This document shows positions 1-64,000 of a stretch of 64,000 nt of DNA, one piece after another. Position 1 is the stretch's first letter, and the number at the start of each line of letters is the position of its first letter. Source of the stretch: Halalkalibacter oceani. GTDB taxonomy: Bacteria; Bacillota; Bacilli; Bacillales; Bacillaceae_D. The DNA lies in contig NZ_JAMBOL010000002.1 of NCBI RefSeq assembly GCF_023715605.1, positions 248,001-312,000 on the forward strand. The letters run 5' to 3'. Made by a program: the position numbers and the translations under genes. Under the pieces are notes generated by a model. That model searched no databases and was not told the DNA's origin. It saw nothing but the letters and a program-made list of their open reading frames with translations.

Positions 1-1547
1 GGGAAAAGATTGAACGTGAAGCTGATTTTTACGGGGCGATGGACGGGGCAAGTAAATTCGTTAAAGGAGATGCCATTGCCGGAATCGTCATCGTCATTAT
101 TAATCTTATTTTCGGTCTTGTCATCGGAATGATGCAAATGGGGATGAGTTTGAGTGATTCGGCGAATACGTTCACGTTGCTGACGGTTGGGGACGGGCTT
201 GTCAGCCAAATACCGGCGCTGTTGATTTCAACGGCAACCGGGATCGTCGTGACGAGAGCGGCGTCTGAAGGAAGCCTCGGTCATGATATTACGAAGCAGA
301 TTCTCGCGTATCCGAAGATGCTCTATATCGCCGGGGGAACAATCTTCCTCTTAGGAGTCTTAACCCCGATCAACATGCTCCTTACGACGCCGATTGCGCT
401 TATTTTGGTGATTGGCGGCTATCTGCTGTCAAAGCAGGAAACGAAGCTGTTGACGGAGGAATCGAGTGTGGAAGAGGAAGACGAGACGGACGATATGAAA
501 TCGCCGGAGAGCGTCGTCAACCTATTGCAAATTGATCCAATTGAATTTGAGTTCGGCTATGGGTTAATCCCGCTTGCCGATGCGAACCAGGGCGGCGATT
601 TGCTTGACCGCGTCGTGATGATTCGCCGGCAAATGGCGCTCGAACTCGGGATGATCGTGCCTGTGATCCGGATTCGTGACAATATCCAACTGCAACCTAA
701 TGAATATACGATTAAAATAAAAGGAAATGAAGTCGCGAAGGGCGAGCTGTTGCTTGATCATTATATGGCGATGAGCCCTGGGATCGAAGACGAGTCGATT
801 GTTGGGATTGAAACAATTGAACCGGCGTTTGGTCTTCCGGCGCTGTGGATCGGTGAAGAGATGAAGGAGCAGGCGGAGCTGTCAGGCTATACGGTCGTTG
901 ACCCGCCGTCGGTCGTTTCGACGCATCTGACTGAAGTGATTAAACGCCACGCTCATGAGCTTCTTGGACGTCAGGAAACGAAACAGCTCGTCGATCATCT
1001 GAAAGAAACATATCCGGCTCTTGTTGAGGAAGTGACGCCGAATACTGTATCGATCGGTGATATCCAGAAAGTATTAACGAATCTGCTGAAAGAAAATATT
1101 TCAATTCGGAATTTGCCGATTATCTTTGAAACATTGGCTGATTACGGACAAATGACGAAGGACATGGACCTGGTTACCGAATATGTACGCCAGTCATTAT
1201 CGCGGCAAATTTCCAAGCAGGTGACGACACCGGGCGAGCCGCTTTATGTCATTACATTAAGTGGAAGCGTGGAAAAGAGCGTCGCGGAAGCTGTTCAGCA
1301 AACGGAGCATGGGAACTTTATTTCAATGGATCCGGCGCTTTCGCAGCAAATTCTTGAATCGGCCGCGACAGAAACCGACCGGCTGTCGCAAATGGGACAG
1401 ACACCTGTTGTTCTCTGTTCCCCTGCTGTAAGGATGTATGTGCGCCAGATGTTTGAACGGTATTTGCCCCATGTTCCGATCCTGTCATACAATGAGCTTG
1501 AGGCTGATGTTGAAGTGCAAAGTGTAGGGGTGGTGAATGTTGAATGA
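1..1547 (+). CDS. flhA: Flagellar export apparatus protein FlhA (5' end missing)
   Basis: FlhA is the large membrane subunit of the flagellar type III export gate. Its cytoplasmic domain docks export substrates and chaperones. The reading frame is already open at base 3 (EKIEREADFYGAMDGASKFV), which matches the conserved FlhA core, so roughly 160 N-terminal residues lie outside the window. The visible part has the last membrane segments (hydrophobic stretches near bases 70-145 and 325-425), then an acidic linker (EEEDETDD) and the cytoplasmic FlhA-C domain to the stop. Its stop codon overlaps the flhF start (ATGA), so the two are translationally coupled. Identification is secure; the true start is not visible. 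Confidence 0.97.
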   Translation, partial: EKIEREADFYGAMDGASKFVKGDAIAGIVIVIINLIFGLVIGMMQMGMSLSDSANTFTLLTVGDGLVSQIPALLISTATGIVVTRAASEGSLGHDITKQILAYPKMLYIAGGTIFLLGVLTPINMLLTTPIALILVIGGYLLSKQETKLLTEESSVEEEDETDDMKSPESVVNLLQIDPIEFEFGYGLIPLADANQGGDLLDRVVMIRRQMALELGMIVPVIRIRDNIQLQPNEYTIKIKGNEVAKGELLLDHYMAMSPGIEDESIVGIETIEPAFGLPALWIGEEMKEQAELSGYTVVDPPSVVSTHLTEVIKRHAHELLGRQETKQLVDHLKETYPALVEEVTPNTVSIGDIQKVLTNLLKENISIRNLPIIFETLADYGQMTKDMDLVTEYVRQSLSRQISKQVTTPGEPLYVITLSGSVEKSVAEAVQQTEHGNFISMDPALSQQILESAATETDRLSQMGQTPVVLCSPAVRMYVRQMFERYLPHVPILSYNELEADVEVQSVGVVNVE

Positions 1548-2692
1548 AGGTAAAAAAATATATCGCAGCGACGATGCCGGAAGCGATGAAGCGGATTCGC
1601 GGTGAATTAGGGGATGAAGCCGTCATCCTACATTCCAAGGAAGTGAAAACAGGTGGAGTGTTCGGTTTATTTGCGAAAAAACAGCTTGAAGTAGTCGCGG
1701 CGGTTGATCCTGGTCCGACAAGGGTTCGTAAGGAAACCCTTATCAGACCTGCTGCTTCGCCTTCTCCTTCCCCCGCAGCACGGACGAAGCCGGCCGAGCA
1801 GGAACGTTTACTGAAGGAAATGAACCAGTTGAAAGCGATGATTGGAGAACTGGCGACGAAAGAAAAAACGATTATAAGCGAGAACCATGAGTATCCTCAG
1901 CCGTTTCAGGCGATTGAGGACCAGTTGAAAAAGCAAGGGGTCTCAAAGCCGATCCGCCTGCAGCTGCTCAAGCATGTCTTAAAGGAATGGTACGAGCAGC
2001 CAGAGGCAGAGCGGCCCGGCCAGGACATCGAAAAAGAGCTTGTCCGCTATCTCGAACAGGAATTAGCCGACGTCCCATTTGGCGGCTTTTCCTTCTCGAA
2101 AAAAATGATCAACATTGTCGGTCCGACTGGCGTTGGAAAAACGACGACGATTGCCAAGCTCGCTGCCCACCTTCTTTTAAAAAAGCAAAAGAAAATAGCG
2201 CTTATTACGACTGACACGTACCGGATTGCCGCGATTGAACAGATCAAGACTTACGCCAAAATCTTAAATATTCCGCTGGAGGTTGCTTATTCCATTGATG
2301 ACTTTTCCCGGGCGGTGGCACAATTTGAACAGTATGATTATATTTTAGTCGATTCGGCCGGGAGAAATTTCCGCAATCCGCTTTATATCGAGGAATTGGC
2401 AAAGGTTATTGATTTTGAGCAGCAGGCCGAGACATTCCTCGTTCTTTCGTTAACGGCAAAATATGAGGATATGAATGAAATTATCCGCCAGTTTTCCCTG
2501 CTTGAAATTGAAAAGGTGATTTTAACGAAACAGGATGAAACAGCAAGCCTGGGAGCGCTGCTTAATATTCCGTTGGAGCACGGGAAAGGAATTGCTTATA
2601 TTACGAATGGTCAAAATGTACCGGATGATATAATGGAAGCGACTGTTCCTTATGTGATCCGCGCTGTTTTAGAGGTGGATGAGCATGAATGA
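1544..2692 (+). CDS. flhF: Flagellar SRP-type GTPase FlhF
   Basis: FlhF is a third SRP-family GTPase, related to Ffh and FtsY, that helps place flagella at the correct cell sites. The 382-residue product is close to the usual length of about 370. An N-terminal basic B domain and a Pro/Ser-rich stretch (about 60-85) lead into the NG domain with P-loop GPTGVGKTTT at about 193-202, a DTYR motif (G2-like), DSAGR (G3) and LTKQDE (G4-like). It overlaps flhA by 4 nt and flhG by 8 nt. FlhG is its known GTPase-activating partner, so the adjacency is functional. Confidence 0.97.
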   Translation: MKVKKYIAATMPEAMKRIRGELGDEAVILHSKEVKTGGVFGLFAKKQLEVVAAVDPGPTRVRKETLIRPAASPSPSPAARTKPAEQERLLKEMNQLKAMIGELATKEKTIISENHEYPQPFQAIEDQLKKQGVSKPIRLQLLKHVLKEWYEQPEAERPGQDIEKELVRYLEQELADVPFGGFSFSKKMINIVGPTGVGKTTTIAKLAAHLLLKKQKKIALITTDTYRIAAIEQIKTYAKILNIPLEVAYSIDDFSRAVAQFEQYDYILVDSAGRNFRNPLYIEELAKVIDFEQQAETFLVLSLTAKYEDMNEIIRQFSLLEIEKVILTKQDETASLGALLNIPLEHGKGIAYITNGQNVPDDIMEATVPYVIRAVLEVDEHE

Positions 2693-3551
2693 CCAGGCTG
2701 AAAATTTACGCAGAATCATGGATGCGCCGAAAGCGAAAGCGGAGGCGAAGGTAATCGCCGTAGTCAGCGGCAAGGGCGGCGTTGGCAAATCGAATATTAG
2801 TCTTAATTTCGCGATTTCGCTTTCGAAAAAGGGGTATCGCGTGGCGATCATTGATCTTGATATTGGGATGGCCAATGTCGATATTCTGATGGGCCTTTCC
2901 CCGCGCTACCACATTATGAATCTACTCGATTCAGAGCTGTCGATTTGGGATATTATTGAACAGGGACCTGAAGGAATTGCCTATATTGGCGGCGGCTCAG
3001 GTTTCTCAAAGTTTGTGGAGCTCGATGACCGGAAAATGGAACGCTTTTTCTCTCAATTTGAATTAATCGGACAGCATTTTGATTATATCATTTTGGATAT
3101 GGGGGCCGGGGCTACAAAAGACAGCATCCAGTTTATTTTGGCGGCGGATGACGTGCTTGTTGTGACAACACCTGAACCGCCGGCAATGACCGATGCTTAC
3201 GCGATGGTCAAATACATTTATTTAAATGAGGGGCAGATGCCGCTTCATATTATTGTCAATCGTGCCGATTCAGATAAAGAGGGGAAACGAACGCTTGCCA
3301 GCTTTCAACGTGTCGCCAGCCAATTTTTGCAAAAAGAGCTAAACCCTTTAGGCTATATACCATCTGACCCGGCCGTGCAAAAAGCAGTGAAAGCTCAAGT
3401 CCCGTTTGTCCTTTACAAAAAGGAAGCAAAGGCCAGTCTGGCCATGGAAAAGCTGACGGCGCTATATTTGGGAGAAACGGCGAAAAAAGCTGTCGGCTTC
3501 AGTCAGCTGCTTTCAAAAGTGAAGCATCTTTTTAAAGAAAAGCAAGGATAA
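2685..3551 (+). CDS. flhG: MinD-like ATPase FlhG (YlxH), flagellar number control
   Basis: FlhG is a ParA/MinD-type ATPase that acts with FlhF to set flagellar number and position. The deviant Walker A motif SGKGGVGKS is at about residues 27-35, followed by a DLDIGMANVD segment typical of MinD-type proteins. I chose the ATG at 2685 over the in-frame ATG at 2679, because the Shine-Dalgarno-like AGAGGTGG (2671-2678) touches the earlier ATG and is well spaced for the later one. The product is 288 residues. It overlaps the end of flhF by 8 nt. A 105 nt gap precedes cheB. Confidence 0.95.
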   Translation: MNDQAENLRRIMDAPKAKAEAKVIAVVSGKGGVGKSNISLNFAISLSKKGYRVAIIDLDIGMANVDILMGLSPRYHIMNLLDSELSIWDIIEQGPEGIAYIGGGSGFSKFVELDDRKMERFFSQFELIGQHFDYIILDMGAGATKDSIQFILAADDVLVVTTPEPPAMTDAYAMVKYIYLNEGQMPLHIIVNRADSDKEGKRTLASFQRVASQFLQKELNPLGYIPSDPAVQKAVKAQVPFVLYKKEAKASLAMEKLTALYLGETAKKAVGFSQLLSKVKHLFKEKQG

Positions 3552-3572
3552 GCTGCAGAAGGGGAGCGGCGG

Positions 3573-3605
3573 ATGTTTTTCTTCTTTGGCAAAAAACGGC
3601 CATGA
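3573..3605 (+). other. Possible 10-codon mini-ORF between flhG and cheB
   Basis: An ATG-initiated frame encodes MFFFFGKKRP and then stops. It is preceded by GGGGAGCGG (3561-3569), which could serve as a ribosome binding site. It may be a leader peptide, a decayed gene start or chance. Only conservation in relatives would support it. Confidence 0.2.
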
Positions 3606-3656
3606 AAAGAGCTGGACGTACAGACGAGAAAATTTGGGAGAAAGTTAGGGATAAAC

Positions 3657-4718
3657 GTGGAAAGGAAAATTCAAGTACTTGTCGTTGATGATTCTGCTTT
3701 TATGCGGAAAGTAATTTCAGATATGCTTAATCAGGATCCGCGAGTCCACGTTATTGGCACCGCTCGTAATGGGGAGGACGCTCTTCGGAAACGGAAGGAG
3801 CTTCGCCCCGACGTCATGACTCTTGATGTGGAAATGCCGATTATGAATGGGTTGGAAACGTTAAAGCATGTGATGAACGATGACCCTTGCCCGGTTGTGA
3901 TGATCAGCAGCACGACGAAGCAAGGGGCGGAAAATACGATGCTGGCGATGGAATATGGAGCGGTTGACTTTGTCACGAAGCCTTCTGGCGCTATTTCGCT
4001 CGATATTGACCGGGTTGAAAATGAAATCGTGGAAAAGGTCGTTTATGCGGCGCGGGCCCGCCTGCGCCGATCATCGCCGAAGCCAATTGTTCAGCTGCGG
4101 GCGGTTCAGTTTGTAAAGCGACCGAGTCGGACGTTACCGTCTTCGGCTCAGAAAATGATCGCCATCGGTACGTCAACCGGGGGGCCGAAAGCGTTGAAGG
4201 ACGTCATCACGAAGCTGCCGGGCTCGCTGAAAGCACCGGTTTTAATCGTCCAGCACATGCCGGCCGGCTTTACCCGCTCGCTGGCCGAACGGCTTGATTC
4301 GCTCTCTGAATTGACGGTGAAAGAAGCGGAGGATGGCGATGTGCTGAAAAACGGCGTCGCCTATATTGCGCCGGGCGGCTATCATTTGGCAGTCAAACAG
4401 GAGCATTCTTCCTATGTGATACAGACTCATTTGGAGGAACCAAGGCGAGGACACCGTCCATCGGTTGATGTGATGTATGAATCGCTTTCGGCAATTAATG
4501 ATATTGAAACGATTGCCGTGATCATGACGGGAATGGGGGCTGACGGCTCTGAAGGATTAATGAAGCTGAAGCAGTCCGGAAGCTGTTACGCGATTGCGGA
4601 AGCGGAAGAGTCATGTGTTGTCTTCGGAATGCCAAAGGTCGCGATCCGCACGAAATTAGTCGATGAAGTCGTTCATATTCAGGAAATTGCCGGCCGGATC
4701 ATGCGCCAGGTTCAGTAA
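3657..4718 (+). CDS. cheB: Chemotaxis methylesterase/deamidase CheB
   Basis: CheB removes methyl groups from receptor glutamates during adaptation and deamidates receptor glutamines. The product is 353 residues from a GTG start; AGGG at 3647-3650 is a modest RBS. The N-terminal receiver domain has the acidic pair DD at 11-12 and the phospho-acceptor Asp at 57 in TLDVEMP. The C-terminal methylesterase domain shows the catalytic triad context: GTSTGG (Ser near 173), QHMPAG (His near 200) and MTGMGADG (Asp near 297). It is followed by cheC after 22 nt. In B. subtilis cheA and cheW intervene, but they are missing here. Confidence 0.97.
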   Translation: MERKIQVLVVDDSAFMRKVISDMLNQDPRVHVIGTARNGEDALRKRKELRPDVMTLDVEMPIMNGLETLKHVMNDDPCPVVMISSTTKQGAENTMLAMEYGAVDFVTKPSGAISLDIDRVENEIVEKVVYAARARLRRSSPKPIVQLRAVQFVKRPSRTLPSSAQKMIAIGTSTGGPKALKDVITKLPGSLKAPVLIVQHMPAGFTRSLAERLDSLSELTVKEAEDGDVLKNGVAYIAPGGYHLAVKQEHSSYVIQTHLEEPRRGHRPSVDVMYESLSAINDIETIAVIMTGMGADGSEGLMKLKQSGSCYAIAEAEESCVVFGMPKVAIRTKLVDEVVHIQEIAGRIMRQVQ

Positions 4719-4740
4719 GAAAAGTGGGAGGGGGATGACG

Positions 4741-5379
4741 ATGGACTTTTTACAACGGCTGAAACCTTATCATCTTGATGTGTTAAAAGAGATCGGGAAT
4801 ATTGGCGCGGGACATGCAGCGACCGCTTTGTCCCAGCTACTGAATAAAACGATTGAAATGAGCGTGCCTGCGGTACGGATCGTTTCCTTTCAGGAGCTGC
4901 CTGAGCAGGTCGGAGGTGCCGAAACGGAAGTGGCCGCTATTTTTTTAAGAATTGAGGGAGAGGCGCCGGGGAGCTTGTTTTTCATATCGAAAATTGAGGA
5001 CATTGAAAAAATCGTACGTCAGCTGACAGGGATTACGTCTTTTCAGCTGCAATCCCCCCCTTACCATGAAGTCGGGATTTCGGCTTTTCAGGAGATCGGC
5101 AATATTTTGGCCGGTTCCTACTTATCTTCATTTTCTGATTTCACGAAATTGATTTTGCAGCCGTCTGTGCCGGGCTTTAGCGTCGACATGGCCGGGGCGA
5201 TTTTAAGCTATGGATTGATCGAGCTTTCTCAAGTCGGCGATTCCGCGATCGTGATTGATACACAAATAAAAGAGCTTGATGGGGACGAAGAGCAGATGAA
5301 GGGTCACTTCTTTCTTTTACCAGATCCTGATTCATTTGAGGTGATTTTTTCGGTATTAGGGGTGGGAGAGCATGAGTAA
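4741..5379 (+). CDS. cheC: CheY-P phosphatase CheC
   Basis: CheC dephosphorylates CheY-P and binds CheD in the Bacillus-type adaptation system. Both characteristic phosphatase sites are visible as E-x2-N repeats: [15 protein letters not shown] near the N-terminus and [14 protein letters not shown] near the middle. The frame is open further upstream into cheB, but the ATG at 4741 has GGGAGGGGG at 4726-4734 at good spacing and gives a 212-residue protein of normal length. The adjacent ATG at 4735 abuts the RBS and is less likely. The end overlaps cheD by 8 nt, consistent with the known CheC-CheD complex. Confidence 0.96.
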
Positions 5380-5860
5380 TGTCATCAAGGTTGGAATGGC
5401 TGAGTTGAATACGGTTGGCCCCCCGGATACGATTCGCACCTCAGGGCTCGGCTCCTGCGTTGGACTTGTCTTATATGATGAAATAAGACTCGTAGCAGGC
5501 ATGGCCCATGTGATGCTGCCAAGCTCATCACTCTGCAGGCAAGCCCGTCCAAACCCGGCCAAGTATGCCGACACCGCGATTCCGGCACTGTTAAAATGTC
5601 TGGAAGAGGATGGAGCGAGAATGTTTTCCTTAAAAGCAAAGCTGGCAGGCGGGGCGCAAATGTTTTCGTTTTCAACAGGAAATGACATGATGCGCATTGG
5701 ACCGCGAAATGTGGAAGCGATAAAGGAAAAACTCAATCAATTGCGAATTCCTATTATAGCGGAAGATGTAGGGGGAAGCAGTGGACGGACCATTGAGTTC
5801 GACCCTCAATCGAAAAAGCTGCACATTCGTACAGTGAACCAAGGGACAAAGGAGATATAA
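5372..5860 (+). CDS. cheD: Chemoreceptor glutamine deamidase CheD
   Basis: CheD deamidates receptor glutamines and stimulates CheC. The 162-residue product is the family's usual size. The catalytic Cys lies in GLGSCVGL (about residue 28) and the His in AGMAHVMLP (about 45). The GGAQMF segment is typical of the family. It starts inside the last codons of cheC, so translation is probably coupled. Retention of cheB, cheC and cheD without cheA and cheW in the same cluster implies the kinase and coupling protein are encoded elsewhere or missing. Confidence 0.96.
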
Positions 5861-5862
5861 TC

Positions 5863-6183
5863 TTGTTTCATCCATTGATTATTCATTTTATTGTAGCCTG
5901 CTTTGCCGGAATACTTGTCTTTGTTGCTTCTCTCACCACGAATTTGCTTGTGACATCGTTTATCCGCTTCTGTCTTGCTTTTGTGGCCGGGTGGATCTTG
6001 ACTTACGGCTTTCGCTTTTTATGGCAGCTGGCTTCCCGCGATTTAATGGAAGAAGAAGCAGGGAATCATGCTGAGCCGGAAGAGCAACAGCCCCAACAGT
6101 CCCGGGAAAAGCAGGAAGCAAAAGAAGAACTGGAGCCCGAACAGACGTCACAAATCATAAAAGACCTGTTGCGATCCGAATAG
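5863..6183 (+). CDS. Small two-helix membrane protein between cheD and sigD
   Basis: I do not recognise a functional family. The 106-residue product starts at a TTG at 5863 behind AAGGAGA (5849-5855), two bases after the cheD stop. It has two predicted membrane helices (about 7-31 and 33-57), then an acidic Glu/Gln-rich tail of about 45 residues ending in IIKDLLRSE. The tight fit between cheD and sigD and the good RBS argue that it is real and co-transcribed with the motility operon. A role in motility is inferred from position only. Confidence 0.75.
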   Translation: MFHPLIIHFIVACFAGILVFVASLTTNLLVTSFIRFCLAFVAGWILTYGFRFLWQLASRDLMEEEAGNHAEPEEQQPQQSREKQEAKEELEPEQTSQIIKDLLRSE

Positions 6184-6198
6184 AGAAGGAGGTAAGAG

Positions 6199-6990
6199 AT
6201 GGCTGGAGGAGATTCAATAGAAGAAAAAAGACTTTGGAAGCAATGGTTCGAGGAACGAAGTCATGATGCTTGCGATGAACTGATCCGCCGCTACTTGCCG
6301 CTTGTTCACTACCATGTTCAGCGAATTTCAGTCGGATTGCCGCGCAGTGTGCAAAAAGATGATTTGATCAGCCACGGGTTAATGGGACTGTATGACGCCC
6401 TGGAAAAATTCAACCCGGAGCGCGATTTGAAATTTGATACATATGCTTCCTTTCGGGTCAGGGGAGCAATCATTGACGGGTTACGGAAAGAGGACTGGCT
6501 TTCAAGAACGATGCGGGAAAAGATAAAGAAAATTGATGCCGCGACGGAGATGCTGGAGCAGCGCTATGGACGGAATGTGACGAGTGAAGAAGTGGCGGCT
6601 GAGCTTGAGATGGACAGCCAGGAGGTTGAACAGCTGATCGCTGAACAGCTCGCCTCCCACCGGCTCTCGATTTACGAACCGACCCAGGAGGACGAGCGAA
6701 ATGAAACCTACGCTTCTGTCATTGAGGATAAACAAACGAAAACCCCTGAGGAGCATACGATGGAGCTCGCTACAAAGCAGGAGCTGGCGAGACTGATCGA
6801 AGGCTTATCAGAAAAGGAGCAGCTCGTCATCAGCCTGTTCTATTTTGAAGAATTGACATTGACGGAGATTGGGCAGATCTTACAGCTCTCGACTTCACGT
6901 ATTTCACAAATCCATTCCAAATCGATCTTTCGTCTGCAGCAGGCGATGAGACCGGACAGAGAGAAACGGGCTCGCTCATTCGACGAATAA
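6199..6990 (+). CDS. sigD: Motility RNA polymerase sigma factor SigD (sigma-28)
   Basis: SigD directs transcription of late flagellar, chemotaxis and autolysin genes. The 263-residue product contains sigma region 2 (LIRRYLPLVHYHVQR, then DLISHGLMGLYDALEKF and FDTYASFRVRGAIIDGLR) and sigma region 4 (LTEIGQILQLSTSRISQIHS helix-turn-helix). AGAAGGAGG directly upstream gives a strong RBS for the ATG at 6199. As in Bacillus, it sits near the end of the fla/che operon, so its expression depends on transcription reaching the 3' end of a very long operon. Confidence 0.98.
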   Translation: MAGGDSIEEKRLWKQWFEERSHDACDELIRRYLPLVHYHVQRISVGLPRSVQKDDLISHGLMGLYDALEKFNPERDLKFDTYASFRVRGAIIDGLRKEDWLSRTMREKIKKIDAATEMLEQRYGRNVTSEEVAAELEMDSQEVEQLIAEQLASHRLSIYEPTQEDERNETYASVIEDKQTKTPEEHTMELATKQELARLIEGLSEKEQLVISLFYFEELTLTEIGQILQLSTSRISQIHSKSIFRLQQAMRPDREKRARSFDE

Positions 6991-7007
6991 ACTAAGGGAA
7001 TGATATT

Positions 7008-8390
7008 ATGATTGAATTAGGGGAGTTCTATGAAGTAGTCGTATCACCAGATAAAATGGAAGCTTCTATTATTCAGCAATCAAAATTACCCGATGACGAG
7101 CACCCTACAGTAGAGGAACTGAAGCAATTTATTAACGAGCAGGGAATTATCTTTGGAATTGACGAGGAAGCGATTGAAAAAGTGGCGAAAAACCCCCGAG
7201 CCGAACAGCATGTCATCGCGACTGGAAAGCCGCCGGAGCATGGCAGCCACGCTTACTTGGATCTTGTCGCTTATTCCAATGCCGATCCGGAGTTGATGGA
7301 TTCGGATAGTGATAAGGTTGATTTAAGAGATGTACTTTATATTCCAACGATCCGCACCGGGGACAAAATAGCGGTAAAGATAGCTGCTACTGAAGGGGTT
7401 GATGGAACAAATGTGCTCGGCCAGAAAGTAGCCGCGAAACCGGGCCGGGATTTTATCTTGCGAAATGGAAAGAATACGCGGCTGGATGAAAAAAATCAAA
7501 CGCTTTACTCGCTTGTCGATGGGCAGATCAGCATGGATAAGTATACGGTTCATGTGCTGCCGACGTACGAGGTGAACGACGATATTAGTATGAAGACCGG
7601 AAACATCTCCTTTGTCGGGAATGTGACGGTGAAGGGCAGTGTCCCTGCCGGATTTGAAGTCAAGGCCGGCGGCGATATCCGGATTGGCGGAACGGTGGAA
7701 GGGGCAAGACTCGAGGCTGGCGGGTCGATTTATATCGGCGCCGGTGTAGTCGGGCAAAATCGCAGCTTCATTTCGGCGGAAGGCGACCTTGAAACAACCT
7801 TTATCAATCAGGGCCATGTCGAGGTCGGCGGTGACATCGTCGTCAAGCAGGCGATCCTTCACAGCAGCTGCTCCTCAGGAGGGAATATCCTCTGCCGTAC
7901 GGGGAAAGGCTTAGTTGTCGGCGGTTCACTTTCCGCGCTAAAAAGCATTCAGGCAAAAGAAATCGGCAATAGTATGCAGACGAAAACCTCTTTATTTATC
8001 GGCGTTCATGAAAAGATTCTGGAACAACAGCAGAAAACAGAGAAAGATTTAGAGAAAACAAAGGATGAATTTGTCAAGCTGTCGAAGCTGTTAAAGACGT
8101 ATCTTGAAAAAGAACGGCAAAACGGTCCGTTAACTGGAAGAGACAAGCTGTCGAAGCTCAAGGCGCTGCATGCTTTTCAAACGGCGAAGGAGTCGATTGA
8201 GCTGCTGACGGCAAAGCAGCAGGAGCTGGCGGGAGAAGCGAAGGCAAATGACGGCTTTATCCAGGCGGAAAACCTGATTCATCCCAATGTTGATGTTCAT
8301 TTTGGCAAATATAAACGAAAGTTGATGTCCATTTATCGGTACCCGCATATTTCGTTGGTTGACTCTGAAATCGTCATAGCGACTAAGTAA
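7008..8390 (+). CDS. FapA family (DUF342) flagellar-locus protein
   Basis: The 460-residue product belongs to the FapA/DUF342 family. It has an N-terminal alpha/beta region, a central right-handed beta-helix-like array of Gly/Val-rich short repeats (for example GNVTVKGSVPAGFEVKAGGDIRIGGTVEGA at about 204-240, spoken here as consecutive short repeats), and a C-terminal coiled coil (about 340-400). FapA proteins are linked to flagellar regulation in some bacteria, but the biochemical role is unsettled. It lies 17 nt after sigD in the same orientation, which supports a motility-linked function. Confidence 0.85.
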   Translation: MIELGEFYEVVVSPDKMEASIIQQSKLPDDEHPTVEELKQFINEQGIIFGIDEEAIEKVAKNPRAEQHVIATGKPPEHGSHAYLDLVAYSNADPELMDSDSDKVDLRDVLYIPTIRTGDKIAVKIAATEGVDGTNVLGQKVAAKPGRDFILRNGKNTRLDEKNQTLYSLVDGQISMDKYTVHVLPTYEVNDDISMKTGNISFVGNVTVKGSVPAGFEVKAGGDIRIGGTVEGARLEAGGSIYIGAGVVGQNRSFISAEGDLETTFINQGHVEVGGDIVVKQAILHSSCSSGGNILCRTGKGLVVGGSLSALKSIQAKEIGNSMQTKTSLFIGVHEKILEQQQKTEKDLEKTKDEFVKLSKLLKTYLEKERQNGPLTGRDKLSKLKALHAFQTAKESIELLTAKQQELAGEAKANDGFIQAENLIHPNVDVHFGKYKRKLMSIYRYPHISLVDSEIVIATK

Positions 8391-8424
8391 GTTTTAGACA
8401 AACGTGCGAAAGCGAGGGAAAAAG

Positions 8425-8733
8425 ATGAGTGTCCGCCCCATTGAAGTGCAAGGTTCGATTCCTCAATCGCAAAAAATCGGCAAGCTTCAGGACCAGTTGC
8501 AGCAGCGTGGCCAAGTCAGCCAGGAACTGCTGACTCAGCAGCAAAAAGAAGAGGATCTGCAAAAACGGCGTCAGGTCAACGAGACGAATGATTCGGAGCA
8601 GGCCAGGTTTCATCATGATGGCGAGGCCGGGCAGCATGAGCAGGAGTCCCAGCAGCAGTCGAAAAAGCAGGAGGAAAAACAACCTGAAGCGAAACACCCT
8701 TACAAGGGCAAATTCATTGATTTTTCAGGGTAA
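8425..8733 (+). CDS. Small Gln/Glu-rich protein in the sigD-swrB interval
   Basis: No family function is recognised. The 102-residue product begins at the ATG at 8425 (RBS GAGGG at 8414-8418) rather than at an in-frame GTG at 8404. It is highly hydrophilic and rich in Gln, Glu and Lys, probably helical or disordered, and ends in a distinct short motif KGKFIDFSG. Both ends sit tightly between the FapA-like gene and swrB, so it is probably part of the motility operon. The terminal motif suggests a conserved docking tail, but that is inference. Confidence 0.7.
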   Translation: MSVRPIEVQGSIPQSQKIGKLQDQLQQRGQVSQELLTQQQKEEDLQKRRQVNETNDSEQARFHHDGEAGQHEQESQQQSKKQEEKQPEAKHPYKGKFIDFSG

Positions 8734-8748
8734 TGAGAGAGGGAAGAA

Positions 8749-9234
8749 ATGACGACGTTATTAATCATTAGTTTACTCTTACACGGGGTGACGTTTCTTT
8801 GGATTTTAACACTGATGAAACGCAACTCAATTGCCGAGCACACGATTGAAGACAGTGAGCAGCTCAAACAGGAAATTGAAGATATTCTGCTCGCCTATAC
8901 AGCCGAAATGAAAGAAGAAAATGAGCGTTTACTGGCCCGGCTCCGGCAAAAGCAGACTGAAGTGCCGCAAAAGGAAAGCGCTGTCGAAAAGAAGGCTTCC
9001 CCTCCGGAAACGGCAAAAGAACTGGCAGCGCCAAAAAAAGAGCTGGCGCCAGAGCCCGACTACGAGGATTATCAGCCGCCGCTCGCAGATGACGGGGAGG
9101 ATGTGTCATTTGAACAATCCGATACGGCGAGGGTGCTGCTGCTCGCTAAGCAGGGAAAAAGCGCTGAAGAAATTGCCCGTACATTGAACGTAGGCAAGGG
9201 TGAAGTTGAACTGTTGTTAAAATTTTACCGCTGA
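8749..9234 (+). CDS. swrB: SwrB (YlxL)-like flagellar biogenesis regulator
   Basis: SwrB promotes activation of the flagellar export apparatus in B. subtilis. This 161-residue protein has the same plan: one N-terminal membrane helix (about 3-21), a charged coiled coil, a low-complexity linker rich in Pro, Glu and Lys, and a C-terminal helix-turn-helix-like tail (ARVLLLAKQGKSAEEIARTL, then LLLKFYR). The C-terminal motif and the position between sigD and rpsB are what I recognise. It is the last gene before the rpsB promoter. Confidence 0.85.
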   Translation: MTTLLIISLLLHGVTFLWILTLMKRNSIAEHTIEDSEQLKQEIEDILLAYTAEMKEENERLLARLRQKQTEVPQKESAVEKKASPPETAKELAAPKKELAPEPDYEDYQPPLADDGEDVSFEQSDTARVLLLAKQGKSAEEIARTLNVGKGEVELLLKFYR

Positions 9235-9247
9235 TGGTGGAAACTAC

Positions 9248-9276
9248 TTGCAACGCATAAGGTGATATGATATATT
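9248..9276 (+). promoter_or_regulatory. Sigma-A-type promoter of rpsB
   Basis: TTGCAA at 9248-9253 and TATATT at 9271-9276 are separated by exactly 17 bp. Both match the vegetative consensus at 4 or 5 of 6 positions. This would give rpsB a leader of about 115 nt. Confidence 0.7.
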
Positions 9277-9398
9277 AATCAACGGTGTTAATCACACACG
9301 CTTTCTAATTTGTGCAAGGGTGCTGATTGATTGATCAGTGTTGGACAAAGATGAGGGAAGCGGAGGAAAAAAAACCAAAATTGAAGGAGGTGTTTGAT

Positions 9399-10133
9399 GT
9401 GGCAGTTATCTCCATGAAACAATTGCTTGAAGCAGGGGTACACTTCGGTCACCAGACTCGTCGCTGGAACCCTAAAATGGATCGCTACATCTTCACAGAA
9501 CGTAACGGAATTTACATTATCGACTTGCAAAAGACGGTAAAGAAAGTTGAGGAAGCGTACAACTTTGTACGTGACTTGGCTGCTGACGGAGGGAAAATTC
9601 TATTCGTCGGTACGAAAAAGCAGGCGCAGGATTCAGTGAAGGATGAAGCTGAACGTTGCGGCATGTACTTCATTAACCAACGCTGGTTAGGTGGTACGCT
9701 GACAAACTTTGAAACAATTCAAAAGCGTATTAATCGTCTAAAGAGCTTGGAAAAAATGCAAGAAGACGGTACATTCGATGTTCTTCCTAAGAAAGAAGTT
9801 ATTCTTCTTAAGAAGGAAATGGAACGTCTTGAAAAGTTCTTGGGCGGTATTAAAGATATGCAAGGTGTTCCAGATGCCCTGTTTGTCATCGACCCGCGCA
9901 AAGAGCGCATCGCAATTGCGGAAGCTCACAAGCTGAACATTCCAATCGTAGCGATTGTCGATACAAACTGTGATCCGGACGAAATTGATTATGTCATTCC
10001 AGGAAATGACGATGCGATCCGTGCGGTTAAGCTTTTAACCGGCAAAATGGCGGATGCCGTCATCGAAGCAACTTCTGCTGAAGAGGAAGTACAAGCAGCG
10101 GAAGAAGAAGAGGAAGAAACAACAACAGCTTAA
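9399..10133 (+). CDS. rpsB: 30S ribosomal protein S2
   Basis: S2 is a late-assembling small-subunit protein. The 244-residue product begins [25 protein letters not shown], nearly identical in pattern to B. subtilis S2. I place the start at GTG 9399, behind AAGGAGG (9384-9390), not at the longer upstream frame; the ATG at 9397 is out of frame. The C-terminus is a run of Glu residues typical of Firmicutes S2. A terminator-like hairpin follows 17 nt after the stop. Confidence 0.98.
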
Positions 10134-10150
10134 TTGCATTTACTTAAAGG

Positions 10151-10184
10151 GTGGTAAAGGGGGTTACCCTTTACCACTTTTTTT
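10151..10184 (+). terminator. Intrinsic terminator after rpsB
   Basis: An 11 bp perfect stem (GTGGTAAAGGG at 10151-10161 with CCCTTTACCAC at 10167-10177) is followed by seven T. This would end or attenuate rpsB transcripts before tsf. Confidence 0.85.
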
Positions 10185-10190
10185 GAAACG
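10174..10190. repeat. 17 bp direct repeat, left copy
   Basis: CCACTTTTTTTGAAACG overlaps the T-run of the rpsB terminator. It is identical to 10421-10437 and probably represents a duplicated insertion target. Confidence 0.75.
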
Positions 10191-10420
10191 GGGCTGGGCT
10201 ATGCTAATATGTTTACCTGAATGTCGAACAAAGCATTAACGTAGCGGATGAAATATACGGAGACTCCTGCGGGAGAAAAAGCAACGGTGAGACCCCACAG
10301 GGCGTAGCCCGAGGAGGCTCACCAGCTTCCCGCGGAAAGCGGAGTTATCTTTCAGGAGCGGCGGATTTCCCTCTTTTCATTTGTTCGGACAGTCATACAG
10401 GTGAAATGCTTTTGACCCAC
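10191..10420. mobile_element. MITE-like, structure-rich repeat element between rpsB and tsf
   Basis: This roughly 230 bp stretch has no convincing gene. It is flanked by exact 17 bp direct repeats (CCACTTTTTTTGAAACG at 10174-10190 and 10421-10437), and its ends carry imperfect inverted repeats (ACCTGAATG...CGAACAA at 10215-10232 against TTGTTCGGA...ATACAGGT at 10381-10402). The interior resembles the GAGACTCCTGCGGGA-type repeat seen between genes in many Bacillaceae genomes. It holds hairpins such as GGTGAG (10286-10291) with CTCACC (10318-10323) enclosing GGGC-GTA-GCCC. It looks like an inserted non-autonomous element that duplicated its target, which here is the 3' side of the rpsB terminator. 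The mobilising enzyme is unknown. Confidence 0.6.
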
Positions 10421-10437
10421 CCACTTTTTTTGAAACG
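10421..10437. repeat. 17 bp direct repeat, right copy
   Basis: Exact copy of 10174-10190, at the right edge of the element between rpsB and tsf. The flanking bases on each side differ, so the repeat is bounded at 17 bp. Confidence 0.75.
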
Positions 10438-10526
10438 ATTTGTCTCTAATAAGGGACAAAGCCCCAGTAGCGACGTTTGCGTACGGAATAATGCGTACAT
10501 ACTGATATTTCAAGGAGGCGTTTTTG

Positions 10527-11408
10527 ATGGCTGTAACAGCAAGCATGGTAAAAGAATTACGTGAAAAAACTGGCGCTGGTATGATGGATTGTAAAAAGGC
10601 ATTAACTGAAACCGGCGGAGATATGGAAAAGGCAGTTGACTTCCTGCGCGAAAAAGGAATGGCCAGTGCGGCCAAGAAAGCTGATCGCGTAGCGGCAGAA
10701 GGTCTTGCTCTTGTGAAGGCAGAAGGAAACAAAGCGGTAATCGTGGAAGTGAACTCAGAAACGGATTTCGTTGCTAAAAACGAAAACTTCCAAAAATTAG
10801 TCGATGAACTGGCTGGTCACATTTTAACAAATGCACCGGCTTCCGTTGAAGAAGCGCTTGGACAAAGCTTCAAAGATGGCCAAACAGTTCAGGATTATAT
10901 CAGCTCCTCTATCGCGAAAATCGGCGAGAAGATTTCTTTGCGCCGTTTTGAAATCGTTGAAAAGCAGGATGGCGATGTATTTGGCGAGTACTTGCACATG
11001 GGCGGACGGATCGGCGTCTTAACAGTGATTGGCAACTCCCAGGACGGAGAATTAGCGAAGGATATTGCGATGCATGTGGCGGCGATCAAGCCAACATATG
11101 TCTCCCGTGATGAAGTGGCAGCGGAAGAAGTTGAGCGCGAGCGCGAAGTTCTTAAGCAGCAGGCTCTTAACGAAGGAAAGCCGGAAAATATCGTTGAGAA
11201 AATGGTTGAAGGCCGTCTAAGCAAATTCTTTGAACAAGTATGTCTTCTCGATCAGCCGTTTGTCAAAGATGGCGATCATAAAGTTGGAAAGTATGTCCAA
11301 AGCAAAGGGGCAGAAGTAAAAAGCTTTATCCGTTATGAAGTAGGAGAAGGAATGGAGAAGCGTGAAGATAACTTTGCTGAGGAAGTAATGTCTCAAGTGA
11401 AGAAGTAA
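10527..11408 (+). CDS. tsf: Elongation factor Ts
   Basis: EF-Ts recharges EF-Tu by GDP/GTP exchange. The 293-residue product is the standard Bacillus length. The N-terminal UBA-like domain [20 protein letters not shown] is diagnostic, as is the [10 protein letters not shown] core segment that contacts EF-Tu. The ATG at 10527 is preferred over the TTG one codon earlier because of AAGGAGG at 10512-10518. The rpsB-tsf pair is normally an operon; here a terminator and a repeat element lie between them, so tsf needs readthrough or its own promoter. Confidence 0.98.
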
Positions 11409-11542
11409 TGAGTGGGGGAGCGGCATTAACGCTCCTTACATAACATGGAAGTTGGGCAATGGTTCTGATGAACGGCAGCTAAAAAGCAATCCACTCTGCT
11501 TCTCGCCGGTAAAACTATGCGCAGACTCCATTCACTGCTTTT

Positions 11543-11594
11543 AGGGTTGTGCTCAAAAGGTAAAAAAAACAACCTTTTGGGACAGCCCTTTTTT
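11543..11594 (+). terminator. Long terminator hairpin after tsf
   Basis: AGGGTTGTGCTCAAAAGG (11543-11560) pairs imperfectly with CCTTTTGGGACAGCCCT (11573-11589), followed by T residues. The stem sequence belongs to a family of related hairpins repeated in this window. Confidence 0.7.
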
Positions 11595-11708
11595 CAAAAG
11601 TCAAGAAAGTAAAACATGTGTGCGGGTAATTCGAGGAAGGACGACGGTTTCGCGTGCTACACGCTTGACTGAAAAAAAAGCCCGCTTTCAATCAAGCTGA
11701 AAAGTTGG

Positions 11709-11758
11709 TAACGGCTCCCGCGTCGCTCCTGAAAAAAAGCCGTATCGGTTTTCTTATT
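11709..11758 (+). repeat. Dispersed hairpin repeat upstream of pyrH (copy A)
   Basis: It begins GTAACGGCT and ends in a hairpin with CGGTTTTCTTAT. It aligns with copies before nusA (24291-24339) and dpaB (37896-37937). It ends 29 nt before the pyrH start. Confidence 0.5.
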
Positions 11759-11787
11759 GCTAACTTCATGCCATGACGGAGGTTTTC

Positions 11788-12507
11788 ATGAAAACATATA
11801 AAAGGGTTGTACTTAAATTAAGCGGAGAAGCACTAGCAGGTGCGCAAGGATACGGAATTGATCCGACTGTGATTCAATCTGTAGCAAGACAAGTGAAAGA
11901 AATCGTAGAACTAGATGTAGAGGTCGCTGTTGTCGTAGGCGGAGGCAACATTTGGCGCGGAATGGCAGGAAGTGCAAAGGGAATGGACCGGGCAACAGCG
12001 GACTATATGGGAATGCTGGCGACTGTGATGAATTCCTTGGCCCTGCAGGATAGCCTGGAAGACATCGGTGTTCAAACGAGGGTGCAATCTTCAATTGAAA
12101 TGCGGCAGGTTGCTGAACCATATATCCGCCGCAAAGCGATTCGTCATTTGGAAAAGAAACGTGTTGTCATCTTTGCCGCAGGTACAGGTAACCCTTATTT
12201 CTCGACAGATACGACAGCGGCATTGCGCGCTGCGGAAATCGAGGCCGAGGTTATCCTGATGGCGAAAAACAATGTCGATGGCGTCTACAGCGCTGATCCG
12301 TCAGTTGATCAAAATGCGAAGAAATACACGTCAATTTCTTACATGGACGTGTTAAAAGAAGGGCTGGCTGTCATGGATACGACCGCTTCTTCACTGTGCA
12401 TGGATAATGATATTCCGTTGATTGTCTTTTCAATCATGGAAGAAGGAAATATTAAGCGAGCCATTCTTGGCGAAGAAATCGGAACAATTGTAAGGGGGAA
12501 TTCATAA
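11788..12507 (+). CDS. pyrH: UMP kinase
   Basis: PyrH phosphorylates UMP to UDP in pyrimidine nucleotide synthesis and belongs to the amino acid kinase fold. The 239-residue product shows KLSGEALAG at the nucleotide site, [10 protein letters not shown], the UMP-contact region [17 protein letters not shown], and [18 protein letters not shown]. The ATG at 11788 follows GGAGG (11778-11782); the longer upstream frame would place a start before this RBS. Its stop overlaps the frr start by one base (TAATG), so the two genes are coupled. Confidence 0.98.
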
Positions 12508-13064
12508 TGTCGACAGAAGTGATCAAGGACGCTCAGGAACGAATGGGAAAAGCCATTGATGCGTTAAATCGTGAATTAGCAAAGCTTCGTGCCGGACGGG
12601 CGAACCCGGCGCTGCTCGATCGGGTGACAGTTGAATATTACGGAGCAGAGACTCCGTTAAACCAGCTGGCGACTATCACCGTACCGGAAGCAAGATTATT
12701 ATCGATTCAGCCGTTTGACAAGTCGTCGATCAATGACATTGAACGGGCGATTCAAAAGGCCGATCTCGGACTTACTCCGTCAAATGACGGTACGATAATC
12801 CGTATTTCGATCCCGCCGTTAACGGAAGAACGACGCAAAGAACTGGCGAAGCTCGTCAAGCGCGCTGCTGAAGATGCCAAAGTCGCAATCCGCAACGTGC
12901 GCCGCGACGCTAATGATGATTTAAAGAAGCAGCAAAAGGACGGCGATATGACAGAAGATGAGCTGCGCCGCCTGACTGATGAAGTGCAGAAGCTGACTGA
13001 CAAACAGATTGCTCAGGTAGATGTGGTAGCGGAAAAGAAAGAAAAAGAAATCATGGAAGTGTAA
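12507..13064 (+). CDS. frr: Ribosome recycling factor
   Basis: RRF splits post-termination ribosomes together with EF-G. The 185-residue product has the conserved N-terminal helix segment [16 protein letters not shown] and the beta domain [20 protein letters not shown]. Its length equals B. subtilis Frr. It starts on the last base of the pyrH stop codon. A clear terminator lies 27 nt downstream. Confidence 0.98.
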
Positions 13065-13091
13065 GGCAATACCATGTAAAATAGACGTAGT

Positions 13092-13122
13092 AAAAGACCC
13101 TCTTTATTATAGGGGGTTTTTT
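13092..13122 (+). terminator. Intrinsic terminator after frr
   Basis: A 12 bp stem (13092-13103 with 13111-13122, one or two G-U pairs) has a 7 nt loop, and its descending arm runs into six T. Confidence 0.8.
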
Positions 13123-13179
13123 ACACTTTCTTACTTGTTAGGCGAAAGACCTGCTGCTACATAGATGGAGGGCGTATAC

Positions 13180-13947
13180 ATGCTTGAAAAATTTACGAAA
13201 TGGAAGTCTTCTCTGTCCTCGCAAGAAGGAACGGAGAATATTGAACTGGTCAATATCCCTAAGCATATCGCCATAATAATGGATGGAAATGGCCGCTGGG
13301 CACAGCAAAAAGGCTTGCCGCGGATTGCCGGCCATCGAGAAGGTATGAAGGTTATAAATAAAATTGTCCGCAGAGCAAATGAGCTTGGTGTAGAAGTCTT
13401 AACATTATACGCATTTTCAACGGAAAATTGGAAGCGCCCAAAAACAGAAGTTGATTATTTAATGAAGCTTCCGGAACGATTTCTTGGCATGGAACTGCCG
13501 AAGCTGAAGGAAGAAAATGTGAAAGTGCGTTTAATGGGAAGTCCGGAAGATTTACCAGACCATACAAAAAAAGCAGTTTATCACGCTGTGGAAGAGACGA
13601 AACACAATAATGGTCTTATTTTAAATTTTGCTTTGAATTATGGAAGCCGCTTTGAAATGATCGAAGCGATCAAGAAAATTACGAAGCAGGTAGAAGAAGG
13701 AAGCCTGCGCTCTGAAGAGATAAATGATGAATTGTTTGAACAACATTTGATGACGGCGGAATTATCCGATCCGGACTTGCTCATTCGCACGAGCGGGGAA
13801 ATACGGCTGAGTAATTTTATGCTTTGGCAGCTTGCCTACAGCGAATTTTGGTTCACCGATGTGCTCTGGCCGGACTTTAACGAGCAGCACTTTACCGAAG
13901 CCATTGCCGTCTATCAAAAAAGAGCAAGAAGGTATGGGGGCGTTTAA
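13180..13947 (+). CDS. uppS: Undecaprenyl diphosphate synthase
   Basis: UppS is the cis-prenyltransferase that makes the C55 lipid carrier for cell-wall synthesis. The 255-residue product has the catalytic MDGNGRWAQ motif (catalytic Asp at about 30), HREGMKV, LYAFSTENWKRP, and the C-terminal DLLIRTSGEIRLSNFMLWQ motif. The ATG at 13180 follows GGAGGG (13167-13172), while an in-frame ATG at 13165 overlaps that RBS. It heads the uppS-cdsA-dxr-rseP group. Confidence 0.98.
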   Translation: MLEKFTKWKSSLSSQEGTENIELVNIPKHIAIIMDGNGRWAQQKGLPRIAGHREGMKVINKIVRRANELGVEVLTLYAFSTENWKRPKTEVDYLMKLPERFLGMELPKLKEENVKVRLMGSPEDLPDHTKKAVYHAVEETKHNNGLILNFALNYGSRFEMIEAIKKITKQVEEGSLRSEEINDELFEQHLMTAELSDPDLLIRTSGEIRLSNFMLWQLAYSEFWFTDVLWPDFNEQHFTEAIAVYQKRARRYGGV

Positions 13948-13962
13948 AAGGGGGCAACGAAT

Positions 13963-14760
13963 GTGAGAGAAAGAATTGTGACGGGTCTAATCGGGGGCGC
14001 CCTTTTTGTTGGCATGGTTCTAATTGGGGGCTGGATCTTTGCTTTGTTTATTTCAATCGTCGCCTCCATCGCCATGGTCGAACTGTTGAGAATGAAGAAA
14101 ATAGCTCCGCTGTCCTTAATGGGAATGATGAGCTTACTTTCGATGTGGCTCTTGCTTGTACCGACAAACTGGTTTGAAATGATTGTCCCATCTTACTTTA
14201 CAAAAGTCGAAATTTTTGTCTTTATGATTTTAGTGTTGTTGATGTTTACGGTCATTACAAAAAACTCATTTACATTTGATCAAGTCGGCTTTGTCATTCT
14301 TTCTTCCGTCTATGTGGGCTTTGGCTTTCATTATTTAATTATGACAAGAGACATTCCGGATTATGGCATGCTGCTTGTTTTTTATGTGCTGTTTATTATT
14401 TGGACAACCGATTCCGGTGCTTATTTTGTCGGACGGAAATGGGGCAGAAGAAAGCTGTGGCCGGACATTAGCCCGAAGAAAACGATTGAAGGCTCCATCG
14501 GCGGTGTCATTGCCGCCGTTGTGATCGGGACGGTTTTTTACGCGATTGTGCCGATCTTTTCAAGCTATCTTCTCGCTTTGTTTGTGATCATCGTGACGTC
14601 GATTTTTGGACAGCTTGGTGATTTAGTGGAATCGGCTCTGAAAAGGCATTATGCCGTAAAAGATTCGGGCAATGTCCTTCCGGGACACGGCGGAATCCTT
14701 GACCGTTTTGACAGCCTGATTTATGTGATGCCGATTTTGCACCTGCTCTACCTGATCTGA
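13963..14760 (+). CDS. cdsA: Phosphatidate cytidylyltransferase
   Basis: CdsA makes CDP-diacylglycerol from phosphatidate and CTP in the membrane. The 265-residue, multi-helix protein starts at a GTG (AAGGGGG upstream). It carries the family signature SALKRHYAVKDSGNVLPGHGGILDRFDS near the C-terminus, quoted here in two parts: SALKRHYAVKDSGN and LPGHGGILDRFDS. It is 15 nt after uppS. The CDP-diacylglycerol it makes is the substrate of PgsA, encoded later in the window. Confidence 0.97.
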   Translation: MRERIVTGLIGGALFVGMVLIGGWIFALFISIVASIAMVELLRMKKIAPLSLMGMMSLLSMWLLLVPTNWFEMIVPSYFTKVEIFVFMILVLLMFTVITKNSFTFDQVGFVILSSVYVGFGFHYLIMTRDIPDYGMLLVFYVLFIIWTTDSGAYFVGRKWGRRKLWPDISPKKTIEGSIGGVIAAVVIGTVFYAIVPIFSSYLLALFVIIVTSIFGQLGDLVESALKRHYAVKDSGNVLPGHGGILDRFDSLIYVMPILHLLYLI

Positions 14761-14812
14761 CGCAAAACGGGAAATGGAAAAAAGACAAGTATAATTCAAA
14801 TAGTAGGTGAGT

Positions 14813-15964
14813 ATGTTGAAATTAATAAGTTTATTAGGGGCCACCGGGTCAATCGGCACGCAAACGCTCGATGTTGTCCGGCATCATCGTCAGGAATTCA
14901 AAGTTGTGGCGATGTCGACAGGAAGAAATATTGACCTCGCCTGCGAGCAAGCTCATGAATTTAAGCCGAAGCTGCTATCCGTCCAATCGAAGGATGATTA
15001 CGAAAAAGTGCGCCATCATGTACCGGCTGAAACGAAGGTTGTCTACGGAGAGGAAGGATTGCTGGAAGTCGCGACGTATCCTGACAGCGTCATCCTAGTT
15101 AATGCGGTGCTTGGCAGCGTGGGACTTGGTCCAACGCTGGCTGCGATCGAGGCCGGTAAGACGATTGCGATTGCCAATAAGGAAACGCTCGTTACCGCCG
15201 GGCATATCGTCACTGAGGCGGCAAAAGCACATCAGGTTTCGTTGCTGCCGGTCGATAGTGAGCACTCGGCTATATTTCAGGCATTAAATGGGGAAAATAA
15301 GCGGGAGATCGAAAAGCTGATTTTAACGGCTTCCGGCGGCAGTTTCCGCGATCTGTCGAGAGACGAGCTTAAGGAAGTAACGGTGGAACAGGCGCTTAAT
15401 CATCCTAATTGGTCGATGGGGGCCAAAATTACGATTGATTCTGCTACAATGATGAACAAGGGACTGGAAGTGATTGAAGCGCATTGGCTTTTTGACATCC
15501 CTTATGAGAGGATAGAGGTTGTTCTACATAAAGAAAGCATCATTCATTCGATGGTCGAATTTGTCGATCATAGTGTGATGGCTCAGCTTGGAACGCCGGA
15601 TATGCGCGTACCAATTCAATATGCGTTAACGTATCCAAAGCGCCTCGCCGGTCAATCGGATGAGCGCTTAAACCTGTCGGAGATTGGCAAGCTTCATTTT
15701 GCACAAATGGACCCGAAGCGTTTTCGCTGTATGGCGCTTGCTTATGAAGCGGGACGCATCGGTGGAACGATGCCAACGGTGTTAAATGCCGCTAATGAAG
15801 TGGCTGTAGCTTCTTTCCTTGATAAGCGCCTTTCCTTTTTAGGTATTGAAGCAGTCATCGAACAAGCACTCGAGCGACACCACGTTATCTCTGGACCAAC
15901 TCTTGAAGACATCAAAGCCGTTGATGAGGAAACACGCGCCTTTATCCGCTCAACCGTAAATTAA
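14813..15964 (+). CDS. dxr: 1-deoxy-D-xylulose 5-phosphate reductoisomerase
   Basis: Dxr makes 2-C-methyl-D-erythritol 4-phosphate, the first committed step of the MEP isoprenoid pathway, which feeds UppS. The NADPH-binding [13 protein letters not shown] motif is at the N-terminus. The metal/substrate site appears as [11 protein letters not shown] and the flexible loop as NPNWSMG (written [20 protein letters not shown] in context). The GTG at 14807 is possible, but the ATG at 14813 sits better behind TAGGTGA. The product is 383 residues. Confidence 0.97.
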
Positions 15965-15983
15965 GAAAGGTGGAACGTCAGCC

Positions 15984-17240
15984 ATGAATACGTTGCTATC
16001 TGTCATTATTATATTTGGCCTGCTTGTGTTCATTCATGAATGGGGGCATCTCTATTTTGCCAAGCGCGCCGGAATTCTGTGCCGCGAGTTTGCGATTGGT
16101 TTCGGGCCGAAAATCTACTCCTTTAAAAAAGGGGAAACCGTCTATACGATCCGCCTCCTGCCGATTGGCGGGTTTGTCCGGATGGCCGGGGAAGATCCTG
16201 AAATTATCGAGATCAAGCCGGGCTATGAAATTGGACTTGTTTTTAACCGTTCCAATCGTGTGAGCGAGTTGATTATCAACAATAAATCGAAGCATCCGGA
16301 GGCGCATGTCGTCCAGGTGGAGAAAATCGATTTAGAGCATGAGCTGATTGTGGAAGCTTACAATGATGAAGGGGTGCGGATGCAATATGAGATTGATCCG
16401 AAAGCCCAGTTGATCAAGGATGAGCAGGCGACACAAATCGCACCGTGGAATCGTCAATTCGGTTCGAAAACAGTAGGTCAGCGTGCGCTGGCGATTTTTG
16501 CCGGGCCGATGATGAACTTTGTTCTTGCCATTGGCATTTTAATCGCCTTCGCCCTGATGCAGGGAATGCCGATTGATGAGCCGCGCATCGGCGAAGTGAC
16601 GGAAAACAGCGCCGCCTCCGAGGCCGGTCTGCAAGAAGGCGACCAAGTTGTCGCGATTGACGGCCAGCCGCTTGATACGTGGGTTGAAATGACGGAAATC
16701 ATTCAACAGCATCCGAACGAGGCGATTACGTTTGACGTGGAACGAAATGGCGAGCTGCTATCGCTCCCAGTCACCCCGCAGGAGCGGGTCGGACAGTTTG
16801 GTGAGGCGGAAGGCTTTGTCGGCATTGCCCGCCCGACCGAGTTCAATCTTCTCGGTTCGATAACCTTTGGCTTTACGCAAACCTATACATTTATGACGAT
16901 GATTTTTGAAGTGCTCGGGATGATTGTGACCGGCCAGTTCTCGCTGGATTACGTCGCCGGCCCTGTCGGCATTTATAACTATACCGGAGAGGCAGCAGCG
17001 ATGGGGATCTTTGTTCTCATGCAGTGGGCGGCCGCTTTAAGCGTCAACCTCGGAATCATCAACCTGCTGCCGATTCCGGCAATGGATGGCGGACGTTTAA
17101 TCTTTATCGGACTGGAAGCATTGCGCGGCAAGCCGATTGATCCGCAAAAAGAAGGGCTCGTCCACTTCGTCGGCTTCGCCCTGCTCATGCTCCTCATGAT
17201 CGTCGTCACCTGGAACGACATCAACAAATTCTTTATGTAA
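15984..17240 (+). CDS. rseP: Site-2 intramembrane metalloprotease RseP (RasP)
   Basis: RasP cleaves anti-sigma factors and other substrates inside the membrane and clears signal peptides. The 418-residue product has the zinc motif HEWGH at about 18-22 in the first helix, a PDZ domain at about 190-275 (region around [13 protein letters not shown]), and the third metal-ligand motif [11 protein letters not shown] in a late helix. RBS GAAAGGTGG lies upstream of the ATG. The gene closes the uppS-cdsA-dxr-rseP operon, with two strong hairpins after it. Confidence 0.97.
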
Positions 17241-17283
17241 GGGTTTGTGGCAAAAGGTTGTTTTTTTCTTTTGCCACAAACCC
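17241..17283. terminator. Perfect 16 bp hairpin after rseP
   Basis: GGGTTTGTGGCAAAAG (17241-17256) and CTTTTGCCACAAACCC (17268-17283) are exact inverted repeats starting at the base after the rseP stop. There is no T-run after the stem on this strand, so it may act as a 3' end protector or bidirectional element. Confidence 0.6.
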
Positions 17284-17316
17284 GAAGGGGCGAGTGGAGC
17301 CTACACAATGGGTTTA

Positions 17317-17356
17317 AAAGTGAGCAGGAAAGCGAACTTTCTTTCCTGCTCACTTT
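17317..17356. repeat. Second perfect 16 bp hairpin after rseP
   Basis: AAAGTGAGCAGGAAAG (17317-17332) pairs exactly with CTTTCCTGCTCACTTT (17341-17356), with CTACACAA (17301-17308) and TGTGTAG as an outer arm. A close relative of this hairpin lies before the SbcD-like gene (59524-59565). Confidence 0.6.
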
Positions 17357-17390
17357 GTGTAGAACGGAATTGTTGCGAGATGGAAAGGCT

Positions 17391-17418
17391 ATGACGCTTT
17401 TCTGATCTGTGTTACTAT
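17391..17418 (+). promoter_or_regulatory. Possible promoter of proS
   Basis: ATGACG (17391-17396) and TACTAT (17413-17418) are 16 bp apart; this is a moderate vegetative match. I looked for a T-box leader in front of proS and saw none in this short region. Confidence 0.35.
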
Positions 17419-17457
17419 ATAAACAATTGAGATCGAAGTGGGAAAGGATTTAAGCGA

Positions 17458-19167
17458 ATGAGACAACGTACCTTTTTAGCACCTACCTTACGGGATGTAC
17501 CTGCCGATGCAGAAATCAAAAGTCATCAGCTTATGTTACGAGCTGGTTTAATCCGGCAAACGGCATCAGGAATATACTCTTATTTGCCATTGGGCAAAAA
17601 AGTGTTGCGCAAAGTGGAAGACATTATTCGTGAAGAAATGGATGAAGCCGGTGGGCAAGAGGTGCTTCTTCCGGCGATTCAACCAGCCGAATTATGGGAG
17701 GAGTCCGGGCGTTTACATGCATACGGTCCTGAATTGATGAGATTGAAGGACCGTCATGAGCGCGATTTTGTACTCGGGGCGACACATGAAGAAGTCATTA
17801 CAGATCTTGTCCGCAATGAGCTTCAGTCTTACAAGAAGCTGCCTGTCAATCTGTATCAGATTCAGACGAAATACCGCGATGAACGGCGCCCGCGCTTTGG
17901 CGTCCTGCGTTCGAGAGAATTCATTATGAAGGATGCCTATTCGTTTGACACTTCAAACGAAGGTCTGGAGCAAAGCTATCAGGCAATGTACAAAGCGTAT
18001 CAAAACATTTTCACCCGTTGCGCCCTCAACTTCCGCGCGGTTGAGGCCGATTCAGGAACGATCGGCGGAACAGATACACATGAATTTATGGTGTTAAGTG
18101 AGATAGGGGAGGATACGATTGCCTACTCTGACCAATCCGATTTTGCCGCCAATATTGAAATCGCGCCGGTCGTAACAACCTATGTAAAATCAGACGAGCC
18201 ACTAAAGGAAAAAGAGCTTGTCGATACGGTCAACATCCGCACGATTGAAGAAGTGGCAGACTTTTTCAAGGTAAGTGCCGCGCAAACGATCAAATCACTG
18301 CTTTTTATCGCCGACGGAGAGCCTGTACTTGTGCTCGTGCGTGGTGATCATGACGTAAATGAAATAAAAGTAAAAAATGTCCTCGATAAAGACAGCGTCG
18401 AGCTCGCTTCGGCAGAAGAAACAGCGCGGCTGTTAAACTGTGAAACAGGTTATATCGGCCCGATCAACCTGCCTTCTGAGATTACGGTGATTGCCGACCA
18501 TGCGGTTGAGGCGGTCGTAAACGGAATTTGCGGGGCGAATGAAAAGGACAAGCATTACAAGCATGTCAACCCAGGGCGCGACTTTACGGCTACCTATGCT
18601 GATTTACGTTTGATTCAGGAAGGAGATCCGTCTCCTTGTGGCAAAGGAACGATCCAGTTTGCGATGGGAATTGAAGTCGGCCATGTCTTCAAACTCGGCA
18701 CGAAATACAGTGAAGCGCTTGGGGCGACGTACCTTGATGAAAATGGCAAAACGCAGACGATGATTATGGGCTGTTACGGGATAGGTGTGTCACGTACGGT
18801 AGCAGCAATCGTTGAGCAGCACCATGATGAGAACGGAATTGTCTGGCCGCCAGCAGTTGCCCCGTTTGATCTTCATCTCGTGACGATCAATGTGAAGGAT
18901 GAGGCACAAAAAGAGCTTGGTGAGCAGCTTTACCAGACATTGAAGCAGCTTGGCTACGATGTTCTTTTTGACGACCGTCCGGAACGCGCCGGCGTGAAAT
19001 TCAAAGATTCCGATTTAATCGGTTTACCAATCCGGATTGCTGTCGGCAAAAAAGCAGGCGAAGGCATCGTTGAAGTGAAGGTGCGCAAGACAGGGGAAAT
19101 GATTGAAGCAGAGGTGGCAAAGCTTCCGGACGTACTGGAAGAACTGCGCACAAAGCTAGGCAATTAA
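17458..19167 (+). CDS. proS: Prolyl-tRNA synthetase (bacterial type, with editing domain)
   Basis: ProS charges tRNA-Pro. The 569-residue length and layout indicate the bacterial type. The class II core has motif 2 ([20 protein letters not shown]), then the inserted editing domain (about 225-405), motif 3 ([14 protein letters not shown]), and the C-terminal anticodon-binding domain. The ATG at 17458 begins [19 protein letters not shown], as in other bacterial ProRS. Confidence 0.98.
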
Positions 19168-19190
19168 ACTGTTTTTTTATAATGAAAAGC

Positions 19191-19237
19191 AAAAGACTGA
19201 CTCGAAGTCACTCCTACGACGAGATTCAGTCTTTTCT
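19191..19237 (+). terminator. Terminator after proS
   Basis: AAAAGACTGA-CTCG (19191-19204) pairs with CGAG-TCAGTCTTTT (19220-19235), separated by a short bulge and a loop. The descending arm ends in T4. Confidence 0.7.
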
Positions 19238-19298
19238 TAACAGTGGAACTGAATGTTTTCTTACGGGGAGATGAAAGAGAAAGAAAGGACGGAGATCG

Positions 19299-22200
19299 AT
19301 GTCACTTGACGAACAGGTGAGAAAGGAACGGCTGCAATTGCTGCTAGAACAGCTGCAAATTCCTGAGGAAGTGAAGCAAGCGCATTTTCAAGAAGGACAG
19401 ATCCGCAAGCTTGTCATTTCAAAGGAAAAAAGAGCCTGGCATTTTCATATCAATTTACCGCTGATTGTTCCGTCTGCTGTTTACGAACTGTTTATGTCGC
19501 GGATGAAGCATACGTTCGAGCATATCGCGACGGTATCGTTTACCTTTCATTACGATTCGATTGTGATGGAAGAGTCGCATTGGGCTGATTACTGGCCGTT
19601 GATTGTGTCAAAGCTCTCACCGATTTCAGACGGTTTGCGTTCGATGCTGTCTCAGCAGACGCCGGGCTATGACGGCAAACGGCTTATCATTCAGGTCCGC
19701 AATGAAACGGAAGCGGTCGCTCTCAAACGCAAGCTGACAGAACCGTTGCAGCAAAGCACGCGGCTGTTAAGTTTGCCGGCGGTTCAGTTTGAGACCGATA
19801 TTCGCGAATCAAAGCAGGAATTTGATAAGTTTGTTGAACAAAGGGAGCAGGAGGATCACTCGAAGGTCGTGGAGGCGATGCTTGAAAAGAAGAAGCTCGA
19901 ACAGCAGGCCGAAAAAGAAATCAAAGGGAAAGCGCTTGTTCTTGGGTATCCGATTAAAGATGATCCGATTCCGCTGGAAGCGATTGTGGACGAGGAACGA
20001 AGAGTCACCGTCCAAGGCTATGTGTTTGCCGCTGAAACGCGGGAACTGCGTAGTGGCAGAACGTTGCTGACATTTAAAATCACCGATTACACCGATTCGA
20101 TTCTCGTTAAGATGTTCTCGCGTGACAAAGAGGATGTGCCGCTGTTGCAGGCGGTGAAAAAAGGAATGTGGCTCAAAGTTCGGGGTGGCATTCAAAATGA
20201 TACGTTTGTCCGCGATCTCGTCATGATCGCCAACGACGTTAATCAGCTGACGCCAGAGGAGCGTCAGGATACAGCACCACCTGAAGAAAAGCGGGTCGAG
20301 CTCCATCTCCATACGACGATGAGTCAGATGGACGGGGTGACCAGTGCCGGCCGCTATGTGGAACAGGCTGCAAAATGGGGCCATCCGGCAGTCGCAGTAA
20401 CCGATCACGGAGTCGTTCAAGCTTTCCCGGAAGCATACTCTGCCGGAAAGAAGCATGGGATTAAAGTGCTGTTTGGCATTGAAGCGAATCTTGTTGATGA
20501 TGGGGTACCGATTGCCTATAACGAAGCCCACCGCTTGTTAATGGAAGATGAATATGTTGTCTTTGACGTTGAAACAACGGGTCTATCTGCGGTGTACAAC
20601 CAGATCATTGAGCTGGCGGCGGTCAAAGTGAAAAACGGTGAGATTATCGACCGGTTTGAATCGTTCGCCGACCCCCATGAGCCGCTGACAAACACGATTA
20701 TTGAATTGACCGGGATCACCGATGATATGGTCAAGGGGCAGCCGGAAGTGGAAGAGGTGCTGCGCAAATTCAGAGACTTCGTCGGTGATGCGATTCTCGT
20801 GGCCCACAACGCCAGCTTCGATATGGGCTTCTTGAATGTCGGCTATCAGAAAATAGGGCTGACTGAAGCGGCCAATCCGGTCATTGATACGTTGGAATTA
20901 GGGCGCTTTCTCTATCCCGAGCTGAAAAACCACCGCTTGAACACCCTTTGTAAAAAATTCGACATCGAGCTTGTCAGCCATCACCGCGCGATCTATGATG
21001 CAGAAGCAACCGGCTACCTGCTTTGGAAAATGGTCAAGGATGCCCATGCGAAAGAGATCTATTACCATGATGAGCTGAATGACAACATGGGGCAGGGGAA
21101 CTTCCACCGCCAGCGTCCGTCTCACTGCATTTTGCTGGCACAAACCCAGGAAGGGCTAAAAAACCTGTATAAGCTCGTCTCGATGTCTCACGTCGATTAT
21201 TTCTTCCGGACGCCACGGATTCCGCGCTCGCAGCTGCAAAAGCATCGTAACGGGCTGCTCGTAGGCTCAGGCTGTGACAAAGGTGAAGTGTTTGAAGCGA
21301 TGATGCAGAAGTCGCCGGATGAGGTCGAACAAATCGCCCGCTTCTATGATTACTTTGAGATTCAGCCGCTGGCAACCTATCAGCATTTAATTGAAAAAGA
21401 GCTCGTGAAAAGTGAAACGGCGCTCGAGGAAATCGTGAAAAACATCGTCGAGCTTGGCAAAAAGCTTGAAAAGCCGGTCGTAGCGTCAGGAAATGCTCAC
21501 TACTTGCAAGAAGAGGATTACATTTATCGTAAAATCCTGATCGCCTCGCAGGGCGGTGCGAATCCGTTAAATAAGCAAACATTGCCGCCGGTTCATTTCC
21601 GTACGACGAATGAGATGCTTGATGCTTTTGCCTTTTTAGGCGAGGAGATGGCCAAGGAAGTCGTCGTGACGAATACGCAGCATATTGCTTCTTTAATCGA
21701 AGAAATTCACCCGATTCCGGACGAGCTTTACACGCCGAAAATCGAAGGCGCTGATGAAGAAATCCGGCAGATGAGCTATGAACGGGCGCGCAGCATTTAC
21801 GGCGAAAACCTGCCGGAAATCGTTGAGGCGAGAATCGAAAAAGAACTGAAGAGCATTATCGGTCATGGATTTGCCGTCATTTATCTCATTTCTCATAAAC
21901 TTGTAAAGAAATCGTTGATAGACGGCTACTTAGTAGGGTCGCGGGGTTCAGTCGGCTCCTCGCTCGTCGCGACGATGACGGAAATTACCGAGGTTAATCC
22001 GCTGCCGCCGCATTATGTTTGCCCGAACTGTCATCATTCTCACTTTTTTGATGACGGCTCGGTCGGCTCCGGCTTCGATTTACCAGATAAGGAATGCCCG
22101 GAATGCGGCACGCCTTATATTAAAGATGGGCAGGATATCCCGTTTGAAACCTTCCTTGGCTTCAAAGGAGACAAAGTACCGGATATCGATTTAAACTTCT

Positions 22201-23600
22201 CCGGTGAATATCAGCCGCGCGCCCATCATTATACAAAGGAATTATTCGGTGAGGAGTTTGTCTATCGTGCCGGGACGATCGGTACCGTTGCTGAAAAAAC
22301 AGCCTACGGCTACGTCAAAGGCTATCAGGGGGATCATGATCTCCATATGCGTGGAGCCGAGATTGACCGGCTTGTCGCCGGCTGCACCGGGGTGAAACGG
22401 ACGACCGGTCAGCATCCGGGGGGGATCATCGTTGTACCGGACTATATGGATATTCATGATTTCTGCCCGATTCAATATCCGGCCGACGATAAAAACTCCG
22501 AGTGGAAGACGACGCACTTTGATTTCCATTCGATTCATGATAATTTGCTGAAGCTTGATATTCTCGGGCACGATGATCCGACGGTCATTCGGATGCTGCA
22601 GGATTTAAGCGGGATTGATCCGAAGACGATCCCGACCGACGACCCGGAAGTGATGAAAATTTTCAGCGGTCCTGAAGTGCTTGGCGTGACCGAGGAACAA
22701 ATTATGTGCAAAACCGGAACGCTCGGTATTCCTGAATTCGGAACGCGGTTTGTCCGCCAGATGCTTGAGGAAACGAAGCCGAGCACGTTTTCAGAGCTCG
22801 TGCAAATTTCCGGCCTGTCGCACGGTACCGACGTCTGGCTCAATAACGCCAACGAGCTCATTTACAATGGGACATGCGAATTGAAGGATGTCATCGGCTG
22901 CCGGGATGATATTATGGTTTACTTGATTTACAAAGGGCTTGAACCTTCACTCGCTTTTAAAATTATGGAGTTTGTCCGGAAAGGCAAAGGGCTTCAGCCT
23001 GAGTGGATCGAGGAAATGAAGAAGCACGATGTTCCTGACTGGTACATCGGATCCTGCCTGAAAATCAAATATATGTTTCCAAAGGCGCATGCTGCCGCCT
23101 ACGTCCTGATGGCAGTGCGGATCGCCTACTTTAAAGTCCATCACCCGATTCTTTATTACGCTTCTTATTTTACCGTACGCGCTGATGATTTTGATTTGGA
23201 TACGATGATCAAGGGGTCAACCGCGATCCGGGCGAAAATGGAAGAGATTAACGCCAAGGGGCTTGACGCAGCGCCGAAGGAAAAAGCGGTTCTTACCGTG
23301 CTTGAGCTGGCGCTCGAAATGACAGAGAGAGGTTTTTCCTTCCAAAAGGTCGACCTTTACCGCTCGAGTGCGACCGAGTTCCAGGTAGAGGGGGACACGC
23401 TCTTGCCGCCGTTTAATGCGATGACCGGCGTTGGAACGAATGCAGCCTTGAACATCGTCAAAGCGCGGGAAGATGGCGAGTTTCTCTCGAAGGAAGATTT
23501 GCAGCAGCGCAGCAAGCTGACAAAAACCGTACTGGAGCACTTGGATGAACACGGCTGCCTCGAAGGAATGCCGGAGTCCAATCAGCTGTCGCTGTTTTAA
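19299..23600 (+). CDS. polC: DNA polymerase III alpha subunit, PolC type
   Basis: PolC is the essential replicative polymerase of low-GC Gram-positive bacteria. The 1433-residue product has an N-terminal domain, an OB-fold region, a PHP domain starting near residue 335 ([14 protein letters not shown]), and a DnaQ-like 3'-5' exonuclease inserted in the PHP domain (DVETTGL near 422; HNASFDMGF). After these come a zinc-binding segment (CPNC...CPEC near 908-945) and the polymerase palm ([11 protein letters not shown] near 963). Length matches B. subtilis PolC (1437). It is 131 nt after proS with a GGAG RBS. Confidence 0.98.
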
Positions 23601-23632
23601 CAAAACGACTGGCTTTGTCCCATAAAGGAGAT

Positions 23633-23661
23633 TTGCAAAGCCTGTGAGAATATGGTATTGT
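23633..23661 (+). promoter_or_regulatory. Promoter of the rimP-nusA operon
   Basis: TTGCAA (23633-23638) and TATTGT (23656-23661) lie 17 bp apart. This would give a leader of about 125 nt before rimP that contains the hairpin at 23694-23717. Confidence 0.5.
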
Positions 23662-23693
23662 ATGTATGGTAATACTTAGAATACGTGATGCTC

Positions 23694-23717
23694 AAAGAGT
23701 GGGGAAACCCACTCTTT
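23694..23717 (+). promoter_or_regulatory. Leader hairpin upstream of rimP
   Basis: AAAGAGTGGG (23694-23703) pairs perfectly with CCCACTCTTT (23708-23717), followed by a T-rich stretch with interruptions (CGTTGTTGTTTC). This resembles a weak, NusA-dependent type of attenuator. NusA autoregulation through this operon's leader has been described in B. subtilis; that this hairpin does the same is inference. Confidence 0.5.
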
Positions 23718-23791
23718 CGTTGTTGTTTCATCAAAGCACTAATAGATGTTCCAGTATACAGCCATTATCGATGCAGCAAGGAGGGTACAGG

Positions 23792-24262
23792 TTGAGTAAG
23801 AAAGTAACTGAGCTAGTAAGCGAGATGACGTTGCCGATTGTTGAGGAGCTGAATCTAGAGCTTGTCGAGGTTGAATTCAAGAAAGAAGGACCGAACTGGT
23901 TTCTGCGCGTCTTTATTGATTCAGATACAGGCGTTGATTTGGAAGATTGCGGACAGGTGAGTGAGCGACTAAGTGAAAAGCTTGACGAGCTTGATCCGAT
24001 CGATCAAGCTTATTTTCTTGAGGTTTCCTCGCCCGGCGCCGAACGACCGCTTAAAAATGAAAAGGACATCATGAAGGCGATCGGCAAAGCGGTTCATGTG
24101 ACAACCTATGAACCGATTGACGGCGAGAAAATGTTTGAAGGCACATTGACGAGCTTTGATGGAGAACAGCTTGAAATCAGTGTCAAAATCAAGACAAGAA
24201 CAAAGACATTCACCGTTCCTTACAATAAAGTGGCAAAAGCCAGATTAGCCGTCATTTTGTAG
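23792..24262 (+). CDS. rimP: Ribosome maturation factor RimP (YlxS)
   Basis: RimP assists 30S subunit assembly. The 156-residue product begins at a TTG at 23792 behind AAGGAGGG (23778-23785) and reads [20 protein letters not shown]. The open frame extends upstream, but that part includes the leader hairpin and is not coding. Conserved segments [10 protein letters not shown] and [13 protein letters not shown] are clear. It is the first gene of the rimP-nusA-ylxR-ylxQ-infB operon. Confidence 0.96.
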
Positions 24263-24290
24263 GAAAGAGGAAGAGTAGTGACGACTGATT

Positions 24291-24339
24291 GTTACGGCTT
24301 CGCATGTCACGTCTAAGAAACCGCCCGGCGGTTTCCTAT
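24291..24339 (+). repeat. Dispersed hairpin repeat upstream of nusA (copy B)
   Basis: GTTACGGCTTCGCATGTCAC leads into the hairpin GAAACCGC (24317-24324) / GCGGTTTC (24328-24335) and CTAT. It is related to 11709-11758 and 37896-37937 and ends 36 nt before nusA. Confidence 0.55.
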
Positions 24340-24375
24340 AAAAAGAGCCAATTTTGAAAGGGGGAAGCATAATCC

Positions 24376-25512
24376 ATGAACAGCGATTTTATGGATGCAT
24401 TAGCAACTTTAGAAAGGGAGAAGGGGATCCAAAAAGAGGTGATTATCGAAGCGATCGAAGCGGCGCTAATTTCCGGCTATAAGCGCAATTTTAATCAGGT
24501 CCAGAACGTTCGTGTCGACGTGAACCGCGATACGGGCACGATCCGCGTATTTGCACGGAAAACCGTCGTCGAAGAAGTGTTCGATGCAAGACTCGAAATT
24601 TCCCTTGATGAAGCAAAGAAAATCAATCCGAATTATGAGGTCGATGACGTCGTTGAGATTGAAGTGACGCCGAAGGATTTTGGACGGATTGCTGCGCAAA
24701 CAGCAAAGCAGGTTGTAACGCAGCGGGTTCGTGAGGCGGAGCGTGGAATTATTTATTCTGATTTTATTGATCGTGAAGAGGATATTATGACGGGAATTGT
24801 TCAAAGGCAGGATCATCGCTTTATTTATGTCGATCTTGGCAAGGTGGAGGCGTTGTTGCCGTTAAATGAGCAAATGCCGAATGAAACCTACAAGCATAAT
24901 GACCGGATCAAAGCATATATTACGAAAGTCGAAAAAACGACGAAGGGTCCGCAAATTTTAATCTCCCGCACCCATCCAGGCTTGTTAAAGCGCTTATTTG
25001 AGCTTGAAGTGCCGGAAATTTACGATGGAACGGTTGAGATAAAGTCGGTTTCACGGGAAGCCGGTGACCGGTCAAAGATTGCCGTTCATGCTGATAATCC
25101 CGAGGTCGATCCGGTTGGCGCCTGTGTCGGGCCGCGCGGTCAGCGTGTCCAGACGATTGTCAATGAATTAAAAGGGGAAAAGATTGATATTGTCCGCTGG
25201 TCTGAAAACCCGGTTGAATATGTCGCCAATTCGTTAAGCCCGTCAAAGGTGCTGAAAGTCAAAGTGAACGAAGAGGATAAAATGACCCAGGTGATCGTAC
25301 CTGATTACCAGCTGTCACTGGCGATCGGCAAGCGCGGACAGAACGCCCGCTTAGCGGCAAAGCTCTCCGGCTGGAAGATCGATATTAAAAGTGAATCGGA
25401 TGCGAAAGAGCTGGGAATCTTTGATGATGAAGGATTTGTGACAGTTGAAGAGCAGGAAGCGTCCAATCAGGATCACAGCTTTACCGCGATAGAAAGCAAC
25501 GAGCAAGAGTAA
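24376..25512 (+). CDS. nusA: Transcription elongation/termination factor NusA
   Basis: NusA binds RNA polymerase and stimulates pausing and intrinsic termination. The 378-residue product has the N-terminal polymerase-binding domain, an S1 domain (around [20 protein letters not shown]), then KH1 and KH2 ([14 protein letters not shown] and [15 protein letters not shown]). It has the short Firmicutes form with no C-terminal acidic repeats. AAAGGGGGAAG precedes the ATG. Confidence 0.98.
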
Positions 25513-25529
25513 GAAGGGAGATGGAGCCG

Positions 25530-25802
25530 TTGAATAAGCGCAAAGTTCCTCTTCGAAAATGTGTCGTAACAAATGAGATGAAGCCAAAGCAAGAACTTAT
25601 CCGGATTGTCCGATCGCCCGAAGGAGTCGTATCCGTCGACCCTACAGGGAAGAAGAACGGCCGTGGCGCCTACATTAGCAACAGCGAGGAAGTGTTTGAG
25701 CTGGCTAAGAAAAAGGATGTCCTCTCAAGACATTTGCAGACAAAGGTAAGTCCGGAGATTTATGATCAGCTTAAAGAAGCAAGTAAGCGGGGAACGAAAT
25801 GA
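25530..25802 (+). CDS. ylxR: YlxR family RNA-binding protein (RnpM)
   Basis: YlxR is a small conserved protein of the nusA-infB operon. Recent work in B. subtilis links it to RNase P (RnpM). The 90-residue product starts at a TTG at 25530 behind GAAGGGAG (25513-25520); the ATG at 25521 directly abuts the RBS and is unlikely. The diagnostic motifs are PLRKCVVTNEMKPKQELIRIVR and GRGAYIS, the first read here as PLRKCVVT plus RIVRSPEG. It overlaps ylxQ by 4 nt. Confidence 0.93.
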   Translation: MNKRKVPLRKCVVTNEMKPKQELIRIVRSPEGVVSVDPTGKKNGRGAYISNSEEVFELAKKKDVLSRHLQTKVSPEIYDQLKEASKRGTK

Positions 25803-26104
25803 GCCAGCCGCCGTGGGTTGCCTTTTTAGGGCTTGCCGCCAGGGCGCGCAAACTCGTAACAGGGGAAGAGCTTGTATTGAAAGAAGTGAGGAGAGGGTCA
25901 GTGCGATTGATTCTTCTCTCAGCTGATGCCGCAGAACAGACAAAGAAAAAAGTATTGGACAAATGCAGTTACTACAATGTCCCGGTTCGTCTCGTCGCTG
26001 ACCGTAGGACGTTAGGACAAGCAATCGGTAAAGCAGAAAGAGTCGTCATTGCTCTTACGGATGAAGGCTTTGCGAAAAAAATGACTGCGCTATTGGACCA
26101 ATGA
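25799..26104 (+). CDS. ylxQ: L7Ae-family ribosomal/RNA-binding protein YlxQ
   Basis: YlxQ belongs to the L7Ae/L30e/Gadd45 family that binds kink-turn RNA. The 101-residue product shows FLGLAARARKLVTGEE near the N-terminus and LILLSADAAEQTKKK, both typical. It begins inside the ylxR stop (ATGA). Its cellular target in Bacillus is not firmly known. It sits between ylxR and infB, 18 nt before infB. Confidence 0.93.
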   Translation: MSQPPWVAFLGLAARARKLVTGEELVLKEVRRGSVRLILLSADAAEQTKKKVLDKCSYYNVPVRLVADRRTLGQAIGKAERVVIALTDEGFAKKMTALLDQ

Positions 26105-26122
26105 TTCTGGAGGAATGTATAT

Positions 26123-28222
26123 ATGAGGAAGATGCGAATATATGAATATGCGAAAGAACATAATGCAACAAGCAAAGGAATTATCGACAAGTTAAAGCAG
26201 GCTGGAATTGAAGTCTCAAACCATATGTCAGTGCTTGATGAACAGATGGTCAAAGTGTTGGAAGGAAAGGGTTCGAATGGTGGAGGCGGAGAACGCGCCA
26301 ATGAGCCGGCAAAAGAGAGCCGTCCTTCCATGCCGCCTAAGAAAAAAGAAAGCTCACGTCCGCAGCATCAAGGCGGACAAAATCGAAAAGGACCGAAAAA
26401 GCCGAATCAATCCCGCTCTAAGCAGCAGCAAAGACCGCAGCGCCAGGAGCCGCCTAAAGCGAAGCCACTTCCGGAAAAAATCACCTTTGTTGAATCGCTG
26501 ACGGTTGGTGAATTGGCGAAGAAGCTTCATAGAGAACCATCGGAGATTATTAAGAAGCTAATGGGACTCGGCGTGATGGCGACGATCAACCAAGAGCTGG
26601 ATAAAGATACGATTGAATTAATCGGGACGGATTACGGTGTTGAAGTAGAGGAAGAAATTGTTATCGATAAGACGGATATCGAAAATTATGTAGACGAAGA
26701 TAAAGAGGAAGACTTAAAAGAGCGTCCTCCTGTTGTGACGATCATGGGTCATGTCGATCACGGGAAAACGACGTTGCTTGATTCGATTCGTCATACGAAA
26801 GTAACCGAAGGAGAAGCTGGGGGGATCACTCAGCATATCGGGGCGTATCAAATCGACGCAAATGGAAAGAAAATCACGTTCCTTGATACACCGGGGCACG
26901 CCGCCTTCACAACGATGCGCGCGCGCGGTGCGCAAGTAACTGACATTACAATACTCGTCGTCGCCGCTGATGATGGTGTCATGCCACAGACGAAAGAAGC
27001 AATCAGCCACGCCAAGGCTGCCGGAGTACCGATTATCGTCGCTGTTAACAAAATTGATAAAGAAGCGGCCAACCCTGACCGTGTCATGCAGGAGTTAACC
27101 GAGTTTGAACTCGTTCCGGAAGCATGGGGCGGCGATACGATTTTTGTCAATGTTTCAGCGCTCGATGGAACGGGAATTGACGAATTAATTGAAATGATTC
27201 AGCTTGTCGCTGAAGTCGAAGAATTAAAGGCGAATCCGAATAAGCTCGCTTCGGGAACCGTTATTGAAGCGGAGCTCGATAAAGGACGCGGGGCCGTTGC
27301 GACCTTGCTCGTCCAAAGCGGAACGCTTAAAGTCGGTGATCCGATTGTCGTCGGGGCGACGTTCGGTCGTGTCCGGGCGATGGTCAATGATCTTGGCCGC
27401 CGTGTGAAGGAGGTCGGACCATCAACGCCGGTTGAAATTACCGGTTTAAGTGATGTGCCTCAGGCGGGTGACCAGTTCCGGGCGTTTGCTGATGAAAAGA
27501 CAGCGCGTCACATCGGGGAAGCACGGATGTCGAAGCATCGTGAAGCGAACTTGGCGAAGACGTCACGCGTGAGCCTCGATGATTTATTTGATCAAATCCA
27601 GCAAGGTGATGTCAAAGAAATCAACGTCATCATTAAAGCGGACGTCCAAGGTTCCGTTGAAGCGATGCGCGGCTCGCTCGAAAAGATCGAGGTTGAAGGC
27701 GTGAAAATCAACGTCATTCATACCGGTGTCGGGGCGATTACCGAATATGACGTGATGCTCGCTTCAGCGTCCAATGCGATTGTGATCGGCTTTAATGTTC
27801 GTCCTGATGTCAACGCGAAACGGACGGCCGACGCCGAAAAGGTCGATATTCGTCTGCACCGCGTGATCTATAACGCGATTGACGAAATTGAAGCGGCGAT
27901 GAAAGGTCTGCTTGATCCTGAATTCGAGGAAAAAGTCATTGGGCAGGTCGAAGTGAGAACAACCTTTAAAGTATCGAAGGTTGGAACGATCGCCGGCGCC
28001 TATGTAACAGATGGAAAAATCACAAGAGACTCTACCGTGCGCTTAATTCGTGACGGCATCGTCATTTATGAAGGAGCGATCAATGCGCTGAAACGCTTTA
28101 AGGATGATGCTAAAGAGGTTTCCGCCGGGTATGAATGCGGAATAACCCTTGAGAATTATAATGATGTCAAAGAAGGCGACATTATAGAAGCATACGTTAT
28201 GGAAGAGATTGAACGGAAATAA
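26123..28222 (+). CDS. infB: Translation initiation factor IF-2
   Basis: IF-2 is the GTPase that places initiator tRNA on the 30S subunit. The 699-residue product has an N-terminal IF2-N domain, a low-complexity basic linker rich in Lys, Gln and Pro (about 55-115), a second IF2-N domain and the G domain. Its motifs are GHVDHGKTT (about 208-216), DTPGHAAF and NKIDK. EF-Tu-like domain II and domains III-IV follow. An internal in-frame start for a shorter IF2 form is possible but not resolved. Its stop overlaps the ylxP start by one base. Confidence 0.98.
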
Positions 28223-28500
28223 TGATTGGTGCAGTGCGTTGTGAACTGTTGATTTATGACGTCCAATCACTCAAACAAAAACGTTCGGTCTTAAAAAGCA
28301 TCCAGACGAGATTAAAGCAGCGGTATAACCTTTCCGTAGCTGAGACAGCCTATTATGACAGTTGGCAGCGTGCGGAGTTGACGCTGGTGACTGTCGCAAA
28401 TGACCGGGTTGTCTGTGAACGGGAACTGCAGCGGGCGCTTACCCTCATTGATGGTCAGCCAGAGGCAGAACGTACGATTACCGAATATGAATGGCTATAG
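28222..28500 (+). CDS. ylxP: YlxP family protein (DUF503)
   Basis: This is a 92-residue DUF503 protein with the family opening VRCELLIYDVQSLKQKRSVLK. Its function is not established; conservation next to infB and rbfA suggests a role in ribosome assembly or translation. It starts on the final A of the infB stop (TAATG), so translation is probably coupled. rbfA follows after 24 nt. Confidence 0.92.
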   Translation: MIGAVRCELLIYDVQSLKQKRSVLKSIQTRLKQRYNLSVAETAYYDSWQRAELTLVTVANDRVVCERELQRALTLIDGQPEAERTITEYEWL

Positions 28501-28524
28501 TGAAAAGAGCAGAGGTGATAGGGT

Positions 28525-28875
28525 ATGAGTAATGTTCGTGCACACCGTGTTGGTGAACAAATGAAAAAAGAATTAAGTGATATTATTATGCGGGAGCTTA
28601 AGGATCCTCGCGTCAGCTTTGTAACGGTGACGGGAGTCGATGTGACAGGCGACCTTCAACAGGCGAAGGTGTATATTACGGTTCTTGGGAGCGAGGAGCA
28701 GAAAGCAGCGACGCTTCAAGGCTTGTCGAAAGCAAAAGGATTTATCCGCTCAGAAATCGGCAAACGGATCCGCCTGCGGAAAACACCCGAGCTGACCTTC
28801 GAATTTGATGAATCGATTGAATACGGCAACCGGATTGAAACATTGCTGCAGGATTTAAACAAAGGTGATCGGTAA
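28525..28875 (+). CDS. rbfA: 30S ribosome-binding factor RbfA
   Basis: RbfA is a KH-type factor for maturation of the 16S 5' end and growth in the cold. The 116-residue product shows [22 protein letters not shown], noted in parts as [10 protein letters not shown] and MRELKDPR, and [19 protein letters not shown]. The family length is about 115-120. AGAGGTGATAGGGT precedes the ATG. Two hairpins follow before truB. Confidence 0.96.
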
Positions 28876-28912
28876 GAAAAGCAGGAAACAGATGAATGAC
28901 AAAACCGAGGCC

Positions 28913-28998
28913 GCTGAAAAAGTAAAAATCGTCCTTTTTCAGCAGCTTCATGACAACCAGGGCTGTTTCAGAAGGGAAAACTCCTTTTGACACAGCCC
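28913..28998 (+). terminator. Two tandem hairpins between rbfA and truB
   Basis: The first is GCTGAAAAAG (28913-28922) with CTTTTTCAGC (28934-28943), a perfect 10 bp stem. The second is GGGCTGTTTCAGAAGG (28960-28975) with CCTTTTGACACAGCCC (28983-28998), imperfect and related to other hairpins in the window. No long T-run follows, so efficiency is uncertain. Confidence 0.5.
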
Positions 28999-29043
28999 CT
29001 CCTTTTGTTGGTCAAACAGAGAAGAAAAAGGGGGACACGTTGA

Positions 29044-29961
29044 ATGAACGGTCCAAGCGGAATTTTAATTTTACATAAGCCAAGAGGAATGACTTCGCAT
29101 GACTGTGTCGCAAAAATCAGAAGGCTGTTCCACACGAAAAAAGTCGGTCACACCGGCACGCTCGATCCGGATGTGAATGGGGTGCTGCCAATTTGTATCG
29201 GCACGGCGACAAAGGTTGTTGAGTATATGTCCGATCACTCGAAAGTATACGAGGGAGAAGTAACGCTTGGCAGGGCGACGACGACGGAAGACAAAAGTGG
29301 CGAAACAGTCGCTGAAAAGGCGGTCACGGAAAGATGGTCGAAGGCTGAGCTTGAGGACGTTCTCCGTTCGTTTGAAGGCGTCATTACCCAGGTGCCGCCA
29401 ATGTATTCCGCTGTGAAGGTCAATGGACGCAAGCTGTACGAATATGCCCGGAAAAATCAGCACGTTGAACGGCCAAAGCGCGAGGTTACGATTCATTCGT
29501 TAGAGCTTTTATCAGATGTGAGCTATACCGAAACGACTGCGGCGTTTTCCTTCAGAGTTCACTGCAGCAAAGGAACGTATGTCCGGACGCTTGCTGTTAA
29601 TATCGGCGAGCGGCTTGGCTATCCGGCCCATATGACCGCGCTTGTCCGCACGGCTGCCGGTCCTTATTCTCTTGAGCAAAGCCTGACGTTTGCCGAGCTT
29701 GAACTAAAACAGGAAACTGATCAGCTTGAGGACGTTCTTTTGCCGTTTGAGTCGGCACTGGCACAGTTTCCCGCCTGCACGGTCGATCGCCAAACGGAAC
29801 AGCAGATCAAAAATGGAGCTGTTCTGCCGGCGGAGAAAGGATTAGATCAAAACCGGTTTACCGTTTATAATGAAGATGGAGAATGTTTAGCTGTTTATCA
29901 GCAGCATCCGACAAAAGCCGGTTTGATTAAGCCTGAGAAAATGTTTTGGACAGGCTCATAA
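29044..29961 (+). CDS. truB: tRNA pseudouridine-55 synthase
   Basis: TruB makes pseudouridine 55 in the T-loop of tRNAs. The 305-residue product has the catalytic motif GHTGTLDPDVNGVLP with the nucleophilic Asp near residue 41, and the KGTYVRTLA motif. AAAGGGGGAC precedes the ATG. It is followed closely by ribF, the usual partner in Bacillus. Confidence 0.97.
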   Translation: MNGPSGILILHKPRGMTSHDCVAKIRRLFHTKKVGHTGTLDPDVNGVLPICIGTATKVVEYMSDHSKVYEGEVTLGRATTTEDKSGETVAEKAVTERWSKAELEDVLRSFEGVITQVPPMYSAVKVNGRKLYEYARKNQHVERPKREVTIHSLELLSDVSYTETTAAFSFRVHCSKGTYVRTLAVNIGERLGYPAHMTALVRTAAGPYSLEQSLTFAELELKQETDQLEDVLLPFESALAQFPACTVDRQTEQQIKNGAVLPAEKGLDQNRFTVYNEDGECLAVYQQHPTKAGLIKPEKMFWTGS

Positions 29962-29994
29962 CGTTTGAAATCGTGTAGGGAAAAGAGGATTCAT

Positions 29995-30945
29995 ATGGAT
30001 ACTATTTATTTACATCACCCAATTGAAGCTTCTACTTTGAAGTTGCAGCCAACCGTCATGGCATTAGGCTATTTTGATGGCGTGCATCGTGGACATCAGC
30101 AGGTGATGGCGAAAGCGAAGGAGGTCGCGCACGATTTAGGGGTTACGACTTCGGTCATGACCTTTCATCCTCATCCGCAAGAAGTATTGCGCAAGCCGAA
30201 AACGCCGCTGAAATACATAACACCTTTACCTGATAAAGTGGAGCGGATCGAAAGCCTCGGCATTGATACGCTCTATGTCGTGCAGTTCACCGAGGAATTT
30301 GCCCGCTTAACGCCGCAGCAGTTTGTCGATCACTATTTAATTGCCCTTGATGTTGTTCATGTTGTCGCCGGCTTTGACTTTACTTATGGGTCATTAGGAA
30401 AAGGGACGATGGAAACATTGCCTTTTCACGCCCGTGACAGGTTCAGCTATACGATCGTCGACAAATTTGAAGAGAATCAGCAAAAGGTGAGCTCGACCGT
30501 GATCCGGGAGCTGTTAGCCGAAGGGCGCGTGCAGGATGTGCCGCTTTATCTCGGGATGCCTTACACGGTAAAAGGTCAGGTCGTCGACGGGGAAAAGCGC
30601 GGCCGGACGATCGGTTTTCCAACGGCGAATGTCGCGCTCGGCGAGCGGTACCTTCTGCCGCAAAATGGCGTTTACGCCGTTACGATGCGCACGGCCGATC
30701 AGCTGCTTGAAGGAGTGTGCAACATTGGGGTGAAACCGACATTTCACCAGGAAGGAGCGGCAGAGCCCACAATTGAAGTCCATCTGTTTGATTTTTCCGG
30801 TGATCTTTATGGAGCGCATGTCGAAGTAGAATTTCACCTTTTTATCCGCCCAGAGCAAAAGTTTGCCGGTGTCGAGGCTCTCGTTTCGCAAATTGAAAAA
30901 GACAAGCAGCAGGCAATTGATTACTTTCGCCATAACAGCTCTTGA
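29995..30945 (+). CDS. ribF: Bifunctional riboflavin kinase / FAD synthetase
   Basis: RibF (RibC in B. subtilis) turns riboflavin into FMN and then FAD. The 316-residue product has the N-terminal nucleotidyltransferase motif [11 protein letters not shown] and the C-terminal kinase motif [13 protein letters not shown]. The ATG at 29995 behind AAGAGGA (29983-29989) is chosen over an earlier in-frame start. I saw no FMN riboswitch upstream. Confidence 0.97.
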
Positions 30946-30970
30946 TTTCAGCGTAAAAAAAGAGTATAGT
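30942..30970 (+). promoter_or_regulatory. Promoter of rpsO
   Basis: TTGATT (30942-30947) and TATAGT (30965-30970) are separated by exactly 17 bp; the -35 overlaps the ribF stop codon. The transcript would carry a leader of about 90 nt. Confidence 0.65.
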
Positions 30971-31066
30971 GATAATTGTACTTTTATGTACAGATCCTGT
31001 CCTTGGCAAAACGAGTCACCGACGTTTGCTCGGGATGAGGAGATTATAATAAAGGAGGTGGATTGG

Positions 31067-31336
31067 ATGGCATTAACACAAGAGCGTAAGAACGAACTAA
31101 TTGCTGAGTTCAAAACGCATGATACGGACACTGGTTCTCCAGAGGTTCAAGTAGCTATCCTAACTGAGCAAATCAACACATTAAATGAGCATTTACGTAC
31201 TCACAAGAAGGATCATCACTCACGTCGTGGTCTTCTTAAAATGGTTGGTCAGCGTCGTAACCTGTTAACATACCTGCGTAATAAGGATGTTACTCGTTAC
31301 CGTAATCTTGTTGATAAGCTTGGCTTACGCCGATAA
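31067..31336 (+). CDS. rpsO: 30S ribosomal protein S15
   Basis: S15 is a primary binder of 16S rRNA and also represses its own translation in several bacteria. The 89-residue product has the canonical size and motif ([16 protein letters not shown] and [14 protein letters not shown]). The frame extends upstream, but AAAGGAGGTG at 31051-31060 fixes the ATG at 31067. A strong terminator follows the stop. Confidence 0.98.
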
Positions 31337-31344
31337 TCATGAAG

Positions 31345-31370
31345 AAAGCGGGAGTTTTCCCGCTTTTTTC
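31345..31370 (+). terminator. Terminator after rpsO
   Basis: AAAGCGGGA (31345-31353) pairs with TCCCGCTTT (31358-31366), a 4 nt loop, then continuing T residues. Confidence 0.9.
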
Positions 31371-31530
31371 TTGATTTCAAAAGATTGGAAAACAAACATA
31401 TTTCAGCCAAATTATGTCTGTTTATAACGCAGAGGGCGGTTATTGCCTATTTCTTCTTTTATTTTCGTCCGAAATAGGGAATAATACATGATAGATGAAT
31501 GAATATTGGTGTACGAGAGGAGTACGCGTA

Positions 31531-33645
31531 ATGGAACAAACGAAACACGAATTTAAAATGGATTGGGCTGGTCGCGAGCTAACGGTAGAAACGGGGCAGT
31601 TGGCCAAACAGGCAAACGGGGCCGTTCTAATCAGATATGGTGATACAGCCGTGTTGTCGACAGCAACAGCTTCAAAGGAACCAAAGGACCTTCCGTTCTT
31701 TCCGCTGACAGTGAATTATGAAGAGCGTTTGTATGCAGCCGGAAAAATTCCGGGAGGCTTTATTAAACGTGAAGGACGTCCGAGTGAAAAGGCGATTTTG
31801 GCGAGCCGTCTGATCGACCGCCCGATTCGTCCGTTATTCCCTGACGGCTTCCGTAATGAGGTGCAGGTAATTAGTATCGTCATGAGTGTCGATCAAAATT
31901 GTTCGTCTGAAATGGCGGCAATGGTCGGCTCATCTTTGGCATTATCTATTTCAGATATTCCGTTCGGAGGACCGATTGCCGGTGTGACGGTTGGACGTCT
32001 TGATGGAGATTTCGTCATTAACCCAACGACTGAGCAGCTCGATAAAAGCGATATCAATCTTGTCGTCGCGGGAACGAAGGACGCCATCAATATGGTTGAA
32101 GCCGGCGCCGATGAAGTACCTGAAGAAGTGATGCTTGAAGCGATCATGTACGGTCACGAGGAAATCAAGAAAATCATCGCCTTCCAGGAAGAGATCATCG
32201 CAGCAGTCGGTAAGGAAAAATCGGAGATCAAGCTGAAGCAGGTCGACGCGGAGCTTGACCAGGAGATTCGTCAGCTGGCGGAAGCGAAGCTGAAGGAAGC
32301 GGTTCAAGTGCCGGAAAAGCACGCGCGCGCCGAAGCGATTGATGCGGTAATGAAGGAAACGCTCGCCGTATTCGAAGAGCGTGAAGAAGTCGCAAAAAGC
32401 GACGTTGAAGAAGTGCTGAATAAAATTGTCAAAGAAGAGGTCCGCCGTTTGATTACGGTCGAAAAGATCCGTCCGGACGGCCGGAAAGTTGACGAGATTC
32501 GTCCGTTGGCTTCACAGGTGCATTTACTGCCGCGGACGCACGGTTCAGGCTTGTTCACACGCGGTCAAACGCAGGCGCTCAGCATTTGTACATTAGGCGC
32601 ATTAGGTGACGTGCAAATTCTTGACGGCTTGGGAATCGAAGAATCGAAGCGCTTTATGCACCACTATAATTTCCCGCAATTCAGCGTCGGTGAGACAGGT
32701 CCGATTCGTGCTCCGGGTCGCCGGGAAATTGGACATGGTGCTCTTGGAGAACGGGCGTTGGAGCCGGTTATTCCGAATGAAAATGAATTTCCGTATACCG
32801 TTCGTCTCGTCTCTGAAGTTCTTGAGTCAAACGGCTCAACGTCACAGGCCAGTATCTGTGCGAGTACACTGGCGATGATGGATGCCGGTGTGCCGATTAA
32901 AGCGCCGGTTGCCGGAATTGCGATGGGACTTGTCAAGCAAGGGGACCATGTATCCGTTCTAACCGATATTCAAGGAATGGAAGATGCGCTCGGCGACATG
33001 GACTTTAAAGTAGCTGGAACGAGAGATGGCGTAACAGCGCTGCAGATGGACATTAAAATCGATGGGATTAACCGCGCTATTTTGGAAGAAGCGCTTGCTC
33101 AGGCGAAGCGGGGCCGGATGATTATTCTTGATAACATGCTTGAAGCGATTGCGGAATCGCGCAAAGAGCTGTCTGAGTACGCTCCTAAGATTATGACGAT
33201 GCGAATCAATCCTGACAAGATTCGCGACGTGATTGGACCAAGCGGAAAGATTATTAATAAAATTATCGAAGAAACCGGCGTGAAAATTGATATTGAGCAG
33301 GATGGAACCGTCTATATTTCTTCGATCGATATGCAGATGAATGAAAAGGCCCGCGCGATTATCGAAGATATTGTCCGCGAAGTGGAAGTCGGACAAACCT
33401 ACCTCGGAAAAGTAAAGCGGATTGAGAAGTTTGGCGCGTTCGTCGAGCTCTTTAAAGGGAAGGACGGGCTTGTGCATATTTCCCAACTGGCGGAAGAGCG
33501 CGTCAATAAAGTCGAAGATGTCGTGAAGATCGGCGATGAAATTCTCGTTCGTGTGACGGAGATTGACAATCAGGGCCGAGTGAATCTTTCTCGGAAAGTC
33601 ATTCTCAAGGAAGAGAAAGAGCGCCAGGAACAAGCGCAAAAATAA
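31531..33645 (+). CDS. pnp: Polyribonucleotide nucleotidyltransferase (PNPase)
   Basis: PNPase is the 3'-5' phosphorolytic RNA-degrading enzyme. The 704-residue product has two RNase PH domains (including [21 protein letters not shown], read as [16 protein letters not shown], and [15 protein letters not shown]), then KH ([16 protein letters not shown]) and S1 ([20 protein letters not shown]) domains at the C-terminus. The ATG at 31531 follows GAGAGGAG; the longer frame includes leader sequence. Length matches B. subtilis PnpA (705). Confidence 0.98.
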
Positions 33646-33668
33646 TGGTTGAAGCTGGCTGTGAAGCT

Positions 33669-33722
33669 CATGCCGGTGATCGCTTCGGGGGTGCATCTTT
33701 TGATGTGCCCCCTAGGCATGAA
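33669..33722 (+). other. Long nested hairpin between pnp and ylxY
   Basis: An outer arm TCATGCC (33669-33675) / GGCATGA (33716-33722) encloses an inner stem GGGGGTGCATC (33688-33698) / GATGTGCCCCC (33703-33713). There is no T-run, so it is more likely an mRNA 3' stabiliser or weak terminator than a strong terminator. Confidence 0.5.
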
Positions 33723-33801
33723 CCCGTACTATCTACTACATAAATTTTCTTCTAACCTGTCCGACTCATGCATAAAATGGCATGAGAGGAGGGCTGAAGT
33801 G

Positions 33802-34776
33802 ATGAAGAAAAAGCTCGTTCATGTGTGTGTATTCTTTTTCATAGTTGTGTTATCGATCGGGGCCGTCCAAAACCCCTTTTCGCTTCATTATATTGGAGAG
33901 CTGAAAGATGACAGTCAAATGGTCATAAAGCAGCAGGATCCTCTCTATGAAGAAATTGCTGCCCGGGCCGAGGAATACAGGGAAGCGGCGATTGATGCGC
34001 GGATTGACCGGGTGTGGAAGGCGGTGCCCGGCTATAACGGCCGTGAAGTGGATATTGATGCTTCCTTTGATAAAATGAAAAAGCTGGGAAGCTTTGCCGA
34101 AGAAAGGCTGATTTACCGTGAAACGAGTCCGAGTGTCCATTTAGAGGATTTACCGCCAGCCGGTATTTATAGAGGAAACGAGCAAAAACCGATGATCACA
34201 TTTTTAGTCAATGTGGCGTGGGGAAATGAATACTTGCCGGAAATCGTCAAAGTGTTAAACAAGTATGATCTGAAGACGACTTTTTTTCTCGACGGTTCAT
34301 GGGTCAAGAAGAATCCGAGCCTGGCAATGATGCTCGTGGAGGAAGGCCATGAGATTGGCAATCATGCTTACTCTCATCCAGATATGAATACGCTGACCGC
34401 AGCAAGGATTGAGGAAGAAATAAGCAGAACGAACGAAGTGATTGAAGCAACGCTCGATTTAACACCGGAGTGGTTCGCTCCGCCAAGCGGAAGCTATAAT
34501 CAAACTGTTGTCGAGCAGGCGGCCAAGCATGGGATGAAAACGATTCTCTGGTCTGTTGATACCGTTGACTGGCGCAAGCCGGATCCAAATGAAATGGTCA
34601 ACCGTGTCCTTTCTAAGCTCCATAATGGGGCGATGATTTTGATGCATCCGACAGAGCCGACAGCAGCCGGTCTGGAAGCATTAATTAAAGGGATTCAGGC
34701 AGAGGGCTATCGCATTGGCCCTGTATCTGAATTGCTTTCTGAAAAACGGGTAATGTTACAAACAGCGCTTGATTAG
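33802..34776 (+). CDS. ylxY: YlxY, polysaccharide deacetylase-fold protein
   Basis: YlxY has an N-terminal membrane anchor or signal (about 5-22) and a NodB-homology domain (about 130-310). The usual catalytic TFDDG motif is replaced by FLVNVAWG, while the HSHPD-like metal motif survives as HAYSHPDMN. So it may bind a ligand without the normal deacetylase activity; B. subtilis YlxY has, as I recall it, the same change. The 324-residue form starts at the ATG at 33802 behind GAGGAGGG. It directly precedes mlpA. Its role is unknown. Confidence 0.88.
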   Translation: MKKKLVHVCVFFFIVVLSIGAVQNPFSLHYIGELKDDSQMVIKQQDPLYEEIAARAEEYREAAIDARIDRVWKAVPGYNGREVDIDASFDKMKKLGSFAEERLIYRETSPSVHLEDLPPAGIYRGNEQKPMITFLVNVAWGNEYLPEIVKVLNKYDLKTTFFLDGSWVKKNPSLAMMLVEEGHEIGNHAYSHPDMNTLTAARIEEEISRTNEVIEATLDLTPEWFAPPSGSYNQTVVEQAAKHGMKTILWSVDTVDWRKPDPNEMVNRVLSKLHNGAMILMHPTEPTAAGLEALIKGIQAEGYRIGPVSELLSEKRVMLQTALD

Positions 34777-34793
34777 GTATAGGGGGATGAAGA

Positions 34794-36032
34794 TTGATAA
34801 ATAGAATTGAACTAGATAATGGTGTCCGCATTTTAGCAGAGCAAATTCCGACTGTCCGTTCCATTTCGATCGGCATCTGGATTGGCACGGGCTCACGTTT
34901 TGAACAAAAGCAGGAAAACGGCATCTCGCATTTCCTTGAGCATATGTTTTTTAAAGGGACGACATCCCGCAGCGCGGCGGAAATTGCGGAATCATTCGAT
35001 CGGATTGGCGGACAGGTCAATGCGTTCACCTCAAAGGAATATACGTGCTACTATGCAAAGGTTCTTGACGAACACGCCGGGTACGCTGTCGATATTCTCG
35101 CCGATATGTTCTTCCATTCGGTGTTTGATGAAGAAGAGCTGAAGAAAGAAAAAAATGTCGTTTTTGAAGAAATCAAAATGGTTGATGACACCCCGGATGA
35201 TATCGTCCATGACTTGCTAAGTGAAGCGAGCTACGGAAAGCATCCGCTCGGCCTGCCGATTTTAGGAACGGTCGAGACGTTGCAAACGTTCACGAGTGAA
35301 ACGCTCCGTGATTATATTGATCGCTTTTATACGGGGAGCAATGTCGTCGTCTCGATTGCCGGCAATGTGACCGCGGACGTGATTGAGCAATTAAAGAGCG
35401 TCTTCTCAAAAGTAAAGCCTTCAACGAACACGTTCAAGCTAGAGGCACCTGCTTTCTTTTCTGAAACAATCGTTCGCAAAAAAGAGACAGAACAAGCTCA
35501 TCTTTGTTTGGGCTATCCTGGGCTTGCCGTCGGCAGCACGGATATTTATGCGCTCGTTCTGTTAAACAATCTGCTTGGCGGCAGCATGAGCAGTCGTCTG
35601 TTTCAGGAGATTCGGGAGAAGCGCGGCCTTTGCTATTCCGTCTTTTCTTATCATTCCTCCTATCAGGACAGCGGCATGCTGACGGTCTATGCCGGAACGG
35701 CTCACCAGCAGCTTGAGGATCTGACTTCAGCTCTGCTGGAGACGACAGGGCAGCTCGCGGAAGAAGGAATCACGGAAAAAGAATTGCAAAATGGCAAGGA
35801 ACAGCTGAAGGGCAGCCTGATGCTCAGCCTTGAAAGCACGAACAGCCGCATGAGCCGAAACGGCAAAAATGAGCTGCTGCTGCGCAAGCACCGCACGCTC
35901 GATGATATGCTTGCAGAGATTAACGGGGTCACGTTAAGCCAGGTTAATTCCCTGGCCGGGCAAATTCTGAAGGAAAAACCGTCGATTTCCTTAATTAACA
36001 GTACAGGAAAGCTGCCGGTCAACCTTCAATAG
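34794..36032 (+). CDS. mlpA: M16 zinc protease MlpA (YmxG)
   Basis: MlpA is a processing-peptidase-like M16 metalloprotease. The inverted zinc motif HFLEH is at about residues 44-48, with downstream EEIKM supplying the expected Glu ligand. The 412-residue product starts at a TTG at 34794 (GGGGGAT upstream); the ATG at 34787 is out of frame. The sequence NGISHFLEHMFFKGT is nearly invariant in the family. It follows ylxY after 17 nt and is followed by a strong terminator. Confidence 0.95.
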   Translation: MINRIELDNGVRILAEQIPTVRSISIGIWIGTGSRFEQKQENGISHFLEHMFFKGTTSRSAAEIAESFDRIGGQVNAFTSKEYTCYYAKVLDEHAGYAVDILADMFFHSVFDEEELKKEKNVVFEEIKMVDDTPDDIVHDLLSEASYGKHPLGLPILGTVETLQTFTSETLRDYIDRFYTGSNVVVSIAGNVTADVIEQLKSVFSKVKPSTNTFKLEAPAFFSETIVRKKETEQAHLCLGYPGLAVGSTDIYALVLLNNLLGGSMSSRLFQEIREKRGLCYSVFSYHSSYQDSGMLTVYAGTAHQQLEDLTSALLETTGQLAEEGITEKELQNGKEQLKGSLMLSLESTNSRMSRNGKNELLLRKHRTLDDMLAEINGVTLSQVNSLAGQILKEKPSISLINSTGKLPVNLQ

Positions 36033-36175
36033 AAAGAAAGGCTGCCACCTTTCATAAACAGACTCGAGCTTGAGACAAACTAGCTTTGTGGCGGTTCCGC
36101 ACCTTGCTTAAGGGCTGGGCAAAAGGTAAAGGCAACCTTCTGTCCCTGCCTCTATGTATTAAAGTGGCAATGAAG

Positions 36176-36217
36176 GAAGGGGTTGTGTCAAAATTTTGGC
36201 ACGCCCCTTCTTTTTTT
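36176..36217 (+). terminator. Terminator after mlpA
   Basis: GAAGGGG-TTGTGTCAAAA (36176-36193) pairs with TTTTGGCACG-CCCCTTC (36194-36210), and T8 follows from 36210. The palindromic centre means the innermost bases form the loop. Confidence 0.85.
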
Positions 36218-36268
36218 ATGAATCGCCACATACCTATGTAGAAAAGCTGTACGAAGGGAGTGTGTCGA

Positions 36269-36505
36269 ATGCGACTAAGCGAGATCAGCAGCAAAGAAAT
36301 TATTGATTACCAAAAAGGAGAGCGCCTTGGAATTTTAGGACAGACCGATTTGCTAATCAATGAACAAACAGGAGAGATCGAAGCCTTTATTATTCCGACG
36401 ATGAAATGGTTCGGACTCGGCAAGAAGGACCGGGAAGTTACCGTGCACTGGCAGCAAATTAAAAAGATCGGCGAGGATATGATCATCATTGATTTAGACG
36501 AGTAG
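36269..36505 (+). CDS. ymxH: YlmC/YmxH family PRC-barrel protein
   Basis: The 78-residue product belongs to the YlmC/YmxH family with a PRC-barrel-like fold (RLSEISSKEIIDYQKGERLG, LLINEQTGEIEAFIIP). The function is unproven; such genes cluster with sporulation loci. The ATG at 36269 follows GAAGGGAG (36253-36259). Two in-frame GTG codons upstream are less well placed. It is isolated by terminators on both sides. Confidence 0.9.
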   Translation: MRLSEISSKEIIDYQKGERLGILGQTDLLINEQTGEIEAFIIPTMKWFGLGKKDREVTVHWQQIKKIGEDMIIIDLDE

Positions 36506-36560
36506 TAAGCATAGACCTCTCTCGCAGCCTCAGCTCACGTCTGAAAGGGAGGGAATTCAC

Positions 36561-36598
36561 GGTGTGTCAAACAGGCAAGCCGCTCCTTTTGACACACC
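36561..36598. terminator. Hairpin after ymxH
   Basis: GGTGTGTCAAA (36561-36571) pairs perfectly with TTTGACACACC (36588-36598). No T-run follows on this strand. Confidence 0.5.
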
Positions 36599-36622
36599 AT
36601 ATACAAGCACTCCCTGCATTAC

Positions 36623-36670
36623 GCTTGTCTGAAAAAGAGAACCAGCTTCTTTTTCAGACAAGCTTTTTTT
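36623..36670 (+). terminator. Strong terminator after ymxH
   Basis: A perfect 16 bp stem (GCTTGTCTGAAAAAGA at 36623-36638 with TCTTTTTCAGACAAGC at 36648-36663) is followed by seven T. Confidence 0.9.
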
Positions 36671-36898
36671 GTGCGCAAAGGGAAGACGATGGCGAAAAGC
36701 CGGACGAGACTTCGTAGTCCGCCAGCTCCGGTAACCAGCTTCGTTATGTCCCAATCTTTTTCCTTGTTTTCGGCCGCTCTGTTTGCTGCATCTCGTCAGC
36801 GCTTTTTCGTAACTCGAAGAAGAGTAATGGCTCCGCGCTCGTTACTAAAAAGCTTCAGCCTCTTCGTGGGCAACGGCTTTTTCAAGCGGAAAGGTATT

Positions 36899-36927
36899 CA
36901 CCCTTCTCCGCCGTGCCACATAAACTA
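36899..36927 (+). promoter_or_regulatory. Sigma-K promoter of dpaA-dpaB
   Basis: CACC (36899-36902) matches the -35 consensus mACm, and CATAAACTA (36919-36927) matches the -10 consensus CATAnnnTA exactly, with a 16 bp spacer. Sigma-K drives spoVF in the B. subtilis mother cell, so gene and promoter agree. Confidence 0.8.
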
Positions 36928-36988
36928 TGGTTGAATGTTCAAATGGGGTCTAAAGGGAAGGGAGTCGCAGAAAGGAGAACAAGTGCAC

Positions 36989-37861
36989 ATGCTAACAGAT
37001 AAACATATCGTCGTGATCGGCGGGGATGCCCGGCAGCTGGAAATTATTCGCAAACTGTCGACCTTAGATGCCAAAATTACACTCGTCGGCTTCGATCAGC
37101 TTAATGACGGTTTTATTGGAGCCTCAAAGCAGACGATGAATGAAGTCGATTGGAGTACAGTTGATGCTATTTTTCTGCCGATAAGCGGAATGAGCATGGA
37201 AGGAAAAGTGGATACGATTTTTTCAGATGAAACGATTGAATTGACAGGAGAGCAGTTGAAAGAAACGCCGGATCATTGCGTCGTTTATTCAGGGATTACA
37301 AACAGCCGGCTCGACAGCTGTGTAAACGAGGCAAATCGCAAGCTTGTGCTCTTAATGGACCGGGATGATATTGCTATATATAATTCAATTCCTACAGCCG
37401 AAGGCGCGGTCATGATGGCGATTCAGCATATGGAAATTACGATTCACGGGGCGGAAGTGGCGGTTCTCGGCCTCGGGCGCGTCGGGATGACGGTCGCCAG
37501 AACGTTTGACGCGCTAGGAGCGAATGTATCTGTCGGCGCGAGAGAATCACGGGATATCGCCCGGATTACCGAAATGGGGTTGAAGCCATTTTATATCGAG
37601 GACATCAGAACAGCGCTGCGAACCGTTGATCTCTGCATTAATACAATACCCGCACCCGTACTTACGGCAAATGTCCTGGCAGAGATGCCGCTGCACGCTT
37701 TCATTATCGATTTAGCCAGCAAGCCCGGCGGCACGGATTTTCGCTATGCCGAAAAAAGAGGAATGAAAGCATTGCTTGCACCGGGGCTGCCTGGCATCGT
37801 CGCCCCGAAAACGGCCGGGCAAATTCTCGCTGACGTGCTGACTGTCCTGCTAGAAGGATAA
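36989..37861 (+). CDS. dpaA: Dipicolinate synthase subunit A
   Basis: DpaA (SpoVFA) is the NAD(P)-binding subunit of dipicolinate synthase. That enzyme oxidises dihydrodipicolinate (from DapA) to dipicolinic acid in the mother cell late in sporulation. The 290-residue product shows VIGGDARQLEIIRKLS at the N-terminus, YNSIPTAEGAVMMAIQH, the Rossmann motif VLGLGRVGMTVARTF, and GLPGIVAPKTAGQIL near the end. The ATG at 36989 follows AAAGGAGA; GTG 36983 is a possible alternative. It is preceded by a sigma-K promoter and followed by dpaB. Confidence 0.96.
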   Translation: MLTDKHIVVIGGDARQLEIIRKLSTLDAKITLVGFDQLNDGFIGASKQTMNEVDWSTVDAIFLPISGMSMEGKVDTIFSDETIELTGEQLKETPDHCVVYSGITNSRLDSCVNEANRKLVLLMDRDDIAIYNSIPTAEGAVMMAIQHMEITIHGAEVAVLGLGRVGMTVARTFDALGANVSVGARESRDIARITEMGLKPFYIEDIRTALRTVDLCINTIPAPVLTANVLAEMPLHAFIIDLASKPGGTDFRYAEKRGMKALLAPGLPGIVAPKTAGQILADVLTVLLEG

Positions 37862-37895
37862 GGAGCAGAGGCGGTTTCAAATGCGAGGGAGGGCG

Positions 37896-37937
37896 TCGCA
37901 CGTCACTTCAAAGAAAACTGCGCAGCGGTTTTCTTAT
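37896..37937 (+). repeat. Dispersed hairpin repeat upstream of dpaB (copy C)
   Basis: TCGCACGTCAC then a hairpin AAAACTGC/GCGGTTTTCTTAT; related to 24291-24339 and 11709-11758. It ends 20 nt before dpaB, inside the dpaA-dpaB transcript. Confidence 0.55.
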
Positions 37938-37957
37938 TTCATAGAGGAGGAGAAGAG

Positions 37958-38551
37958 ATGAGCTTAAAAGGAAAACACATCGGCTTTGGGTTAACGGGAT
38001 CTCACTGCACCTATGACGCGGTTATGCCGGAAATGGAGAAATTGGTTCAGCTCGGAGCAAAGGTGACGCCATTTGTTTCCTACACGGTGCAAACAACAGA
38101 TACAAAGTTTGGCGACAGCGCCGATTGGCTGAAGCGGATTCAGGAAATTACAAGCGAGCCGATTGTTGATTCAATCGTCAAGGCGGAGCCTTTTGGCCCG
38201 GCGACGCCGCTTGACTGCATGGTTATCGCGCCGATCACCGGCAATTCGACGAGCAAGTTGGCGAACGCGCTAACCGACTCACCTGTATTAATGGGAGCAA
38301 AGGCGACATTGCGAACCGGCAGTCCGGTTGTACTCGGCATTTCAACCAACGACGCGCTCGGTCTAAACGGGGTTAACGTGATGAAGCTAATGGCGACGAA
38401 GAACATTTACTTTATTCCATTTGGCCAAGATGACCCGATCAAAAAACCAAACTCGTTAGTCGCCAGAATGGAAGCATTAGTGGACACGGTCGAGGCTGCA
38501 ATTGCTGGCAAGCAACTTCAACCGGTTCTCGTGGAAAAATTCAGAGATTAA
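37958..38551 (+). CDS. dpaB: Dipicolinate synthase subunit B (flavoprotein-like)
   Basis: DpaB (SpoVFB) is the second dipicolinate synthase subunit and has a flavoprotein (DFP-like) fold. The 197-residue product shows GFGLTGSHCTYDAV at the N-terminus, the MVIAPITGNSTSKLANALTDSPVLM region and KNIYFIPFGQDDP. AGAGGAGGAG precedes the ATG. It follows dpaA after a 96 nt gap containing a hairpin repeat. asd follows with its own promoter. Confidence 0.96.
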   Translation: MSLKGKHIGFGLTGSHCTYDAVMPEMEKLVQLGAKVTPFVSYTVQTTDTKFGDSADWLKRIQEITSEPIVDSIVKAEPFGPATPLDCMVIAPITGNSTSKLANALTDSPVLMGAKATLRTGSPVVLGISTNDALGLNGVNVMKLMATKNIYFIPFGQDDPIKKPNSLVARMEALVDTVEAAIAGKQLQPVLVEKFRD

Positions 38552-38622
38552 CGGATACGTGCTGTTGCACAAAAGCAATATTTCCCTTAAAGTTTAATAG
38601 AGGAAACGAACAGGTCAGGATA

Positions 38623-38631
38623 TGATATAAT
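38623..38631 (+). promoter_or_regulatory. Extended -10 promoter of asd
   Basis: TG-A-TATAAT (38623-38631) is a perfect extended -10, although the -35 region is poor. This would let asd-dapG-dapA be transcribed in vegetative cells independently of sigma-K. I saw no lysine riboswitch in the short leader. Confidence 0.6.
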
Positions 38632-38695
38632 CAATCCATCCTCTCGTCGTTAACACTTAAACTGTAGAGAATTTGGAAGGGAGATTACGAGAATC

Positions 38696-39742
38696 ATGAC
38701 AACAGCGAATTATCACGTGGCCGTGGTCGGAGCAACGGGCGCAGTCGGACAACAAATGCTCAAAACATTAGAGGAGCGCCAATTTCCAATTGCAAGCTTA
38801 AAGCTTTTATCATCAAAACGGTCTGCAGGAAAGAAAGTAACCTTTAAAGGGGAAGAATATACAGTGGAAGAGGCAACGCCTGAAGCGTTTGAAGGGGTGC
38901 AGGTCGCCTTGTTCAGTGCGGGCGGCTCTGTCTCCAAAGCGTTGGCGCCGGAAGCTGTTAAGCGCGGGGCCATTGTGGTCGACAATACGAGTGCGTTTCG
39001 GATGGATCCGACTGTACCGCTTGTCGTACCGGAAGTAAACGAAGCGGATTTAAAGGATCATAACGGAATCATTGCCAATCCGAACTGCTCAACGATTCAA
39101 ATGGTTGTCGCACTTGAACCAATCCGTGAAAAATACGGGTTGAAAAAAGTCATCGTCTCCACGTATCAGGCAGTATCCGGAGCGGGACTTGAAGCGATTG
39201 AAGAAATGAAGCAGCAAACAAGGGATATCCTTGACGGGAAGGAATTCACCCCGCAAATCCTGCCGGTTGGCGGCGATAAAAAGCATTATCAGATTGCTTT
39301 TAACGCGGTACCGCAAATCGATTTATTCCAGGATAATGGCTATACATTTGAAGAAATGAAAATGATAAATGAGACGAAAAAAATCATGCATATGGCTAAC
39401 CTTGAAGTCGCCGCGACATGTGTGCGCCTCCCTGTTGAAACAGGGCATTCTGAATCAGTTTATATTGAGACGGAGCAAGGCGGGGCGTCGGTACAAGAGC
39501 TGAAAGATCTGCTTGCACAAGCGCCTGGGATCACGTTACAGGATGATCCGGCTAATCAAATCTATCCGCTTGCTTCAGAATGCGTTGGCAAAAATGATGT
39601 GTTTGTCGGTCGGATTCGTCATGACCTGAATCGCGATAACGGGTATCATATGTGGATTGTGTCTGATAACTTATTAAAGGGTGCGGCCTGGAATTCCGTG
39701 CAAATTGCGGAAAGTCTCGTGAAATTAGGTCTTCTGTCATAA
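38696..39742 (+). CDS. asd: Aspartate-semialdehyde dehydrogenase
   Basis: Asd reduces aspartyl phosphate to aspartate semialdehyde, the branch compound for lysine, diaminopimelate, threonine, methionine and dipicolinate. The 348-residue product has the NADP-binding [11 protein letters not shown] motif, the catalytic Cys in NPNCSTIQM (near 130), and the [10 protein letters not shown] motif. GGAAGGGAG precedes the ATG. It heads asd-dapG-dapA, supplying precursor to the adjacent dipicolinate synthase. Confidence 0.97.
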
Positions 39743-39837
39743 TCGCCTAACAGGTGGATCCGTTCCTTCCTACTCTCATTTTAGGAGACAGGGGAGGAGC
39801 ACCCTTTTAATCTGCGTGGAGAAAAAGAAGGTGTCCG

Positions 39838-41058
39838 ATGAAAATTATTGTACAGAAATTCGGTGGTACGTCCGTTCGTAATGAGGAAAGCAGACAGCAG
39901 GCAGCTGCTCATGTCCAAAAAACGGTCGAGGAAGGCTATAAGGTCGTCGTTGTCGTCTCGGCGATGGGACGGCTTGGGGAACCTTATGCGACCGACACGT
40001 TGCTTAGCTTAATTGAGCCTGAACACTTGACGAAGCGCGAGCAGGATCTGCTCGTCTCAACTGGTGAAATGATTTCAGCAGTCGTGTTTTCGAATTTACT
40101 TAACAGCCGAAGTCTGTCCGCTGTTGCCTTGACCGGCGCACAGGCCGGCTTCCGGACGAACAATGATTTTACCCAGGCAAAAATTATCGAAATGAGCTGC
40201 GAGAGAGTCAAGGAAGAGCTTGCTGCGCATGATGTCGTCGTCGTTGCCGGCTTTCAAGGTCAGTCGGAAGCTGGTGAAATGACGACGCTCGGCCGGGGAG
40301 GCAGCGATACGTCGGCAACGGCATTGGGGGCTGCCCTTCAGGCTGAATGGGTTGATATTTTCACCGATGTCGAAGGGGTGATGACCGCTGACCCGCGGAT
40401 CGTTAAGGATGCACGGCCGCTTGAGACGATGACCTATAATGAGATTTGCAATATGGCCTATCAAGGAGCGAAAGTGATTCATCCGCGTGCGGTTGAAATT
40501 GCGATGCAGGCGAAGCTGCCGATCCATATCCGCTCGACCTATTCAGACAGCCGCGGCACATTAGTGACGATGGAGGCGGGTCAGCCGAAGGATGTTCATG
40601 AACGGTTGATCACCGGGATTGCCCACGTCGCCAATGTGACACAGATTAAGGTCACGGCAAAGGAAGGGCAATACGACTTGCAGGAGAAAGTGTTCAAAGC
40701 GATGGCCCAGCAAAAAATCAGCGTTGATTTCATTAATATTAATCCTCATGCAGTCGTCTACACGGTGATGGAACAGGTTGCCGACAAAGCGATTGCCGTT
40801 TTGAATGAGCTTGGTTTTGAGCCGGAAGTCAACCGTCATTGTGCGAAAGTATCGGCTGTCGGAGCAGGGATGACAGGGGTGCCGGGGGTGACAGCGAAAA
40901 TCGTTAGCGCTTTATCACAGCAAAATATCCAAATTCTCCAGTCAGCTGATTCTCATACAACGATTTGGGTTCTCGTGAAGGAAGAGGATATGAGTAAAGC
41001 TGTTAATGCACTCCATCATATGTTTCATCTTGATCAATTAGGGCAACAGCAAGGATAA
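39838..41058 (+). CDS. dapG: Aspartokinase (DapG type)
   Basis: DapG phosphorylates aspartate. The 406-residue, ACT-containing form matches B. subtilis aspartokinase I, which is feedback-regulated by meso-diaminopimelate. The KFGGTSV motif is at residues 7-13, TLGRGGSDTSATALGAAL marks the substrate/ATP site, and two C-terminal ACT domains cover about 260-400. The ATG at 39838 follows GAAGGTGTCCG, a modest RBS. The alternative aspartokinases would be elsewhere. Confidence 0.95.
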   Translation: MKIIVQKFGGTSVRNEESRQQAAAHVQKTVEEGYKVVVVVSAMGRLGEPYATDTLLSLIEPEHLTKREQDLLVSTGEMISAVVFSNLLNSRSLSAVALTGAQAGFRTNNDFTQAKIIEMSCERVKEELAAHDVVVVAGFQGQSEAGEMTTLGRGGSDTSATALGAALQAEWVDIFTDVEGVMTADPRIVKDARPLETMTYNEICNMAYQGAKVIHPRAVEIAMQAKLPIHIRSTYSDSRGTLVTMEAGQPKDVHERLITGIAHVANVTQIKVTAKEGQYDLQEKVFKAMAQQKISVDFININPHAVVYTVMEQVADKAIAVLNELGFEPEVNRHCAKVSAVGAGMTGVPGVTAKIVSALSQQNIQILQSADSHTTIWVLVKEEDMSKAVNALHHMFHLDQLGQQQG

Positions 41059-41095
41059 CACGTCGGAGAATTCCCTAAAGAAGGAGCTGGGAGAA

Positions 41096-41959
41096 ATGGA
41101 GTTTGGTCATGTGTATACAGCGATGGTGACGCCCTTTGACGAAAAAGGGGCTCTTCACCTTAAGCGGCTGGAGGAGCTGATCGATCATTTGCTTGCTAAC
41201 GGGACGGATGCATTGGTGGTGGCCGGGACGACGGGAGAATCACCAACGTTATCGCCTTCGGAGAAGCTTGAGCTTTTTCAGCATTGTGTGGATTATGTGA
41301 AAAAGCGGGTGCCGGTCATCGCCGGTACGGGAAGCAACGATACAAAGGGATCTGTGGAGCTAACGGAAAAAGCGGCGGCGCTCGGTGTTGATGGCATCAT
41401 GCTTGTCACGCCTTATTACAACAAGCCGTCGCAAAAAGGTCTGTATGAGCATTTTAGAACGATTGCTTCGCGTACGACATTGCCGGTTATGCTTTACAAC
41501 GTTCCCGGGCGCACGGCCCTTCATATGGAGGCTGAGACGGTGATCGCCTTATCAAAAATAAAAAATATTACCGCGGTAAAAGAATCAAGCGGTGATCTCG
41601 AACATATGGCAAAGCTGATCACCGAAACGGCGGATGACTTTATTCTTTATACAGGGGATGATGGCAACACGCTGCCGGCGATGGCGATCGGGGCAAGAGG
41701 CGTTGTTTCCGTCGCTTCGCATATTATCGGTGCGGAAATGCAGACGATGATTTCTCATTTTTTACAAGGAAATGTCAGCGAGGCAGCGGCGCTTCACCGT
41801 CAGCTTTTGCCGACGATGCAGGCGATGTTTTCCGCGCCCAATCCAACATGCGTGAAATATGCGCTTGAGGCAAGGGGAATTGAGGTCGGCGGCGTCCGCC
41901 TGCCGCTCGTTCCGCTTGATGAACAGCAGAAAAAAACAATCGACGCTGTCTTAGCATAA
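41096..41959 (+). CDS. dapA: 4-hydroxy-tetrahydrodipicolinate synthase
   Basis: DapA condenses pyruvate and aspartate semialdehyde. The 287-residue TIM-barrel enzyme has VAGTTGESPTLS, the YNVPGRT motif with the catalytic Tyr, and the Schiff-base Lys at about 161 in VKESSGD. AAGGAGCTGGG precedes the ATG. Its product is the substrate for both lysine/peptidoglycan synthesis and DpaAB, explaining the gene grouping. A terminator follows. Confidence 0.97.
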   Translation: MEFGHVYTAMVTPFDEKGALHLKRLEELIDHLLANGTDALVVAGTTGESPTLSPSEKLELFQHCVDYVKKRVPVIAGTGSNDTKGSVELTEKAAALGVDGIMLVTPYYNKPSQKGLYEHFRTIASRTTLPVMLYNVPGRTALHMEAETVIALSKIKNITAVKESSGDLEHMAKLITETADDFILYTGDDGNTLPAMAIGARGVVSVASHIIGAEMQTMISHFLQGNVSEAAALHRQLLPTMQAMFSAPNPTCVKYALEARGIEVGGVRLPLVPLDEQQKKTIDAVLA

Positions 41960-41989
41960 GAGGCGTGCAAGGCTTTTAAAGCCAAAGAA

Positions 41990-42036
41990 GCTTGCTTCAA
42001 AAGGAGTCAACCTGCCTTTTGGAGCAGGCTTTTTTT
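41990..42036 (+). terminator. Terminator after dapA
   Basis: GCTTGCTTCAAAAGG (41990-42004) pairs with CCTTTTGGAGCAGGC (42015-42029), then seven T. Confidence 0.9.
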
Positions 42037-42250
42037 GTTGTCTGCATGCCGCTAAAACGGAGCTTTCACGTTTTCCGTAATCAATATCTCCTCATTTTTG
42101 AAATGATAAGAATAGACGTCCACCTGTCATTATTTGCGGGGCAAAACATACCCTGTTTTTCTCTTTTTACCGGGTGAAAAGCCAGCGCCTGTCGTTTCGG
42201 CTCAAAATTTGGATACCTTTAGGTAATATTGACAGATGAGGAAGTTCAGC

Positions 42251-42280
42251 TTGTGTTTCAATTTACAAATAAGGTATACT
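42251..42280 (+). promoter_or_regulatory. Probable promoter upstream of rnjB
   Basis: TTGTGT (42251-42256) and TATACT (42275-42280), 18 bp apart. The -10 matches 5 of 6; the -35 is weaker. Confidence 0.45.
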
Positions 42281-42417
42281 GAAAACAATGATTTGTTCGG
42301 ATAAAGAATGGGGCTGTGTCGAAAGTGAGGCAATGACGTAGTGCGCGCTATCTGCCTGCAATGGGGAAGCCATGTTAGCAGGCTTTGACGATCTTGCAGC
42401 GGCTCCGTGAACTCCCG

Positions 42418-42515
42418 AGGTGCTCAAAAGAGCGGGAAGTTGCTGATGAGACACCTTTTTCATGACGTAATGGAGACAGCCTTGCATCGTTGGGCAGTAG
42501 AGATGTGCAATGGCT
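42418..42515 (+). promoter_or_regulatory. Possible attenuator hairpins in the rnjB leader
   Basis: AGGTGCTC (42418-42425) can pair with GAGACACCT (42448-42456), followed by T5. Downstream, AGCC-TTGCA (42478-42486) pairs with TGCAA-TGGCT (42506-42515). A stem plus T-run within a long leader looks like attenuation, but no ligand or regulator is evident. Confidence 0.35.
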
Positions 42516-42648
42516 GAAGCGTCACCCGGCATTGTTCTGTGAGTAGGGCAGCTCTGCCATTTTAAACGAATAGAAGGTCATCTATGCCAAGGATGATAGA
42601 ACGGATAAAAAGCAACATAGAGATTGATGAAAGTAGGAGGAACGTCCA

Positions 42649-44316
42649 TTGTCAAAAGAAAATAATGAAAAAGTACGTGTGTTTGCCCTCGGTGGAGTAG
42701 GTGAAATCGGCAAAAACATGTACGTTGTAGAGGTGAATGAGGACATCATTGTCGTCGACGCCGGTTTGATGTTTCCGGATGATGATATGCTTGGAGTCGA
42801 CATCGTGATTCCTGATGTATCCTATCTTGTTGAACATGAAGAACGTGTACGGGGAATCATTCTGACCCATGGTCATGAGGACCATATCGGAGGATTATCA
42901 TATGTGTTAAAGAAAATAAATGTTCCTGTCTATGGAACGAAGCTTACCCTTGGCCTAGTTGAAGAAAAACTGAAAGAAGCAGGGATTTTCCGTCAGACGA
43001 CATTGCGTTTGATCGATGCAAACAGCCGTCTGAAAATCGGCTCGACTCCTGTCTCTTTTTTCCGAACAAATCATAGTATTCCAGATTCTGTCGGCGTTAC
43101 GATTGAAACGTCACAGGGATCAGTCGTGCATACCGGCGACTTTAAATTTGATCAAACCCCGGTGGACGGCAAGCAAGCCGATATCGGAAAGATGGCCGCC
43201 ATCGGTCAGCGCGGCGTTCTTTGCCTGCTCTCTGACAGCACGAATGCCGAACGGCCCGGCCTGACAAAGTCCGAAACAGAAGTTGGACAAGGCATCGCCG
43301 AAGTATTCGAAAAGACGGAAGGGCGAATCATCGTCACGACCTTCGCTTCGAATGTCCATCGGATTCAGCAGGTGATCCAGGCTTCTATTGCAGCGAAACG
43401 AAAGCTTGCTGTTGTCGGAAAAAGCATGGTGCGCGTCATCACGATTGCCTCCAAGCTCGGCTATCTTGAAGCGCCGAAGGATCTTTTTATTGATATCGAT
43501 GAAATTGGCAAGTATCGCGACGAGCAGCTCGTTATTATTACGACCGGCAGTCAGGGAGAGCCGATGTCAGCGCTGACGCGGATGGCAAAAGGGGCTCACC
43601 GGCAAATTACGATTACCAATCACGATACGGTCATTATCGCCGCCTCGGCGATTCCGGGAAATGAAAAGTCCGTCTCGTCGATTATTGATCAGCTTCATCG
43701 GATCGGGGCGGAAGTCGTCTATGGACAAGCCAAAGTTCACGCCTCCGGTCACGGCAGTCAAGAAGAGCTGAAATTGATGCTTAATTTGATGCGCCCTAAG
43801 TATTTTGTACCGATTCACGGTGAGTTCCGGATGCAGCATGCCCATCGCAAGCTCGCTTTGCAGGTCGGAATCAAGCCGGAAGCGATCTTCCTTGTTGATA
43901 AAGGGGAAGTCGTTGAGTTTACGAACAATCAGGCGCGTAAAAGCGGCAAGGTGCCATCCGGCAATGTGTTAATCGACGGTCTTGGCGTCGGCGATGTCGG
44001 AAACATTGTGCTGCGTGACCGCCGCCTCTTATCAAAGGACGGGATTCTTGTTGTCGTCGTAACATTAAACAAGAAAACGGGCGAATTCGTCGCCGGTCCG
44101 AATATTATTTCGCGCGGCTTTGTGTACGTGCGCGAATCGGAAAAGCTGCTTGAAGAAGCCAATACATTGGTGGAAGTCATTTTGAAGAAATGTGTCAGTG
44201 AACAGGTTAATGAATGGTCTTCGCTCAAGAGCAATGTTCGAGAAGGATTGAGCCGCTTCCTGTTTGAAAAAACGAAAAGACGGCCGATGATTCTGCCGAT
44301 TATTATGGAAGTATAA
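42649..44316 (+). CDS. rnjB: Ribonuclease J2
   Basis: RNase J2 is a metallo-beta-lactamase/beta-CASP ribonuclease that works with RNase J1 in mRNA turnover and maturation. The 555-residue length equals B. subtilis RnjB, and the position before tepA identifies it as J2 rather than J1. The zinc motif HGHEDHIGG is at about 74-82, with beta-CASP segments following (GEFRMQHAHRKLA). It starts at a TTG at 42649 behind TAGGAGGA. The J2 motif has HGHEDH where J1 has HGHEDHIGG too, so motif alone does not separate them. Confidence 0.92.
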   Translation: MSKENNEKVRVFALGGVGEIGKNMYVVEVNEDIIVVDAGLMFPDDDMLGVDIVIPDVSYLVEHEERVRGIILTHGHEDHIGGLSYVLKKINVPVYGTKLTLGLVEEKLKEAGIFRQTTLRLIDANSRLKIGSTPVSFFRTNHSIPDSVGVTIETSQGSVVHTGDFKFDQTPVDGKQADIGKMAAIGQRGVLCLLSDSTNAERPGLTKSETEVGQGIAEVFEKTEGRIIVTTFASNVHRIQQVIQASIAAKRKLAVVGKSMVRVITIASKLGYLEAPKDLFIDIDEIGKYRDEQLVIITTGSQGEPMSALTRMAKGAHRQITITNHDTVIIAASAIPGNEKSVSSIIDQLHRIGAEVVYGQAKVHASGHGSQEELKLMLNLMRPKYFVPIHGEFRMQHAHRKLALQVGIKPEAIFLVDKGEVVEFTNNQARKSGKVPSGNVLIDGLGVGDVGNIVLRDRRLLSKDGILVVVVTLNKKTGEFVAGPNIISRGFVYVRESEKLLEEANTLVEVILKKCVSEQVNEWSSLKSNVREGLSRFLFEKTKRRPMILPIIMEV

Positions 44317-44378
44317 GCGCCGAGCCATAGCTCTTCTTCGAGTGACGAAAAAAGAAGCTTTTCGGTGGCCTTCGTTTC

Positions 44379-44422
44379 AGAGATGTCTCAAAAGGGTGAA
44401 GTAGACCTTGCGGGACATCTCT
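44379..44422 (+). terminator. Hairpin between rnjB and tepA
   Basis: AGAGATGTCTC (44379-44389) pairs with GGGACATCTCT (44412-44422), with AAAAGG/CCTT inside, followed by TCTTTGTTTT. It shares its core with several other hairpins in the window. Confidence 0.65.
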
Positions 44423-44506
44423 TCTTTGTTTTGCGGCCGATGGATGAAACGTTGGAAACAAGCTCATACTACGGGAAGAAGGATGATGAAAGGAGGCGTG
44501 TGGTCG

Positions 44507-45265
44507 ATGACAATGGAACAACCTTATGCCGAACAGCCACAGCCGAATCAACCGGCTCCGAAAGAGGAGAAGGGATCGGGAATTTTGGACAAGATTCAGG
44601 AGTTAGGTCAGACGAATGTGCCTGATATGGCGCAGTCAAATATTCATTGTATGACGGTTGTCGGTCAAATCGAAGGGCATATGCAGCTCCCGCCACAAAA
44701 CAAAACGACGAAATACGAGCATCTCATTCCCCAGCTTGTCGCGATTGAACAAAACCCGAAAATTGAAGGGCTATTGCTCATTTTAAATACGGTTGGCGGG
44801 GATGTGGAAGCCGGTCTGGCGATCTCCGAAATGGTCGCTTCGATGTCAAAGCCTTCCGTAACCCTCGTGCTTGGAGGAGGTCATTCGATCGGGGTGCCGA
44901 TTGCCGTCGCCGCCGACTATTCGTTTATTGCCGAAACGGCGACGATGACGATTCATCCGGTCAGACTGACAGGATTAGTGATCGGGGTTCCGCAATCATT
45001 TGAGTATTTGGACAAAATGCAGGAGCGGGTCATCAGCTTTGTAACGAAGCACTCAAATATTACAGAAGAGAAATTTAAAGAGCTGATGCTTTCGAAAGGC
45101 AATTTAACGAGAGATATCGGGACGAATGTAATTGGAACGGATGCGGTGAAATACGGTTTGATTAATGAGGTTGGCGGGATCGGTCAGGCGCTCGGAAAGC
45201 TGAACAGTCTGATTGACGAGTACCGGCAAAAACAGGCTGACGGAAAGGATGAGGTCATCCAATGA
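44507..45265 (+). CDS. tepA: ClpP-fold protease TepA (YmfB)
   Basis: TepA is a cytosolic ClpP/Sppa-like serine protease fold protein linked to protein export or spore protein turnover in B. subtilis. The 252-residue product has [19 protein letters not shown] and the putative nucleophile region [12 protein letters not shown], then [15 protein letters not shown]. The ATG at 44507 is best placed behind AGGAGG (44491-44496); the longer frame upstream runs through a hairpin. It overlaps ylzJ by 4 nt. Confidence 0.92.
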
Positions 45266-45483
45266 TTCTCTATACAATGGTTCCTCCTGAATTCATTTTC
45301 CCGGAAGAGGAACAAAGCTACACATCCCAGCAGGTTATTCCGTGTGAAGCCGGCCAGTTGATCGTAGAGCGGCTTAATGCCTCCGAATACCGGATTGTAC
45401 GGCTGCTGAGCGGAGATCCGATGCATTATTTAAATGAAAAATATACACCCGGAACCGTCATCCAGGCAAAACCGCAATTTTAG
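45262..45483 (+). CDS. ylzJ: YlzJ-like protein
   Basis: A 73-residue protein of the YlzJ-like family, with [13 protein letters not shown] at the start and [15 protein letters not shown] in the middle. The function is unknown. It overlaps the tepA stop (ATGA), so it is translated with tepA. It is followed by the spoIIIE promoter. Confidence 0.88.
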
Positions 45484-45504
45484 CATGTAGACAGGCATAG
45501 TCTA

Positions 45505-45513
45505 TGCTATAAT
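45505..45513 (+). promoter_or_regulatory. Extended -10 promoter of spoIIIE
   Basis: TG-C-TATAAT (45505-45513) is a perfect extended -10. TAGACA (45488-45493) matches the -35 consensus at 5 of 6 but at only 14 bp spacing, so the -10 probably dominates. Confidence 0.6.
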
Positions 45514-45534
45514 TAACTTCATCCAAGAATGGTC

Positions 45535-45556
45535 GAAGCAGCCAGCTGGCTGCTTC
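45535..45556. promoter_or_regulatory. Perfect 22 bp palindrome upstream of spoIIIE
   Basis: The left half GAAGCAGCCAG is followed immediately by its exact reverse complement. It lies 22 bp after the -10 and 45 nt before the ATG, without a T-run. It could be an operator for a dimeric regulator or a leader hairpin. Confidence 0.45.
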
Positions 45557-45601
45557 TTAAGTATTGAATGGAAATTGTGATTGAAGTAAAGGGTGAAACG
45601 T

Positions 45602-47920
45602 ATGGCAAGACGAAAGAAAAAAAGAAAAACCGAGTGGAAATCTCAGCTGACATTTGAACTCATCGGTCTCGGATTGCTTGTCATTGCTGTCGTTACATTA
45701 GCACGACTTGGAACAGTTGGCGAAACCTTTGTGCGACTATTCCGTTTTTTTCTCGGAGAATGGTTTGCTGTGCTCGCCTTCGGTTTATTGGCGATTTCCA
45801 TCTACATTATGGTCAAGCGTCAGCAACCTAAGCTGTTGACGCGCCGAATGTCGGGAGCCTATGTCATTCTTCTTTCTATGGCTTTATTCAGTCATGTTGG
45901 TTTATTCAACCAGCTTGCCGGTCAAGAAGGATTTCAAGACAGGTCGGTCATTCGCAATACGTGGAACCTGTTTTGGATGGAAATGAGAGGGGAGATCCCG
46001 CCTGCCGACCTGGGCGGTGGGATGATCGGCTCTCTGGCCTTTGCCATGAGCCACTTTTTATTCGCTGAAGCAGGGACTTATTTTTTATGCTTTGTATTGT
46101 TTATGATCGGATTAATTTTGATTACAGGTCGCTCGCTTTCGGAGCTTATCGGCAAATTGTTCCGACGCAGCTATCTTTTCTTAAGTGACAGCTTTCGTTC
46201 ATTCGGCGCTGAACTGAAGCAAATGAAAGAAAGAACGAAGGAAAAGCTGGAAGAAGAGCGAAAAAACCAGAAGAAAAAAAAGAAAAAGCGGCCGTTGCCT
46301 GATGAGGCTGATGAAATTGAACCGGCGACTGAACAGCCCGAAGGCGAGCCGGAAATTGTCGATTTCACCCAAAAGCTGTATCCGCCGGTTGAAGAGAAAC
46401 GAAAGGTGGAACAAGAGAAAGAAGAGGTCAAAGCGGTGGACGAGCCCGTCCAGGAAGCGCTTGTCACAGCCCAGGAGACGAATGAAGCGTATCAGCTTCC
46501 AAGCTTTGAGCTGCTCAAGCTGCCCGATAATCCAAGTCAATCCGGGGAAAAACGCCAGTTGACTGAAAACGCGCGCAAGCTGGAACAGACTTTAGAAAGC
46601 TTTGGCGTCAAAGCCCGCGTGTCGAAGGTGCATCTCGGCCCGGCTGTGACGAAGTACGAAGTTAACCCGAGCATCGGGGTGAAAGTGAGCAAAATTGTCA
46701 ATCTTGCTGATGATCTGGCGCTTGCCCTCGCGGCAAAGGATATCAGAATCGAAGCGCCGATTCCGGGCAAGTCGGCGATCGGGATTGAAGTGCCTAATCA
46801 GGAAGTGGCGATTGTCACGTTGCGCGAAGTTCTTGATTCGCCTGAATCGCAGCGTGAAAGCAACGTCCTCGCTGTCGGCCTCGGACGGGATATTTCCGGG
46901 GAACCCGTTCTCGCTCATTTGAACAAAATGCCCCATCTTCTTGTGGCAGGAGCGACAGGCAGTGGGAAAAGTGTTTGTATTAACGGCATTATTACAAGTA
47001 TTTTATTAAAGGCGAAGCCGCATGAAGTGAAGCTGATGATGATCGATCCGAAGATGGTCGAGCTGACGGTATACAATGGTATTCCTCATCTGCTCACCCC
47101 TGTTGTGACAGAAGCGAAAAAAGCGTCCCAGGCGTTGAAGAAAGTTGTCGCCGAGATGGAACGGCGCTATGACTTGTTTTCCCATACGGGAACAAGAAAT
47201 ATCGAGGGCTATAACGAAACGATCAGACGTCATAATGAAGCCGAAGAAGCAAAGCAGCCGATGCTGCCTTACATCGTCGTCATAGTCGATGAGCTCGCTG
47301 ATTTGATGATGGTAGCTTCTGGCGATGTCGAGGACTCGATTGCCCGCCTCGCGCAAATGGCGCGTGCTGCCGGGATTCATATGATCATTGCGACACAGCG
47401 GCCATCCGTCGATGTGATTACCGGAGTGATTAAAGCGAACATCCCGTCGCGTATTGCCTTCGGTGTATCCTCGCAAACCGACTCAAGAACAATCCTCGAT
47501 TCAGGCGGCGCAGAAAAGCTGCTCGGCCGCGGGGACATGCTCTATATGCCGGTTGGTGCGACGAAGCCGAAGCGGGTGCAAGGGGCGTTTCTCTCCGATC
47601 AGGAAGTTGAAGATGTCGTCAACTTTGTCATCTCCCAGCAAAAAGCGCAATACCAGGAGGAAATGACACCAACCGAGGAGAAAGCAGTGGAAGGACAAGT
47701 GGAGGATGAGCTGTATCAGCCTGCTGTTGAGCTCGTGACGGAAATGAACACCGCCTCTGTTTCGATGCTGCAGCGCCGTTTCCGCATTGGCTATACGAGG
47801 GCGGCTCGCTTAATCGACGAAATGGAAGTCAGAGGCATCGTTGGCCCGTATGAAGGTAGTAAGCCCCGGGAAGTTCTTGTTGAGAAGACAGAGGTGGACG
47901 AAGCATCTCATTCATCATAG
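45602..47920 (+). CDS. spoIIIE: DNA translocase SpoIIIE (FtsK family)
   Basis: SpoIIIE pumps the chromosome into the forespore through the sporulation septum and clears DNA trapped in septa. The 772-residue product has a basic N-terminus, four membrane helices (about 18-175), a charged linker (about 200-310), and a RecA-like motor with Walker [10 protein letters not shown] at about 450 and [11 protein letters not shown] as Walker B. The C-terminal gamma winged helix ([24 protein letters not shown]) reads chromosome polarity sequences. The ATG at 45602 is preferred over the GTG at 45593, which abuts the RBS. Confidence 0.96.
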
Positions 47921-48009
47921 ACGAACTTGGGTGAGGGGGAGACTGGCAAAAGCAAAAGCTACGTCGCCCCTGCCCCTTTGACAAGAGAGAATGAAAAGGA
48001 GTGGAGAGT

Positions 48010-48735
48010 ATGATTAAAACGGATCAACGGCCTCTATATTTACAAGTCATTGACCGCATCAAAGAAGATATTGATAAGAAGGTGTATGAAGAAGGGGAAA
48101 AGCTGCCATCCGAATTCGAGCTCTCCAAACAGCTTGGGGTCAGCCGGGCGACGCTGCGGGAGGCGCTGCGGATTCTTGAGGAAGAAGGCGTTGTCATCCG
48201 CCGTCATGGAGTCGGGACATTTGTTCATTCCAAGCCGTTGTTTACGGCCGGAATCGAGGAAATGTACAGTGTGACGGATATGATCATTCAGGCGAATATG
48301 ACTCCAGGGACGATCTTTTTGTCCTCTTCGGTGCAGCCGGCAACGGAGGAAGACCGGCGCAAATTCGCGCAGGAAGACCTCGCCGAGATTATGGAAATCG
48401 AACGGGTTCGTACGGCGGACGGAACGCCGGTTGTTTACTGTCTGGATCAAATTCCGAACCAGCTTGTTGAAAACCATTCGATCCATGAAACAAAGTCAAT
48501 TTTCCGTTTTCTTGAAGAGATCGGGCGGACGATTACCCATGCCGTTACCTATATCGAGCCAATCGGCTATCATGAGCACGTCTCGGAAATTTTAGAATGC
48601 GACCCGGAATCCTCGTTGCTGCTGCTGAAGCAAATGCATTATGACCAGCTTGAACAGCCGCTGCTCTATTCGTTAAATTATTTTCGTGCCGATAAATTTA
48701 AGTTTCATGTTGTAAGAAAAAGGGTGAAAGCATAA
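48010..48735 (+). CDS. ymfC: GntR-family regulator YmfC (HutC subfamily)
   Basis: The 241-residue protein has an N-terminal winged helix-turn-helix ([39 protein letters not shown], read as two helices around [15 protein letters not shown]) and a C-terminal UTRA ligand-binding domain. The effector is not evident. Orthologous position in B. subtilis is ymfC, next to the ymfD transporter gene, which is absent here. The ATG at 48010 follows AAAGGAG (47996-48002). It precedes ymfF by 35 nt. Confidence 0.9.
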
Positions 48736-48769
48736 CCTAAGCTGACTGGCTGAAAAAGGAGATGAGTAG

Positions 48770-50050
48770 ATGAAGCCGTTAACAGAGAAGATCCATAGCT
48801 GTGATCAGATGACGATCCACACAGTCCCGACGGATAAATATAAGACAACCTCATTAATCATGATGATGAAAGCCCCGCTGGAACAGGAAACGGTTGCGCT
48901 GCGGGCCTTGCTTCCTCAGGTGCTGCAAAACGGTACGGCGTCGAGGCCTTCGCGGAAGGAGCTGCGCCAGACGCTGGACGAGATGTACGGCGCCCTGTTC
49001 ACAACGGATGTCCAAAAAAAAGGAGAACAGCACATTATCACGCTGCGGTTAGAGGTGGCAAATGAGCAGTTCTTGTCTGATTCCACTCCATTGTTAAAGC
49101 AGGCGACGACCTTGCTTGCCGAAATTCTGCTCCACCCGCGTCTTGAGGGCGACACGTTCGTGAACTCAGTGCTGGAAACGGAGAAGCGTTCCCTCATTCA
49201 GCGGATCGAATCGGTCTATGACGATAAAATGCGCTATGCGAATGTGCGGGTTACGGAAGAAATGTGTAAAGGGGAGCGGTTTGCGTTAACCGCCTTCGGA
49301 ACGGCAGAAGAGGTTCAGGCGATCACTGCCGAGTCGTTGCACGACTACTATGTTAACGCGATCCGGACGAATCAGTTTGATCTTTATCTCGTTGGCTCGT
49401 TTGAGGAAGAGCAGGCTCTTGCCGATGTGAGAGAAGCGTTTGCCCCGCTGATCGCGATCAATAAGCCGGCAAACCAATTAGTGACGACCGAAAGCCCCGA
49501 TGTTGATGAGATTCGCGTCGTTCACGAAGCGCAGGACGTTAAGCAAGGCAAGCTTCACATTGGATTCCGCACGTATCTCACCTACAGCGACGAAGATTAT
49601 GTGGCGATGCAAGTTTGCAACGGCCTGTTTGGCGGCTTTTCTCATTCAAAGCTTTTTATCAATGTTCGCGAAAAGGAAAGCCTCGCTTATTATGCGGCCT
49701 CACGGCTTGAAAGCCATAAAGGGATCATGATGGTCATGTCCGGAATCGAATTTGCAAAATATGAACGCGCTGTCGAAATTATTAAAGAGCAATTTGCGGC
49801 GATGCAGCAGGGCGACTTCAGCACGGACGAAGTCGAGCAGACGAAGGCGATGCTGAAAAATCAAATTCTCGAAACGGCAGATGTGGCGCGCGGCTATGTT
49901 GAACTTCTTTACCACCAGGTGATCAGCGGCAGCAAGCGCACGCTGTCAGAGTGGCTTGAGCAGGTTGATGCTGTGACGAAAGAAGATATTGTCCGCGTTG
50001 CCAAACATGTCAAGCTTGATACGATTTACTTTTTAAAAGGAAAGGAGTGA
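48770..50050 (+). CDS. ymfF: M16-like protein YmfF, lacking the zinc motif
   Basis: The 426-residue product has the M16 peptidase fold (for example NGLFGGFSHSKLFINVREKESLAYYAASRLESHKG, seen as GGFSHSKLFINVREKES) but no HxxEH motif at the N-terminus. It is thus probably the non-catalytic half of a heterodimer with YmfH, as in other two-subunit M16 enzymes. AGGAGATGAG precedes the ATG. It runs directly into ymfH. Confidence 0.88.
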   Translation: MKPLTEKIHSCDQMTIHTVPTDKYKTTSLIMMMKAPLEQETVALRALLPQVLQNGTASRPSRKELRQTLDEMYGALFTTDVQKKGEQHIITLRLEVANEQFLSDSTPLLKQATTLLAEILLHPRLEGDTFVNSVLETEKRSLIQRIESVYDDKMRYANVRVTEEMCKGERFALTAFGTAEEVQAITAESLHDYYVNAIRTNQFDLYLVGSFEEEQALADVREAFAPLIAINKPANQLVTTESPDVDEIRVVHEAQDVKQGKLHIGFRTYLTYSDEDYVAMQVCNGLFGGFSHSKLFINVREKESLAYYAASRLESHKGIMMVMSGIEFAKYERAVEIIKEQFAAMQQGDFSTDEVEQTKAMLKNQILETADVARGYVELLYHQVISGSKRTLSEWLEQVDAVTKEDIVRVAKHVKLDTIYFLKGKE

Positions 50051-50055
50051 GTGCC

Positions 50056-51351
50056 GTGAAGCCTGTTCATTTTTCACAATTGGAGGAAACACTCTACCAT
50101 GAAACGCTTGAAAACGGGTTAAGCGTCTACATTTTGCCGAAGGAAGGCTTTAATAAAACGTTCGCTACCTTTACGACGAAGTACGGGTCAGTCGACAATC
50201 ATTTTTTACCGCTTGGAAAAGACGAAGCGATTCAGGTTCCTGACGGCATTGCCCACTTCCTGGAACATAAAATGTTTGAGGATGAAGACGGTGATGTATT
50301 CCAGGATTTCAGCAAGCAGGGGGCCTCGGCTAATGCCTTCACGAGCTTTACCCGCACAGCTTACTTATTCTCAAGCACGACGAATGTCGAAAAAAACCTC
50401 GATACACTGCTTGATTTCGTGCAGCACCCTTATTTTACCGAGGAAAGCGTCGAGAAAGAAAAGGGGATCATCAATCAGGAAATTACGATGTATGACGATA
50501 ACCCGGATTGGCGCGCTTATTTTGGCGTGATTGAAAATATGTTTCATACCCACCCGGTGAAGATCGACATCGCCGGTACGATCGAATCGATTTCCCATAT
50601 TACAAAGGATTTGCTTTACACATGCTATGAAACGTTCTACCATCCGAACAATATGCTGCTGTTCGTAGTAGGGCCAGTCGATCCGGAGGCGATCATGGCG
50701 CAAATCAAAGAGAATCAGGCAAGCAAGGAATTTGCCGAGCCGACCGAGCTTCAGCGTTATTTTGACGAGGAGCCGGAGACAGTGGCCCGAAGCAAGCATG
50801 TGATCACGATGCCCGTGCAAACGCCGAAATGCCTCGTCGGCTTTAAGGAAAAGGGAGCTGACCGTCAAGGAAAAGAGCTGTTAAAGCGCGAACTCTCGGT
50901 CTCTGTGCTGCTCGATGTCATGTTCGGGCAAAGCTCGGAAAATTACCAGACGTTGCTCGAAGAAGGCTTGATCGATGATTCCTTTTCTTTCGATCATTCG
51001 GCTGAACAGGGCTTTGGCTTTACGATTATCGGCGGGGATACGAAGCACCCGGACAAACTCGCCGAGCGTTTGCAGGAGATGGTTGAGAGCTTCAAGCAGA
51101 CCGCTTTAGTAAAAGAAGAAGTCGACCGCGTGGTAAAAAAGAAAATCGGCTCCTTCCTGCGATCGCTTAATTCCCCTGAGTATATCGCCAATCAGTTTAC
51201 GCGCTATCAATTTAATGAGATGAATTTATTTGATGTCGTACCTGTGTTGGAAAGCGTAACGGTTGATGAGCTTCAGCAGGTGCTTGCCGACCATTTTCAA
51301 TTTGAGCGCTTTACTGTTTGCCAGGTGATGGCGGAAGGGTACAACCAATAA
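50056..51351 (+). CDS. ymfH: M16 zinc protease YmfH
   Basis: YmfH is the active M16 partner: GIAHFLEHKMFEDEDG carries the HxxEH zinc motif near residue 71, and GIINQEITMYDDNP supplies the downstream Glu. The product is 431 residues from the GTG at 50056; an upstream in-frame GTG at 50047 overlaps the ymfF stop but abuts the RBS AAAGGAG. The substrate is unknown. Its stop overlaps ymfI (TAATG). Confidence 0.93.
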   Translation: MKPVHFSQLEETLYHETLENGLSVYILPKEGFNKTFATFTTKYGSVDNHFLPLGKDEAIQVPDGIAHFLEHKMFEDEDGDVFQDFSKQGASANAFTSFTRTAYLFSSTTNVEKNLDTLLDFVQHPYFTEESVEKEKGIINQEITMYDDNPDWRAYFGVIENMFHTHPVKIDIAGTIESISHITKDLLYTCYETFYHPNNMLLFVVGPVDPEAIMAQIKENQASKEFAEPTELQRYFDEEPETVARSKHVITMPVQTPKCLVGFKEKGADRQGKELLKRELSVSVLLDVMFGQSSENYQTLLEEGLIDDSFSFDHSAEQGFGFTIIGGDTKHPDKLAERLQEMVESFKQTALVKEEVDRVVKKKIGSFLRSLNSPEYIANQFTRYQFNEMNLFDVVPVLESVTVDELQQVLADHFQFERFTVCQVMAEGYNQ

Positions 51352-52073
51352 TGAGAAAGCAGATTTTACTTACGGGAGCATCGGGCGGGATCGGCCAGGC
51401 GATTGCAAGAGAGCTGGCTGCTCCAGGCTGCTCTCTTTTTTTGCATTATGCGACCCAGCGAGAAAAGGTGGAAGCCGTCGGCGAAGCTTGCCGGCAAAGC
51501 GGAGCTGAAGTTACGTATATTTGTGCCGACCTCGCGCGTGAAGACGGCGATGAACAGCTGCTTTCCGCGCTGCCTTCGTACGCCGCGATCGATACGGTCA
51601 TTCACAATGCCGGAACGAGCCATGCCGGCTTGTTTACCGAAATGACAAAAGCTGAAATCGAGCAGCTGATGAACATTCACCTGCTTAATCCGATGCATAT
51701 TACGAAGGCGCTGCTGCCGGGGATGCTGTCTAGGCAGGCGGGAAACATCGTCATCATCTCGTCGATTTGGGGTCAGACGGGCGCGGCATGTGAGGTCGCC
51801 TATTCCGCGGCGAAAAGCGGTTTGAACGGCTTTGTGAAAGGGCTGGCGAAGGAAGTCGCACCGAGCCGGATTCAGGTCAATGGCATCGCTCCCGGGGCAA
51901 TTGAGACGGAGATGCTGAACGGGATCGATCGCGAAAGCCTGATCGAGGATATTCCGGCAAACCGGCTTGGCCGGCCGGAGGAGATTGCAGCCACGGTTCG
52001 TTTTTTAACGTCAGGTAAAGCGACTTACATAAATGGGCACATCCTTTCGGTCAATGGCGCGTGGCATTGTTAA
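51351..52073 (+). CDS. ymfI: Short-chain dehydrogenase/reductase YmfI
   Basis: A classical SDR of 240 residues with the cofactor motif TGASGGIGQA at about 8-17, HNAG at about 85, and the catalytic YSAAK (Tyr near 152) preceded by the Ser in IISSIWG. The sequence resembles FabG-type 3-oxoacyl reductases, but the substrate is unknown. It starts on the last base of the ymfH stop, so I use the ATG at 51351 instead of the longer frame inside ymfH. Confidence 0.92.
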   Translation: MRKQILLTGASGGIGQAIARELAAPGCSLFLHYATQREKVEAVGEACRQSGAEVTYICADLAREDGDEQLLSALPSYAAIDTVIHNAGTSHAGLFTEMTKAEIEQLMNIHLLNPMHITKALLPGMLSRQAGNIVIISSIWGQTGAACEVAYSAAKSGLNGFVKGLAKEVAPSRIQVNGIAPGAIETEMLNGIDRESLIEDIPANRLGRPEEIAATVRFLTSGKATYINGHILSVNGAWHC

Positions 52074-52148
52074 AAACATTTTCATGCATAATTTTTCCCT
52101 GCCTTAGAAAAAATATAGAATGAAGTACATTATCAAGGAGGAATTTAC

Positions 52149-52406
52149 ATGTCTGTATTAGACAATTGGGATCAATGGAAAAATTTCTTGGGTGATCGTC
52201 TTCATCAGGCGGAGGACGAAGGGATGAGTGAAAATGTTATCTCTGATGTTGCTTATCAAGTTGGTGAATATTTGTCGCAGCAGGTTGAACCGAAAAACGA
52301 ACAAGAGCGTATCCTAGCCGACCTTTGGCGCGTAGCCGATGAACAGGAGCAGCATGCGATAGCCAATATGATGGTCAAGCTTGTGCAAAATAACGGCACT
52401 CGTTAA
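52149..52406 (+). CDS. ymfJ: YmfJ, DUF3243 protein
   Basis: An 85-residue DUF3243 protein (MSVLDNWDQWKNFLGDRLHQAE, read as VLDNWDQWKNFLGDRL; and LADLWRVADEQEQHAIANMMVKLV). The family is common in Bacillaceae, but its function is unknown. CAAGGAGGAATTTAC precedes the ATG, and a 75 nt gap separates it from ymfI, leaving room for its own promoter. Confidence 0.9.
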   Translation: MSVLDNWDQWKNFLGDRLHQAEDEGMSENVISDVAYQVGEYLSQQVEPKNEQERILADLWRVADEQEQHAIANMMVKLVQNNGTR

Positions 52407-52748
52407 GCAGACCCGCTAGTAGACGCCGGGTTTATCGCGGAAAACACCGCAGGTCCATTTTGCGCGAAGGCCGCACCGAAGAAAAATTCCGGGACGAGCT
52501 TTTCAACAGCAGGAGACGATGGATATTGCTTTGGACTTGTTCCAAAAGGTCACATTCAACCTTTAGGGACAAGTCCTTCTCTTTTTTTCATAAGAATGGA
52601 GCGGGAGAAACGAGAAACCTGTTTTATTTCCGACAAAGTTCTTTCATTTGTGACGAAAATCCATTATCATGAAAGGTAGAGAATACCAGGTGGCAGCGAA
52701 TCGTCTCCTTCGTATCCAGATTTATCATTGCAGTAAAGGGTGGCATAA
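52407..52748. other. Intergenic region ymfJ-ymfK
   Basis: These 342 bases hold one terminator (52533-52588). A 70-codon frame (52460-52672) crosses that terminator and has no domain, so it is not called. TATCAT at 52665-52670 could be the ymfK -10, but I cannot see a good -35. Confidence 0.6.
52533..52588 (+). terminator. Terminator after ymfJ
   Basis: GGACTTGTTCCAAAAGG (52533-52549) pairs with CCTTTAGGGACAAGTCC (52560-52576), followed by a T-rich tract with T7. Confidence 0.8.
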
Positions 52749-53525
52749 ATGGATGATGTAAAAGAATGGTATTTAGAATATCATATACATAAGAACAGAC
52801 CTGGGCTTCTCGGCGATATTTCGTCGTTGCTTGGTATGCTGAAAATCAATATCGTCACGATCAACGGCGTTGACGGGATGTTACGCGGTATGCTGATTCG
52901 CAGTAAAAGTGACGATCAAGTGGCGAGATTCAGGGCGATTTTAGAAACGATCGAGGATATTAAGGTTACGAAATTCAGGGAGCCGCGCGTCCGCGATCGT
53001 CTGGCGATTCGTCATGGCCGCTATATTGAGCGGGATGCCGATGACCGCAAAACGTTCCGTTTTATCCGGACGGAGCTTGGTCTGCTTGTCGATTTCATGG
53101 CGGAACTGTACAAGCGGGAAGGGCATTTGCTTGTTGGGATTCGGGGAATGCCTCGTGTCGGAAAGACAGAGTCGATTGTCGCTGCCAGTGTCTGTGCCAA
53201 CAAAAGATGGTCTTTTATTTCTTCGACATTGCTGCGGCAAACGGTGAGAAGTCAGCTGGCTGATGATGAGTTAAGTGAGGATCATATCTTTATCATTGAC
53301 GGGATTGTGACAACGATGCGCTCGACCGAAAAGCACCGTATGCTTGTTCGGGATATCATGCGACTTCCTGCCGTGAAAGTAGTCGAGCATCCTGATATTT
53401 TTGTACGGGAGACAGAGTATGAGTTGGATGATTTTGATTGCATTATCGAACTCAGAAATGATGAAAAAGAAGAGATCACATACGAAGTAGTTGAATCGGG
53501 CTTTTCCTCTTTTGATATAAGCTAA
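52749..53525 (+). CDS. ymfK: YmfK (DUF3388) with ACT-like and P-loop features
   Basis: The 258-residue protein is annotated only as DUF3388 in relatives. The first 75 residues resemble an ACT-type sensor (EYHIHKNRPGLLGDISSLLG, then LKINIVTINGVDG). At about 131 there is GMPRVGKTES, which fits GxxxxGK(T/S), and at about 177 HIFIIDGIV has a Walker-B-like hydrophobic-Asp pattern. That suggests a nucleotide-binding protein with a sensory head, but I know of no activity. It precedes the rodZ-like gene by 19 nt. Confidence 0.85.
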   Translation: MDDVKEWYLEYHIHKNRPGLLGDISSLLGMLKINIVTINGVDGMLRGMLIRSKSDDQVARFRAILETIEDIKVTKFREPRVRDRLAIRHGRYIERDADDRKTFRFIRTELGLLVDFMAELYKREGHLLVGIRGMPRVGKTESIVAASVCANKRWSFISSTLLRQTVRSQLADDELSEDHIFIIDGIVTTMRSTEKHRMLVRDIMRLPAVKVVEHPDIFVRETEYELDDFDCIIELRNDEKEEITYEVVESGFSSFDIS

Positions 53526-53544
53526 GGTGTAGGTAGGTGGTATG

Positions 53545-54444
53545 ATGTCAGAACTAGGTCAATATTTAAAGCAAGTCCGGGAGCAGAAGCAGATCACGTT
53601 AGAAGATCTTCAGCGGACGACAAAGATTCAAAAGCGCTATCTCGTTGCGATTGAAGAGGGGAGATACGAGACGCTTCCAGGACTGTTTTACGCCAGGGCA
53701 TTTGTGAAGACATATGCGGAATCAATCGGTCTTGATCCAGAGCCTTTATTTGATCAATACCGCAATGAGTTGCCCAATCCTCAGCAGGAAACGGTCGCCT
53801 TGCCATCGCGCTCTGAACGGACGAAAAAGACGGCCGTTACGCCGAAAAAGCGGACGCGTGGCAATACGCTGCTTCCCGCAGTGCTCGGGATCGCCGGGGT
53901 CATTGTGGTAGTCGTCCTGATTTGGCTGTTAGCGCAATCGATGGGCTGGGGAGGCGACGGCGGCGAGGCCGTTCCGCCGGACATGAATGAAAATGTCGAA
54001 CTCGATTCCTCGGATGAAGTAGGCACAGAGCCGGAGGAAGAGGAAAATAGTGCGGAGGAAGAGCCGCCTGCTTCGGAGCCGGATGAAGAGGAGCAGGAGG
54101 AACAGGAGCCCCCAGAGCCGGAAACAGAGCTTACATTTATTGAAAGCAGCGGCAATACGTCTTATTACCAATTGGAAAATGGTCAGCTGGACGATGTAAG
54201 GATTGAGCTAACAGGCACATCTCATATCGATGTGAAAAATGCGTTAGGGCATACGTTCTTTACCGGGATGCCAACGGAAGGCGAAGTGTTGACCTTCGAT
54301 GAGCTGGCGGCGGAGGAAGAGGTTTTGTTTAACTTCGGTGCTTCTCCATACGTCGAGCTTTACATTAATGGTGAACGGCTTGAATTCCCGCTTGATATCG
54401 TTCATCAAAAGGTCACTATTACGGTTGTGGGTCAAAACAGCTGA
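53545..54444 (+). CDS. ymfM: RodZ-like membrane helix-turn-helix protein (YmfM)
   Basis: YmfM is the Bacillus RodZ-like protein that links MreB cytoskeleton to cell-shape control. The 299-residue product has an N-terminal HTH_25 domain (LGQYLKQVREQKQITLEDLQ, then KIQKRYLVAIEEGRYETLPG), a membrane helix (about 110-133), an acidic Pro/Glu-rich linker (about 150-195) and a C-terminal beta domain (DUF4115). The ATG at 53545 is slightly better spaced from AGGTGG than the one at 53542. Confidence 0.92.
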   Translation: MSELGQYLKQVREQKQITLEDLQRTTKIQKRYLVAIEEGRYETLPGLFYARAFVKTYAESIGLDPEPLFDQYRNELPNPQQETVALPSRSERTKKTAVTPKKRTRGNTLLPAVLGIAGVIVVVVLIWLLAQSMGWGGDGGEAVPPDMNENVELDSSDEVGTEPEEEENSAEEEPPASEPDEEEQEEQEPPEPETELTFIESSGNTSYYQLENGQLDDVRIELTGTSHIDVKNALGHTFFTGMPTEGEVLTFDELAAEEEVLFNFGASPYVELYINGERLEFPLDIVHQKVTITVVGQNS

Positions 54445-54472
54445 TGATTTGAAAGCAGAGCGTTTGCTTTTC

Positions 54473-54518
54473 CAGGTTGTCGAACGAAGTCTTCTGTTAG
54501 AAGCTGTTCGGCAACCTG
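54473..54518 (+). terminator. Hairpin after ymfM
   Basis: CAGGTTG-T-CGAAC (54473-54485) pairs with GTTCG-GCAACCTG (54506-54518), followed by TTTTGCTTTT. Confidence 0.6.
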
Positions 54519-54586
54519 TTTTGCTTTTCGGGTCGCAGCGTTTCAGGAAAAAGTGGTTTTGGTTACAAATATGGGGATGAATCGTA

Positions 54587-54592
54587 TATAAT
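54587..54592 (+). promoter_or_regulatory. -10 element upstream of pgsA
   Basis: Perfect TATAAT; the best -35 candidate TTACAA (54563-54568) is weak with 18 bp spacing. Confidence 0.45.
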
Positions 54593-54640
54593 AACAGTGC
54601 GGCTGTTTACTTGATCATTGTTTTGAAGGAAGGGAACATT

Positions 54641-55219
54641 TTGAATTTACCTAACAAAATTACGATTTCACGCATCTTTCTTATCCCTTTGTTTATGATT
54701 TTTTTACTCGCTCCATTGCCATTCGGCGACTTTGTTTTTCTCGGAACGACGATGCCTGTCGCCCATTTTATCGCGGCGTTAATCTTTATCATTGCTTCGG
54801 CAACCGATTGGCTTGACGGGTATTACGCGCGCAAGCTGAACTTGATTACGAACTTCGGCAAGTTTCTTGATCCGCTGGCAGACAAATTGCTGATCACGGC
54901 AGCGTTAATTGCCCTGGTCGAATTGCAGCTGCTTCCTGCATGGATGGCGATCGTCATTATTAGCCGGGAGTTTGCCGTGACGGGAATCCGGCTTGTAGCA
55001 GCCGCAGACGGGGAAGTGATTGCCGCCAGTCCGCTAGGGAAATTAAAAACGGTGGCGCAAATCGTGGCGATCTCTGCCTTGATGTTACATAATTGGCCGT
55101 TTCAAGCGCTGTCTTTGCCTTTTGATATGCTTGCGATCTGGATTGCGACGATTTTAACGATCTGGTCCGGTGTTGATTATTTTCAAAAGAACAAACATAT
55201 TCTTCTAAAATCCAAATAG
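54641..55219 (+). CDS. pgsA: CDP-diacylglycerol-glycerol-3-phosphate 3-phosphatidyltransferase
   Basis: PgsA makes phosphatidylglycerophosphate, the precursor of phosphatidylglycerol, using CDP-diacylglycerol from CdsA. The CDP-alcohol phosphotransferase motif DGYYARKLNLITNFGKFLDPLAD has all conserved Asp residues (read as DGYYAR and GKFLDPLAD). The 192-residue product starts at a TTG at 54641 behind AAGGAAGGG; an upstream in-frame start would include the RBS. Several membrane helices are evident. Confidence 0.97.
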   Translation: MNLPNKITISRIFLIPLFMIFLLAPLPFGDFVFLGTTMPVAHFIAALIFIIASATDWLDGYYARKLNLITNFGKFLDPLADKLLITAALIALVELQLLPAWMAIVIISREFAVTGIRLVAAADGEVIAASPLGKLKTVAQIVAISALMLHNWPFQALSLPFDMLAIWIATILTIWSGVDYFQKNKHILLKSK

Positions 55220-55232
55220 GGCGGTTGATGAT

Positions 55233-56486
55233 ATGAATGCTGAACTCATTTCAGTTGGCTCGGAACTTCTGCTTGGACAAATTGTAAACACGAATGCCGT
55301 TTATCTTTCACAGGAGCTCGCTCATCTTGGCATTAACGTGTTTTTTCAATCGACGGTCGGCGATAATAAGCAGCGCTTTTATGACACGCTGAAGCAGGCG
55401 CACGAGCGCGCCGATGTCGTGATCGTTACAGGAGGGCTCGGCCCGACGAAGGATGATTTGACAAAGGAAACCGTAGCTGAATTTTTAGGGAAAAAGCTCG
55501 TCCATGATGAAGAATCGCTTCGTTCGATTGAGGCTTTTTTTGAAAGAAGAAACAGGGTGATGACGCCGAATAACCGCAAGCAGGCGCTTGTCGTGGAAGG
55601 GAGCAAGGTGCTGGCCAACCATTTCGGGATGGCGCCCGGCATGGTGATTACTGTCGACAAGAAAATGATTATCCTCCTGCCGGGACCGCCGAAGGAAATG
55701 CAGCCGATGTTCAAAAATGAACTGATCCCTTATTTAGTCAGCGGATCAGGCGAACAGGCGGCGATCCAGTCGCGGGTGCTGCGCTTTTTTGATATCGGCG
55801 AGTCGCAGCTGGAAACGGAGCTTGAAGATTTGCTCGATGCCCAGACGAACCCGACGATTGCCCCGCTGGCGAGTGAAGGGGAAGTCACGCTGCGGCTGAC
55901 GGTTAAGCATGCCGATCCGGGTGAGCGGATCAGACTGCTTGATGAAACAGAGAAAAAAATTACCGATCGCGTCGGCGCTTATTTATACGGCTATGATGAA
56001 ACATCGCTGATCGAACAGGTTTTTTTGCAATTGGTTGAAAAAAACGCTACGATAGCAGCAGCGGAAAGCATAACGGGAGGCTTGTTTTCCGGCAGACTGA
56101 CTGCCTTTCCAGGCTCATCCAAGGTCGTCCGCGGAGGAAGCGTTGCTTATTCGACGGAAGTGAAGGAAAATGTCCTCGGCGTGTCGAAGAAAGTGATTGC
56201 TGAGTATGGGGTCATCAGCCATCAATGCGCGCGGGAAATGGCAGCCTGTGCCAAAGAACAGTATCAGGCGGATATCGCGATCAGTTTTACAGGAGTTGCC
56301 GGTCCCGGACTGCAGGAAAACAAGGAACCGGGAACGGTTTTTATCGGTCTGGCCGGTCTGACAGAGGAGCCGCTCAGCTTTGAGCTGACCCTTGCCGGGG
56401 GACGTGAGGCCGTCCGAGACCGGGCGATCAAATATGGATGCTTTTATTTGTTGAACGAATTGAAAAGGTGGAATAAAACAGAATGA
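55233..56486 (+). CDS. cinA: CinA family protein (competence/damage-inducible)
   Basis: CinA has an N-terminal molybdopterin-binding-like (COG1058) domain (GSELLLGQIVNTNA, VTGGLGPTKDDLTKE) and a C-terminal nicotinamide-nucleotide amidase (PncC-like) domain (AAESITGGLFSGRLT, SFTGVAGPG). These recycle NAD by-products; in competent bacteria cinA is co-transcribed with recA. The 417-residue length is normal. Its stop overlaps the DEAD-box gene by 4 nt, so here cinA is coupled to a helicase instead of directly to recA. Confidence 0.96.
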   Translation: MNAELISVGSELLLGQIVNTNAVYLSQELAHLGINVFFQSTVGDNKQRFYDTLKQAHERADVVIVTGGLGPTKDDLTKETVAEFLGKKLVHDEESLRSIEAFFERRNRVMTPNNRKQALVVEGSKVLANHFGMAPGMVITVDKKMIILLPGPPKEMQPMFKNELIPYLVSGSGEQAAIQSRVLRFFDIGESQLETELEDLLDAQTNPTIAPLASEGEVTLRLTVKHADPGERIRLLDETEKKITDRVGAYLYGYDETSLIEQVFLQLVEKNATIAAAESITGGLFSGRLTAFPGSSKVVRGGSVAYSTEVKENVLGVSKKVIAEYGVISHQCAREMAACAKEQYQADIAISFTGVAGPGLQENKEPGTVFIGLAGLTEEPLSFELTLAGGREAVRDRAIKYGCFYLLNELKRWNKTE

Positions 56487-58096
56487 CAATGTATTTTAAT
56501 GACTTTCAAATTTCAGACTTAATTAAGCGAGCAATTAAAGACATGGGCTTTGAGGAGCCGTCTCCGATTCAGGAGAAAGCCATCCCTGTTATTTTAGAAG
56601 GAGGGGATGTCGTCGGGCAGGCTCAGACAGGGACAGGGAAGACGGCGGCATTCGGAATTCCGATTGTCGATAAAGTTACAGCTGACCGTTATGTGCAAGC
56701 GTTGATTTTAACGCCGACCCGCGAGCTGGCGATCCAGGTGTCCGGCGAGCTTCAGAAGCTGTCGGCCTACAAAAACATCCGGACGCTGCCGATATACGGC
56801 GGGCAATCGATCGGTCATCAAATCCGCGCGCTGAAGCAGGGAGTCCAGGTTGCGATCGGGACGCCAGGGCGGATTCTCGACCATTTGCGCCGTCAGACAT
56901 TGAAGCTTGACCAGGTGCATACAGTCGTGCTTGATGAAGCCGACGAAATGCTCGATATGGGGTTTGTTGATGATATTGAAGCGATTTTGCGTCAGGTGAA
57001 TAATGAGCGGCAGACGCTGTTGTTTTCAGCGACGATGCCTCCGGCGATTAAGAAGCTGTCACGCAAGTATATGAACTCGCCGAAAACGGTTTCCATTAAT
57101 AAAGGAGAGGTAACGGCCCCTTTAATCAACCAGATGTATTATAAAGTGCTTGAGCGGAATAAGATTGACTCCCTCTGCCGGATTATTGACAGCGAGGATG
57201 TCGAGCTTGGTATTTTGTTCTGCCGGACGAAAAAGGGTGTAGCCGAGCTGACCGAGGCTCTCCAGGCGAGAGGGTATTTGGCTGACGGTTTACATGGTGA
57301 CTTAACCCAGCCTCAGCGCGATGCCGTCATGAAAAAATTCCGCGATTCGTCGATTGAATTTTTGATTGCGACAGATGTGGCAGCCCGGGGAATTGATGTC
57401 GAGAACGTGACGCATGTCATTAACTACGACATTCCGCAGGATCCGGAAAGCTATGTTCACCGGATTGGACGGACAGGCCGCGCAGGACGCAAAGGGTTGG
57501 CACTGACACTTGTGACACCGCGGGAAATGAAGCATCTTCGTTCGATTGAACAGGAAATTAAGATGAGCATTCCATCGCAGGACGTGCCGACGATCGAGGA
57601 TGTTGTGGAAAAACAGCAAAACTCGTGGAAGAAGCTGATCTCTGACACGATTGCCTCAGGCGGAAAAGAAGCCGAGCTGTTTGCCCCGCTCGTTCATGAA
57701 ATTTTAGCCGAGCATACGCCGGAAGAGGTCGTCTCAGCGCTGTTGCGGATGAACTTCTCAACCGACACGTCAGCCGATGAAGCGGGCTACAACTTCGGCG
57801 ATACGGGAGGCGCTAAAGGCATGATCCGCTTCTTTATCAATGTCGGACGCAATGTCAATATGACGCCGAAAATTCTCGCCGATGAAATTTCCGAGCTTGT
57901 CGGCATTCCGGCGAAAGAGGTCGGCAGAATCGATATTTTTGAAAACTTTACTTTTGTGGAAGTGCCGGAAGACGTCGCTCCGTTTGTGTATGAAGCGTTA
58001 CGCTACTCCCGCATTAATGGCGCGCGCGTTAACCTCGAGCCTGCCAAGCCGCGCCCGAAGCGCGAACGCAAACCATCTCCCGCACCCCGGCGTTAA
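56483..58096 (+). CDS. DEAD-box RNA helicase with DbpA-type RNA-binding domain
   Basis: The 537-residue helicase has a full DEAD-box motif set: Q motif (FEEPSPIQEKAIP), AQTGTGKT, PTRELA, TPGR, DEAD, SAT, and HRIGRTGRAGRKG. The C-terminal region (about 450-518; IRFFINVGRNVNMTPKILAD and FTFVEVPEDVAPFVYEAL) is the RRM-like DbpA RNA-binding domain. That gives it a CsdA/DbpA-like architecture, used in ribosome assembly and cold growth. It is translationally coupled to cinA (ATGA overlap) and terminated before recA. This position is not occupied by a helicase in B. subtilis. Confidence 0.93.
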   Translation: MTMYFNDFQISDLIKRAIKDMGFEEPSPIQEKAIPVILEGGDVVGQAQTGTGKTAAFGIPIVDKVTADRYVQALILTPTRELAIQVSGELQKLSAYKNIRTLPIYGGQSIGHQIRALKQGVQVAIGTPGRILDHLRRQTLKLDQVHTVVLDEADEMLDMGFVDDIEAILRQVNNERQTLLFSATMPPAIKKLSRKYMNSPKTVSINKGEVTAPLINQMYYKVLERNKIDSLCRIIDSEDVELGILFCRTKKGVAELTEALQARGYLADGLHGDLTQPQRDAVMKKFRDSSIEFLIATDVAARGIDVENVTHVINYDIPQDPESYVHRIGRTGRAGRKGLALTLVTPREMKHLRSIEQEIKMSIPSQDVPTIEDVVEKQQNSWKKLISDTIASGGKEAELFAPLVHEILAEHTPEEVVSALLRMNFSTDTSADEAGYNFGDTGGAKGMIRFFINVGRNVNMTPKILADEISELVGIPAKEVGRIDIFENFTFVEVPEDVAPFVYEALRYSRINGARVNLEPAKPRPKRERKPSPAPRR

Positions 58097-58118
58097 ATCT
58101 TTCAAGCATTATGGCTTC

Positions 58119-58161
58119 GGGCTTGTCCGAAAAGGGAACGATCCCCTTTCGGACAGGCCCC
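58119..58161 (+). terminator. Terminator between the DEAD-box gene and recA
   Basis: CTTGTCCGAAAAGGG (58122-58136) pairs with CCCTTTCGGACAGG (58144-58157), extended by flanking G/C bases, then a pyrimidine-rich tract. Confidence 0.7.
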
Positions 58162-58203
58162 TTTCCCTCTTTCCCCCTCCCTTGCGTTTCCAGTAAACAA
58201 ACC

Positions 58204-58217
58204 CGAATGAATGTTCG
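58204..58217. promoter_or_regulatory. LexA (DinR) box upstream of recA
   Basis: CGAATGAATGTTCG matches the Bacillus consensus CGAACRNRYGTTCG at all but one defined position (T for C at position 5). It lies 10 bp upstream of the recA -35, so LexA binding would block the promoter. Confidence 0.8.
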
Positions 58218-58226
58218 TAAAAACTA

Positions 58227-58255
58227 TTGGCAAATGGGATGAAAAGATGTATGAT
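58227..58255 (+). promoter_or_regulatory. Promoter of recA
   Basis: TTGGCA (58227-58232) and TATGAT (58250-58255) with exactly 17 bp between them; each matches 5 of 6. Confidence 0.8.
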
Positions 58256-58325
58256 AGAAAAGAACAAAACATAGATTCGCTTTTTATGGCTTACCTATAT
58301 ATTTTAATGATTAGGAGAGATGGAA

Positions 58326-59375
58326 ATGAGTGATCGTAAAGCAGCTCTTGATATGGCATTGCGCCAGATCGAAAAACAATTTGGGAAAGGTTCGATTATG
58401 AAGCTCGGCGAACAGACGGACCAGCGCGTTTCGACGGTCTCCAGCGGCGCGCTCGCGCTTGACATTGCCCTCGGAGTGGGCGGTTATCCGAAAGGCCGGG
58501 TTATTGAGGTATATGGTCCTGAATCATCCGGTAAAACGACGGTCGCCCTTCACGCGATTGCCGAAATCCAGCGTCAGGGAGGCCAGGCGGCTTTTATTGA
58601 TGCCGAGCATGCTCTCGACCCGGTTTACGCGCAGAAGCTGGGCGTAAACATTGACGAGTTGCTGCTGTCCCAGCCGGATACGGGGGAACAGGCGCTTGAA
58701 ATCGCCGAGGCACTCGTGCGCAGTGGCGCCGTCGATATGATCGTAATCGACAGTGTGGCCGCCCTTGTACCGAAAGCGGAAATTGAAGGCGACATGGGGG
58801 ACAGCCACGTCGGTTTGCAGGCCCGTCTGATGTCCCAGGCGCTGCGGAAGCTGTCCGGAGCGATCAACAAATCAAAGACGATTGCGATCTTTATTAACCA
58901 GATTCGTGAGAAGGTCGGCGTCATGTTCGGAAATCCGGAAACGACTCCGGGCGGACGTGCGCTGAAGTTCTATTCCTCTGTCCGGCTTGAAGTGCGCCGT
59001 GCTGAAACGCTAAAGCAAGGCAACGATATGGTCGGAAACAAAACGAGAATTAAGGTCGTCAAAAACAAAGTAGCTCCTCCTTTCAAACAGGCGGAAGTTG
59101 ACATTATGTATGGAGAAGGCATTTCGCGCGAAGGTTCGATTTTAGATATCGCCTCTGAGCTTGATATTGTGCAAAAGAGCGGAGCATGGTACTCTTTTAA
59201 CGAAGAACGACTTGGACAAGGGCGGGAAAATGCAAAGCAGTTCCTGAAGGAAAATGAAGCGATTATGGAAGAAATCGAAACATTAATTCGAGATCACTAC
59301 GGCCTGAATGAAGAGATTACAGTGGAGCCTGCCAGCGCAGAAGCTCCGGAGGAAATCCCATTTGATTTGAAATAG
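58326..59375 (+). CDS. recA: Recombinase RecA
   Basis: RecA drives homologous recombination and the SOS response. The 349-residue product is nearly colinear with B. subtilis RecA: Walker [11 protein letters not shown], the [10 protein letters not shown] and [21 protein letters not shown] segments, and an acidic C-terminal tail. The ATG at 58326 is favoured by TAGGAGAG (58312-58319) over the ATG at 58320. It has its own LexA-controlled promoter and is isolated by hairpins from the flanking genes. Confidence 0.98.
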
Positions 59376-59607
59376 GCTTGATGGGCGCTGGAAATCTGTC
59401 AATCTACTAACAGGACGTTCCGGTAACCGACGGAACAAGAGCCGGTCAGTAACGGGGAGGAAGGTGTGTGTACAACTCCTTTCTTCCCTTTTGACGCACG
59501 TCTAAAAGCGGCGGGTAAAATCTGCAAAGCGAGCAGGGAACGGATTTCCTTTCTGCTCGCTTTGCCGTTTAGATTACGAAGGGCGTATCCGACAATGGAG
59601 GCGTAAA
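59376..59607. other. Intergenic region recA to SbcD-like gene
   Basis: These 232 bases hold a hairpin (59524-59565) related to the one after rseP and a weaker GTGTGT.../...ACGCAC inverted repeat around 59464-59499. I see no LexA box and no convincing vegetative promoter, so the control of the downstream nuclease genes is unclear. Confidence 0.5.
59524..59565. repeat. Hairpin upstream of SbcD-like gene
   Basis: GCAAAGCGAGCAG (59524-59536) pairs exactly with CTGCTCGCTTTGC (59553-59565). The core AAAGYGAGCAGG is shared with 17317-17356. Confidence 0.6.
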
Positions 59608-60597
59608 ATGAAATTTTTATATGTAACCGATACTCATATTCGCGGCACGACGCCGAAAAACCGGCTTGATGTGTATGTCGAGACGTTGAAAGCGAAGCTC
59701 GAAGAAGTCGTTGGGCTGGCGAATCGCGAACAGGTTGATGTCCTGCTCCATGGCGGCGATGTCTTTGACCGTCCCGATTTGGCGCCAAATGTCGTCGGCC
59801 AGTTTGCCAAGATTTTTATGAAGGCGGCGATGCCAACCTATGTCGTAGCTGGAAATCATGACACGTTCGGCCATAATCCCGAAACGATTTCGCGGACGAT
59901 GCTCGGCTTAATGGATTCCTTCGGCGTGATGAAAATTATTCATCCCGGTCAGCCGGTTCTGGTTGAGAAAAACGGGGTGAAAGTTCAGATTAGCGGCCAG
60001 CCTTATCATTATGATCTCGACCAGCGCGATCCAAAGCTGGATTATTACCCTGTTAATGAAACAGAGGCGGATATTCTCGTTCACATCGTCCATAGTATGC
60101 TTGTTGAAAAGGCGTTGCCTGAAGGCATTCCGCATACGCTGATCGACCATATTTGGGGAACGACGGCCGATATTATTTTGACCGGACATTTTCACGGCGG
60201 CTTTGGAATCAAGGAGCGAAACGGGAAGTATATGTGCAATCCGGGCGCTCTGTCGCGGGTTAACAACCACTGGACCGAAATCAGCCGAATGCCGAAGGTC
60301 GTGCTCGGAACGATTTCAAAGGAAGGCATTTCGCTTGAAGAACGCGAGGTGACGGTCGCCCAAAAAGGAGAAGAGGTGCTTGACCGCTCGTTTCTGGAAA
60401 AGGCGGTCCATCAGGAAGAACGGCTGCACAGCTTTGTCCAGCAGGTGAAGGAAAGCTCGCAGTTTCAAACGCTGAATATGAGCGCGATTATTCAGGATAT
60501 CGCTTCGCTTAAGAACGTCGATGAGAAGGTGAAGCAGGAGGCGCTGCGAAGAATGACAAAGGTAGAAGAAGGATGGAAGGACGGGGAATATGGCTAA
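59608..60597 (+). CDS. SbcD/Mre11-like metallophosphoesterase nuclease
   Basis: The 329-residue product has the five phosphoesterase motifs of Mre11/SbcD nucleases: DTHIRG (about 8), GGDVFDRPD (about 49), GNHDTFGH (about 81), HIVHS, and GHFHGG (about 194). The C-terminus (about 235-325) has helical, charged segments suited to contacting an ATPase partner. It overlaps the following Rad50-like gene by 8 nt. It probably acts as the nuclease subunit of a DNA end-processing complex. It is too diverged for me to call it sbcD itself. Confidence 0.85.
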   Translation: MKFLYVTDTHIRGTTPKNRLDVYVETLKAKLEEVVGLANREQVDVLLHGGDVFDRPDLAPNVVGQFAKIFMKAAMPTYVVAGNHDTFGHNPETISRTMLGLMDSFGVMKIIHPGQPVLVEKNGVKVQISGQPYHYDLDQRDPKLDYYPVNETEADILVHIVHSMLVEKALPEGIPHTLIDHIWGTTADIILTGHFHGGFGIKERNGKYMCNPGALSRVNNHWTEISRMPKVVLGTISKEGISLEEREVTVAQKGEEVLDRSFLEKAVHQEERLHSFVQQVKESSQFQTLNMSAIIQDIASLKNVDEKVKQEALRRMTKVEEGWKDGEYG

Positions 60598-62017
60598 TAT
60601 TCACTCAGTACGTCTGGAAAATTTTCAGTCGCATTTAGACACATATCTCGAATTTGATGCTGGACTGAACGTCCTTGTCGGCCAGTCGGACAGCGGGAAA
60701 ACGGCGATTCTTAGAGGAATCCGCTGGGCGCTGTACAATCAGCCGCGCGGGAGCGACTTTATCCGCGTCGGCGCTGATTTTGTCCGGGTAACCGTCAGCT
60801 TTGATCATGGCACAACAATCATCCGCGAAAGAACATCATCGAAAAACCGCTATACAATTCAAAAAAACGGTGAGGAAGACTTGATCCTCGAAGGGTTTGG
60901 CATCCACGTTCCTGAGGAGGTGCTCGAAGCGCACGGAATGGGAGCGATGCGGATTGACCACGACCATGAACTGATGCTTCATCTGTCTCAGCAATTAGAT
61001 GGGCCCTTTTTGCTTGAACAGACCAATACCGTTCGGGCGAAAGCGCTTGGGCGGATCAGCGGCGCCCACTTTCTCGACATGGCGATTCGCGATACATCAA
61101 AGGACCTTGCCCAGCTGAGGCAGCAGTTGAAGCAGGAGGAGCAGCTGATCGAAAAGCTGGAGGGGGAGCTTGAACCGTATCAGTCGCTCCCGGCCATGAA
61201 AGAACGGCTCGATCAAACAGAACAAGGGGTGCAAACGATCAAAGCAAAGCTGCAAAAAAAAGAGCAGCTTGAACAGTTGCGTCAGCAGCAGCAGCGGCTT
61301 CAGCTTGAACAGGAAACGATCTCCAAGCGTCTCGAGCTTGTCAAGCCGGCCGACCAGTGGCAGCAGGCATGGCAAATGCTTTCAGGTTCACGTCAGCAGC
61401 TTGTCCAGTTTCAGCATTTGCAGGCAAGATGGGAGGAGGTGCGCAAAGCGAGTGAAGTTTGCCGCCTCTGGATCGAGAAGACAGCGGAGGTCCGGCAGGC
61501 CGGCGAGAAGCACAGCATTGTGCTCGCTCAGGTCGAGCGCCTTCATTCACTGAAAAAAATCGCTCAGCTTTTTCAGCGCCTGCGGCAGGAAGAAGAGCAG
61601 GCGTTGAGGAAAATAAAGCAAACGGCGTTCAGCAGCGAGGTTGACGAGGCGACAATGGAGCGCATCGCCGGCAGGCAGCAGCGGCTCGCTCAGCTGCAAA
61701 GGTTGAGGCAGCAGGTTACGGCCTATGAGATGCAGCAGAAGAAGCTGACAGAGCTGCTTGATACGCTGCCGCAGCTTGATAGCATGATTGAAAGACAGGC
61801 GGCGATCGCCGAATGGCACACAAAGCTTGAACAGCTAAAGCAGCTGCATGGGCGACTGAAAGAATGCAGTGAACGGATTAAGGAAGGGCGGCGTTTTATT
61901 GCTTCGCAGCAGGCCGAAGAGGAACAGGCTGAGGAACGCTGGCGCCAGCGTTTGCTTGAGATCGGGACATGCCCTACTTGCGGACAGTCGATCTGTGGCC
62001 ATACGAAATCAGAATAA
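60590..62017 (+). CDS. Rad50/SbcC-like ATPase, N-terminal half ending at a zinc hook
   Basis: The 475-residue protein begins with a SMC/Rad50 N-lobe: RLENFQSHLDTYLEF and Walker A VGQSDSGKTAIL at about 32-43, then a Q-loop-like LHLSQQLDGPF. From about 165 to 455 it is a long Gln/Glu/Leu-rich coiled coil. It ends with CPTCGQSICGH, a CxxC zinc-hook-like motif, just 15 residues before the stop. There is no Walker B or signature motif, so it is only half an ABC ATPase; the other half is probably encoded at 62271-62936. Confidence 0.85.
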   Translation: MANIHSVRLENFQSHLDTYLEFDAGLNVLVGQSDSGKTAILRGIRWALYNQPRGSDFIRVGADFVRVTVSFDHGTTIIRERTSSKNRYTIQKNGEEDLILEGFGIHVPEEVLEAHGMGAMRIDHDHELMLHLSQQLDGPFLLEQTNTVRAKALGRISGAHFLDMAIRDTSKDLAQLRQQLKQEEQLIEKLEGELEPYQSLPAMKERLDQTEQGVQTIKAKLQKKEQLEQLRQQQQRLQLEQETISKRLELVKPADQWQQAWQMLSGSRQQLVQFQHLQARWEEVRKASEVCRLWIEKTAEVRQAGEKHSIVLAQVERLHSLKKIAQLFQRLRQEEEQALRKIKQTAFSSEVDEATMERIAGRQQRLAQLQRLRQQVTAYEMQQKKLTELLDTLPQLDSMIERQAAIAEWHTKLEQLKQLHGRLKECSERIKEGRRFIASQQAEEEQAEERWRQRLLEIGTCPTCGQSICGHTKSE

Positions 62018-62029
62018 GAGGGTGATTGT

Positions 62030-62278
62030 ATGACAATCGAACAACAGCTCGCACAAATGAAAAAAGCGATCGATAAGGCGCGCGATATGCGGTATCGGGC
62101 CGAAGCGAAGCTGGAAGAGCTGGAAAATCAGAAAAGCCGTCTTTTGGCTGAGCTGGAGGAGCTGGGAGTGAAGCCGGAGGAACTGGAACAGGAGATTCAG
62201 CGGCTGGAGCAGGAAATAGACAGATCGCTAGCTGAGACATGGGAGCTGATTCCAAAGGAATTGGTTGAACATGAGTGA
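62030..62278 (+). CDS. 82-residue coiled-coil protein within the split SbcC locus
   Basis: The product is almost entirely heptad-like coiled coil (QQLAQMKKAIDKARDMRYRAE, EELEQEIQRLEQEIDRSLAE, each read as separate helices) with no other motif. It starts 12 nt after the N-half gene with AGAGGGTGA as RBS, and its last codons overlap the next gene. It could supply part of the returning coil of a Rad50-like arm or be an accessory clamp. I recognise no family. Confidence 0.75.
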   Translation: MTIEQQLAQMKKAIDKARDMRYRAEAKLEELENQKSRLLAELEELGVKPEELEQEIQRLEQEIDRSLAETWELIPKELVEHE

Positions 62279-62936
62279 GCTTGCAGCACGTCTTGCGAGG
62301 CTTGAGCAGCGGCAGAAGAAGGCGTACGACCAGTGGACGAGGCTTGATGCTGAGCGCGCCTTGCTGGAAGAGCAAATCAAAGCGAGACGGAAGGAACTCG
62401 ATGGCTATCTGGACACGATCGATACATATGAAAAAGCGCGCGTGCTGTTGCAGCAGTCGGCCGAGTATGCGAGAGAGCAGGCCAAACAGCAGATTGAGAC
62501 GCTGGTGACGAACGCGCTCCAATATGTGTTTGGTCCGCTTTTTTCCTTTCAAATTGAATTGGAAGAACACGGGAGCAAGGCGGTAGCTGAATTTTACGTT
62601 GTCTCGGAATATGAAGGGGTCAAGGTGAAAACGAGGCCGCAGGATTCCCGCGGCGGCGGTGTCGTCGATATCGTGACGCTCGCTTTACGCGTCGCTTTGC
62701 TTGAAACGGTCCAGCCGAAACGGTCAGGGTCTCTTTTGCTCGATGAGCCGGGCAAGCATGTTTCGGGTGAATATGTCCTTTATTTATATGAATTCTTAAA
62801 ATCATTAAGCACGATGTTTAAGCGGCAGATTATCATGATTACGCATAACTACCACCTCGCCCAGTCCGGTGACAAAGCGTACGAGGTTGCGATTCATGAC
62901 GGAATCAGCGCAGTCACTGAAATTGACAACACTTGA
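62271..62936 (+). CDS. Rad50/SbcC-like ATPase, C-terminal half
   Basis: The 221-residue protein has a coiled coil (about 1-75), then the ABC C-lobe: a signature-like SRGGGVVDIVTLALRVALLE (about 123-142), Walker B LLLDEPGKHVSG (about 152-163) and an H-loop MITHN (about 190). It has no Walker A, so it complements the N-half at 60590-62017. The ATG at 62271 overlaps the upstream small gene by 8 nt; a TTG at 62265 is an alternative. The vegetative promoter of rny overlaps its stop codon. Confidence 0.85.
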   Translation: MSELAARLARLEQRQKKAYDQWTRLDAERALLEEQIKARRKELDGYLDTIDTYEKARVLLQQSAEYAREQAKQQIETLVTNALQYVFGPLFSFQIELEEHGSKAVAEFYVVSEYEGVKVKTRPQDSRGGGVVDIVTLALRVALLETVQPKRSGSLLLDEPGKHVSGEYVLYLYEFLKSLSTMFKRQIIMITHNYHLAQSGDKAYEVAIHDGISAVTEIDNT

Positions 62937-62961
62937 CATTGGACAGGGTGGGCTATAAAAT
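62933..62961 (+). promoter_or_regulatory. Promoter of rny
   Basis: A perfect TTGACA (62933-62938) and TAAAAT (62956-62961; 5 of 6) are 17 bp apart. The -35 overlaps the TGA stop of the preceding gene. The rny leader would be about 130 nt. Confidence 0.75.
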
Positions 62962-63098
62962 TAAGTGGAATGCGGTAAATTTTTTGTGTCATATTTATCT
63001 TTTCCGCGATCATGTCTACATGTTCTAACGTTTTTAATTAATGAAAGTATGACAAATTTGAAACCCAACAATTAGATAGCAAGGGGAGGTGAAAGAGT

Positions 63099-64000
63099 AT
63101 GGATTATATATGGCTCATCTCCATTTTGCTTGTTGTCTCTGCAGGTAGTGCAGTTGTTGGATATCTTGTTCGAAAATCCATTGCTGAAGCAAAGATTTCC
63201 AGTGCGGAACATGCAGCAAAACAAATTGTTGATGATGCGAAGCGAGATGCCGAGGCGAGTAAGAAGGAAGCGCTCTTAGAAATCAAGGATGAGGCGCACC
63301 GTGCTCGAACTGAAGCAGAACGTGAGGTTCGTGAACGAAGAAATGAGATTCAAAAACAAGAGAATCGTTTGGTACAAAAAGAAGAGATTCTTGACCGGAA
63401 GAGTGAAACCTTAGATAAGAAAGAAGAGTCTTTGGAAAAAAGGGAGGAATCTCTCACCAAAAAACAACGACAAATTGAAGAGATGAATAGCAAAGTGGAG
63501 GAAATCTTGGCCAAGCAGCAAGCCGAGCTTGAGCGTATTTCCGGATTTTCTCGCGAAGAAGCACGTACCGCGATTCGTCACGAAGTGGAACAGGAGCTTG
63601 CGCACGAAACGGCTTTGCTTGTGAAGGAACGGTTCACACAGGCGAAGGAAGAAGCTGATAAAAAGGCGAAAGAAATTCTGTCACTGGCCATTCAACGCTG
63701 TTCGGCCGACCATGTCGCTGAAACGACTGTATCGGTCGTCACATTGCCGAATGATGAAATGAAGGGCCGGATTATTGGACGGGAAGGAAGAAATATTCGT
63801 GCGTTGGAAACATTGACGGGAATTGATCTTATTATCGATGATACGCCGGAAGCTGTTATTTTATCCGGGTTTGATCCGATTCGCCGTGAAATTGCCCGTA
63901 CAGCTCTTGAAAAACTCGTGCAGGATGGTCGGATTCATCCGGCCCGAATTGAAGAAATGGTCGATAAATCACGTCGTGAGGTCGATGAGGCGATTCGTGA
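63099..64000 (+). CDS. rny: Ribonuclease Y (3' end beyond the window)
   Basis: RNase Y is the membrane-anchored endoribonuclease that starts mRNA decay in Bacillus. The frame opens at the ATG at 63099 behind AAGGGGAGG and is still open at base 64000. Visible parts are the N-terminal membrane helix (about 3-23), a long coiled coil (about 30-200) and the KH domain ([21 protein letters not shown], read as [15 protein letters not shown]). The catalytic HD domain lies outside. RNase Y and RNase J2, the other ribonuclease in this window, act in the same RNA-decay system. Confidence 0.97.

Follow-up and report, generated by a model that had tools for sequence, protein, structure and literature searches.

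A Mre11–Rad50-type gene set next to recA in Halalkalibacter oceani, with Rad50 encoded as two proteins and a small companion

Introduction

To our knowledge, the layout of Mre11–Rad50 complexes has been thought universal, with two Rad50 lobes, one connecting arm, and a hook in the middle of the chain. Bacterial SbcCD (TIGR00618, TIGR00619) combines a nuclease with an ABC-ATPase that carries a zinc hook, and these components are common to SbcCD and the system described here. Yoshida et al. (2011, PMC3175470) report Mre11–Rad50 fusions from plasmids, from firmicutes, and from a Bacillus phage, and state that they did not observe one P-loop NTPase segment in the fusions of Anaerostipes and of the Bacillus phage. 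The passages concerned mention neither a split-off C-terminal half nor a small protein, and the word "split" is absent from the main text. A full-text literature search yielded no description of a split Rad50; the author of an earlier note on this DNA knew of no described system with this exact arrangement.

Here, we analyze such a locus in a 64,000-nucleotide stretch of the H. oceani genome (the window). Many Firmicutes and their phages carry a DNA-break repair machine that has a split Rad50 and a small companion protein, and the bacterial carriers usually lack the standard version. Judged from its sequences, the machine is of the known Mre11–Rad50 kind, and what is new is that Rad50 consists of two proteins accompanied by a small subunit.

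Results

Gene layout and conservation of the split

The genes lie on the forward strand in the order recA (58320–59375; a neighbor with conserved synteny), the mre11-like gene MRE (59608–60597; 329 residues), rad50-N or N-half (60590–62017; 475 residues), a small coiled-coil gene (62030–62278; 82 residues), rad50-C or C-half (from the ATG at 62271 to 62936; 221 residues), and rny (63099–64000), which is cut by the end of the window. All four module frames appear in the ORF list where the earlier note had placed them. That note described four overlapping genes; the 8-nt overlaps of MRE with the N-half and of the small gene with the C-half are both seen, but a 12-nt gap separates the N-half from the small gene. 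Scans for promoters and terminators yielded about as many hits as shuffled sequences, and the LexA-like box upstream of recA lies within chance expectation for the window.

The claimed adjacency to recA and the linkage of the four genes, whose absence from relatives would have spoken against the note, both extend beyond this genome: in all 22 named loci, recA precedes the set of four genes (the small gene being detected only through ORF reading in two of them), which exceeds chance, and 21 of the 22 have rny downstream. The dN/dS values of the four genes against H. oceani are 0.013 to 0.107, based on a single pair (L043), since synonymous sites were saturated in four more distant pairs.

Both halves and their order correspond to one Rad50 chain, as would be expected if an ordinary sbcC had been broken or frameshifted by mutation or sequencing error. 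This explanation is almost certainly wrong, as the two halves are separate genes flanking the small gene in 22 of 22 named and 32 of 32 further chromosomal loci, and the dN/dS values also speak against it. The conservation of the split across genera refutes a frameshift, including one by sequencing error, which the note had named as a possible refutation. The N-half ends directly after the hook in 21 of the 22 named and 31 of the 32 further loci; the exceptions, L045 and L165, have an additional break within the N-half, and L045 was excluded from the alignments because of its broken frame. The split rad50 is confirmed as a real gene arrangement.

The Mre11-like subunit and the two Rad50 halves

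MRE matches Pfam Metallophos (1.2e-13), and among the matches of its profile (A3) are MRE11 structures, the best of them at 2.2e-8. The residues D8, H10, D51, N83, H84, H159, H162, H194, and H196, which we take to be the Mre11 active-site list, are conserved in 26 to 27 of 27 aligned sequences, which marks MRE as a predicted metallophosphoesterase with a Mre11-type active site.

The N-half matches Pfam AAA_23 (2.7e-18) and PHROG 16465 (8.4e-67), and its profile (A4) matches Rad50 3qku_A at 5.2e-12. Residues 4–94 align to positions 3–101 of the archaeal Rad50 model NF003034, which scores 62.8 bits as compared with 14.2 bits for the SbcC model TIGR00618. The Walker A motif, the arm, and the CxxC hook that had been proposed were all located, and Walker A and the hook are conserved across relatives. 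Walker A reads GQSDSGKT (60680–60703; residues 31–38), with G31, G36, and K37 invariant in 34 of 34 sequences. The arm (61205–61912; residues ~206–441) consists of about five tandem 47-residue repeats, with a profile autocorrelation of 0.566 at lag 47 versus at most 0.185 across 500 column shuffles. Unexpectedly, the arm is not only built of such repeats but also comes in three lengths. Covariation between neighboring repeats (360 pairs) had no power to tell whether they pack antiparallel or parallel: at 0.44, the highest antiparallel score was below the permutation mean (0.48), and the sole parallel signal was repeat homology.

The putative zinc hook, CPTC (61970–61981; residues 461–464), lies 11 residues from the end of the N-half, so the chain is cut right after the hook, as the earlier note had it. 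Both cysteines (C461 and C464) are present in 34 of 34 sequences, and a CxxC lies close to the C terminus in all 79 of the N-half ORFs taken from further genomes and viral contigs. For the end of the profile, two Rad50 hook chains are weak matches, 6zff (7e-5) and 1l8d (1.8e-4); helical repeats without relation to Rad50 appear in the same list with comparable E-values (SHOC-2, 1.4e-5). By reading, the N-half has neither a signature nor a Walker B motif.

The C-half matches the C terminus of Rad50-type proteins (positions 800–894 of 895 in NF002244) and also 3qkr_B, and its AlphaFold model superposes on Rad50. In the secondary structure of the model, residues 2–87 form a helix of 86 residues (62274–62531); the coil of about 75 residues that had been proposed is thus present and far shorter than the N-half arm, and a little longer than stated. 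Signature, Walker B, and H-loop were all found on this separate 221-residue protein, as claimed. The signature position, from the HMMER alignment to 3qkr_B, reads GGG (62652–62660; residues 128–130) where Rad50 has SGG; G128 is found in 42 of 43 sequences and replaced by Ala in one, so the serine signature of the Mre11–Rad50 superfamily is absent. Walker B is LLLDE (62733–62747; residues 155–159), with D158 and E159 in 43 of 43 sequences, as is H192 of the H-loop (62844–62846). The D-loop reads KHVS. With this D-loop, and with glycine in place of the signature serine, the complex may use ATP differently from Rad50. A Walker A motif was not seen on reading the C-half.

The N-half and C-half are the two lobes of Rad50, matched in order, according to the profiles of both and the model of the C-half; the lobes of a Rad50-type ABC head are thus present on two chains, and a single chain with both lobes, both arm strands, and a central hook is not. 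That the C-half could be an unrelated ABC ATPase that merely lies beside the N-half is extremely unlikely. Both its profile and its model match Rad50 C-lobes best, contrary to what membership in an unrelated ABC family, named in the note as a possible refutation, would give, and each half would need a partner because the C-half is without Walker A and the N-half without signature and Walker B.

The small coiled-coil subunit

The small protein matches PHROG 18563 (3.9e-7); a PDB search returned no relative, only helical and coiled-coil matches that were taken as low complexity. In a phylum sample of 398 genomes, a standalone C-half occurs in 62, of which 61 also carry the small gene; all 336 others lack it. 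Its dN/dS against H. oceani is 0.013 (one pair, L043). This value and the co-occurrence rule out a chance ORF, and a regular subunit is the most likely explanation. Within the sampled genomes, a protein of this kind, of about 80 residues, occurs only with the split system.

Across four relatives, identity is 71 to 84% for the small protein, on a level with the catalytic parts, versus 23 to 36% for the arm. We propose that it probably clasps the two Rad50 chains at or near the arm root. Alternatively, it could supply the missing descending arm strand, which might take several copies, with one for each 47-residue repeat. The small gene is missing from three fused genomes of the phylum sample that have neither arm nor hook, the first helical stretch of the protein is by eye about as long as one repeat, and the C-half helix falls far short of the N-half arm, all of which suit this alternative. 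We consider it possible but the weaker candidate, as the high identity of the small protein is unlike that of a partner of a fast-changing arm.

Distribution and relation to canonical SbcCD

The C-half is found in all 41 genomes of the family. As a standalone gene, at a cut of 97 bits, it occurs in 62 of the 398 genomes of the phylum sample. The raw tally of the phylum search was 298 of 398 genomes at E ≤ 0.001; only matches of at least 97 bits (65 genomes) were counted, the remainder being matches of at most 40 bits over short ABC stretches, except for a second piece in G122 (66.5 bits). Of these 65, 61 were classed as chromosomal-type: 36 were examined as loci (including that of the window), and the remaining 25 were assigned only from their scores. 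G249, G426, and G137 were set apart as prophage-type, and G196 is cut off.

Canonical SbcD scores over the cut-off in 2 of the 65 carriers versus 160 of the 333 other genomes (Fisher 7e-14, an exact test that ignores shared ancestry), the status of carriers being judged by each genome's best E-value among the best 150 matches listed (nearest miss, G258, 1.7e-20). Whether the same genomes also carry full-length sbcCD, a question raised by the earlier note, has a mixed answer within the family: 34 of 41 genomes have neither SbcD over the cut-off nor a full-length SbcC match, and the same 7 of 41 have both. Three genomes have long frames that weakly resemble SbcC or SbcD: G005 (1008 residues), G013 (987 residues), and G012 (859 residues), the last being one of the seven that keep SbcCD. 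The split complex appears to replace SbcCD in most carriers. In H. oceani itself, a 1159-residue ORF scores 351 bits with addA_Gpos and 247 with recB, both below cut-off, and a search for a YhaN-type ATPase (PF13514) gave none.

Genomic neighborhoods

recA and rny flank the module in 16 of the 32 chromosomal loci read; Clostridiaceae and Peptoniphilaceae share this context with the bacilli. herA lies upstream in 14 of the 32, with nurA in 13 of these; neither gene was found beside the 22 named loci or between recA and rny in the window. Because herA, mostly with nurA, precedes the genes in these 14 loci, the neighborhoods point to a role in DNA-end resection.

Matches to the PADLOC LmuB model (N-half, 7.9e-19; C-half, 6e-7) and of the C-half to mad3 (8.2e-10) would fit an anti-phage defense system such as Lamassu, whose LmuB is SMC/Rad50-like, yet they may reflect only a shared ABC fold and coil. 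No LmuA model is among the matches listed for the four proteins (for the N-half, the best 25 of 50). The module has no effector gene, is carried by phages too, adjoins recA in every named locus, and elsewhere neighbors herA, nurA, or addAB. A defense role is very unlikely and was set aside on these repair-gene neighbors, the lack of an effector gene in the module, and the presence in all 41 family genomes.

Phage and plasmid copies, fusions, and phylogeny

The earlier note had allowed for phage-like relatives, and such relatives exist: Bacillus phage vB_BboS-125, one plasmid of B. velezensis, and 56 viral contigs all have a close module. These copies would be expected if the module were a phage or prophage passenger present by chance, and in the C-half tree the deep backbone branches are not resolved and ten viral sequences fall outside the main viral clade. 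Against this reading, which we hold to be highly improbable, the 17 bacilli sequences group in a single clade (100/100), distinct from the 45-sequence main viral clade (99/89), and MRE comes first on chromosomes but usually last in viral contigs. Given also the presence in 41 of 41 family genomes and the recA/rny context shared with Clostridiaceae and Peptoniphilaceae, it was set aside. In the same tree, the nurA–herA group requires six label changes, and the G137 sequence has a long branch. The sequence data suggest that the module has been kept vertically in cells.

On three plasmids, MRE is fused to the N-half. Fusions of this type with a separate C-half gene (L071, L073, L004, L069, and L070) would look like those in which, according to PMC3175470, one P-loop NTPase segment was not seen. 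In three genomes, Mre11, N-lobe, and C-lobe form a single chain adjoining addB–addA; this lineage, unexpectedly, has no arm, no hook, and no small protein.

Discussion

We consider it very probable that the module encodes a cellular, vertically kept Mre11–Rad50 complex for DNA-end processing, with Rad50 as two polypeptides. Profiles, motifs, the C-half model, and co-occurrence support the split Mre11–Rad50-like complex that the earlier note had proposed. In the assembly and stoichiometry that we envisage, the arm root is most likely where the N-half and C-half come together as one ABC head, and two such heads would close on ATP over a Mre11 nuclease dimer. Two arms would be linked via zinc by the hooks, which lie close to the free end of each N-half chain, with the 82-residue protein probably clasping the chains. 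The complex is predicted to process or clip double-strand ends and hairpins, which RecA or a resection motor (HerA–NurA in other lineages) would then take over. The complex appears to take the place of SbcCD in most carriers.

More tentatively, and with slightly less than even confidence in the whole, we suggest that the Rad50 ring is open by design: the zinc hook lies at a free chain end, the arm of that chain is a series of interchangeable 47-residue units, the other lobe is a protein of its own, and a dedicated clasp of about 80 residues makes or breaks the join. On this reading, the system would be a self-contained third form of Mre11–Rad50 that has an armless one-chain offshoot and stands in for SbcCD in about two dozen families of the phylum, including alkaliphilic bacilli.

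In this system, the chain is naturally cut at the hook and a subunit is added, and one lineage has dropped arm, hook, and subunit together. With natural armed, stepwise longer, and armless versions, the long-standing question of what arm and hook are for becomes testable. In surveys that rely on SbcCD models, many Firmicutes with the split form come out as lacking a complex of this kind. The split form also brings the archaeal HerA–NurA partnership into Firmicutes carriers.

Comparison with known systems

Archaeal Mre11–Rad50 with HerA–NurA has the same subunit folds, and herA (14/32 loci) and nurA (13/32) are operon partners here too. The split system differs in that Rad50 is divided between two chains, a small subunit is present as a further protein, the hook lies near a chain end, the signature is GGG, and the hosts are bacterial; unlike the archaeal nurA–herA–mre11–rad50 operon, the locus of the window and the 22 named loci sit by recA without nurA or herA nearby. 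Compared with SbcCD, the split system scores below both curated cut-offs (TIGR00618 and TIGR00619) and has a cut chain, 47-residue arm repeats, and an extra subunit. The Rad50 lobes of 1f2t and 1ii8 were deposited as two chains (A and B), engineered for crystallography, in which the N- and C-terminal parts are separate, as they are here; those constructs have no arm, whereas here the split is natural and both arm and hook are kept.

Organization and conservation of the locus

The forward strand encodes MRE, a predicted Mre11/SbcD-like nuclease (59608–60597), the Rad50 N-half (60590–62017), an 82-residue coiled-coil protein, here called small (62030–62278), and the Rad50 C-half (62271–62936), with recA upstream (58320–59375) and rny downstream (from 63099). 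The earlier note had correctly identified a split Mre11–Rad50-like complex; its description of four overlapping genes holds for MRE/N-half and small/C-half, each overlapping by 8 nt, but not for N-half and small, which are 12 nt apart. The genome comprises 4.47 Mb and is 99.95% complete, and its C-half is nearest, among the loci compared, to that of the H. oceani locus (96%).

A reading of the locus as a broken gene was rejected, since all four genes are kept, with recA upstream, in 22/22 loci from Bacillaceae and Clostridia (small being detected solely by ORF reading in two) and the C-half occurs in all 41 genomes of the window's family. Downstream, rny is present in 21 of the 22 loci. The dN/dS values relative to H. 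oceani are 0.013 for small, 0.038 for MRE, 0.041 for the C-half, and 0.107 for the N-half. The N-half frame is broken in L045:3323–4306 (a draft of H. akibai, one of the 22 loci) and in L165:4394–5700, through either mutation or assembly error.

Inspection by eye revealed, in the gap separating recA from MRE (59524–59565), a perfect inverted repeat of 13 bp with a loop of 16, which is not followed by a T-run and is absent from the terminator-scan list. Upstream of recA, CGAATGAATGTTCG (58204–58217) has one mismatch to the LexA-type pattern used in the search; the window holds three such matches, which is the chance number. A TTGACA-17-TAAAAT element (62933–62961, 11/12 matches) overlaps the end of the C-half gene, ahead of rny.

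The arm and the small protein

The span from Walker A to the CxxC zinc hook in 102 N-halves falls into three classes, of 380–392 (16), 422–442 (65), and 473–483 residues (21, of which 15 are at 473 and come from closely similar viral contigs), with no N-half in between. For the middle class, thinned to 60 rows, profile autocorrelation of the arm reached 0.566 at a lag of 47 residues and was negative at the whole-heptad lags 42 and 49; none of 500 column shuffles exceeded 0.185. Helix breakers cluster at the border of the arm unit. Given this 47-residue period and the discrete length classes, arm length therefore changes in steps of one whole unit or more. The units may zig-zag or continue in line, covariation favoring neither.

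As judged by eye, small consists of two helical stretches flanking a conserved G-x-x-P turn. In four relatives, small is 71–84% identical to the window's protein where the arm is 23–36% identical; the corresponding values are 73–84% for MRE, 74–83% for the N-half head, and 73–86% for the C-half. That small completes the arm is a live alternative. Because small is conserved like the catalytic parts and, in the phylum sample of 398 genomes, is absent only where arm and hook are absent or the contig ends, we infer that it sits at the arm root, clasping the N- and C-halves.

Spread and natural fusions

A C-half match of at least 97 bits was found in 65 of the 398 phylum genomes (carriers), as a standalone frame in 62 and within frames of 686–702 residues in three. 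The small-protein profile (E ≤ 1e-6) was positive in 61 of the 398, every one among the 62 standalone genomes, and in none of the three fused genomes or the 333 others; in the lone exception, G196, the locus is on a 4-kb contig ending at the C-half.

Among 56 loci on viral contigs, the profile detected small in 49. Of the other seven, L079, L084, L124, and L125 have a small coiled-coil ORF directly ahead of the C-half, L115 and L122 have the C-half close to the contig end, and L098 has no such ORF ahead of the C-half. In the viral loci L124:954–5492 and L125:1006–5561, a RecA-like frame is followed by a short N-half with CPIC at its end and then by MRE, a small coiled-coil protein, and the C-half; the RecA-like frame has 655–663 residues compared with 351 in the window, the extra length being perhaps an insertion. 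The gap from N-half to small is longer in many viral loci; that of Bacillus phage vB_BboS-125 contains a gene with an AP2 domain, resembling a homing-type insertion (L001:4116–4688). Microcystis phage Mvi-JY20 (L200:2653–5480) carries consecutive genes for N-half, MRE, a 94-residue coiled coil that does not match the small-protein profile, and C-half, with a more canonical D-loop (TNLD); this module is a possible outgroup. In PHROGs, each piece is a separately named family of its own (16465, 18563, 15167).

MRE is fused to the N-half on three plasmids (Geobacillus, Paenibacillus, and Aneurinibacillus), with small and the C-half next. In G084, G404, and G340, MRE, N-lobe, and C-lobe form one chain of 686–702 residues (L193:5944–8049, minus strand; L194:4483–6540, plus strand; L195:5950–8046, minus strand) beside addB and addA (addB over the cut-off in both loci scanned for it, addA in the single one scanned); neither CxxC, arm, nor small gene was found in them. 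These fusions support the view that MRE, N-half, and C-half would form one complex. Yoshida et al. 2011 (PMC3175470) reported fusions without one P-loop segment, and a split Rad50 would explain the absent segment.

Relation to SbcCD and other repair nucleases

The earlier note had raised co-presence with sbcCD as a check. Canonical SbcD over the cut-off was found in 7/41 family genomes, and the same seven gave full-length or near full-length SbcC matches, although none of the 41 reached the cut-off of TIGR00618 itself. Weak matches to SbcC or SbcD also came from long frames in three family genomes, at G005:C1:1518371 (1008 residues), G013:C60:32607 (987 residues), and G012:C120:956 (859 residues). 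In the phylum sample, SbcD was over the cut-off in 162/398 genomes, namely 2/65 carriers versus 160/333 others (Fisher 7e-14, a p-value made too small by shared ancestry). Both SbcD-positive carriers, G426 and G137, have a prophage-type copy by tree, and three families (f23, f119, and f21) contain the split form in some members and SbcD in others. The split system thus tends to replace SbcCD.

The window's own genome yielded no SbcC or SbcD over the cut-off and no YhaN-type ATPase. It encodes a 1159-residue AddA/RecB-like protein, below both cut-offs (L197, G000:C28:78821–82057); Rocha et al. 2005 report RecBCD in place of AddAB in B. halodurans.

Gene neighbors and comparison with known systems

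Neighbors were read with phmmer, for two gene pairs, at 32 chromosomal loci (L157–L186, L189, and L190). In half of these (16/32), recA precedes and rny follows; 14 have herA upstream of MRE (L167, L168, L173–L175, L177–L180, L182–L184, L186, and L189), preceded by nurA in 13, that is, all but L174; two have neither pair. Pfam HerA and NurA domains were confirmed in the samples scanned. The gene neighbors point to the pathway: in archaea, HerA–NurA and Mre11–Rad50 make up a DNA-end resection set, according to PMC2288612 and PMC9960219.

Full-text searches of a collection covering few of the subscription journals gave no paper whose title or abstract start describes a split Rad50 or split SbcC. 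Beyond the earlier note, our analysis adds the breadth of the system, its tendency to replace SbcCD, and the co-occurring small subunit, together with the nurA–herA operon, an arm that varies in length by steps, and a fusion that has no arm. PMC9960219 confines bacterial NurA–HerA to few bacteria, such as Deinococcus-Thermus. HerA–NurA has been described mostly from archaea and Deinococcus-Thermus; here it stands ahead of split mre11–rad50 genes in the same phylum as the window.
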